A stretch of DNA of 35,808 nt from [Clostridium] symbiosum. GTDB lineage: Bacteria > Bacillota > Clostridia > Lachnospirales > Lachnospiraceae. A model generated the notes under the pieces. The model was not told where the DNA came from. It worked only from the letters and a program-made list of their open reading frames with translations, and ran no database searches. The position numbers and the translations under genes are program-made. Positions 1-35,808 of this stretch are shown here, piece by piece; position 1 is the first letter of the stretch; every line of letters starts with the position of its first letter. The stretch lies in assembly GCA_021769625.1 (NCBI GenBank), contig JAETSN010000047.1:1-35808 (forward strand). Direction: 5' to 3'.

Positions 1-92
1 TGAAAAGATTCTTGATGGCAAATGAACATGATCCAAAGAGGATTGAAAAGCTGCTTTTTAAAAATGTAGCACGGGAAGAAGACGAATTTTAA
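1..92 (+). CDS. 3' end of an unrecognised upstream gene
   Basis: One forward frame is open from the window edge (codons starting at position 3) to a TAA at 90-92, giving about 29 residues that are strongly charged and end in REEDEF. Only this C-terminal scrap is visible, so I do not assign a family. It is separated from flgB by about 120 bases containing a promoter, so it is probably a separate transcription unit. The frame choice rests only on its being open and ending just before the promoter. Confidence 0.45.
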   Translation, partial: KRFLMANEHDPKRIEKLLFKNVAREEDEF

Positions 93-144
93 GAGAACGA
101 CTTTGCGATTGCCCTAATTCATTTTATTGTATCGGAAAAAGCAC

Positions 145-172
145 TTGTATTTTTTTATCATTAAAGTATAAT
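145..172 (+). promoter_or_regulatory. Sigma-A-type promoter of the fla/che operon
   Basis: A perfect TATAAT lies at 167-172. A TTGTAT at 145-150 (four of six matches to TTGACA) lies 16 bases upstream, in an AT-rich stretch. Transcription would start near 179-180. That places the ATG at 181 at the transcript end and supports the downstream flgB start at 217, which has its own ribosome binding site. No sigma-28 motif is seen here, so the operon head is probably read by the housekeeping sigma factor. Confidence 0.72.
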
Positions 173-203
173 AGGAATGTATGGGAAATTTCCGGGAGGA
201 AAG

Positions 204-211
204 AAAGGAGG
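204..211 (+). promoter_or_regulatory. Ribosome binding site that decides the flgB start
   Basis: AAAGGAGG lies five bases before the ATG at 217. An in-frame ATG at 181 has no such site and coincides with the predicted transcription start. Confidence 0.8.
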
Positions 212-216
212 ATGCG

Positions 217-615
217 ATGAGCACCCTGTTAAATACCAATATCTATGATTATATAAGAGTACTGGATAAGGCGGCGGATGCGTCGTGGATCCGCAATGAC
301 TGTATTTCGAATAATATGGCCAACGTGAATACACCGGGCTATAAAAGACAGGATGTGGACTTTAAGGGGCAGTTAAAGGAGGCGATGGGCCAGTTCCGCT
401 ATATGACTACCGATGAGAAAGTACATAATTTGCGGAATGAAGACTTGAAACCGTTGTCCTACATAGATTATGCCGGGTTTTCCTACAGGAAAGATGAAAA
501 CAATGTGGATATTGATGTGGAAAATGTGTATGAGGCGGAAAACCAGATCTATTATAACGGCCTTATCACAGCTATCACATCGGATTTTCAGAATTTAGCC
601 GCAGTGACAAAATAA
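217..615 (+). CDS. flgB: Flagellar basal-body proximal rod protein FlgB
   Basis: FlgB forms part of the rod that joins the MS ring to the hook. The 132-residue product has the family's N-terminal amphipathic region, including the rod/hook signature NNMANVNTPGYKRQDVDF near residues 28-45, and a C-terminal helix beginning around YEAENQIYYNGL. The length fits FlgB. The start at 217 is chosen over the in-frame ATG at 181 because AAAGGAGG at 204-211 is ideally spaced and because the sigma-A promoter would start transcription at about 180. It is the first gene of the operon and is followed after 55 bases by flgC, the usual order. Confidence 0.95.
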   Translation: MSTLLNTNIYDYIRVLDKAADASWIRNDCISNNMANVNTPGYKRQDVDFKGQLKEAMGQFRYMTTDEKVHNLRNEDLKPLSYIDYAGFSYRKDENNVDIDVENVYEAENQIYYNGLITAITSDFQNLAAVTK

Positions 616-670
616 AAGCAGTATAAAAACAGCAGGTAAAAAAACAGCGGGTTAAGATAAGGAGCAGAGT

Positions 671-1138
671 ATGGGACTTTTTACGGCTTTTGATATCAAT
701 GCGTCAGGCATGACTGCAGAGCGTTACCGTATGGATATTATTTCGGAAAACCTGGCAAATATGAATACAACGAGAACAGAGGACGGGACACCTTACCGCA
801 GGAAAGTTGTTACCTTTCAGGAGAGGGGGGAGAAGACGCCTTTTCATCATATCCTCGATGAAAAAAGAGACAGATACTCCAATAAGACCGGGAAATACTC
901 CGGAAACGGCGTAAAGGTGAACGGGGTATACGAAGATACCTGGACAGAGATGAAGATGGTCTACGATCCCGGTCATCCCGATGCAGATGAGAACGGCTAT
1001 GTGCTGTATCCGAATGTGGACGCTGTGACGGAGTTTGTCAATCTGATCGATGCAAGCCGCGGCTATGAAGTGAATGCGACTGCTTTTGAGGCCAGCAAGA
1101 GCATGGCACAGAGGGGGTTGTCCATCGGGCAGGCCTGA
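671..1138 (+). CDS. flgC: Flagellar basal-body rod protein FlgC
   Basis: This is a proximal rod subunit. The 155-residue protein starts MGLFTAFDINASGMTAER, carries the rod signature SENLANMNTTRTEDGTPYRR at about residues 25-44, and contains the FlgC-typical GHPDADENGYVLYPNV segment and the C-terminal EFVNLIDASRGYEVN region. AGGAG lies six to eight bases before the ATG. Length and order (flgB-flgC-fliE) are as expected. An overlapping reverse-strand open frame is a shadow. Confidence 0.96.
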   Translation: MGLFTAFDINASGMTAERYRMDIISENLANMNTTRTEDGTPYRRKVVTFQERGEKTPFHHILDEKRDRYSNKTGKYSGNGVKVNGVYEDTWTEMKMVYDPGHPDADENGYVLYPNVDAVTEFVNLIDASRGYEVNATAFEASKSMAQRGLSIGQA

Positions 1139-1184
1139 TGGGCGCACTTAACTAAATGAGTAGGAAAGGAAGCAGTGACGGGAA

Positions 1185-1517
1185 ATGGATATTACATCTT
1201 TATTCAGTGTGAGCTCGGCGGATCTGGTGGAAACAGCTGCAAAGGCAACTTCTGCGATAACAAATCCGAGAAAGACAGAGGAAGAAGTGGGAGGGTTTGA
1301 CTCCCTGTTGGATACGGCGATCAAAAATTTCAACCTGACAAATTCTTATATCTCCGATAAAGAGGATATGGAATTGAAGTGGGCGATGGGAGAAGTGGAT
1401 AATCCACATGACCTGACTATTGCGCTGAGCAAGGCTTCCCAGGCCATCAATTATACGGTGGCGATCAGGGACCGGCTGCTTGAGGCCTACAGAGAAATCA
1501 TGCAGATGCAGATTTGA
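1185..1517 (+). CDS. fliE: Flagellar hook-basal body complex protein FliE
   Basis: FliE connects the MS ring to the rod. The 110-residue product has the FliE C-terminal pattern: a helix containing DNPHDLTIALSKASQAINY and an end resembling VAIRDRLLEAYREIMQMQI, the part that packs like rod subunits. ATG 1185 is the first possible start in frame because a TGA lies at 1176-1178. The nearest purine-rich site (AGGAAAGGA, 1162-1170) is about 14 bases upstream, which is rather far, so translation may be modest or coupled to flgC. It lies between flgC and fliF as in other Firmicutes. Confidence 0.93.
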   Translation: MDITSLFSVSSADLVETAAKATSAITNPRKTEEEVGGFDSLLDTAIKNFNLTNSYISDKEDMELKWAMGEVDNPHDLTIALSKASQAINYTVAIRDRLLEAYREIMQMQI

Positions 1518-1587
1518 TTCTGCACCTTTTTGCTGTCCGGATTCTGGAAAGCGGAGGAGATAAAGTACAGGTGGGAGAAATGTCCAG

Positions 1588-3195
1588 ATGCAGGAAAGAG
1601 TAAAGGAATTATTAAAAAAGATCATTGACTGGTGGAAGAGCCTGACAGTGAAGCAGCGCACGATGATCGTATGTATCAGTGCGGGCATCATACTCGCCCT
1701 TGTGGTGGTGGTAACGGTTCTTTCGAAACCTCAGTATACCCTGCTGAAAGAGTGTGAATCGGCCAGCGAGGGCGCCCAGATCAAAGAAATACTGGACGAA
1801 GAGGGCGGTTATACATATCGCATATCGGACGACGGGCTCAGGGTGGAAGTGGCGACGTCCCAGATCGGGAATGCCAATCTTCTGCTGGCAGCGAACAGCA
1901 TTGTGTCCGATCAGTACGGCATCGATAAAGTGACCGAGGGGGGTCTCGGAGTCACCGAAGCGGATAAGAGGAAACGTTATGTAGTCATGCTGCAGGATGA
2001 ACTGGAGCATGATTTTATCGGCATGTTCGATTCCATCAAGGAAGCGACTGTCATGCTGCATATACCCGAGGAAAACGGGACGCTGATCGCTCAGGAACAG
2101 CCGTCCTATGCGTCCATCGTATTGACGATCGACGGAGATTTTACAAACGATAACGCGGCATTTCTAGCAAGAGCCGTAGCGACGGCCCTGGGAAATGATA
2201 CGACGGACAATATCTCCATCATCGATTCCACTGGGAAGATGCTCTACAGCGGGGAGGAAAACTATTCCGTCTCGGAGAGTGCAAATTCCCAGATGGAAGT
2301 AAAGCAGCAGTCGGAACAGGTGGTAGGAAACAAGGTTAAGAATGCGTTAAAAGGGACGAACGGCTTTGATAATATCGAGGTGGCAGTGAATCTGGATATT
2401 GATTTTTCGTCCGAAAAAGTTGTGGATCATAATTATTACGCGCCGGAAAATTCCACCCAGGGACTTCTGGCGGAAGCCCATATCTACAATTCGGATTCCA
2501 CGGCCAACGGGGGCGATATCCCCGGGACGGACTCCAATGACGAGCCGCCCACCTATGTGCTGGATACGGACGGGGCGCAGAGCACCAGCAGTTCCGAGGA
2601 GGACTATAAATATGTGCCCAGCGAGCGGATCACCGAGCGCAACAGCGTGGGCGTGATCAACTACAACAATTCCTCCGCCGGCATCACCGCGATAGATTAT
2701 ATCATCGTGCAGGAGAGCATAGCGAGGAGCCAGGGGCTTCTGGACGGCATCAGCTGGGAGGAATACAAGGCACAGAACAGCGGCAGACGAAAAATTGAGA
2801 TAGATGAAGACTATATCAATGTGGTATCCAAGGCGACCGGTATCCCGGCAGAGAATATTTCCATTGTCGCCTATGAGGAGAACTGGTTCGTGGACAGGGA
2901 AGGGCTGGATGTGGAGGCGACAGATGTGGTTGCCTTTGTGCTGATCCTTCTGATCCTGGGACTGCTTGCGTTCGTGATCCTGCGGAGCATGATGAGGGAG
3001 AGGGTGCCGGAAGAGCCGGAAGAGCCGCTCCCTGTGGACGAACTGCTTCAGTCCACACCGGAACCGCTGGAGGATATCGAGGTGGAACCGAAGTCCGAGG
3101 AAAGGCTGGTACTGGAGAAATTCGTGATGGAGAATCCGGAGGCTGCGGCAAATCTGCTGCGTAACTGGTTGAACGAGGAAGAAGGCTGGGGGTAA
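1588..3195 (+). CDS. fliF: Flagellar MS-ring protein FliF
   Basis: FliF oligomerises in the membrane as the MS ring, the base for rotor and export gate. The 535-residue product has a first membrane segment at about residues 25-46 (rich in I, L and V), then a long extracytoplasmic part. That part includes the conserved ring-building region with ATVMLHIPEE and GNKVKNALKGTNGFDNIEV. A second membrane segment lies at about residues 447-468. The C-terminal cytoplasmic tail ends in FVMENPEAAANLLRNWL, the FliG-binding helix. The insert at about residues 285-345 is rich in S, D, N and T, a region variable in the family. The gene ends six bases before fliG. Confidence 0.96.
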   Translation: MQERVKELLKKIIDWWKSLTVKQRTMIVCISAGIILALVVVVTVLSKPQYTLLKECESASEGAQIKEILDEEGGYTYRISDDGLRVEVATSQIGNANLLLAANSIVSDQYGIDKVTEGGLGVTEADKRKRYVVMLQDELEHDFIGMFDSIKEATVMLHIPEENGTLIAQEQPSYASIVLTIDGDFTNDNAAFLARAVATALGNDTTDNISIIDSTGKMLYSGEENYSVSESANSQMEVKQQSEQVVGNKVKNALKGTNGFDNIEVAVNLDIDFSSEKVVDHNYYAPENSTQGLLAEAHIYNSDSTANGGDIPGTDSNDEPPTYVLDTDGAQSTSSSEEDYKYVPSERITERNSVGVINYNNSSAGITAIDYIIVQESIARSQGLLDGISWEEYKAQNSGRRKIEIDEDYINVVSKATGIPAENISIVAYEENWFVDREGLDVEATDVVAFVLILLILGLLAFVILRSMMRERVPEEPEEPLPVDELLQSTPEPLEDIEVEPKSEERLVLEKFVMENPEAAANLLRNWLNEEEGWG

Positions 3196-3201
3196 TACGG
3201 T

Positions 3202-4221
3202 ATGGCAAATGAGATGAGTATAGAGAGTTTGGGGGGTCTGCAGAAAGCCGCTATCCTGCTGATTTCACTGGGACCGGAGATGTCCTCCCAGATATTTAAG
3301 CATTTAAAAGAAGAAGAGATCGAAGAACTGACTCTGGAGATCGCAAATACCAGAAGCATCACGCCCCAGATGAAGGAGGCGGTTACAAACGAGTTCTATC
3401 AGCTCTGCCTCGCACAGCAGTATATCGCGGAGGGCGGTATCAATTATGCGAAGGAAGTGCTGGAGAAGGCTTTGGGAGAGGATCAGGCCGTGGCTGTGAT
3501 CAGCAGGCTGACCGCTTCGCTGCAGGTAAAACCTTTCGAATTTGTGAGAAAGACGGATGCATCCCAGCTGCTTAACTTTATTCAGGATGAACATCCTCAG
3601 ACGATAGCGCTCATCCTGTCTTATCTGGCGCCTTCGCAGGCGGCGCTTATCATTTCCGCACTTCCGCCTGACAGACAGTCTGACGTGACGAAGCGTATCG
3701 CGGTGATGGACAGAACCAGCCCGGATGTGATCAAAGAGGTGGAAAATATATTGGAATCAAAGGTGGCTTCCCTTGTGAATCAGGATTATACGGTCATCGG
3801 CGGCGTGGATGCCGTGGTGGACATCTTAAACACGGTGGACCGGGGAACGGAAAAACATATTATGGAAACACTGGAGATCGAAGAGCCGGAACTGGCGGAC
3901 GAGATCAGGAAGAAGATGTTCGTATTCGAAGATATCCTGCTTCTGGACGACAGATCTATCCAGCGTGTGCTCAGAGATGTGGATAATAACGATCTGGCCG
4001 TTTCTCTGAAGAGCTCCAACGAGGAAGTGAAGGCAGCGATCTTCAACAACCTCTCAAAGCGTCTTGCATCTATGATCCAGGAGGATATGGAATTCATGGG
4101 ACCTGTAAGAATGAAGGATGTGGAGGAAGCACAGCAGAAGATCGTAAATATTATCAGAAAACTGGAAGATTCGGGCGAGATCGTTATTTCCAGGGGCGGA
4201 GGTGACGAGGTCGTTGTCTAA
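3202..4221 (+). CDS. fliG: Flagellar motor switch protein FliG
   Basis: FliG is the rotor protein that contacts FliF, FliM and the MotA stator. The 339-residue protein has the family's three parts: an N-terminal FliF-binding domain (LGGLQKAAILLISLG), the middle domain with the EHPQ motif at residues 130-133, and the C-terminal torque domain with the charged helix around VLRDVDNNDLAVSLKSSNEE. The ATG is preceded by a G-rich stretch overlapping the end of fliF. The end overlaps the proposed start of fliH, suggesting translational coupling. The length is normal and no key segment is missing. Confidence 0.97.
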   Translation: MANEMSIESLGGLQKAAILLISLGPEMSSQIFKHLKEEEIEELTLEIANTRSITPQMKEAVTNEFYQLCLAQQYIAEGGINYAKEVLEKALGEDQAVAVISRLTASLQVKPFEFVRKTDASQLLNFIQDEHPQTIALILSYLAPSQAALIISALPPDRQSDVTKRIAVMDRTSPDVIKEVENILESKVASLVNQDYTVIGGVDAVVDILNTVDRGTEKHIMETLEIEEPELADEIRKKMFVFEDILLLDDRSIQRVLRDVDNNDLAVSLKSSNEEVKAAIFNNLSKRLASMIQEDMEFMGPVRMKDVEEAQQKIVNIIRKLEDSGEIVISRGGGDEVVV

Positions 4222-5083
4222 TTTATTTAAGTCCGGTTTTGTGAACTATCAGCAGGGGGAAGCGAGGGTCATAGATTCCAATAAGATCGTGGCAAAACGT
4301 CTCGGCAGGGTTGTCGAAAATGTTTCTTCGGGACAGGATGCCCCGTCTTCTCTCGAGGGAGGTTCTCAGGATGCGGATTTTGAGGAGATGGATGAAGAGG
4401 CAAGAAAGGCGCTCTTCGGCGAGGAATCCGGTAATATATACCGGGAACAGCCGGTTTATGACGGACCTTCCCCGGAAGAACTTCTCGAGAAGGCCAGACA
4501 GGAGATAGAAGAAATGAAGGCTTCAGCTGCCCGGGAAATAGAAAACCTGAAGCAGCAGGCGTTTGATGAAGGGCAGAGGGCAGGCTACGATGACGGTTTC
4601 AGGCAGGGACATGGCGAGGCTCTTACGGAGATAGATAAAGCGGAGAAAAAGGCTCAGGCAGCAATACAGGAAACAGAGGCGGTGCGGGATAAACTGTACC
4701 GGGAATATGAGCAGAAAGTGCAGGAGCTCGAACCCATGGTGATAGATGAACTGACAGGTATCTATGACCATGTTTTTGCGGCAGGTTTAAAAGAGCAGAG
4801 TGAGATCATATTTCATCTGCTGGATACCACATTGCACCGGATCGACAGCGGAAGAGAGTTTATCGTCCGGGTATCCCAGGCGGATTACGAATATATCGGC
4901 GCCCGGAAGGATGAGCTTTTGAACGGAATGCCCGGGGTCAGAATGGATCTGGTGGCGGATGTGATGATGAAGCGCGGGGAAGGAATGATCGAGACCGGCG
5001 GCGGTCTCTTTGACTGCGGCATCGATGTGGAACTGCAGGAGCTGAAGCGCCGGATACATATGCTGGCTTACTGCAAAGAATGA
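4214..5083 (+). CDS. fliH: Flagellar export ATPase regulator FliH
   Basis: FliH is the peripheral stalk and negative regulator of the FliI ATPase. The product (about 289 residues) has an acidic N-terminal part, a long charged coiled coil (about residues 90-175 with EELLEKARQEIEEMKASA) and GQRAGYDDGFRQGHGEA, a glycine-spaced segment typical of FliH. A C-terminal domain ends MLAYCKE. No ATG is available at the 5' end. TTG 4214 gives MSNLFKSGFVNY and follows GGAGGTG (4198-4204) by about 10 bases; GTG 4202 is an alternative, preceded by AGGGG. Either start overlaps the end of fliG. The family is assigned from motif style and position between fliG and fliI. Confidence 0.9.
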   Translation: MSNLFKSGFVNYQQGEARVIDSNKIVAKRLGRVVENVSSGQDAPSSLEGGSQDADFEEMDEEARKALFGEESGNIYREQPVYDGPSPEELLEKARQEIEEMKASAAREIENLKQQAFDEGQRAGYDDGFRQGHGEALTEIDKAEKKAQAAIQETEAVRDKLYREYEQKVQELEPMVIDELTGIYDHVFAAGLKEQSEIIFHLLDTTLHRIDSGREFIVRVSQADYEYIGARKDELLNGMPGVRMDLVADVMMKRGEGMIETGGGLFDCGIDVELQELKRRIHMLAYCKE

Positions 5084-5096
5084 TTCCGGCTGCAGT

Positions 5097-5102
5097 AAAG
5101 GA
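5097..5102 (+). promoter_or_regulatory. Ribosome binding site that questions the fliI start
   Basis: AAAGGA touches the ATG at 5102, too close to serve it, but lies eight bases before an in-frame TTG at 5111. The likely true start of fliI may therefore be TTG. Confidence 0.5.
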
Positions 5103-6430
5103 TGGGAATATTGGAAGCAGCATCTATTGATCTGAAAAAATATCAAAAATGTATAGAAGAACCGTTGTTTAAAAAGATGGGGAAAGTTGTGAATGTCATC
5201 GGACTGACGATCGAGTCGGCAGGGCCTGATGCAAGGCTCGGGGATATCTGCCGGATATTTCCGGCCGGCGGAGAGGGCGCGTCCATTATGGCTGAAGTGG
5301 TGGGCTTTAAGGGAGGTATGACGCAGCTTATGCCCTATGAGGTGACGGACGGCATCGGCTCGGGCAGCATCGTGGAAAATACGGATTCACCGCTGATGGT
5401 GGAGATCACCGATGACATTCTGGGAAGGACGCTGGACGGACTGGGCAGGCCCGTGGACGGCAGTCTTTTTGAGGCGACTGCCAGATACCCGGTAGAAGCG
5501 GCGCCGCCGGATCCGCTTGAGAGAGAGATCATCGATGAAGTTCTGCCTCTCGGGGTAAAAGCGGTGGATGGCCTTCTGACGGTGGGAAAAGGACAGAGGA
5601 TCGGAATCTTTGCGGGTTCCGGTGTGGGAAAATCCACTTTGATGGGTATGTTTGCGAGGAACACTACGGCTGAGATCAATGTCATTGCCCTGATCGGGGA
5701 GCGCGGCAGGGAAGTCCGTGAGTTTATAGAAAGAGACCTGGGGCCGGAAGGCATGGCGCGTTCGGTGGTGGTGGTATCCACTTCGGATAAGCCGGCCCTG
5801 GAGAGAAATAAGGCGGCGAAAACGGCCACGGCCATCGCGGAATATTTCCGGGATGAGGGGAAGGATGTTCTTTTGATGATGGATTCCCTGACCCGTTTTT
5901 CCATGGCGCAGCGGGAGATCGGCCTTGCCAGCGGGGAGCCGCCGGTGTCGAGGGGATATCCTCCCAGCGTATACGCGGAGATGCCCAAACTCCTTGAGAG
6001 AGCGGGCCGTTCCGGGAAAGGTTCTATTACCGGATTATATACGGTGCTTGTGGACGGCGACGATTTTAACGAGCCGATCACGGATACGGCGAGGAGTATT
6101 TTAGACGGGCATATCATGTTAAACAGAAAGCTGGCCCATAAAAACCATTATCCTGCGATCGATGTACTGCAGAGTATCTCAAGGTGCATGAGCAGCATTG
6201 CCACAAGGGAACACAAGGCTGTGGCGGGAAAACTGAAAAATGTGCTGGCCACCTATCAGGAGGCGGAGGATCTGATCAATATCGGCGCCTATAAAGCGGG
6301 CAGTAACCCGGATATCGATTATGCCATCTCAAAGATCGGGCAGGTAAATGACTTTTTGATGCAGGATGTGGATACAAAAACAGGATTTGAAGAGACCGTG
6401 GCCGAGATGAGTGAGATATTTGCCACATAA
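5102..6430 (+). CDS. fliI: Flagellum-specific ATPase FliI
   Basis: FliI is the hexameric ATPase of the flagellar type III export apparatus, related to the F1 beta subunit. The 442-residue product carries the Walker A motif AGSGVGKST at residues 171-179, the family motif GERGREVREFIERDLG, Walker B in VLLMMDSLTRF, and GEPPVSRGYPPSVYAEMPKL, a highly conserved FliI/T3SS stretch. The length is standard. ATG 5102 is listed, but AAAGGA at 5097-5102 is placed for a TTG at 5111 instead, which would give MEAASIDLKKY and a product three residues shorter. It follows fliH by 18 bases and is followed by fliJ. Confidence 0.97.
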   Translation: MGILEAASIDLKKYQKCIEEPLFKKMGKVVNVIGLTIESAGPDARLGDICRIFPAGGEGASIMAEVVGFKGGMTQLMPYEVTDGIGSGSIVENTDSPLMVEITDDILGRTLDGLGRPVDGSLFEATARYPVEAAPPDPLEREIIDEVLPLGVKAVDGLLTVGKGQRIGIFAGSGVGKSTLMGMFARNTTAEINVIALIGERGREVREFIERDLGPEGMARSVVVVSTSDKPALERNKAAKTATAIAEYFRDEGKDVLLMMDSLTRFSMAQREIGLASGEPPVSRGYPPSVYAEMPKLLERAGRSGKGSITGLYTVLVDGDDFNEPITDTARSILDGHIMLNRKLAHKNHYPAIDVLQSISRCMSSIATREHKAVAGKLKNVLATYQEAEDLINIGAYKAGSNPDIDYAISKIGQVNDFLMQDVDTKTGFEETVAEMSEIFAT

Positions 6431-6472
6431 ATGACAATGGACGCCGGACAGCGGCGGGGCTGGAAAGAAGTT

Positions 6473-6919
6473 ATGGCGAAATTTGTATACAGGATGCAGA
6501 GCATCCTGAATATCAAAGAAAAGATGGAAGAGCAGGCGAAGCAGGTCTTTGCGGCGGCAAACCACCAGCTTATGGTCGAGGAGCAGCGGCTTGAGCGGCT
6601 GCAGCAGCGCAGGATCCAGTATCTGGCGGAGGGAGCCGTGCTCAGACAGCAGGTGCTCGATCCGCTTAAGCTGCAGGAAAATGTGGCGGCGCTGGATTTT
6701 ATTAAGGAAGCGATCATCGATCAGAGGATACGGGTGAGAAAAGCAGGGGAGGCCGTGGAGAGAGCGCGTCAGATCCTGCAGGAGTATATGATAGAGAGAA
6801 AAACCCATGAGCAGCTGCGGGAGGCGGCTTTTGAGGAATTTAAGACAGAACTTGCGAAAGAAGAGAGCAAGGAAGTAGATGAACTGGTAAGTTATACCTA
6901 TGGTCAGAGGAGACGATAA
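6473..6919 (+). CDS. fliJ: Flagellar export chaperone/stalk protein FliJ
   Basis: FliJ is the small coiled-coil protein that sits in the FliI hexamer like the gamma subunit of F1. The product is almost wholly helical, with long charged heptad-like stretches (KEKMEEQAKQVFAAANHQL, RLERLQQRRIQYL). I choose ATG 6473 because MAKFVYRMQSILNIK matches the family N-terminus and gives 148 residues, the usual size. The in-frame ATG at 6431 lies immediately after the fliI stop and would add 14 atypical residues without a ribosome binding site. The gene ends three bases before the next. Confidence 0.92.
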   Translation: MAKFVYRMQSILNIKEKMEEQAKQVFAAANHQLMVEEQRLERLQQRRIQYLAEGAVLRQQVLDPLKLQENVAALDFIKEAIIDQRIRVRKAGEAVERARQILQEYMIERKTHEQLREAAFEEFKTELAKEESKEVDELVSYTYGQRRR

Positions 6920-6922
6920 AGT

Positions 6923-7804
6923 ATGGCAAAAAAACCGAGAGAGGACGAGCGGCCGGAAGAGGAGTTTGAAGACCGGGAATCGGAACGTCAAAGGTTAAAG
7001 GAAGAGAAAAAACGTTTAAAAGCGGAACAGAAGGCACAGAGAAAAGAGGCAAAACAGAAAGCCAGGGAAATCTCCGACCAGGAGGAAGAACTGGACGGCG
7101 AACCGGGAGGGCTTCCGGTATTTTTGGTAACGGCTTTTATCGTGGCGGTCTGGATCGCGATCCTCTGCGTCCTTGTGAAACTGGATGTGGGCGGTGTCGG
7201 GACGAACGTGTTAAAACCCCTGCTGAAGGATGTGCCGGTGGTCAATAAGATCCTTCCGAATGAACAGAGGCGTGACGAGGAGGAAGATGAATACAGCGGC
7301 TACAGCGATCTGGGAGATGCGGTGGCGCAGATCAGACAGCTTGAGCAGGAACTTCAGATGGCTCAGGAACAGAATCTGGCTTATGCAAACGAGATCAGTG
7401 AGTTGAAAGAGGAGAACAGCCGGCTCCAGAATTTTGAGAACGACCAGCTGGAGTTCGAAAGGTTAAAGAATGAGTTTTATGAAGAGGTCGTGTATGCGGA
7501 GAACGGCCCCGGTGTGGAAGAGTATCAGAAGTATTATGAGGCGATGGATCCGGCAACGGCGGAATATCTGTACCAGCAGACGATCCAGGAGACTTCCAGC
7601 AGCAGAGAGATCGAGGATTACGTTGCGGCCTATTCTTCCATGAAGGCGAAGGATGCGGCGGCGATCTTTGACACGATGACCAGCGATCTGGATCTTGTGG
7701 CGAAGATATTGGGGGCGATGTCCGCGGAGGACCGCGCCAAGATACTGGAGCAGATGAATGAGGAGAATGCGGCGCGGCTGACAAAGATGATGGATCCGGG
7801 GTGA
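6923..7804 (+). CDS. ylxF: MotE/YlxF-like single-pass membrane protein with MgtE N-domain-like tail
   Basis: The product has 293 residues. Residues 1-60 are extremely charged (E, K, R), one membrane segment lies at about residues 67-89 (LPVFLVTAFIVAVWIAILCV), a coiled coil follows at about 127-175, and a C-terminal helical domain (AKDAAAIFDTMTSDLDLVAK, ILGAMSAEDRAKILEQM) resembles the MgtE intracellular N-domain. That is the architecture of YlxF, found between fliJ and fliK in Bacillus, and of MotE. Its role is poorly defined; in some bacteria MotE supports stator or MotB function. The last codons lie at the edge of the structured repeat that starts about 10 bases after the stop. Confidence 0.87.
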   Translation: MAKKPREDERPEEEFEDRESERQRLKEEKKRLKAEQKAQRKEAKQKAREISDQEEELDGEPGGLPVFLVTAFIVAVWIAILCVLVKLDVGGVGTNVLKPLLKDVPVVNKILPNEQRRDEEEDEYSGYSDLGDAVAQIRQLEQELQMAQEQNLAYANEISELKEENSRLQNFENDQLEFERLKNEFYEEVVYAENGPGVEEYQKYYEAMDPATAEYLYQQTIQETSSSREIEDYVAAYSSMKAKDAAAIFDTMTSDLDLVAKILGAMSAEDRAKILEQMNEENAARLTKMMDPG

Positions 7805-7990
7805 TTTTTCCTGTTGATGAAGCGGACGTTCTGGCGGAAATATATTCCAACGGAACCCCGCTCTCGCTTCGGGGAAAACGTAGCAGTACTAAGCTCGAAA
7901 ATACCTCGCTAAGTACTGACGTTTTCCAGAGGTTCCTTTTGGAATATATTTCCGCCAGAACTGGTTGCTGGTAAAATGGAAAATCACCGG
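7796..7990. repeat. Imperfect inverted repeat flanking structured repeat copy 1
   Basis: CCGGGGTGATTTTTCC (7796-7811), which includes the motE stop codon, is nearly the reverse complement of GGAAAATCACCGG (7978-7990). It gives 4, 7 and 2 base pairs separated by small bulges. It could extend the copy 1 fold to about 195 bases or mark the borders of an inserted element. Chance cannot be excluded. Confidence 0.45.
7813..7961 (+). repeat. Structured palindromic repeat, copy 1 (motE-fliK gap)
   Basis: This fills much of the 334-base gene-free stretch 7805-8138. A long outer stem pairs 7828-7857 with 7931-7961 (23 consecutive pairs, a small bulge, then 6 more). Inside are a hairpin (CCCCG 7856-7860 with CGGGG 7870-7874, partly competing with other stems) and a central stem-loop: 7873-7881 with 7919-7927, then 7884-7890 with 7912-7918 after an AG bulge, then AGC 7892-7894 with GCT 7908-7910, capped by a 13-base loop containing AAATACCTC. 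The 5' motif GTTGATGAAGCGGACG (7813-7828) is shared with the second copy at 35668. No T-run follows, so it is not a plain terminator. Nature unknown: structured RNA, MITE-like element or RNA processing site. Confidence 0.85.
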
Positions 7991-8000
7991 AGTTTGTTTA

Positions 8001-8028
8001 TAAAGAAAAAGGCGCAAATAGCCGATAT
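8001..8028 (+). promoter_or_regulatory. Candidate sigma-28 (SigD/FliA) promoter before fliK
   Basis: TAAA at 8001-8004 and GCCGATAT at 8021-8028 match the sigma-28 pattern TAAA-N15-GCCGATAA with a 16-base spacer, one longer than ideal. It lies in the motE-fliK gap, downstream of the structured repeat and about 110 bases before the fliK start. If real, it would let SigD, encoded later in the same operon, boost hook genes. This is a sequence match only. Confidence 0.55.
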
Positions 8029-8124
8029 AATTAATGGAAATTGTGTACTTTCAGGCATGGAGGCCGGGAGGGACAATTTTATAGAGTCGGGCGATGCCCG
8101 ATGAGAACATTGAAAATAGAAGAA

Positions 8125-8131
8125 AAGGAGG
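8125..8131 (+). promoter_or_regulatory. Ribosome binding site that decides the fliK start
   Basis: AAGGAGG lies seven bases before GTG 8139. It sits downstream of the in-frame ATG at 8094, which therefore is not the likely start. Confidence 0.75.
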
Positions 8132-8138
8132 TAAAAAC

Positions 8139-9536
8139 GTGACGAATATGCCCGGACTTGATAAGAGTTCTGGAATGCAGAACATCTTATCGGCAAAAGG
8201 AACAAAACCGGCGGGATCTTCCGACAGCGGGAGTTTCAACACGGTCCTGAAGCAGACCACACAGGCAGGCAGACAGGATGCGGGTCCTGAGAGGAAAGCG
8301 GAAGCGGCGAAAACTTCGGAGACAAAGAATAAGACCGAAGATGCTGCGGCGAAGGATAAGGTGAACGGGAACGGCAGGGCGGAAGAAAAGGCAAAGACAA
8401 AAGAGGCGGAAGCGAAGGAGCCGAAAACGCAGGAGACGGCGGAAGCGGAAGGAACGGAAGAGATCACGGATGATGCGGAAGTTCTGGAAAAGGCAGGCGG
8501 CGAAATGGTCGCGGCGCTGGCGGCGCAGATGGGGCTCAGTGAAGATGCCGTGCGTGCGGCTATGGATGAACTGGGAATGACAGATGTGTCATTGTTGGAT
8601 GCCAAAAACTTAAAGAGCCTGATGGTGGAACTCACGGAAGGCGCGGATGATATGTCTCTTCTGACGGATGAAGATTTTTACAGTTCCGTGACAGAGGCGC
8701 TTCATACGCTGGAAGATATCGCCGGAGAAGTACAGAAAGAAACTGGTATGAACCAGGAGGAGTTCAACGCGGCAGTGCTGGAAGCACAAAAGAGGCTTGC
8801 GGCGGCTAAGGTGCCTGAAGAAGTGCAGGAAGTATCTGCACAGGATCTGCAGGAAGGTGAAAATGCGGACGCTGAAGCAGTGAAGTTCAACATGCAGAAA
8901 CCGGAACTGACAGAGAACGCCAGAACAGAGACTGTGGCGGGGAAGGAAGCACCGAAGCAGGAGAACACCGGAAAAGACAGTGAGGGTCCGTTTATGGGAA
9001 ACAGCTATCAGGCACAGGACGTGGAACAGCATGCGCAGGCCTTAAGGGCGGCGGAGGCTGAAAAAGCATTTTCGATGACTGATACGCAGGAGATCATGGA
9101 CCAGATACTGGATTATATGAAAGTGTCGGTAAAGCCGGGACTGACAAATCTGGAAATGCAGCTTCATCCTGAATCACTGGGAACCTTACATATCCAGATA
9201 TCCAACAGAGAGGGTGCGGTGACCGCACAGTTTATCGCACAGAACGAATCCGTGAAGGCGGCGCTGGAAAGCCAGGTAATGGAACTGAAAGAAAACCTGG
9301 AACAGCAGGGCGTCAAAGTGGAAGCGGTGGAAGTGACGATCGCAGAGTATTCTCTTGACAGGAATCCGGACGGAAACGAGGCTTCGTCGGAGCAGGGAAA
9401 GCAGAGCAAAAGGAGCAGCAGGAACCTGAATCTGAGAGAACTGAATCTGGACGAGGAAGAAGATCTGACGGAGGAAGAGAGACTGACGGCAGAGATGATG
9501 CAGTCCTCAGGAAGTACAGTAAACTATATGGCGTAG
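8139..9536 (+). CDS. fliK: Flagellar hook-length control protein FliK
   Basis: FliK is the secreted ruler that sets hook length and triggers the FlhB substrate switch. With the GTG start at 8139 the product has 465 residues. It has a long low-complexity N-terminal half rich in A, E and K, a middle with several short helices, and the conserved C-terminal hook-length domain containing MQLHPESLGTLHIQIS and then FIAQNESVKAALESQV. It ends in a hydrophilic tail (SSEQGKQSKRSSRNLNLREL). The family identity comes from the C-terminal domain and the position between motE and flgD. ATG 8094 is in frame but lacks a ribosome binding site, while AAGGAGG precedes 8139. Confidence 0.92.
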   Translation: MTNMPGLDKSSGMQNILSAKGTKPAGSSDSGSFNTVLKQTTQAGRQDAGPERKAEAAKTSETKNKTEDAAAKDKVNGNGRAEEKAKTKEAEAKEPKTQETAEAEGTEEITDDAEVLEKAGGEMVAALAAQMGLSEDAVRAAMDELGMTDVSLLDAKNLKSLMVELTEGADDMSLLTDEDFYSSVTEALHTLEDIAGEVQKETGMNQEEFNAAVLEAQKRLAAAKVPEEVQEVSAQDLQEGENADAEAVKFNMQKPELTENARTETVAGKEAPKQENTGKDSEGPFMGNSYQAQDVEQHAQALRAAEAEKAFSMTDTQEIMDQILDYMKVSVKPGLTNLEMQLHPESLGTLHIQISNREGAVTAQFIAQNESVKAALESQVMELKENLEQQGVKVEAVEVTIAEYSLDRNPDGNEASSEQGKQSKRSSRNLNLRELNLDEEEDLTEEERLTAEMMQSSGSTVNYMA

Positions 9537-9599
9537 AAGCGCCGGGCAAAGCGAGTGTGCATTATATGGCATAAAAATATTTGAGAAAGGAGAAAAGGC

Positions 9600-10415
9600 A
9601 TGGCTGGAACTTTAATAGCGCCGGTAAAAGACGGCAAGATAGAAGAGACTCAGGCCCAGACTTCGCTGAAAAATGAGAGAGAGAAAACTTCGGGATACAG
9701 CAAAGATACCTTTCTGAGACTTCTGGTGGCGGAAGTGCAGAATCAGGATCCGCTGGAACCCACATCCAATACGGAGTGGATCTCCCAGTACGCAACCTTC
9801 TCGGAGTTGGAAGCGATGCAGAATATGAGTTCGGCATTTGACCTCTCGAGGGCATCCTCACTGGTAGGCAAGACGGTAGTGCTGCAGACCACCAGCGAGA
9901 CCGGAAGAGTGACGACGGTGCAGGGAAAAGTGGATTATGTCACATACGAGGGAGGAAAGGCGTATCTTTCTGTAAACGGTTCCACTTACTCCATGGACGA
10001 TCTGCATGATGTGATCGATACGGATTACATGACTGCGTTTGACAAGGTATATGAGTGGTCGGTGGGGCTGAATAAGCTTCCGTCCTACGAGAATCTGACG
10101 CTGAATGATGCGGAGGATGTGGATAAACTCTGGGATGAGTACAGTAAAATGTCCGATTATGAAAAGACCTTTATCGCAAAGGAAAATTCCGATAAGATCA
10201 CGAAGTATCATGACAGGATCGAGGAACTGAGAAAGAATCATGAGGAGGACAACAAGCCGGAGGAGCCGGATGAGACAGAAGGCAGCGAAGGGACGAAACC
10301 TGAGGAAAGCGGCGATACAAAGCCGGCAGAGGGCGGTGCGGTGACACCGGGAGAAGATCAGGCAGAGTCAGACTCTGGGAACACCGATGAGGAAGGAACC
10401 GAAACGGGAGCATAA
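9600..10415 (+). CDS. flgD: Flagellar hook-capping protein FlgD with extra C-terminal domain
   Basis: FlgD caps the growing hook. Residues 34-80 hold the conserved cap core: SKDTFLRLLVAEVQNQDPLE, then NTEWISQYATFSELEAMQNM. Residues 85-140 form a small beta-rich part (SSLVGKTVVLQTTSETGRV). Residues 145-212 are an added helical segment (LPSYENLTLNDAEDVDKLWD, EYSKMSDYEKTFIAKENSDK) that resembles helical repeats in Gram-positive surface proteins with the pattern LTLxDxxxVxxxxxxYxxLTDxEK. Residues 213-271 are a disordered tail rich in E, D, G, P and T. A simple Bacillus-type FlgD is only about 140 residues, so this one is nearly twice as long. GAAAGGAG precedes the ATG at good spacing. Confidence 0.93.
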   Translation: MAGTLIAPVKDGKIEETQAQTSLKNEREKTSGYSKDTFLRLLVAEVQNQDPLEPTSNTEWISQYATFSELEAMQNMSSAFDLSRASSLVGKTVVLQTTSETGRVTTVQGKVDYVTYEGGKAYLSVNGSTYSMDDLHDVIDTDYMTAFDKVYEWSVGLNKLPSYENLTLNDAEDVDKLWDEYSKMSDYEKTFIAKENSDKITKYHDRIEELRKNHEEDNKPEEPDETEGSEGTKPEESGDTKPAEGGAVTPGEDQAESDSGNTDEEGTETGA

Positions 10416-10450
10416 ACGTTCACAAAATGTGAAAGAAAGCAGGGAAGCTG

Positions 10451-10855
10451 GTGAAAAACATGAAAGTACAGACAAATGGTTTTCACTCTCTGGAACAGGT
10501 ACAGAACGAGTATTTAAACCGGAAGCCCGCAGCATCTGCGGTGAAAGAGCAGGGCGGCTTATCCTTTCAGGATATTCTGGAACAGGCGTCGGGAGTCAGC
10601 AGGGAAGTCAGATTTTCCAAACATGCGATGGGAAGGCTGAATACCAGAAATATCGAGCTGACGGACGGACAGATGGAGAGACTGCAGGAGGGCACGAAAA
10701 AAGCCCAGGCGAAAGGCATCAAGGATTCGCTGGTACTTGTGGACTCGCTGGCATTTATCGTAAATGTACCGAGCAGCACCGTGGTGACAGCCATGGAACA
10801 GAGTGAAGCACAGGAAAACATTTTTACAAATATTGACGGGGCCGTGATCATATAA
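10451..10855 (+). CDS. Flagellar operon protein, TIGR02530-like
   Basis: The 134-residue hydrophilic protein contains VRFSKHAMGRLNTRNIELTD and DSLVLVDSLAFIVNVPSSTV, features I associate with the TIGR02530 'flagellar operon protein' family. That family is found between flgD and flgE in many Firmicutes. Its molecular job is unknown; a role in hook assembly is suggested only by location. The start is uncertain: GTG 10451 is listed, ATG 10460 (three codons later) is also possible, and the AGGGAAG at 10441-10447 is close to the first and far from the second. A second forward frame that overlaps it is a shadow. Confidence 0.82.
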   Translation: MKNMKVQTNGFHSLEQVQNEYLNRKPAASAVKEQGGLSFQDILEQASGVSREVRFSKHAMGRLNTRNIELTDGQMERLQEGTKKAQAKGIKDSLVLVDSLAFIVNVPSSTVVTAMEQSEAQENIFTNIDGAVII

Positions 10856-10859
10856 ATAG

Positions 10860-10932
10860 ATAGCTGGACCTTATGGAAGCTATGAATGTTCCGGAATGAC
10901 AGAAGGAACGGACGGACCCCTCTTTCAAAGAG
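10860..10932 (+). other. Structured leader upstream of flgE
   Basis: The 96-base gap holds short inverted repeats: ATAGCT 10860-10865 with AGCTAT 10878-10883, and CTCTT 10920-10924 with AAGAG 10928-10932. The second hairpin sits just before the GGAGGT at 10935-10940. They could tune flgE translation or mRNA stability; the stems are short and may be chance. Confidence 0.35.
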
Positions 10933-10951
10933 TTGGAGGTTGAATTAATAT

Positions 10952-12721
10952 ATGAACAGAGCAATGTATTCAGGTGTGGCAGGCCTTAAGACACACCAGA
11001 CAAGGATGGACGTAATTGGTAACAATATCGCCAACGTAAATACGGTGGGATATAAGGCGCAGGCGGCGCTGTTTTCTGAATTGTTATATCAGAATTCCAG
11101 CAACGCTTCAGGTCCGAACGCCGCTACGGGGCTCGGCGGTATCAACGCAAAGCAGGTAGGTCTCGGCGTTAAGATGGCGTCTATCTCCACCAATATCACA
11201 CTGCCCGGCTCGGCAGAGACAACAAACAACCCGTTTGATATCCGTATCACCGGAGAGTCCTTTTTTGTGGTGAATAACGGCAGAGACAACATGTTTACAA
11301 GGGACGGTTCTTTTAAAGTGGATGCGGCGGGCAATCTGGTCATGTCATCCAACGGTTACAGGGTCATGGGCTGGCTGCCCGATCCGGATAACCCGACAAC
11401 GATCAAGCCCGACACCGTAACCGCGCTGCAGATCATGAACGCGGCGAACATGACTTACCCGGCGGAAGCGACCACACAGGCATATGTGTCCGGCATCGTG
11501 GATGCGGAGAGCCCGGAGGTGAACTCCGAGGATGGAAAGATCATGAACCTGAACTTCTATGATGCGAGAGGTTACAGTTATACGGCGAAGCTGGCGCTGA
11601 AGAGAGTAGCGGGTAGCAATGACAATGTAAATTCCTATTCCTGCGAATTGGTAAAATTGCTGGATGGTACCGGAAAAGATGTGACAGACGATGTTGGTGC
11701 GAAGATGATGGGAATACAGACTTCCCTGTTGAATGCGGAGACAAAATCAGTACCGGATGGATATCAATTAGTTAAACAGAACGATACTCAATATACGCTC
11801 CAGACGCCAACTGTCGACGGAAAATATACAGTATATACTATTACAAATGGCGATATAGCGGCAACACAGTTTGAAAGCCCGGCGGGAACTCAGGTTAATC
11901 CTCAACCTACTATAGATGCGTGGGCGGAAGTGGCAAAGATTTTCGGATATAATAATGCCGAAGATTTTAAGAATATGACATTTGAGGATCCTGATGCAAC
12001 ACCGGCAATCACTCCGGCTATCAAGGTGGAAGACCGCCTGGTAGATATTTTAAATGCGCAGGGTGTAACCCAAGGAAATCCGCCGAAAAAGGATTTCACT
12101 TTCAACGGTAAATTTGTGGATGGCTGTGTGGTTGATTTCAGTAAAGACGATGGTTCTTTCGTGGGTATCAACGGTGTGGCAGATTCAAAAACTTCTGTAC
12201 TGAGTTTTGCGGATGTCGCTGATGTGCCCGATGCGGCAAGCTTCCGGGAGATTACCATCGACTTCTCCGCCCTCAGCAACCAGGGCAACGAGAAGGTGAC
12301 GACCGCATCGGCGACCAACGGCTCTTTAGCTAACGCCAGCATCGGCGCGGGGCGTATGCTGGGCAACATGTCCGGCCTTTCGATCCAGAACGACGGTAAG
12401 ATCTACGCCACATACGACAACGGCCAGAGCAAGCTGATCGCGCAGATCGCGGTGGCAAGGTTCGCGAATGCGGCGGGTCTTGAAAAAGCGGGTGATAACT
12501 TATATACATCTACCCAGAACTCCGGTGATTTTGACGGTATCGGTGTTGATATCACTTCGGATGGCGGCTATATGACGCCGGGTGAACTGGAAATGTCCAA
12601 TGTGGATCTGTCCAGCGAGCTGACAGGCATGATCGTCACACAGCGTGGTTTCCAGGCGAACAGCCGTATCATCACAGTATCCGACACGATGCTTGAAGAA
12701 TTGGTTAATCTGAAACGTTAG
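10952..12721 (+). CDS. flgE: Flagellar hook protein FlgE
   Basis: FlgE polymerises into the hook. The 589-residue product has the conserved N-terminal MNRAMYSGVAGLKTHQTRMD and NNIANVNTVGYKAQA, the GLGVKMASISTNI and NPFDIRITGESFFVV segments, and the C-terminal helix ELTGMIVTQRGFQANSRIIT. The centre (about residues 225-430) is the surface-exposed D2/D3 region. It differs in base composition from the ends: 11761-11880 is about 38% GC and 12241-12360 about 62% by hand count. The size is large for a hook protein but within the range seen in Clostridia. GGAGGT precedes the ATG by about 11 bases. An intrinsic terminator follows 40 bases after the stop. Confidence 0.96.
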   Translation: MNRAMYSGVAGLKTHQTRMDVIGNNIANVNTVGYKAQAALFSELLYQNSSNASGPNAATGLGGINAKQVGLGVKMASISTNITLPGSAETTNNPFDIRITGESFFVVNNGRDNMFTRDGSFKVDAAGNLVMSSNGYRVMGWLPDPDNPTTIKPDTVTALQIMNAANMTYPAEATTQAYVSGIVDAESPEVNSEDGKIMNLNFYDARGYSYTAKLALKRVAGSNDNVNSYSCELVKLLDGTGKDVTDDVGAKMMGIQTSLLNAETKSVPDGYQLVKQNDTQYTLQTPTVDGKYTVYTITNGDIAATQFESPAGTQVNPQPTIDAWAEVAKIFGYNNAEDFKNMTFEDPDATPAITPAIKVEDRLVDILNAQGVTQGNPPKKDFTFNGKFVDGCVVDFSKDDGSFVGINGVADSKTSVLSFADVADVPDAASFREITIDFSALSNQGNEKVTTASATNGSLANASIGAGRMLGNMSGLSIQNDGKIYATYDNGQSKLIAQIAVARFANAAGLEKAGDNLYTSTQNSGDFDGIGVDITSDGGYMTPGELEMSNVDLSSELTGMIVTQRGFQANSRIITVSDTMLEELVNLKR

Positions 12722-12760
12722 TATTTTTTTCAGAGCAATTCAGAAAAATAAGAGCAAAAG

Positions 12761-12806
12761 AGGGGATTTGTCGGTAAAATACGACAAGTCTCCTGTTTTG
12801 TTTTGT
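12761..12806 (+). terminator. Intrinsic terminator between flgE and motA
   Basis: A 13-pair stem (12761-12773 with 12782-12794, two G-U pairs) closes an 8-base loop and is followed by GTTTTGTTTTGT. CAAAA and TTTTG extend the stem after one mismatch. It would end or attenuate transcription after the hook gene and divides the cluster in two. Confidence 0.75.
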
Positions 12807-12915
12807 ACTTTGGGAAAGATTGTATAAAAATTCTTGTAATTGTAAGTAGACATTTCTGATAAAATTTAGTAAAATCGTAGAGAAAGGGTGTTTTTGCAGA
12901 TTGATGTAAAAACGT
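12807..12915 (+). promoter_or_regulatory. AT-rich region probably holding the motA promoter
   Basis: Downstream of the terminator the sequence is strongly AT-rich, with TTGTAA at 12834-12839, another TTGTAA at 12840-12845, and TAAAAT at 12860-12865 and 12870-12875. None of the pairs has the standard 16-18 spacing (20, 14 and longer are found), so I cannot name a promoter with confidence. A promoter is expected here because of the terminator just before. No flbD/swrD-sized gene is present in this gap. Confidence 0.4.
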
Positions 12916-12931
12916 AAGAAAGGCAAGAGCA

Positions 12932-13723
12932 ATGGATATAGCGTCAATCATAGGATTAGTAGTTTGTATTTCGTTAACCCTTATGGCGATCATAGTAGGT
13001 AACGGTGTCGCCGCGATCTACCGTGACTTTATGGATCTGCAGTCCGCACTGATCACTTTCGGCGGTGCATTCTGCGCCATACTTGCGGGTAATACGATCG
13101 AGAGCTTCGTGGGAGGGTTGAAGAGTTTCGGACTTGCGCTGAAACGGCCTAATTTCAATATCCCGGAGATGATCCAGAAGATCATAGACCTGTCCAACGT
13201 GGCGAGAAAAGAAGGCCTTCTTTCTCTGGAGGAAGCTGCGGGTGATATCGATGATGCATTCCTGAAAAAGGGAATCCTCCTCGTGGTAGACGGTACCGAT
13301 CCCGAACTGGTCAGGGCGATCATGGAGACAGAACTGGTCAGCATGGAGGATCGTCATAAGAAGAAAATAACTTTCTGGGAGGACGTCGGTTCCATGGGAC
13401 CTGCATGGGGTATGATCGGTACGCTGGTCGGTCTGGTAAACATGCTGAACAACATGTCCGACCCGAACTCCATCGGCCCCCAGATGGCTGTTGCGTTGAT
13501 CACCACACTCTACGGTTCGCTTCTTGCCAACTGGATCTGTACGCCAATCGCAATGAAGCTGAAAATGAATAACAGTGAAGAATACCAGCTGAAGGAGATC
13601 ATGATCGAAGGCCTTTTGTCGATCCAGGCAGGAGAAAATCCCCGTGTGATCGAGGAAAAGCTGAAGTCGTTCCTTGCACCTAAGGACAGAACATCAACAG
13701 AAGGCGGTGAATCGGATGGCTAA
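12932..13723 (+). CDS. motA: Flagellar motor stator protein MotA
   Basis: MotA forms the ring around MotB in the proton-driven (or sodium-driven) stator. The 263-residue protein has four membrane segments: two near the N-terminus (IIGLVVCISLTLMAIIVG and ALITFGGAFCAILAG) and two after the cytoplasmic loop (WGMIGTLVGLVNMLN and MAVALITTLYGSLLANWI). The GPAWGMIGTLVGLV stretch is a family hallmark. AGAAAGG precedes the ATG. The 3' end overlaps motB by 8 bases, implying coupled translation. Which ion is used cannot be read from the sequence. Confidence 0.96.
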   Translation: MDIASIIGLVVCISLTLMAIIVGNGVAAIYRDFMDLQSALITFGGAFCAILAGNTIESFVGGLKSFGLALKRPNFNIPEMIQKIIDLSNVARKEGLLSLEEAAGDIDDAFLKKGILLVVDGTDPELVRAIMETELVSMEDRHKKKITFWEDVGSMGPAWGMIGTLVGLVNMLNNMSDPNSIGPQMAVALITTLYGSLLANWICTPIAMKLKMNNSEEYQLKEIMIEGLLSIQAGENPRVIEEKLKSFLAPKDRTSTEGGESDG

Positions 13724-14525
13724 GAGACGGGAAGATGAACCGCCGAAAGGCGCGCCGGCGTGGCAAAGTACCTTTGCTGACCTGATGAACCTTCTGCTCT
13801 GCTTCTTCGTGCTTTTGTTTTCCATGTCCACGGTGGATGCGCAGAAGTTTGAACTGATAGCGGCTTCTTTTTCACAGACTTTCAGTATCTTTACTGCCGG
13901 TTCCACGATGATCGGGGACGGGGCGATGATCGGAAACGGCATCAGCCAGCTGCCGGAACTGGACGACTATATCAACAGTGTCGGGCGGATGGCGGAAAAT
14001 ACGCCGGAGATGGAACAGCTTGACGACCTGCAGAGCGAAGTGCAGGAGGAGGGCTTAAGACAGTCCGAGGAGATGGCGGAGAAGATCGAGGAAGCCGTGG
14101 CGGAAAAGAACCTGACCGGGGACATCGAGATGCAGGTGACCGCCCAGTATGTGCAGCTCACGATGAAGGGCTCGCTCCTTTTCAATTCGGGAAGCAGCGA
14201 GCTGAAGGAGGAGTCAAAGCCCGTGCTGGATAAGGTGGGACTGATCCTCGAGAGATATGCGGCAGGCACGATCGAGATCGAGGGGCATACGGACAATGTC
14301 CCCATATCGGGACGGCGTTTTGCGAGCAATAACGAACTGAGTGCCGCGAGGGCTCTTTCGGTTTTTGATTATATGATGGAAACCACGAATCTGGATCCTG
14401 CCCGTATTAAAAATTCCGGCAGAGGCGAGTATGTGCCGATCGCGGATAACGCCACAGAAGAGGGAAGGGCAAAAAACAGACGGGTGGAGATCCGGATATA
14501 CAATGAAATATCGAGTTATGAATAG
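13716..14525 (+). CDS. motB: Flagellar motor stator protein MotB
   Basis: MotB is the ion-conducting and peptidoglycan-anchoring half of the stator. Starting at ATG 13716 (AAGGCGGTG just upstream), the product has 269 residues. WQSTFADLMNLLLCFFVLLF is the single membrane segment with the ion-binding aspartate D22, a long helical linker follows, and the C-terminal OmpA-like domain contains EIEGHTDNVPISGRRF and then KNRRVEIRIYN. An in-frame ATG at 13674 lies deep inside motA and would add 14 residues that break the normal N-terminus. It overlaps motA by 8 bases. Confidence 0.96.
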   Translation: MAKRREDEPPKGAPAWQSTFADLMNLLLCFFVLLFSMSTVDAQKFELIAASFSQTFSIFTAGSTMIGDGAMIGNGISQLPELDDYINSVGRMAENTPEMEQLDDLQSEVQEEGLRQSEEMAEKIEEAVAEKNLTGDIEMQVTAQYVQLTMKGSLLFNSGSSELKEESKPVLDKVGLILERYAAGTIEIEGHTDNVPISGRRFASNNELSAARALSVFDYMMETTNLDPARIKNSGRGEYVPIADNATEEGRAKNRRVEIRIYNEISSYE

Positions 14526-14542
14526 GAAGATGGGAGACAGGT

Positions 14543-15061
14543 ATGAAGAAGAATATGATATCGGTAATTATACTGGCGCTGCTGATCGTAAATATTGCCC
14601 TGACGTCGGTGATGCTGTTCAGTGTGACGAGTACCAACAAGGCGACGGCAGAAATGGTGATGCGGATCAGCGGGGCTATGGATATGGAGCTTTCCTCGGC
14701 GGACGGTACGGCGTTTAAGCCGGCGGTACCGATTGAAAATGTGGCGACCTATGATATCGCTGATACCATGACGATCCGCTTAAAACAGGATGAGGACGGC
14801 ACGGAACACTATATTATGATCGCGGTCACCCTCTCCATGGATAACCGGCATGACGACTATGCTACATACAGCGCCAGCCTGGCGGACAGGGAGAGCCTGA
14901 TCAAGAGCGAGATCATCAGCGTGGTCGGCCAGTATACGATGGTTGAGGCACAGGCGGATGAGGAAGCGTTAAAACAGGCGATCCTGGAGAGGATCCAGAA
15001 TATGTTTGGATCTGACTTTATTTTCAGGGTAGATTTCAGAGATGTAAAATATTCCGGGTAA
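14543..15061 (+). CDS. fliL: Flagellar basal body-associated protein FliL
   Basis: FliL surrounds the stator and supports torque or swarming. The 172-residue product has an N-terminal membrane anchor (residues 5-27, MISVIILALLIVNIALTSVM), then an extracytoplasmic domain with FliL-like alternation (EHYIMIAVTLSMDNRHDDY, DRESLIKSEIISVVGQYTM, IQNMFGSDFIFRVDFRDVKY). The gene follows motB by 17 bases. Its stop codon overlaps the strong ribosome binding site of fliM. The sequence is diverged, as is usual for FliL, but topology and place make the call safe. Confidence 0.9.
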   Translation: MKKNMISVIILALLIVNIALTSVMLFSVTSTNKATAEMVMRISGAMDMELSSADGTAFKPAVPIENVATYDIADTMTIRLKQDEDGTEHYIMIAVTLSMDNRHDDYATYSASLADRESLIKSEIISVVGQYTMVEAQADEEALKQAILERIQNMFGSDFIFRVDFRDVKYSG

Positions 15062-15069
15062 AGGAGGTG
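15060..15069 (+). promoter_or_regulatory. Strong ribosome binding site of fliM
   Basis: AAAGGAGGTG overlaps the fliL stop codon and lies seven bases before the fliM ATG, nearly the full anti-Shine-Dalgarno match. Confidence 0.8.
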
Positions 15070-15076
15070 GACCCGG

Positions 15077-16057
15077 ATGAGTGAGGTATTATCGCAACAG
15101 GAGATAGATAACCTCCTGGCGGCTCTCAGTACCGGTGAACTGGATGCAAACGATATGCAGGAGACTGAGGAAAAACAGGTAAAGGATTACGACTTTAAAC
15201 GGCCTGTTAAATTTTCCAAAGAGCACCTGCGTACACTGGAAATTATATTTGAACATTACGGACGGCTGCTTTCAACCAATCTTCCGGTATATCTGCGGAA
15301 GAACGTACAGATTTCCGTTACCAGTTCGGAAACTGTGACCTTTTCGGAATTCTCGAATGCGCTGTCCAATCCGGTCATATTGTCCATTGTGAATTTTGCG
15401 CCGCTCTCAGGGAACATTATCATGGAGCTTTCCCTGAATGTGGGATTTGCGATCATCGACAGGATGCTGGGCGGGCAGGGGACCGCTCTGGAGCGGCCGA
15501 GAGAATTTTCGGAAATAGAAATGGCAATACTGGAGAAAATACTGGTTGTCTGCATGCAGCTGCTCAGGGAACCATGGAAGAATGTGGTGGAGATCAATCC
15601 GGTATTGGACCGGATCGAGACGAATCCACAGTTCGCCCAGATCATAGCTCCCAGTGATATGATCGCCATTGTGACATTGAATATCAGAATAGGAGAGGTA
15701 GACGGGCTGATGAATATCTGCCTGCCCTATTTTACACTGGAGAGCATTATGGATAACCTGAACACCAAGTTCTGGTACTCCACAATGCAGGATAATTCTG
15801 ATGAGGATTATCAGCAGCATTTAGAGTCTCTGATAAAGAGAGTCAGCGTTCCACTCAGAGCGATCCTTGGCAGAAGCAGTGTATCGGTGAATGACTTTAT
15901 GAACCTGCAGATCGGGGATATCATCCGCTTGGATTCTGAGGTGGGAAGCGATCTGACAGTCTATGTCGGAAATATTAAAAAATTTACCGCAGTGCCGGGA
16001 TCCAGCAAAGAGAAGTATGCTGTACAGGTCACATCGGTTCTGGGAGAGGAGGAATAG
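15077..16057 (+). CDS. fliM: Flagellar motor switch protein FliM
   Basis: FliM is the C-ring protein that binds phosphorylated CheY and reverses the motor. The 326-residue protein begins MSEVLSQQEIDNLLAALSTG, the conserved CheY-P-binding peptide. Next come the CheC-like middle domain (FKRPVKFSKEHLRTLEIIFE, IIDRMLGGQG) and the C-terminal SpoA/FliN-like domain (GDIIRLDSEVGSDLTVYVG). The length is standard. It is followed four bases later by fliY, which carries a similar CheY-P-binding peptide, so both switch proteins can receive the signal. Confidence 0.97.
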   Translation: MSEVLSQQEIDNLLAALSTGELDANDMQETEEKQVKDYDFKRPVKFSKEHLRTLEIIFEHYGRLLSTNLPVYLRKNVQISVTSSETVTFSEFSNALSNPVILSIVNFAPLSGNIIMELSLNVGFAIIDRMLGGQGTALERPREFSEIEMAILEKILVVCMQLLREPWKNVVEINPVLDRIETNPQFAQIIAPSDMIAIVTLNIRIGEVDGLMNICLPYFTLESIMDNLNTKFWYSTMQDNSDEDYQQHLESLIKRVSVPLRAILGRSSVSVNDFMNLQIGDIIRLDSEVGSDLTVYVGNIKKFTAVPGSSKEKYAVQVTSVLGEEE

Positions 16058-16061
16058 ATAA

Positions 16062-17363
16062 GTGGATGGTGGAATGTTATCACAGGATGAGATAAATGCT
16101 CTGCTGAACGGAATGTCTGACGGTTCCGGTGATGCAGGCGGTACGCAGACGGAAACTGCGGCGTCTGCGCCTGAAAGCACAGGGATGTCTTCTTTTGAAA
16201 ATACCGGTGCACTCAGTGAAGAAGAAGCTTTGCTCAGTGATACGGAAAAAGATGCTATCGGGGAGATCGCCAATATCAGCATGGGTTCGGCAGCAACCAC
16301 CCTGTATTCACTGGTGAACCGGAAAGTGAATATTACTACGCCGGTAGTGTCACTGTCTCAGTGGGAGACGATGGTCGGGGATTACGAGAGACCCTGTGTA
16401 TTTATTCAGATCAAGTATACAGCGGGACTGGACGGCCATAATATTCTGATATTGAAAGAACATGACGTAAAGGTCATCACCGATCTGATGATGGGCGGTG
16501 ATGGTACGAATACAGACGGGGAACTCTCGGAGATTCATCTGAGCGCTATTTCCGAAGCGATGAACCAGATGATGGGGGCTTCCGCGACGTCCCTTGCGAC
16601 AATGCTCGGGAAGATGATAGATATCAGCCCGCCGGAGGCTACCCTGGTAGATCTTATGACAATAGACGGAGGACAGGAGATAGCGCCGTTCCTCGGCGGG
16701 ACTTTCGTTAAGATATCCTTCAGGATGCAGATCGGGGATCTGGTGGACAGCACGATCATGCAGCTGTACCCCTGTGATTTTGCAAGATTCCTGTGTTCGA
16801 CATTCTTAAGCGGCGGTATGAATGTGGAACCGGAAGCGGCGCCCGCACCGGCAGCACCGGAACCTGCGCCCGCGCCGATGCCCCAGATGCCGATGCCCGC
16901 ACAGGATACCGGCATGGCAGGCATGGGGAATCCGATGATGGGAATGCCCATGCAGGATATGAATATGGCGGGCATGTATCAGCAGCCCTACGGAAATGCG
17001 GGGATGGTGCCGCAAAATTACGGAATGCCGCCTTACGGAATGCCGATGCAGCAGCCTGCAGCGCCGCAGATGAATATCCAGCCGGCACAGTTCCAGAGCT
17101 TTACAGGCGGTGTGCCGGGAGCAGGGGCGCCTGCAAACATCGATCTGATCATGGATGTGGCGCTGGAAGTCACCGTGGAACTGGGACGCACGAAGAAGTC
17201 CATCTCGGAGGTGCTGGATTTTGCACCGGGTACGATCATCGAGCTGGATAAGGTGGCCGGTGAGCCGGTGGAAGTTATGGTGAACGGGAAACTTGTAGCA
17301 AGAGGCGAGGTTGTTGTCATCGAAGAAAGCTTTGGTGTCAGGATAACGGAGATCATTAAGTAG
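16062..17363 (+). CDS. fliY: FliY: CheC-like phosphatase fused to FliN switch domain
   Basis: FliY is the Gram-positive C-ring protein that both replaces FliN and dephosphorylates CheY-P. The 433-residue product has an N-terminal CheY-P-binding peptide (MLSQDEINALLNGM). A CheC/FliY phosphatase domain follows with both active-site pairs intact, E68/N71 (AIGEIANIS) and E165/N168 (ISEAMNQMM). Residues of about 255-345 form a linker rich in M, P, Q, G and A. The C-terminal SpoA domain runs from about residue 360 (DVALEVTVELGRTKKSISEV). GTG 16062 is the start: AGGAGG lies nine bases upstream and the nearest in-frame ATG is four codons on. Confidence 0.95.
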   Translation: MDGGMLSQDEINALLNGMSDGSGDAGGTQTETAASAPESTGMSSFENTGALSEEEALLSDTEKDAIGEIANISMGSAATTLYSLVNRKVNITTPVVSLSQWETMVGDYERPCVFIQIKYTAGLDGHNILILKEHDVKVITDLMMGGDGTNTDGELSEIHLSAISEAMNQMMGASATSLATMLGKMIDISPPEATLVDLMTIDGGQEIAPFLGGTFVKISFRMQIGDLVDSTIMQLYPCDFARFLCSTFLSGGMNVEPEAAPAPAAPEPAPAPMPQMPMPAQDTGMAGMGNPMMGMPMQDMNMAGMYQQPYGNAGMVPQNYGMPPYGMPMQQPAAPQMNIQPAQFQSFTGGVPGAGAPANIDLIMDVALEVTVELGRTKKSISEVLDFAPGTIIELDKVAGEPVEVMVNGKLVARGEVVVIEESFGVRITEIIK

Positions 17364-17395
17364 ATCACATATAAAAAAGCGATAGGAGTGTAAAA

Positions 17396-17758
17396 ATGGC
17401 TAAGAACGTGTTAATTTGTGACGATGCAGCGTTTATGAGGATGATGATCAAGGACATTCTTTCCAAGAATGGTTATAACGTTGCTGGGGAGGCGGAAAAC
17501 GGTGCAAGGGCAGTGGAGAAGTATGCAGAGCTGAAACCGGATCTGGTACTGATGGATATTACCATGCCCGAGATGGATGGTATTCAGGCACTGAAAGCAA
17601 TCAAGGGATCCGATCCCGGCGCGAAGATCATTATGTGTTCCGCGATGGGACAGCAGGCAATGGTAATCGAATCGATTCAGGCCGGTGCAAAAGACTTTAT
17701 CGTAAAGCCGTTCCAGGCTGACCGTGTGCTGGAAGCTGTGAAGAAGGTTATCGGATAA
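17396..17758 (+). CDS. cheY: Chemotaxis response regulator CheY
   Basis: CheY is the diffusible messenger between CheA and the switch. The 120-residue single receiver domain has the acidic pair D9/D10, phosphoacceptor D54 (VLMDITMPEMDG), S82 at the Thr/Ser switch position (MCSAMGQ) and K104 (FIVKPFQ). The serine in place of threonine is usual for CheY in this group. ATAGGAG precedes the ATG. The stop shares one base with the fliO start. Its place between fliY and fliO matches the Bacillus order. Confidence 0.97.
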   Translation: MAKNVLICDDAAFMRMMIKDILSKNGYNVAGEAENGARAVEKYAELKPDLVLMDITMPEMDGIQALKAIKGSDPGAKIIMCSAMGQQAMVIESIQAGAKDFIVKPFQADRVLEAVKKVIG

Positions 17759-18120
17759 TGATCCTGTTGACTGCGGCGGAGCCGTTTAACGGTTATGCGC
17801 GGTTTATTACCGTGCTGATCCTTTTTGTTGTGGTCCTCTGGGTGACCTGGGCCGTGACAAAGTGGACTGCAGGATATCAGAAGGGAAAGTGGGCAGGCGG
17901 AAATATCGAAATGCTGGAAAGTTTCCGTATTGCCCCTGATAAGTATGTCCAGATAATACGGGTGGCGGATAAATATCTGGCTGTAGCAGTGGCGAAAGAT
18001 ACGGTTACCTTTCTGACAGAGCTGGACGAATCGGAGCTGATGCTGAAAAAAGATACGGCAGGCGTGAAGATGAGTTTTCAGGAATTATTAGAGAAAGTCA
18101 GGGAAAAGAAAAAAGAATGA
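17758..18120 (+). CDS. fliO: Flagellar export gate assembly protein FliO
   Basis: FliO helps assemble the FliP ring of the export gate. The 120-residue protein has one N-terminal membrane segment (FITVLILFVVVLWVTWAVT, residues 16-34), then a cytoplasmic part with GNIEMLESFRIAPDKYVQII and DKYLAVAVAKDTVTFLTEL, the pattern of FliO (FliZ in Bacillus). It is short and diverged, but the place between cheY and fliP and the one-base overlaps on both sides (ATG over TAA, then ATGA into fliP) make the call firm. Confidence 0.9.
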   Translation: MILLTAAEPFNGYARFITVLILFVVVLWVTWAVTKWTAGYQKGKWAGGNIEMLESFRIAPDKYVQIIRVADKYLAVAVAKDTVTFLTELDESELMLKKDTAGVKMSFQELLEKVREKKKE

Positions 18121-19001
18121 AAGAAAAATTTTCCGGACTACGGATTAGGAAACTGATATGCCTGCTGTTTACGGTGGGCATATTCTGTATTTGCAATACA
18201 CAGACTGTGCATGCGACGGCGCTGGACATTGACCGGGGTGAGACCGGGGATACGGCCAGCAGTACGACGCTGCAGGATCCGGGCGAGGCGGAGACGCCGG
18301 AGGAGCTGACGGAAATGAATATCGCCAATACGGCGACGATCACGGTCAGCAACAATAACGGCACGATAGCCGGAGAATTAAGGATCCTGCTGACACTGAC
18401 GCTGATAGCGGTCCTGCCGACGATCATTTTGATGATGACCTCTTTTACGAGGATCATTATCGTACTCCATTTTACAAGGGCGGCCCTCAGCACGCAGACA
18501 GTGCCGCCGAACCAGATCCTGATAGGGTTGTCCCTGATCCTTACTTTTTTTATCATGCAGCCCACGCTGACGGAAGTGTATAATGATGCGATCGTGCCTT
18601 TTGAGAGCGGCCTGATCGATCAGGAGGAGGCGCTGGAGAGAGGGGTAGAGCCGTTTCGGAAATTTATGTACCGTTCCACACAGACCGAGGATGTCAGAGT
18701 GTTCATGGAGATTTCCAGAACGGAATGGGACGGCCAGACGCTGGAGGATATCCCCACATCGGTGCTGATACCCGCCTATATGATCAGTGAGCTGAGACTG
18801 GCGTTTTCGATCGGTTTTATCATCTATATCCCGTTTATCGTGATCGACATGGTAGTGGCTTCCACACTGATGAGTATGGGTATGATGATGCTGCCGCCTA
18901 CGACCATCTCCATGCCCTTTAAGATACTGCTCTTTGTGGTGGCGGGCGGATGGAACCTGGTGATCATAAATCTGGTGAGATCTTTCTATATCTACGGCTG
19001 A
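18117..19001 (+). CDS. fliP: Flagellar export gate protein FliP
   Basis: FliP builds the core channel of the flagellar type III export gate. The 294-residue protein starts with a signal peptide-like segment (LICLLFTVGIFCICNTQTVH ending near ATA). Next is an acidic S/T-rich stretch (about residues 38-75), then four membrane segments with family motifs SFTRIIIVLHFTRAALSTQT, PPNQILIGLSLILTFFIMQP, and DIPTSVLIPAYMISELRLAF. The N-terminal extension makes it longer than enteric FliP (about 245). ATGA joins it to fliO. An antisense frame at 18098-18565 is a shadow. Confidence 0.96.
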   Translation: MKEKFSGLRIRKLICLLFTVGIFCICNTQTVHATALDIDRGETGDTASSTTLQDPGEAETPEELTEMNIANTATITVSNNNGTIAGELRILLTLTLIAVLPTIILMMTSFTRIIIVLHFTRAALSTQTVPPNQILIGLSLILTFFIMQPTLTEVYNDAIVPFESGLIDQEEALERGVEPFRKFMYRSTQTEDVRVFMEISRTEWDGQTLEDIPTSVLIPAYMISELRLAFSIGFIIYIPFIVIDMVVASTLMSMGMMMLPPTTISMPFKILLFVVAGGWNLVIINLVRSFYIYG

Positions 19002-19068
19002 CAGGGCCGGGCAGGATCCCGGCGGAGATGGAAAATAGTTGATATTGCAAATTGGCAGGAGGTATAGT

Positions 19069-19338
19069 ATGACAATAGATGAGGTCGTTGCGATCGCGGA
19101 TCAGGCGCTTTTTACCGTGATCAAGGTGGCAGCGCCGGTACTTTTGGTATCCATGGCAGTGGGACTGATCGTCAGTATTTTTCAGACGGTCACTTCCATT
19201 CAGGAACAGACGCTTACTTTTGTGCCGAAGGTGCTCGCTATCTTTTTAACGCTCATGATGATCGGGCACTGGATGCTCATGGAGATGGTGACTCTGATGA
19301 CAAACCTGTGGGCGGACTTCAGCGCCTATGTAAAGTAG
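19069..19338 (+). CDS. fliQ: Flagellar export gate protein FliQ
   Basis: FliQ packs around the FliP-FliR channel. The 89-residue protein has two membrane segments (VIKVAAPVLLVSMAVGLIVS and VPKVLAIFLTLMMIGHWML) joined by FQTVTSIQEQTLTFVP, a family hallmark. I chose ATG 19069 because AGGAGGT (19057-19063) sits five bases before it and MTIDEVVAIADQAL matches the family start; an upstream TTG in frame (19039) would add ten residues and has no site. The length is that of FliQ everywhere. Confidence 0.95.
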   Translation: MTIDEVVAIADQALFTVIKVAAPVLLVSMAVGLIVSIFQTVTSIQEQTLTFVPKVLAIFLTLMMIGHWMLMEMVTLMTNLWADFSAYVK

Positions 19339-19347
19339 CGGGATGTC

Positions 19348-20127
19348 ATGGTCAATGTAGAGTTAAATTATGCAGATATCGAATTTTTTCTGATGATATT
19401 GATGCGGGTGGCGGCCTTTGTCTTCGTGGTGCCTTTTTTCAGCATGAACCAGGTACCCAGAAGATACAGGGTGGTGCTGAGCGTGATGATATCGGTGGTG
19501 CTGTACGGTGTGCTGCCCAGACAGGAAGTTCTGTATGATACGGTGTATGAGTATGCCGTTATCGCTGCAAAAGAGTTTGTGACGGGGATCCTGATCGGCA
19601 TGGGCGTCAACCTGTGTACGACGATCCTGGCGCTGACCGGAACGATAGCCGATATGGAAGTGGGATTTTCCATGGTGACGCTGATGGATCCGGCCACCAG
19701 ACAGCAGACGACGATCACAAGCACGCTGTATCAGCAGCTTGTCATGCTGATCCTGATCATCAGCGGGATGTATGAATATATCATCAGGGCATTGGCGGAA
19801 TCCTATGAGCTGATCCCGGTATACGGGGCGAATATGAATGCCGAAAAACTACTGAATGCGGCGGCCCGGTTTATGAGTGAATATATCAGTATCGGCTTCC
19901 AGATCTGTCTGCCGATCTTTGCGGCGATCTTAATGTTAAATGCAGTTCTGGGAATTCTGGCGAAGGTGGCGCCCCAGATGAATATGTTTGCGGTGGGCCT
20001 GCAGCTGAAGATCTTCGTGGGCCTCGGCGTGATCTTTTTAACGCTCTTTCTGCTTCCGACCGCGGCGGATCTGATCTTTACGGAGGCGAGGCGTATGACG
20101 GTTGCTTTTGTGGAGGCGCTGATGTGA
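19348..20127 (+). CDS. fliR: Flagellar export gate protein FliR
   Basis: FliR closes the FliP/FliR helical channel. The 259-residue protein is highly hydrophobic with six membrane segments, and includes MRVAAFVFVVPFFSMNQVPR, EFVTGILIGMGVNLCTTILA and the C-terminal VGLQLKIFVGLGVIFLTLFL, as in the family. ATG 19348 lies nine bases after the fliQ stop. The only Shine-Dalgarno-like site is a weak GGGA. The end overlaps flhB by four bases in the form GTGA, a coupling arrangement. Confidence 0.95.
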   Translation: MVNVELNYADIEFFLMILMRVAAFVFVVPFFSMNQVPRRYRVVLSVMISVVLYGVLPRQEVLYDTVYEYAVIAAKEFVTGILIGMGVNLCTTILALTGTIADMEVGFSMVTLMDPATRQQTTITSTLYQQLVMLILIISGMYEYIIRALAESYELIPVYGANMNAEKLLNAAARFMSEYISIGFQICLPIFAAILMLNAVLGILAKVAPQMNMFAVGLQLKIFVGLGVIFLTLFLLPTAADLIFTEARRMTVAFVEALM

Positions 20128-21236
20128 TACTGGAGTATAATTTACAGTTTTTTGCAAAAGAAGGCCCCGGCGGTGAAAAGACCGAGCCGGCCACACAGAA
20201 AAAGCTGGAAGATGCCCGGAAAGACGGGCAGGTGGCAAAGAGTAAGGAAATTGCCAACGGATTTGGCCTCCTTGCGCTTTTTCTGCTGTTAAAGATGTGG
20301 ATCGGAAATATCAGCGTCAGTTTTCTGGAACTGTTCGGCGGTGTGTACGGCCATATACCGGATGTGCTGCATATGCCTTACGGGGAAGTGCCGGACGGCA
20401 ACTTCACGTCGCTGATCGGCCAGAGCATGGTTGCCCTTTTGATGATCACGCTGCCGATCTACCTGATCGGTGTGGCGGTCGCCTTTATCAGCAATGTGAT
20501 ACAGGTAAAGTGGAAGCCAACGACAAAGCCCCTGCAGCCCAAATTCAGCAAGATCAACCCGGTCAGCGGATTTAAACGTCTATTTTCCCCGAATTCACTG
20601 GTGGAACTGGTGAAGGCGATCGCCAAGATAGGCATGATCTTATATGTGACCTGGAGTTACATGAAGGATAAGGTGGAATTTCTGTTTTATCTGTTGGATA
20701 CGCCGCTCATTATGGCGGTGCAGGAGATCGGGGAGATCGTGATCGAGCTCGGCATCCGGATATCTGCCATTTTTATGGTCATCGCCTTTCTGGACTTTGC
20801 TTACCAGAAATGGAAGTTCAAGGAAGACATGAAGATGACAAAGCAGGAAGTCAAGGACGAGTACAAGGATCAGGAAGGTGACCCGCAGATCAAGGGTAAG
20901 CAGAGACAGCGTATGCAGGAGGCTTCCAGAAGAAGGATGATGCAGGCGCTGCCGGAGGCGGATGTGGTTATCACCAACCCGACTCACTATGCCGTGGCGT
21001 TAAAGTATGACAGCGAGTTGTATGCGGCGCCCATCGTGCTGGCAAAGGGCGCGGATTATCTGGCTGCGAGGATCAAGGAAGAAGCCAGAGAGTATCATAT
21101 AGAGATCTACGAAAACAAGCCGCTGGCGCGGATGCTCTACACGAATGTGGAGGTGGGAGAGCAGATCCCGGCGGAACTGTATCCGGCGGTGGCGGAAGTG
21201 CTGGCTTATGTATATCATCTTCAAAATAAAGTATAA
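20124..21236 (+). CDS. flhB: Flagellar export switch protein FlhB
   Basis: FlhB sits at the export gate and changes substrate specificity after self-cleavage. The 370-residue product has an N-terminal cytoplasmic start (LQFFAKEGPGGEKTEPATQK), four membrane segments, and a C-terminal cytoplasmic domain with the autocleavage motif N285-P-T-H288 (ITNPTHYAVALKYD). The start is GTG 20124 within the fliR stop region. All known functional landmarks are intact, and the length is near the Bacillus value. Confidence 0.96.
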   Translation: MILEYNLQFFAKEGPGGEKTEPATQKKLEDARKDGQVAKSKEIANGFGLLALFLLLKMWIGNISVSFLELFGGVYGHIPDVLHMPYGEVPDGNFTSLIGQSMVALLMITLPIYLIGVAVAFISNVIQVKWKPTTKPLQPKFSKINPVSGFKRLFSPNSLVELVKAIAKIGMILYVTWSYMKDKVEFLFYLLDTPLIMAVQEIGEIVIELGIRISAIFMVIAFLDFAYQKWKFKEDMKMTKQEVKDEYKDQEGDPQIKGKQRQRMQEASRRRMMQALPEADVVITNPTHYAVALKYDSELYAAPIVLAKGADYLAARIKEEAREYHIEIYENKPLARMLYTNVEVGEQIPAELYPAVAEVLAYVYHLQNKV

Positions 21237-21241
21237 AACGG

Positions 21242-21248
21242 AAAGGAG
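21242..21248 (+). promoter_or_regulatory. Ribosome binding site that decides the flhA start
   Basis: AAAGGAG lies eight bases before ATG 21257. The in-frame GTG at 21248 overlaps this site and is therefore unlikely to be used. Confidence 0.7.
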
Positions 21249-21256
21249 TGAGATGG

Positions 21257-23296
21257 ATGAAGATCGGAAAAGCTGACCTGGGTGTGGCGCTTTACATACT
21301 GGCTGCATTTGTGATGTTCATTATTTCCATTCCTTCATGGCTTCTCGACATTTTTCTGGCGATCAATATCGGGATCGCCTTTCTGATCCTGTTTACGGTC
21401 ATGTTTACAAAAGAAGTGCTGGATATGTCTTTTTATCCGACCATGCTTCTGTTTACCACGATCTTCAGGATCGCGCTGAACGTATCTTCCACGAAGCTGA
21501 TCCTCTTAACGGGTAATCCGGGCAACGTGGTCTCCACGTTCGGCAACTATGTGGGCGGCGGCGATCTGGTGGTGGGTGTGATCATCTTCATCATCCTGAT
21601 CCTGATCCAGTTCATGGTCATCAACAAAGGTTCCGAGCGTGTGGCTGAAGTGACAGCAAGGTTTACGCTGGATGCCATGCCCGGTAAACAGATGGCCATC
21701 GACGCGGATTTAAATACCGGCGCGATCACCGATGCGGAGGCGAAGGAGAGGCGTGACAAGATCCAGGCGGAGTCCAGTTTCTTCGGTTCCATGGACGGTG
21801 CCGTGAAGTACGTAAAGGGAGACGCCACGGCGGGCCTTGTGATCACCTTTGTCAATCTGATCGGCGGAGCCGCCATGGGAATGCTCAGGCAGGGCATGGA
21901 TTTCAGTACGGCGGCGCAGACCTACTGTATCCTGACCATCGGTGACGGACTGGTATCCCAGATCCCCTCCCTGCTGATCTCGCTGGCGACCGGTATCCTT
22001 GTGACCAAGGGCGGCAAGGACGCGGATTTCTCCAATGTGATCGTCGGGCAGCTTTTCGGTGTGCCGAGGGCTCTGTATATCGTGGGCATCACGATCGCCG
22101 TACTGGGCGTTATCACGCCGCTGCAGACGGTGGTGTTCGTCTCTCTGGGTATGATGTTTGTCGTGATAGGCCGTATGGTGCAGGGGAGTCTTGAGATGGC
22201 GAGCATCGAGCATGAGGTGGACAATGAGGAAGTGGCGGCGGAGGAGATCAGGCAGCCGGAAAATGTCAATTCCCTGCTGCAGGTGGATCCCATCGAGCTG
22301 GAGTTCGGTTACGGCATCATACCGCTTGCGGATGTGAACCAGGGCGGCGATCTGCTTGACCGTGTGGTGATGATCAGGCGTCAGATCGCGCTGGAAATGG
22401 GTACCGTTGTGCCGATCATCCGTCTGCGGGATAATATCCAGCTCAATCCGAACCAGTATATCATTAAGATAAAAGGCATTCAGGTCAGCGACGGCGAGAT
22501 CCTGTTCGATCATTATATGGCGATGAATCCGGGGTATGTGGAGGAGGAGATCTCCGGTATCCCGACGTTTGAACCGTCCTTCCATCTGGCGGCGATCTGG
22601 ATCACGGAGAACCAGAGGGAGCGGGCGGAAAGCCTGGGCTATACGGTGGTGGATCCTCCTTCCATTATCGCGACCCACCTGACGGAAGTGATCAGGGAGC
22701 ATATCGATGAACTGCTCACACGCCAGGATGTTCAGAACCTGATAGGCAACATCAAAGAGGCTAACCAGGCTCTTGTGGAAGAACTGGTGCCGAAGACGCT
22801 GGGTCTCGGCGAGATCCAGAAAGTGTTGCAGAATCTGCTGCGGGAGGGCATTTCCATCCGTGATCTGCAGACGATCCTGGAGACGCTGGCGGATTATGCG
22901 CCTTCCACCAGAGATCCGGATATTCTGACGGAATATGTAAGGCAGAGCTTAAAGCGTGCGATCTCCAGCCGGTATTTTCCGGCCAGTGAGACGACCAGCG
23001 TTGTCACGCTGGATCCGAAGATAGAACAGGAGATCATGGGAAGCGTCAAGCAGACCGAGACGGGCGCCTATATTTCCCTGGACCCGGTGCGGATCAAGGC
23101 GATCATGAACAGCGTCGGAAAAGAAGTGGAGAAGCTGGAACAGCTCGGGAAGAACCCGATCGTGATCACTTCCCCGATCGTCAGGATCTATTTTAAGAAG
23201 ATGACAGAGGACTATTATAAGGATCTGATCGTGGTTTCTTATAACGAAGTGGAATCTAATGTAGAATTACAGTCAGTAGGAATGGTGACGGCATAA
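21257..23296 (+). CDS. flhA: Flagellar export gate protein FlhA
   Basis: FlhA is the large ring of the export gate, with ion-channel and substrate-docking parts. The product of ATG 21257 has 679 residues. Eight membrane segments fill about residues 5-310, including the FHIPEP-type cytoplasmic loop (ARFTLDAMPGKQMAIDADLN, TDAEAKERRDKIQAESSFFG, SMDGAVKYVKGDATAGLVIT). The C-terminal docking domain includes ESLGYTVVDPPSIIATHL. ATG 21257 is preferred to the in-frame GTG 21248 because AAAGGAG (21242-21248) needs the later start. The stop shares one base with flhF. A long antisense frame (21710-22702) is a shadow. Confidence 0.97.
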   Translation: MKIGKADLGVALYILAAFVMFIISIPSWLLDIFLAINIGIAFLILFTVMFTKEVLDMSFYPTMLLFTTIFRIALNVSSTKLILLTGNPGNVVSTFGNYVGGGDLVVGVIIFIILILIQFMVINKGSERVAEVTARFTLDAMPGKQMAIDADLNTGAITDAEAKERRDKIQAESSFFGSMDGAVKYVKGDATAGLVITFVNLIGGAAMGMLRQGMDFSTAAQTYCILTIGDGLVSQIPSLLISLATGILVTKGGKDADFSNVIVGQLFGVPRALYIVGITIAVLGVITPLQTVVFVSLGMMFVVIGRMVQGSLEMASIEHEVDNEEVAAEEIRQPENVNSLLQVDPIELEFGYGIIPLADVNQGGDLLDRVVMIRRQIALEMGTVVPIIRLRDNIQLNPNQYIIKIKGIQVSDGEILFDHYMAMNPGYVEEEISGIPTFEPSFHLAAIWITENQRERAESLGYTVVDPPSIIATHLTEVIREHIDELLTRQDVQNLIGNIKEANQALVEELVPKTLGLGEIQKVLQNLLREGISIRDLQTILETLADYAPSTRDPDILTEYVRQSLKRAISSRYFPASETTSVVTLDPKIEQEIMGSVKQTETGAYISLDPVRIKAIMNSVGKEVEKLEQLGKNPIVITSPIVRIYFKKMTEDYYKDLIVVSYNEVESNVELQSVGMVTA

Positions 23297-24525
23297 TGAT
23301 CATAAAAAAATTTACGGCGAAAACAGAAGAAGAAGCGGTTAACCTGGCGAAAGCCGAGTTGGGTGAAAATATCGTCATTATGAACGTAAAGACCGCTGCG
23401 CAGAAAGGATTTTTCAGTTTCCTGAAAAAACCGCAGACAGAGGTGACGGTCGCAAAAGAAGAGGAGAGCGAACGGTACGCCTATGCGGGAGGGGGAAAGA
23501 AGACCCAGGAGGAAGCCAGCCTGCGCGAGACATTCCGGCAGGTGGCAAAGGCAGCGGGGACGGAAATGCCAAAGCCGGCGCCGGTAAAGAATAAGCCGCA
23601 GGAAGAAAACCAGAATCTTCTGGTGGAAAAACTGGACTCGCTACAGAGCATGATCGAGAAGAGGCTCCAGACGGAGGAAGATATCCTGCCGGAGCCGGAG
23701 GCGGAAGAGCCGGAAGAAGAAGACAGCGAAATGGTGCGTTTTATTAAATTGCTTTATAATACCATGCTGGACAATGAGGTGGACGAGAAATACGCAAACC
23801 AGATCATCGATGAAATAGAAAAAAATGCGAAGCCGAACCTTCCGTTCGACCACGCCCTTGCCGAAGTATACCAGAAGATGATCCTGAAATTCGGCAAGGC
23901 GGCGCCCATCGAAAAGGATGGAAATGGACTGCGGGTCATCTTTTTTGCAGGCCCCACCGGCGTCGGAAAGACAACGACCATCGCGAAGATCGCATCCAGC
24001 TTCAGGATAGGGCAGAAGCGGAAGGTGGCATTGTTTACGGCGGATACCTACCGGATCGCGGCGGCGGAACAGCTCCGGACTTATGCCAATATACTGGAAG
24101 TGCCTTTCCGGGTGATCTATTCCGTGGAAGACCTGCAGGCAGGCGTGAGGGATTTCAGGGATTATGATTTTATCCTGGTGGATATGGCAGGACATTCACC
24201 GAATAACCCGGTGCTGAGGGAAGATATGAATGCTTTTATTTACGGTCTGGATGAAGGGATAGAAAAAGAGGTACATCTGGTGCTTTCCGCGACGACAAAA
24301 TACGCGGATCTTCTCAATATCGTGGACAGCTATTCGGATCTGGAAGATTACAGGATCATTTTTACAAAACTGGATGAAACTGCGGCTCTGGGGAATATAT
24401 TGAATGTGAAGCTGCATACCGGCGCGGGCATCTCCTATATTACCTGCGGACAGAACGTGCCGGATGATATAGAAGAGTTCAATCCTCAGAAAACAGTGAA
24501 ACAGTTGCTCGGAGGTAAAAAGTAG
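23296..24525 (+). CDS. flhF: Flagellar placement SRP-type GTPase FlhF
   Basis: FlhF is a signal-recognition-particle-family GTPase that helps set flagellar number and place. The 409-residue product has an N-terminal basic domain (MIIKKFTAKTEEEAVNLAKA), a variable charged linker (about residues 50-145), an N-domain, and the G-domain. G1 is GPTGVGKTT at residues 219-227, TADTYRIAAAEQLRTYA follows, and G4 is TKLD at 357-360. The G3 position reads DMAGH (296-300) rather than the common DTAGR, an unusual change. ATG overlaps the flhA stop by one base. Apart from G3, the GTPase signature is complete. Confidence 0.95.
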   Translation: MIIKKFTAKTEEEAVNLAKAELGENIVIMNVKTAAQKGFFSFLKKPQTEVTVAKEEESERYAYAGGGKKTQEEASLRETFRQVAKAAGTEMPKPAPVKNKPQEENQNLLVEKLDSLQSMIEKRLQTEEDILPEPEAEEPEEEDSEMVRFIKLLYNTMLDNEVDEKYANQIIDEIEKNAKPNLPFDHALAEVYQKMILKFGKAAPIEKDGNGLRVIFFAGPTGVGKTTTIAKIASSFRIGQKRKVALFTADTYRIAAAEQLRTYANILEVPFRVIYSVEDLQAGVRDFRDYDFILVDMAGHSPNNPVLREDMNAFIYGLDEGIEKEVHLVLSATTKYADLLNIVDSYSDLEDYRIIFTKLDETAALGNILNVKLHTGAGISYITCGQNVPDDIEEFNPQKTVKQLLGGKK

Positions 24526-25407
24526 ATGGCAGATCAGGCGGAAAAATTAAGAAATATCATCAAAGCCCAGAGCCAGCCCAGACGTCAGGCAGCAAGAGTG
24601 ATCACGGTGACCAGCGGTAAAGGCGGCGTGGGAAAATCAAATACAGCGATCAATCTCGCGATCCAGTTCCGGAAGATGGACCAGAGGGTTATCATACTGG
24701 ATGCGGATTTCGGACTTGCCAACATAGAGATCATGTTCGGAACCGTGCCGAAATATAACCTTTACGACCTGATCTATCAGGGAAAGGGCATCCGGGATAT
24801 CATTACCTGGGGACCGATGGAGGTGGGCTTTATCTCCGGCGGTTCCGGTATCGTGGGCATGGCGAACCTGAGCAGGGATTATCTGAGTTACATTATACAG
24901 AACCTTGTGGAACTGGATTCCCTGGCGGATGTCATCATCGTGGATACAGGGGCGGGCATTTCCGATGCAGTGCTGGAATTTCTGGTGGCAAGCAACGAGA
25001 TCCTGCTTGTCACGACGCCGGAGCCGACTTCCATCACGGATTCCTATTCGCTGCTGAAGGCATTGAACCGCCACAGCAGGTTTTCCGAGGAATACACCAG
25101 TATCAACGTGCTGGCGAACAAGGTGAGGAACGCGGAGGAAGCCGATATGCTGTATCATAAGCTGAATACGGTGGTTTCCCGGTACCTGAAGGTTCCGATC
25201 GAGTATCTGGGATATGTTCCCCAGGATGAGCAGCTCTCCCGGGCGGTGATGCAGCAGATGCCGGTCTCCCTTCAGAACGATACGGCAAAGTCGGCGCTGG
25301 CCTACAAAGAGATCGCCAGAAGGCTTATGAGCGGGGAGAAGGAAAGCCAGAAAGAAAAACAGGGCATGATGGCGTTTTTTTCACATATTATGACAGGAAG
25401 GAGATAA
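24526..25407 (+). CDS. flhG: Flagellar MinD-like ATPase FlhG (YlxH)
   Basis: FlhG works with FlhF to control flagellar number. The 293-residue product has the deviant Walker A TSGKGGVGKSNTAINLA near residues 28-45, the MinD-type VIILDADFGLANIEIMFG, DVIIVDTGAGISDAVLEF, and VTTPEPTSITDSYSLLK. The N-terminal MADQAEKLRNIIKAQ resembles the DQAxxLR FlhF-activating peptide. GGAGGT (24511-24516) serves the ATG, which directly follows the flhF stop. The pair flhF-flhG matches the Bacillus operon. Confidence 0.95.
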   Translation: MADQAEKLRNIIKAQSQPRRQAARVITVTSGKGGVGKSNTAINLAIQFRKMDQRVIILDADFGLANIEIMFGTVPKYNLYDLIYQGKGIRDIITWGPMEVGFISGGSGIVGMANLSRDYLSYIIQNLVELDSLADVIIVDTGAGISDAVLEFLVASNEILLVTTPEPTSITDSYSLLKALNRHSRFSEEYTSINVLANKVRNAEEADMLYHKLNTVVSRYLKVPIEYLGYVPQDEQLSRAVMQQMPVSLQNDTAKSALAYKEIARRLMSGEKESQKEKQGMMAFFSHIMTGRR

Positions 25408-25410
25408 GAT

Positions 25411-26163
25411 ATGTTATCTGATTTTGTAGCGGCAGGACAGATCGTGGAGATCCAGGCTGTAAATCCCATGCCGGAGGAGGGCGCGGAAGAGAAACAGGAG
25501 GAGACAGCCGGGAGCGGGGAAAGAAAAGTATACCGGACTAAAGTTTTTGATGTGCTTTCCGAGGACCAGCTGGAGATCATGATGCCTATCGAAAAGGGAA
25601 AAGTTGTGCTCCTGCCGGTGGACGGAGAGTTTGATCTGTGTTTTTATGCGGAGAAAGGCCTTTATCAGTGTTATGCCAGGGTATTGGACCGGTATAAGAG
25701 CAATAATGTCTATATTGTGGTGATGGAGCTTACCAGCAATCTGCGCAAGCATCAGCGGCGTGAATTCTACCGTTTCGGCTGTGCGCTGGGGATGGAATCC
25801 AGACTGCTGGAAAAAGAGGAGATCGCGGCTGTGGAACAGGAGCGTTTATATCTGATGCCGGGACTTTCCATGAAGCAGAGCGTTGTTGTGGATATCAGCG
25901 GCGGGGGACTCAGGTTTATCGCCGATTACAGCTATGAAGAGGGCGCATATATCTACTGTACCTATACCCTGAGCGTAAAAGGGCAGCAGAAACAGTACCA
26001 TCTTATCGGGAAGGTGCTGTCTGTGCGGGAACTGGAAGGTAAGCCCGGCACTTTTGAGCACCGTATACAGTACGTCAATCTGGATGTGGATGAAAGGGAA
26101 GAGATCATCCGGTATATCTTTGAGGAAGAGAGACGGCAGCGCCATAAAGCAACCAGTAAATAG
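25411..26163 (+). CDS. PilZ-domain c-di-GMP receptor, YcgR-like flagellar brake
   Basis: This protein probably lowers motor speed or alters reversal when c-di-GMP rises. Its 250 residues have a YcgR N-terminal-like beta domain (about residues 1-105) and a PilZ domain. The c-di-GMP motif R112-x3-R116 is in LRKHQRREFYRF, and D161-x-S163-x2-G166 is in VVDISGGGLRFIAD. Both motifs are intact. The region near residues 21-37 is acidic and E-rich. AAGGAGAT precedes the ATG. It sits between flhG and cheB, where Bacillus has no PilZ gene. Binding and motor contact are inferred from the family, not shown. Confidence 0.9.
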   Translation: MLSDFVAAGQIVEIQAVNPMPEEGAEEKQEETAGSGERKVYRTKVFDVLSEDQLEIMMPIEKGKVVLLPVDGEFDLCFYAEKGLYQCYARVLDRYKSNNVYIVVMELTSNLRKHQRREFYRFGCALGMESRLLEKEEIAAVEQERLYLMPGLSMKQSVVVDISGGGLRFIADYSYEEGAYIYCTYTLSVKGQQKQYHLIGKVLSVRELEGKPGTFEHRIQYVNLDVDEREEIIRYIFEEERRQRHKATSK

Positions 26164-26187
26164 AAGCGGGCGATCGGGAGTTGAAAT

Positions 26188-27255
26188 ATGAAAAAAAATA
26201 TCTTGGTAGTAGATGACTCTGCACTCATGAGAATGGTGATGTGTGATATAATAAAATCAGATGAACGATTCAATGTGGAGGACAGGGCACAAAACGGTAA
26301 AGAGGCGCTTAATCTTCTGATGAAGAAAAAGTATGATGCCGTAGTACTGGATGTGAACATGCCGGTCATGGGAGGTCTGGAACTGCTGAAGGAACTTCAG
26401 ATGAGGAAGATGCCGGTCAGGGTCATGATGGCGAGCACCGATACGCGGGAAGGTGCGAAAGTAACGATGGACGCACTGGAACTGGGAGCCATAGACTTTG
26501 TACATAAATCTGCCAACATCAAAAACAACAGAACCGAAGAGTTTCAGAAAAACTTTCTGGAGACGTTGTATGCAGTTTCCACCAGCAGGGAGCCGACTTT
26601 CGGAAAAGCTTTTAATCTGGAAAAGATCAAAGAGTCAAAAAAGCTTGTATCCATGGTGAGAAAGCACAATATCGTCGGAAACAAGATCGTGGCGATCGCA
26701 AGTTCCACCGGCGGTCCGAAGGCGCTGCAGGCAGTCATTCCCAAACTGCCCAAAGGGCTGAACGCACCGGTCGTGCTGGTCCAGCATATGCCGGTAGGAT
26801 TCACAAACTCACTGGCAGAGCGGCTTGATTCACTCAGCGAGGTGACGGTGTCGGAGGCGAGGGAAGGTGAGATACTCCAGAAAGGGCATGTCTATCTCTC
26901 CAAAGGCGGCATGCATATGAACATCACTTCCGACCAGAAAAAGAGCTGTATCCACTATAGCGACGAGCCGTCCAGGGAAGGCGTAAAGCCATGTGCCAAC
27001 TATATGTACGAGAGCCTGGTCAACAGTCCTTTCGATCAGGTGGTGTGTGTGGTCCTGACCGGGATGGGCATGGACGGCACGGAAGGAATCCGGAATCTGA
27101 AAGCGAAAAAACAAACCTTTGTGATAGCACAACAGGAAAATACCTGTGCGGTGTACGGTATGCCGAAGAGCGTTGTAAAAGCGGGCATCGTGAACCAGAT
27201 CGTCGAACTGGACAATGTAGCACAGGAAATCATCATGAACGTGGGGGTAAAGTAA
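26188..27255 (+). CDS. cheB: Chemotaxis protein methylesterase CheB
   Basis: CheB removes methyl groups from receptors during adaptation, after phosphorylation by CheA. The 355-residue protein has a receiver domain (D9/D10, phosphoacceptor D55 in AVVLDVNMPVMGG) and a catalytic domain. That domain carries the nucleophile S173 (ASSTGGPKAL), H200 (VLVQHMPVG) and D295 (GMGMDGTEG). All three catalytic residues are present. It lies two bases before cheA. No cheR methyltransferase is in this window, so its partner must be encoded elsewhere. Confidence 0.96.
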   Translation: MKKNILVVDDSALMRMVMCDIIKSDERFNVEDRAQNGKEALNLLMKKKYDAVVLDVNMPVMGGLELLKELQMRKMPVRVMMASTDTREGAKVTMDALELGAIDFVHKSANIKNNRTEEFQKNFLETLYAVSTSREPTFGKAFNLEKIKESKKLVSMVRKHNIVGNKIVAIASSTGGPKALQAVIPKLPKGLNAPVVLVQHMPVGFTNSLAERLDSLSEVTVSEAREGEILQKGHVYLSKGGMHMNITSDQKKSCIHYSDEPSREGVKPCANYMYESLVNSPFDQVVCVVLTGMGMDGTEGIRNLKAKKQTFVIAQQENTCAVYGMPKSVVKAGIVNQIVELDNVAQEIIMNVGVK

Positions 27256-27256
27256 G

Positions 27257-29377
27257 ATGGATGTAAGCCAATATCTGGAAATATTTCTGGATGAAACAAG
27301 AGAACATTTACAGAACCTGAATACGGAGATCTTAACTCTGGAGCAGGATCCCGAGAACGAAGATACGATCAATGAGATTTTCCGTGCCGCCCATTCTTTA
27401 AAGGGAATGGCAGGTACCATGGGATATAAGCGGATGCAGACGCTGACCCATGATATGGAAAATGTATTTTCGGAAGTGCGCAACGGTACGATCAAGATCA
27501 AATCCCATATGATCGATATCCTGTTCCAATGTCTGGACGCGCTGGAAGAATATACGACCAATATTCAGGAAAATGCCGATGAGGGAACAAACGATAATGA
27601 GGCGCTGATCAAGCTTTTAAATGACTGCCTGAAACCGGACGGAGAGCAGGAAGAGGCGGCTGCGGCACCGGAAAGTGCAGCGGCACAGACGGCTCCGGCT
27701 GCGGCTCCCGCCGGCGGAAATAAATGGGAAGGCATTCCGCTGGATGAGGCCCAGAAACTTGTGCTGGGGGAAGCCGTAAAGCAGGGGAAAAAGGTATACG
27801 GTATCACCGTAAAAGTACATGAGTCCTGTATCTTAAAGGCGGCGAGGGCTTTCCTTGTCTTCAAGGCAGTGGAGGAACTGGGCGAGATCCTGGTGTCTTC
27901 GCCTTCCGCACAGGATATAGAAGACGAGAAATTCGAACTGGATTTTTCGATCATTGTGATCACAGACAGCCCGCTGGATAAGGTCCTGGAGGATATCAGA
28001 AGCGTTTCGGAGATCGAGGATGCCGAGGGCGCGGAGATGACGAACTTCGAGGAAGCGGCGGAAGAGGCTCCGGCACAGGAGGCTGAAAAAGAGGAGAAGC
28101 CAAAAGAAAAGAGCGTGCCCGCAAAGGCGGAACCGGCTAAGCCATCCGGCGCTGAAAATGCCCCGGCGGCAAAAGGCGCTCCGGCCAAGCAGGAGAAGAA
28201 GGCGAATGCCAAGGCGGTGGGCAACCGCACCGTCAGAGTGGATATTGAAAAACTGGATGTGCTGATGAACCTTGTCAGCGAACTGATCATCGCGAAGAAC
28301 TCCCTTGTATCCGCCACAACGGCACAGGAGGGAAGAGAGAGTAATGCGGCTGTGGACAGCCAGATCGAATATCTGGAGAATGTGACCACCAGCCTGCATG
28401 AATCAGTGATGAAGGTACGAATGGTACCGATCGAGAGTGTTGTGAACAAGTTCCCGAGAATGATCCGTGACCTGTCCAAGAAACTGGATAAGAAGATGGA
28501 TCTGCAGATGACCGGTGAGGAGACGGAACTTGACCGTACCGTGGTGGATGAGATCGGCGATCCGCTGATGCATCTTCTGCGTAATTCCGCCGACCACGGC
28601 TTAGAGAGCGCTGAGGTTCGGGCGGAAAGGGGAAAACCGGAAGTCGGTTCCATTTTCCTGAATGCTTATCAGGACGGCAATAACGTTGTCATTGAGGTCG
28701 GAGATGACGGTAACGGCATCGATGTGGAAAATGTAAAAAATAAAGCCATCGAGAGAGGCACCATAACGCCGGAACAGGCGGTGAATATGTCCGATAAGGA
28801 GATCATCGACCTTCTGTTTTTACCGAGCTTTTCCACAGCGAAGGAAGTGACGGACGTTTCCGGCAGGGGCGTCGGCCTGGATGTCGTAAAATCCAAGATC
28901 GAGACATTGGGCGGTGAAGTGGAAGTAAAGACAAAGCTGGGTGAGGGCAGTACCTGGATCATCAGGCTTCCTCTGACACTGGCTATCATTCAGGCGCTGA
29001 TGGTGGAAGTGGGAGGCGAGAAATACGCGATTTCCTTGAACTCCGTAACAACGCTTGAAAATATCGCGCCCAGCGATGTGAAACTCGTACAGTCCGAGGA
29101 AGTGATCCATCTGCGCGGCTCCGTCATCCCGCTGATCCGCTTGAATGAGGTGCTGGATATCGAATCTACGCGGAAGGAAAATGAGAACATGATCGTTGCC
29201 ATTGTGAAAAAAGGCGATAAACTGGCAGGTCTTGTGGTAGACAGACTGATGGGACAGCAGGAGATCGTTATCAAATCACTCGGCAAGTTTGTCGATAAGA
29301 CCAGAATCATCAGCGGTGCGACAATCCTCGGCGATGGTGAAGTAGCATTGATCCTGGATGCGAATGTGCTGATATAA
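27257..29377 (+). CDS. cheA: Chemotaxis histidine kinase CheA
   Basis: CheA autophosphorylates and passes phosphate to CheY and CheB. The 706-residue protein has a P1 Hpt domain with H46 (RAAHSLKGMAG), a P2-like part (about residues 160-250), and flanking linkers rich in A, P, E and K (about 130-155 and 265-320). P3 dimerisation and the P4 ATPase follow: N443 and H447 (NSADHG), G1 GDDGNG 482-487, G2 GRGVGL 536-541. A P5 CheW-like C-terminus ends it. All ATP-binding boxes are present. Reverse-strand frames over the repetitive linkers are shadows. Confidence 0.97.
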   Translation: MDVSQYLEIFLDETREHLQNLNTEILTLEQDPENEDTINEIFRAAHSLKGMAGTMGYKRMQTLTHDMENVFSEVRNGTIKIKSHMIDILFQCLDALEEYTTNIQENADEGTNDNEALIKLLNDCLKPDGEQEEAAAAPESAAAQTAPAAAPAGGNKWEGIPLDEAQKLVLGEAVKQGKKVYGITVKVHESCILKAARAFLVFKAVEELGEILVSSPSAQDIEDEKFELDFSIIVITDSPLDKVLEDIRSVSEIEDAEGAEMTNFEEAAEEAPAQEAEKEEKPKEKSVPAKAEPAKPSGAENAPAAKGAPAKQEKKANAKAVGNRTVRVDIEKLDVLMNLVSELIIAKNSLVSATTAQEGRESNAAVDSQIEYLENVTTSLHESVMKVRMVPIESVVNKFPRMIRDLSKKLDKKMDLQMTGEETELDRTVVDEIGDPLMHLLRNSADHGLESAEVRAERGKPEVGSIFLNAYQDGNNVVIEVGDDGNGIDVENVKNKAIERGTITPEQAVNMSDKEIIDLLFLPSFSTAKEVTDVSGRGVGLDVVKSKIETLGGEVEVKTKLGEGSTWIIRLPLTLAIIQALMVEVGGEKYAISLNSVTTLENIAPSDVKLVQSEEVIHLRGSVIPLIRLNEVLDIESTRKENENMIVAIVKKGDKLAGLVVDRLMGQQEIVIKSLGKFVDKTRIISGATILGDGEVALILDANVLI

Positions 29378-29402
29378 GGAGCGAATAGGAGGGTTTATTG
29401 TC

Positions 29403-29849
29403 ATGGAAGAGCTGAAAAACAACGGCGATGTAAAACAGTTTATCGTGATAAGGGTCGGTGAAGAGCAGTACGGGATCGATATCAAGTATGTGGATAATAT
29501 CATCCATATGTCCAGTATTACCAGAGTGCCGAAGGTTGCGTCCTACGTAAAAGGCGTGATCAATGTGCGCGGCGAGGTCATTCCGGTTATGGATATCCGC
29601 ATAAAAATGGGACTGATGGAAGCGGAATACACAAAAAATACCAGGATCGTTATCGTGAAAAGAGAACAGCAGGGATTTGTGGGCCTGATCGTGGATGCCG
29701 TCAAGGAAGTGGTGACGCTGGAGGTGGATACGATCGAAAAGGTATCCTACGATAACAAGAGCGGAAAGACCATGTTTGTCACTGGCGTGGGAAAACATCA
29801 GGGAAATCTGATATCGGTACTTGATCTGAATGAGATTCTGACTGAATAG
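29403..29849 (+). CDS. cheW: Chemotaxis adaptor protein CheW
   Basis: CheW links receptors to CheA. The 148-residue single CheW domain has the typical pattern EEQYGIDIKYVDNIIHMSSI, VINVRGEVIPVMDIRIKMG and GFVGLIVDAVKEVVTLEVD, with the conserved RGxxIPVxDL-like motif. TAGGAGGG precedes the ATG at a slightly long spacing. It follows cheA by 25 bases. The downstream gap holds two hairpins before cheC. Confidence 0.96.
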   Translation: MEELKNNGDVKQFIVIRVGEEQYGIDIKYVDNIIHMSSITRVPKVASYVKGVINVRGEVIPVMDIRIKMGLMEAEYTKNTRIVIVKREQQGFVGLIVDAVKEVVTLEVDTIEKVSYDNKSGKTMFVTGVGKHQGNLISVLDLNEILTE

Positions 29850-29852
29850 ATC

Positions 29853-29898
29853 GTCCGGATGTATCCGGACAGCTGCAGGGCCTCTCAGGCAGGCCCTG
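29853..29898 (+). repeat. Tandem hairpins between cheW and cheC
   Basis: GTCCGGA 29853-29859 pairs with TCCGGAC 29864-29870 around TGTA, and CAGGGCCT 29876-29883 pairs with AGGCCCTG 29891-29898 around a 7-base loop. Neither is followed by a proper T-run, so they look like mRNA processing or stability hairpins rather than a terminator. They sit just upstream of the cheC ribosome binding site. Confidence 0.65.
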
Positions 29899-29917
29899 TT
29901 GTATAAGGAGTGAAGCT

Positions 29918-30541
29918 ATGGATAATAACTTCGGATTTGAGCATATTGACAGCGGTTATCTGGATGTGCTGAAAGAGATCGGCAATATCGGAGCGGGAAA
30001 CGCGACAACGGCACTGGCCCAGATGCTGCAGCGAAAAGTGGACATGAAGGTGCCTCAGGCGGCTCTTTTGGAGTTCCGTGATCTGGGTGAGGTGATCGGC
30101 GGTGAAGAGACTATTATGGCCGGCGTTTATATGGTAGTGGAAGGTGATATCAGGGGAAGCATGATGTTCCTTCTGGAAAAGGGATCCGCAAAGCATCTTA
30201 CGGATCAGATGCTGGGCGGTTTCGGAAATCCGGAGTCCGTGGATTTCGGGGAAATGGAGATATCGGTCCTGCAGGAGATCGGAAATATCATGACAGGTTC
30301 CTATTTGAATTCTTTGTCGGATTTGACGGGGCTTAAAATATTTCCTTCCGTGCCGGAGATCGCGATCGACATGGCGGGGGCGATACTCAGCGTGCCGGCC
30401 ATCGAATTCGGCATGCTCGGAGACAGGATTCTGATGATTCAGACCAGATTTACGGATGATCTGGATATCGACGGCTTTTTTATCTTAGTACCTGATTTGG
30501 ATTCTTACCACAAAATTATGGAGTCTTTAGGAATGGCGTAG
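29918..30541 (+). CDS. cheC: CheY-P phosphatase CheC
   Basis: CheC dephosphorylates CheY-P and binds CheD. The 207-residue product has two pseudosymmetric active sites: E20/N23 (DVLKEIGNIGAGNATT) and E120/N123 (VLQEIGNIMTGSYLNSL). Both glutamate/asparagine pairs are intact, so phosphatase activity is expected. TAAGGAG precedes the ATG. It is followed by cheD, its usual partner. Fine match to the Bacillus CheC size. Confidence 0.95.
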   Translation: MDNNFGFEHIDSGYLDVLKEIGNIGAGNATTALAQMLQRKVDMKVPQAALLEFRDLGEVIGGEETIMAGVYMVVEGDIRGSMMFLLEKGSAKHLTDQMLGGFGNPESVDFGEMEISVLQEIGNIMTGSYLNSLSDLTGLKIFPSVPEIAIDMAGAILSVPAIEFGMLGDRILMIQTRFTDDLDIDGFFILVPDLDSYHKIMESLGMA

Positions 30542-30554
30542 GAAGTGGATAAAG

Positions 30555-31040
30555 ATGAGCAAGATAATTAAAGTAGGGATGGCAGACCTCAATATTTGTA
30601 AAAGTCCGGACGGGATCACTACACTGGGACTCGGTTCCTGCGTGGGGGTAGCCCTCAGAGATCCGGTGACAAAGGTCGGCGGACTGCTGCACGCGATGCT
30701 GCCGGATTCGACGGTCGTTAAAAACAATACATGTGTGGAGAAATTTGTAGATTCGGGTCTGGATGAACTTGTCAAAAGAATGGTAAAAGCAGGGGCGAGC
30801 AGATCGAGATTGGAGGCAAAACTGGCAGGAGGCGCCCAGATGTTTGCGTTTCAGAGGAATTCCGATCTGGTGAAAGTCGGGGAGAGAAATGCGGAGGCGG
30901 CGAGAAAGAAACTGCGTGCCATGCATATTAAGCTGCTCGCGGAAGATACGGGGCTTAATTACGGCCGGACAGTGATATATTATCCGGAAACGGGGGAATA
31001 TGTGATCAAGGCGGTAGGAAAACCGGAAAAAAGTATATAA
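30555..31040 (+). CDS. cheD: Chemoreceptor glutamine deamidase CheD
   Basis: CheD deamidates receptor glutamines and is controlled by CheC. The 161-residue protein keeps the catalytic set T23, C29 and H46 with the spacing known from Thermotoga CheD (TLGLGSCVGVALRD, GGLLHAMLPDS). The ribosome binding site is weak (AGGAAGTGG). It lies 13 bases after cheC, implying co-translation of partners. The next gene starts 15 bases later. Confidence 0.95.
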   Translation: MSKIIKVGMADLNICKSPDGITTLGLGSCVGVALRDPVTKVGGLLHAMLPDSTVVKNNTCVEKFVDSGLDELVKRMVKAGASRSRLEAKLAGGAQMFAFQRNSDLVKVGERNAEAARKKLRAMHIKLLAEDTGLNYGRTVIYYPETGEYVIKAVGKPEKSI

Positions 31041-31055
31041 GGGGGACGCTTAGGC

Positions 31056-31418
31056 GTGGCAAAGAAAAAGGACAACGCAGAGAAAAAGGAAAAGAAAAAG
31101 CGTGGAGGCCATCGATTATTCAGCGTCAGTAAAGAAGCAAAGCGCAGACTGATACCGCCGTTTATCATGTTGACGGCCGGAGCGGTCAGCAGTATTTTGA
31201 TGGTAATGCAGGGGAGGTATGAACTTCATGAATTCCTGAGAAATCTCCTGCTTATCCTGCTTCTCTTTTATATTCTGGGCTGTCTGCTGAAGGCCGTGGT
31301 GGATCTGATCGACAGACAGAATACACCGCCGGAGCCTGAAGAGGGCGATGGAGAGGAAGTCATAGAAAAAGGACCGGAGGAGACGGAGCCTGAAGAAGGG
31401 GAGGCCGCGGAAGAATAG
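31056..31418 (+). CDS. Small two-pass membrane protein of unknown function between cheD and sigD
   Basis: I do not recognise this family. The 120-residue protein starts with a lysine-rich segment (residues 1-30, AKKKDNAEKKEKKKRGGHR). It has two likely membrane segments at about residues 33-50 (IPPFIMLTAGAVSSILMV) and 62-83 (LLLILLLFYILGCLLKAVV), and ends in an acidic tail rich in E, P and G (residues 90-120). The start is GTG 31056 with a GGGGG site upstream. By charge the lysine-rich end should be cytoplasmic, with both ends inside. Its place just before sigD suggests a flagellar or regulatory role, which is inference only. Confidence 0.8.
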   Translation: MAKKKDNAEKKEKKKRGGHRLFSVSKEAKRRLIPPFIMLTAGAVSSILMVMQGRYELHEFLRNLLLILLLFYILGCLLKAVVDLIDRQNTPPEPEEGDGEEVIEKGPEETEPEEGEAAEE

Positions 31419-31432
31419 GCCGATAGACGATT

Positions 31433-32203
31433 ATGAATGAGGCGGAAAAGAAGAGACTTTGGGATGAATACGGCAGAACAAAAAGCCCTGAGACCAAAGA
31501 AAAGATCATAATAGAATACGCCCCGCTTGTAAAAGTTGTGGCCGGCAGACTCAGTATGTATCTGGGCTATAATGTAGAGTATGACGATCTGGTCGGTTAT
31601 GGCGTGTTCGGGCTGATCGATGCGATCGACAAGTACGACCTGTGCAAGGAGGTCAAGTTTGAGACATATGCCAGTCTGCGGATAAGAGGCGCGATCCTGG
31701 ATCAGATCCGGAAGATGGACTGGATACCCAGAACGATCAGACAGAAGCAGAAAAAAATAGAGACGGCTATCCGGGAGATCGAAAGCCGTGAGGGAAGGCC
31801 TGCTACGGATGAGGAGATCGCGGAGACGCTCGGCATTACGGATGACGAGTATCTGGACTGGCAGGGACAGATGAAGGTGACAGGCGTGGTTTCCTTAAAT
31901 GAGTTTATGGAGGCAGGGAGCGAGGTTCCCATAGAACCCGGAACGCATTCCCACCAGTTTGATTCACCGGAGACAGTCATTGAAAAAGACGAGCTGAAGA
32001 GAATGTTGATGGATTCGCTGGAGGTACTGACAGAGAAGGAAAAGAAAGTTATCTTATTTTATTATTATGAGGAACTGACTTTAAAGGAAATCAGTTCCAT
32101 TCTGGAGGTTTCGGAGTCGCGTATTTCCCAGCTTCACACGAGGGCACTCCAGAAAATGAAAACAAAAATGGGAAAATATATGGGAATTTTAACCGAACGT
32201 TAG
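31433..32203 (+). CDS. sigD: RNA polymerase sigma factor SigD/FliA (sigma-28)
   Basis: This sigma factor reads late flagellar and chemotaxis promoters. The 256-residue protein has region 2 (NVEYDDLVGYGVFGLIDAID, KFETYASLRIRGAILDQIRK), region 3 (RPATDEEIAETLGITDDEYL), and region 4 with a helix-turn-helix (EELTLKEISSILEVSESRIS, QLHTRALQKMK). The DWIPRTIRQK stretch is typical of FliA/SigD. The start at ATG 31433 has no clear ribosome binding site; translation may be coupled to the gene 14 bases upstream. No FlgM anti-sigma gene is in the window. A candidate target promoter lies at 8001-8028. Confidence 0.96.
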   Translation: MNEAEKKRLWDEYGRTKSPETKEKIIIEYAPLVKVVAGRLSMYLGYNVEYDDLVGYGVFGLIDAIDKYDLCKEVKFETYASLRIRGAILDQIRKMDWIPRTIRQKQKKIETAIREIESREGRPATDEEIAETLGITDDEYLDWQGQMKVTGVVSLNEFMEAGSEVPIEPGTHSHQFDSPETVIEKDELKRMLMDSLEVLTEKEKKVILFYYYEELTLKEISSILEVSESRISQLHTRALQKMKTKMGKYMGILTER

Positions 32204-32257
32204 GCACTCATCATGTTAAGTAAGCCATCGACAGACTTACGGAAAGTATGGTAATTC

Positions 32258-33850
32258 ATGAAAAACGGCTTTTTTCAGTTAGAGCATAAGACAGGCGGAA
32301 CTTATATCAGACTGTTTCCGCCTGAGGACGGGGGAGAGGCGCTTCCCTTGGATGAACTCAGGGAATATCTGAATATCAGGGGGATCGGCTATTATACCGG
32401 GGATCTGAGAGATGCTCTGGAAGGACTTACTTCGGAGAAAATAGTGCGGCTGAACGGTGAAAGCATACGCCCTTGCAGGGAGAGTTATTCCCTGCAGATC
32501 ACGTCTGATAAATTAACGGTGACCGCCAGGTTTTATGCGCCCTCTCTGGGCGGGGGGAACCTGACGGCGGAAGCGATGATAGATGAACTGAAAGTCAGAA
32601 AAATACAGTACGGGATCTGCACGGAAAATATTGAAAAATTTTTCGCGGACAGATCTTATTGTCAGAATGTGGTCGTGGCACAGGGGAAGCCGTGCCAGAT
32701 GGGAACCCCCGGCCGGATAGAATATATGTTTCCGACAGACCGGAAGGCAAAACCGACCCTCCGCAAGGACGGAAGCGTGGATTTTCATAAACTGAATACG
32801 ATATGTCCCTGTAAAAAGGGTGAACTGCTGGCAAAGGTCATTCCGGCAGTGTACGGGGAAAAGGGGTGCAGCGTTTTCGGCGAGGTGATAAAGCCGCCTG
32901 CTGTGAAGGAGGCGAAGGTGCGCTTCGGAAAGAATATTTCCACTTCGGAGGACCGGCTTGAGATTTATTCAAAGGTGGACGGTCATGTGGCGCTGGTCAA
33001 CGGGGAAGTGACCGTGTCGGACATCCTTGAGCTGGAAAATGTGGATGCTTCTACCGGGGATATAGAGTGTGAGGGCAGTATCCGGATCAGGGGGAATGTT
33101 TTTTCGGGATATTCGGTAAAGGCATCGGGGGATATCGAGATCAAAGGCGTCGTGGAAGGCGCTGTGGTAGAGGCCGGCGGAAATATATCCATTGCCCAGG
33201 GCATGAACGGTATGTCCAAGGGATATCTTCAGGCAAAGGGCAATATCGTTTCCAAATACCTGGAAAATGCGCATGTCTCCGCGGGCGGTTATGTTATGGC
33301 GGAGGCTGTTCTGCACAGCCAGATCTATGCGGGAACGGAGGTTCAGGTAACCGGAAAGAAGGGATTTATCACCGGCGGCAAAGTGATGGCTTCCAACAAG
33401 ATCGCGGTAAAGACTCTGGGGTCTTCCATGGGGGCGTCTACCGTTGTGACGGTGGGCGTTAATCCGGAGCTGAAAAAGAGACAGGCTGTGCTGCTGAAAC
33501 AGATGCAGGAGAACAGGAAACAGATCGCAAGCATAGAACCGGTACTTTTGGCGGTGATCCAGAAAAAGCATCTGAGCATTTCCGTCTCCGATGAAAAGAT
33601 GCAGCATGTGCGGCAGCTTGCTATTGTCAGACTGAAGAAGAAGAGGGAACTTGAAAAAATATATGCGGAGCTGGATGAACTGGAGGAAATCCTGATGGAC
33701 AGTGAGAATCCTTCTGTGGAGGTGGAGGACGCGGTATATCCGGGCACGAAGATCTGTATCCAGGATGTATCCATGGTGGTAAAGACTACTTTGAAATACT
33801 GTCGGTTTATCCGGTTTGAAGGAGAAGTGAAAATGACCGTTTTCTCATAA
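32258..33850 (+). CDS. FapA/DUF342 polymer-forming beta-helix protein
   Basis: The 530-residue cytoplasmic protein has an N-terminal mixed domain (about residues 1-215), then a region of short glycine-rich beta repeats typical of DUF342/FapA right-handed beta-helices. Examples are DIECEGSIRIRGNVFSGYSV, KASGDIEIKGVVEGAVVEAG and AKGNIVSKYLENAHVSAGGY. A charged coiled coil follows (about residues 405-485, KKRQAVLLKQMQENRKQIAS) with a small C-terminal domain. FapA is often annotated as 'flagellar assembly protein A', and DUF342 proteins are also known near other envelope systems; the exact role is not settled. The start has only GGAAAG about 15 bases upstream. It is the first gene after sigD. Confidence 0.88.
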   Translation: MKNGFFQLEHKTGGTYIRLFPPEDGGEALPLDELREYLNIRGIGYYTGDLRDALEGLTSEKIVRLNGESIRPCRESYSLQITSDKLTVTARFYAPSLGGGNLTAEAMIDELKVRKIQYGICTENIEKFFADRSYCQNVVVAQGKPCQMGTPGRIEYMFPTDRKAKPTLRKDGSVDFHKLNTICPCKKGELLAKVIPAVYGEKGCSVFGEVIKPPAVKEAKVRFGKNISTSEDRLEIYSKVDGHVALVNGEVTVSDILELENVDASTGDIECEGSIRIRGNVFSGYSVKASGDIEIKGVVEGAVVEAGGNISIAQGMNGMSKGYLQAKGNIVSKYLENAHVSAGGYVMAEAVLHSQIYAGTEVQVTGKKGFITGGKVMASNKIAVKTLGSSMGASTVVTVGVNPELKKRQAVLLKQMQENRKQIASIEPVLLAVIQKKHLSISVSDEKMQHVRQLAIVRLKKKRELEKIYAELDELEEILMDSENPSVEVEDAVYPGTKICIQDVSMVVKTTLKYCRFIRFEGEVKMTVFS

Positions 33851-33875
33851 GGCGGTCATGGAAATTGGAGAAAAC

Positions 33876-34901
33876 ATGGGAGCATTGGAGATCGTATTAC
33901 TGGCGGCAGGGGCGGTTATCTTTATAGCCAGTTTCTGTATTCCGGTAAAACAGGAAAAACTGAAGGAAGAGACAAGGAATCTTGCGGCGCAGGAAGTAAA
34001 AGATATGGTGGCGCAGGAACTTGAGCATGTACACGGGAAGCTGGAAGAACTTTCTGCGGAGGAGATGCAGCATCAGATCGAGAAGTCCGAACGCTCCATG
34101 GAACGAATCTCCAATGAAAAGATCATGGCGGTGAACGAGTATTCGGATACTGTGTTGGATGAGATCCACAAGAGCCATGAGGAAGTGGTCTTTCTTTACG
34201 ATATGCTGAAAAACAAAAAGGAGAGCCTTGCGGAGTCTTACGGGAAGGCCGATCAGGAGATCCAGGATCTGCTGCAGCGGGTAAAAGATTCCGAGATCAC
34301 GGTGCGGGAAAATCTGGCAGCGCTTGATAAGAAGCAGAAGTCATCAGCGGACGGCAGAGAGGAAGCCGGATCTGATGCCGGGACGGAGCAAAGAGGAAAC
34401 GGCGGGAACATACTTACCGGAATAGAAGCGTTGAGCAGGCAGGCATCCGCCGGAGAAAGAGCACAGGAGACGGGACATACAGTTTTGGCGGAAACAGAAG
34501 CTTCGGGAGAAGCGGAGGAGACAGCGGTATTTCAGCCCTTTGTTCCCGAAAAGATAGAGGCGGCGCCAAAGAAGAGGAATGCAGGAAAAGCGGCGAAAAA
34601 GCCGGGAGGAGAACCGGAAGAAAAAGGAGGCGGCGCCAAAGCGGACAGTGCCGCGGGAGAGGCGGACGCGGCCAGGGAGAAAGGCGCGGGAAGAAGATCC
34701 TCCGGAAGGAAAACATCCAAAGAAAAAGAAGATATGATGCCGGTATCATCGGATCCGGCGGAGAATAACGGAATAAACAGTAACGGAAGAATACTGGAGC
34801 TTCATCGGGCCGGAAAATCCAATATGGCGATCGCGAGAGAGCTGGGACTCGGAATCGGCGAGGTAAAGCTGGTGATAGATTTATATGAGGGGCTGCAATA
34901 A
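33876..34901 (+). CDS. SwrB-like single-pass coiled-coil membrane protein (DUF6115-type)
   Basis: The product (341 residues from ATG 33876) has an N-terminal membrane anchor (LEIVLLAAGAVIFIASFCIP, about residues 3-22) and a long charged coiled coil (about 25-160). A low-complexity, probably disordered part follows (about 165-295, rich in A, E, G, K). The C-terminal helix-turn-helix-like end is GRILELHRAGKSNMAIAREL followed by GLGIGEVKLVIDLYEGLQ. That architecture and the place near sigD resemble Bacillus SwrB, which promotes flagellar export apparatus activation; sequence homology is not shown. ATG 33858 is in frame and possible, but TTGGAG (33865-33870) better serves 33876. A stop/start overlap links it to the next gene. 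Confidence 0.8.
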   Translation: MGALEIVLLAAGAVIFIASFCIPVKQEKLKEETRNLAAQEVKDMVAQELEHVHGKLEELSAEEMQHQIEKSERSMERISNEKIMAVNEYSDTVLDEIHKSHEEVVFLYDMLKNKKESLAESYGKADQEIQDLLQRVKDSEITVRENLAALDKKQKSSADGREEAGSDAGTEQRGNGGNILTGIEALSRQASAGERAQETGHTVLAETEASGEAEETAVFQPFVPEKIEAAPKKRNAGKAAKKPGGEPEEKGGGAKADSAAGEADAAREKGAGRRSSGRKTSKEKEDMMPVSSDPAENNGINSNGRILELHRAGKSNMAIARELGLGIGEVKLVIDLYEGLQ

Positions 34902-35647
34902 TGAAACTTAGGTACTATTTGCGTGGGCTTGGAATCGGTATGCTGGTGGCGGCCCTCGTATTGATCCTGTCCGGAAACACGGGCGGAAAGATGAGCGATG
35001 ATGCGGTGAAGCGCCGGGCGGCAGAGCTTGGGATGGTGGAGAAGGATAAATCTGTGCTGGAGAATATCGGAAACGGAGTATCAGCCGAACAGTCCGGGGA
35101 TGCCGGGCACAGTGAAGATCCCGAAAATGCGGCGGCCGGGATGCAGGAGGATGCGGCTGCTGTTTTGGATGCGGAGAAAGAAGATCCGGATAATGCTGCC
35201 GATGCGGCGCCGGACAATATGGTGAGCGGTGAGGCCGATGCAGCGTCGGACAATGCGATGAACGGGGAAAGTGCTGCGGCATCGGGAGAAAAGGATGCCG
35301 GGACTGCGGCCGGAGCGGAAGGCGGCGCAGGGACAGCGCCTGCAGAGGAGGAACAGTCGCTGGCGGAGCAGATCGAACAGCGGGCCGGTGAAGTGGCAGA
35401 CAGGGCAAAGGAAGTGGCTGAAAATTCCGTGCCGGAGCAGATCGTCACCTTTGAGGTGTATAAGGGCGACACCTCGGTCTCTGTCTCAAGAAGGGCCAAA
35501 GAGGCGGGGCTGGTGGAATCCGCGGCGGATTTCGATGTGTTCCTCTGCCAGAACGGATATGATAAGCGGATATCGATCGGCACCTATGAGATCACGGTGG
35601 GGGCGACGGAGAGGGAGATCGCGGATATTGTGACGAAGAGCAGGTAG
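34901..35647 (+). CDS. Membrane-anchored protein with MltG/YceG LysM-like domain only
   Basis: The 248-residue protein has an N-terminal anchor (residues 7-25, LRGLGIGMLVAALVLILSG), a long A/D/E/G-rich linker (about residues 45-165), and a C-terminal domain of about 70 residues. In that domain VTFEVYKGDTSVSVSRRAKE is followed by AGLVESAADFDVFL and then ISIGTYEITVGATEREIADI. This pattern resembles the LysM-like N-terminal part of endolytic transglycosylase MltG. The catalytic domain that follows in true MltG is absent because the gene stops at 35647. It may act as a wall-binding or regulatory protein. ATG overlaps the previous stop by one base. Confidence 0.75.
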   Translation: MKLRYYLRGLGIGMLVAALVLILSGNTGGKMSDDAVKRRAAELGMVEKDKSVLENIGNGVSAEQSGDAGHSEDPENAAAGMQEDAAAVLDAEKEDPDNAADAAPDNMVSGEADAASDNAMNGESAAASGEKDAGTAAGAEGGAGTAPAEEEQSLAEQIEQRAGEVADRAKEVAENSVPEQIVTFEVYKGDTSVSVSRRAKEAGLVESAADFDVFLCQNGYDKRISIGTYEITVGATEREIADIVTKSR

Positions 35648-35667
35648 CAGTTCAGCCTACAGAGCTA

Positions 35668-35808
35668 GTTAATGACAGCGGACGCCGGGAGGAAAATCAA
35701 ATCCTCCGTCGCCACGCTTGCGCTCCGGGCTGCAACGTAGCGGTACTAGGCTCGTGAAATACCTCGCCAAGTGCCGACGTTGCTGCAGGGGCTCCTTGAG
35801 GATTTGAT
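35668..35808 (+). repeat. Structured palindromic repeat, copy 2 (cut by window end)
   Basis: It lies 20 bases after the last stop and aligns with copy 1 at 7813. It has the 5' motif GTTAATGACAGCGGACG (35668-35684) and an outer stem 35696-35706 with 35798-35808 (11 pairs, continuing past the window). The central stems are 35732-35738 with 35777-35783, 35741-35747 with 35770-35776, and GGC 35749-35751 with GCC 35766-35768, around a 14-base loop ending AAATACCTC. Stem sequences differ from copy 1 by paired changes. The short stretch 35648-35667 before it shows nothing else. There is no T-run. Confidence 0.85.

Follow-up and report, generated by a model that had tools for sequence, protein, structure and literature searches.

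A probable MITE-like repeat with IS66-type ends and a covarying hairpin core in [Clostridium] symbiosum and other Lachnospiraceae

Introduction

Several families of short repeats combine mobility with a hairpin fold. In the part of PMC2229807 drawn on here, ERIC (127 bp) and YPAL (about 168 bp) are small mobile repeats with transcripts that form long hairpins, ERIC is reported to alter the stability of the upstream mRNA in an orientation-dependent manner, and Correia/NEMIS is a MITE with an RNA stem-loop proposed as RNase III substrate. REP/REPIN sequences are presented in excerpts of PMC3733652 and PMC3116915 as dispersed palindromes with inverted neighbours. Among insertion sequences, ISDge4 of the ISBst12 group is given in a portion of PMC12898284 with the ends GTGACTACTCAGCA/GTAACTGCTCAGCA and the 8-letter repeat CCTCGATG.

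The repeat analyzed here resembles each of these systems in some respects and, as far as these partial descriptions extend, differs from all of them. It shares with ISBst12-group IS66 elements, represented by ISDge4 (PMC12898284), ends of the form GTAAC.GTTCAG and an 8-bp duplication, but it is far shorter, lacks a transposase gene and has a conserved structured core. Compared to the published parts on ERIC and YPAL, it differs in sequence, hosts and ends, and has a covarying three-way junction, as we read it, together with IS66-type ends. Correia/NEMIS would likewise be a MITE with an RNA stem-loop, but with other ends and other hosts as far as the cited part goes. The dispersed palindromes and inverted neighbours are reminiscent of REP/REPIN, whereas, set against the same excerpts, the repeat is much larger, has terminal repeats with 8-bp duplications and shows no tie to the number of Y1 transposases.

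The window, i.e., the whole stretch of 35,808 nucleotides analyzed, is an entire contig (G000:C16:1-35808) of the host genome, [Clostridium] symbiosum, here G000. An earlier note made from its sequence had pointed to two related elements with compensatory stem differences, matching no named RNA family.

Results

Copy 1 of the repeat occupies positions 7813..7961 (+), as assigned via core and arms (alignment A1), and lies between flagellar genes sharing one direction. Its long outer arm P1 pairs 7829..7850 (+) on the 5' side with 7939..7960 (+) on the 3' side, both sides being based on the fold and on compensating changes relative to the orthologue in G006, another genome of the genus. The conserved core, 7855..7933 (+), is matched by the covariance model R1 with 89.4 bits and contains P2 (7860..7867, +), a two-base-pair mini-hairpin within a conserved CGCTNNCGCT-like segment, and P3 (7869..7931, +), a core stem with an AG bulge, the inner triplet of which (7892-7894 / 7908-7910) closes an apical loop at 7895-7907. 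Neither a recognizable GTAACAGTTC end nor a target duplication was found for copy 1, the outer ends of which are decayed. Copy 2, at 35668..35808 (+), has lost its 3' part at the contig end; its core spans 35711..35792 (+), with an R1 match of 84.9 bits, and its left terminal repeat, GTAGCAGTTCAGCC at 35644..35657 (+), is one letter off the family end GTAACAGTTCAGCC. The TAG of this terminal repeat is also the stop codon of ORF 34901-35647, and a stop-supplying end was noted for the copy at locus L246 too.

Letter-by-letter reading of both copies bore out the compensatory stem differences. The triplet AGC/GCT of copy 1 is GGC/GCC in copy 2; the stem CAGTACT/AGTACTG becomes CGGTACT/AGTGCCG, with one A-T replaced by G-C and one T-A by T-G; and in the stem GAAAACGT/ACGTTTTC, which reads TGCAACGT/ACGTTGCT in copy 2, two A-T pairs become C-G and G-C. 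To call the outer arms wholly different was an overstatement, as related arm subfamilies emerge once many copies are compared. With its flanks included, copy 1 gives a far better fold than shuffled sequences (z -8.5, 0 of 200 shuffles as good). Taken by itself, copy 2 does not have a significant fold (z -1.76, equalled or bettered by 12 of 200 shuffles) because the contig end removes its 3' arm, the visible pairing in its outer arm being limited to ATCAAATCCTC (35696-35706) with GAGGATTTGAT (35798-35808). Of four more copies, three gave z values of -5.7, -9.5 and -8.2, and the fourth, L118, gave 0.01 for an interval that misses its 5' arm.

The repeat is abundant in the host genome, where a DNA search with copy 1 returned 42 matches, a figure that includes the query and its palindromic match to itself. 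R1, a model of the core built from 42 sequences with 81 positions and 25 pairs, matched there at least 146 times with E values no higher than 0.001, a minimum given that 150 of 1,678 candidates were scored; some contig-end matches may represent one copy twice. A stricter R1 search of the genus, scoring about 75 candidates per genome, found 24 copies in G001, 0 in G002, 12 in G003, 6 in G004, 2 in G005, 74 in G006, 3 in G007 and 4 in G008. In a sample of the host family, with 15 candidates scored per genome, 83 of 299 genomes and 82 of 298 genera had matches at E 1e-6 or better. The search for further copies by covariance model, as the earlier note had proposed, thus succeeded in the host and in many Lachnospiraceae genomes. 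The class-wide sample had matches in seven of 291 genomes, all seven from the host's family. Additionally, the core pattern occurred in at least 107 stretches of named genomes; among the 80 pattern matches listed, most were titled Lachnospiraceae or its genera and some just 'bacterium', Clostridia or Clostridiales, and R1 confirmed all but five of them, 75 in total, with the Deltaproteobacteria and Acidimicrobiaceae titles among the unmatched. Plasmids and phages, each searched with one copy as query, gave zero matches. Repeat copies occur at contig ends of the host assembly, copy 2 itself terminating the window contig.

Covariation was judged by pair counts against shuffled controls, which ignore relatedness, and controls with slid partners, which keep it. 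In the 25-pair core, 41 distinct copies of the host genome form standard pairs in 97.9% of cells, a share that falls to 87.5% after shuffling and does not exceed 46.1% when partners are slid, and 15 of the 25 pairs have double changes. A set of 91 copies from named loci paired in 93.2% of cells, with double changes in 23 of 27 pairs and a covariation score of 0.415 (0.148 shuffled, at most 0.087 slid), and a set of 23 distinct copies, drawn from the genus itself and from nine others, paired in 96.6%, with double changes in 22 of 27 pairs; these sets belong to the alignments A3-A6, which were fitted to R1, so that their counts lean to the core structure, with P2 outside R1. Alignment A1 omits L019 and L029 (insertion at P2) and window copy 2 (incomplete), A2 additionally L031:1773 (different apex), and matches of fewer than 100 model columns and one double view of a single L018 copy were dropped before the counts.

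P2 is invariant in nearly all copies of the host genome and covaries in other genera. The inner pairs of the conserved ACGCTNNCGCT-like segment on the 5' side lie outside R1, yet 99.4% and 100% of their cells are paired, with shifts from GC/CG to AT, TA or UA/UG in other genera. Because P2 pairs and covaries though left out of the model, we read the predicted fold as a three-way junction composed of the outer arm P1, the mini-hairpin P2, and the core stem P3 with its AG bulge and conserved apical loop. Longer hairpins can substitute P2 and the apex in other copies. No Rfam family fell on the repeat at gathering or permissive thresholds, in the window or in 16 loci with variants, so that the earlier statement that it matches no named RNA family holds for Rfam; three hits in the 16 loci, a riboswitch, a TwoAYGGAY RNA and a tRNA, all lay elsewhere. 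At L251 (899-1104) a cobalamin riboswitch (RF00174) begins about 70 nt after a full-length repeat copy.

The repeat is short, occurs in many copies and has no transposase gene inside. Young copies measure 173-226 bp, end in GTAACAGTTCAGCC...GGCTGAACTGTTAC and are flanked by 8-bp target duplications. Terminal inverted repeats of the GTAACAGTTCAGCC type were found on 15 distinct end-to-end elements (from 17 rows, two of which are alternative left ends of L017 and L246), many other copies having decayed or lost ends. Among these 15, all eight flank letters are duplicated in four, all from the host genome (L043, L246, L251, and L295), and seven of eight in three, all from one Acetatifactor MAG (L118, L130, and L155), while 0.74% of 272 control pairings reached seven letters. 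Mean flank identity at width 8 was 0.64 as compared to 0.26 in controls, with shoulders of 0.38 at width 7 and 0.41 at width 9 and control level elsewhere. Moreover, the end pattern with up to two mismatches occurred 165 times in the host genome and its reversed control 40 times. A 10-bp target duplication, considered on the basis of perfect 10-mers at 3 of 93 copies, was superseded by the 8-bp duplication with GTAAC ends. Target-derived outer arms were also rejected, since flank complementarity beyond the arms was strong in few copies, with a mean of 16.7 against 15.05 in controls. Core-less short remnants with family ends (L279 335-406, L280 403-442, L281 2615-2644, L283, and L296) resemble internal deletions across the palindrome.

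Occupied and empty sites can be compared within the genus. The site between ORF 6923-7804 and ORF 8094-9536 is filled in G000 and G006 and empty in G001, G004, G007 and G008, while G005 holds just a short arm-like sequence there (alignment leaving out G002 and G003). The L039 site is empty in all eight other genus genomes, and the L022 site in all five in which it could be spanned. A non-mobile regulatory RNA arisen at many sites would also account for the strong covariation and the conserved unpaired letters, but the target duplications, the empty orthologous sites and the range from 0 to 146 copies within one genus make such an origin very improbable. Together, these features leave us highly confident that the repeats are MITE-like non-autonomous mobile elements with ends of the IS66/ISBst12 type.

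The combination of a GTAAC end and an 8-bp duplication is one that we take to point to IS66, and the link to this family was therefore tested. In G006, locus L320 carries a decayed IS66 transposase gene (PF03050, E 4.6e-7), and 26 nt past its stop codon lies GAAGGCTGAACTGTTAC, a 17-letter end that recurs unchanged as the right end of copy L043. Protein relatives of this transposase occur in seven of 299 genomes of the family, at eight loci, and six of these have right ends CTGAACAGTAAC, GTGAACAGTAAC or CTGAACAGTTAC, L323 being ambiguous and L329 having none. One relative is a complete insertion sequence of 1,824 bp with GTAACTGTTCAGAACCCC, its two 18-letter ends differing at one position. A search of 41 genomes for PF03050 gave matches in 14 and none in the copy-rich G000, G001 and G024, nor in G010, G015 and G019; the host assembly, with 145 contigs and 96.61% completeness, is one in which a partner of the repeat could be missed. 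The autonomous IS66 partner has been lost, was left out of the assembly or resides elsewhere. Contig C126 carries two end motifs as a 2.7-kb inverted pair, which was rejected as the autonomous element, no transposase being seen on reading its six longest frames. When the IS66 fragment was compared with viral contigs, 10 stretches fitted a pattern and none was confirmed. On sequence grounds, an IS66-family transposase probably moved the repeats in trans.

Movement by a Y1 (RAYT/IS200) transposase, as of a REP/REPIN-type palindrome, would be in line with the dispersed hairpins and with close neighbours that are mostly inverted mutually (19/21). The number of Y1 genes (PF01797), however, does not follow copy number (13 genes and 2 copies in G005, no gene and 24 copies in G001), and target duplications with inverted ends suit a DDE transposase; we consider this the most improbable of the explanations weighed.

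Sites filled in both G006 and the host genome show what happened to the fold after insertion. The 41 G006 loci hold 44 copies, nine of them at sites also filled in the portion of G000 compared; the arms are similar at five of these sites and wholly different at four. The arm letters look site-specific in three pairs (window copy 1/L080, L018/L336, and L275/L342), and in L269/L330 and L033/L346 the arms come from common subfamilies. For the five similar-arm pairs the structure of one species was applied to the other, both ways, and of 116 changed pair cells 65 were doubly changed and still paired, 21 were G-U and 30 were broken (10 of them A-C); L336/L018 had nine double changes and one or two breaks. 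Changes in the core may stem from conversion by other copies, an explanation that suits the site-specific arms less well. Different-arm elements in the same orthologous slot (L345/L029, L337/L262, L363/L260, and L366/L276) are the product of recurrent insertion, replacement or conversion.

These comparisons bear on the claim that the two window copies reveal selection on folding, which gains from the covariation in many copies and from compensation in situ at orthologous sites, although the long arms may instead reflect hairpin-templated repair. According to this rival, the mobile element is the same and its pairing functionless: a single-stranded DNA hairpin would have one arm copied from the other by quasi-palindrome or template-switch repair, and the core would be homogenized by conversion. 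It accounts for the replacement of the outer half of both arms together in L342/L275, the four orthologous slots with different-arm elements, and the exchange of apex modules between copies. Furthermore, repair would leave no G-U excess in the arms, and none was seen, the G-U : A-C cells of the arms numbering 34:32 and 47:82. In the cores of the host genome they number 26:5 and 40:3, a G-U excess that speaks for RNA, though many of these cells are concentrated in few columns, and in other sets the excess is small or absent (49:36 and 6:6). Features that are one-sided, namely the CGCTNNCGCT-like segment and the AG bulge, nevertheless persist across genera, the two-base-pair P2 covaries, and the repeats of the host genome show a sense-strand bias, all of which repair would not predict, and we regard it as a serious but rather unlikely alternative.

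The sense-strand bias is pronounced in G000, where 55 copies between co-directional genes are sense and 9 antisense (p 3.5e-9), which speaks for RNA. This count classified 80 of 99 copies, those left out overlapping a called gene or not being flanked on both sides by called genes within 500 and 800 bp. Since the terminal ends are mutually inverted, they do not explain this polarity. The repeats of this genome begin a median 19 nt after the upstream stop codon. Elsewhere, the sense:antisense ratio was 20:13 in G006 (not significant), 26:13 in six other genera (p 0.053) and 26:33 in a mixed set; a cruder ORF caller applied to all sets had given 44 '++' vs 34 '--', which the later orientation counts superseded. 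Of 21 cases in which two copies are at most 450 bp apart, 19 are convergent and none is divergent (e.g., L016, L121, L139, L171, L262, L392, L400, and L410). Convergent genes were rejected as the cause: of 22 pairs viewed, 20 had genes on both sides, arranged as 10 '--', 4 '++', 3 '-+' and 3 '+-'.

The core might instead be chiefly a portable intrinsic terminator with an A-tract, a GC-rich stem and a T-tract, and AAAAACGC...GCGTTTTT do surround P3 in many copies of the host genome. Elsewhere, as in window copy 2 and L262, these A/T tracts are swapped for paired GC-rich letters, the sole terminator-like match near copy 1 sits within the 3' arm (one found, 0.5 expected), and copy 1 is flanked by flagellar genes that are co-directional; a terminator as the chief role is thus improbable.

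Discussion

Taken all together, the results are best explained by an IS66-ended mobile element that is kept as an RNA hairpin, an account to which we assign a probability of roughly 0.55. According to this account, an IS66-type transposase would move the repeats in trans, and a sense copy landing just behind a stop codon would be co-transcribed with the upstream gene. The resulting hairpin might then act as an intercistronic or 3'-UTR element setting the fate of the upstream mRNA end through stability, processing or partial termination; the closest behavior on record is that reported for ERIC, with its orientation-dependent effect on upstream mRNA, and for YPAL (PMC2229807). Whether the transcribed hairpin has such a role is a matter of about even odds, and we put RNA function above hairpin-templated repair, though not by much. 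A bolder and, in our view, doubtful extension is that one RNA module, with its three-way junction and conserved apical motif, has spread behind tens to more than 100 genes per genome in many gut Lachnospiraceae genera and might form a post-transcriptional regulon read by an RNA-binding protein or a ribonuclease, its fold kept by compensation while the arm letters turn over fast.

The repeat had been singled out as the best candidate in the window for something undescribed, which proved half right. A clear relation to IS/MITE elements, named in the earlier note itself as a reason to abandon the idea, did emerge in the IS66/ISBst12-type ends and in the 8-bp duplications of related copies. On the other hand, no paper on the repeat was found: searches of titles and the starts of abstracts, with subscription papers mostly outside their scope, returned no description of it, nor did searches of text for its end or core letters. 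The kind of element, a MITE, is already known; what makes this variant worth naming is that a repeat found family-wide has IS66-type ends and a covarying junction, and that its fold is kept while the arms turn over.

In practice, assemblies and annotations warrant care, as copies lie at contig ends and an end of the repeat can provide the stop codon of a gene, as for ORF 34901-35647. With its many orthologous copies, the repeat offers natural replicates in which to ask what preserves long hairpins, selection or hairpin-templated repair. If the account given here is true, Rfam would gain a new RNA family, and in a major family of gut bacteria a mobile element would deliver ready-made RNA control sites to the ends of genes.
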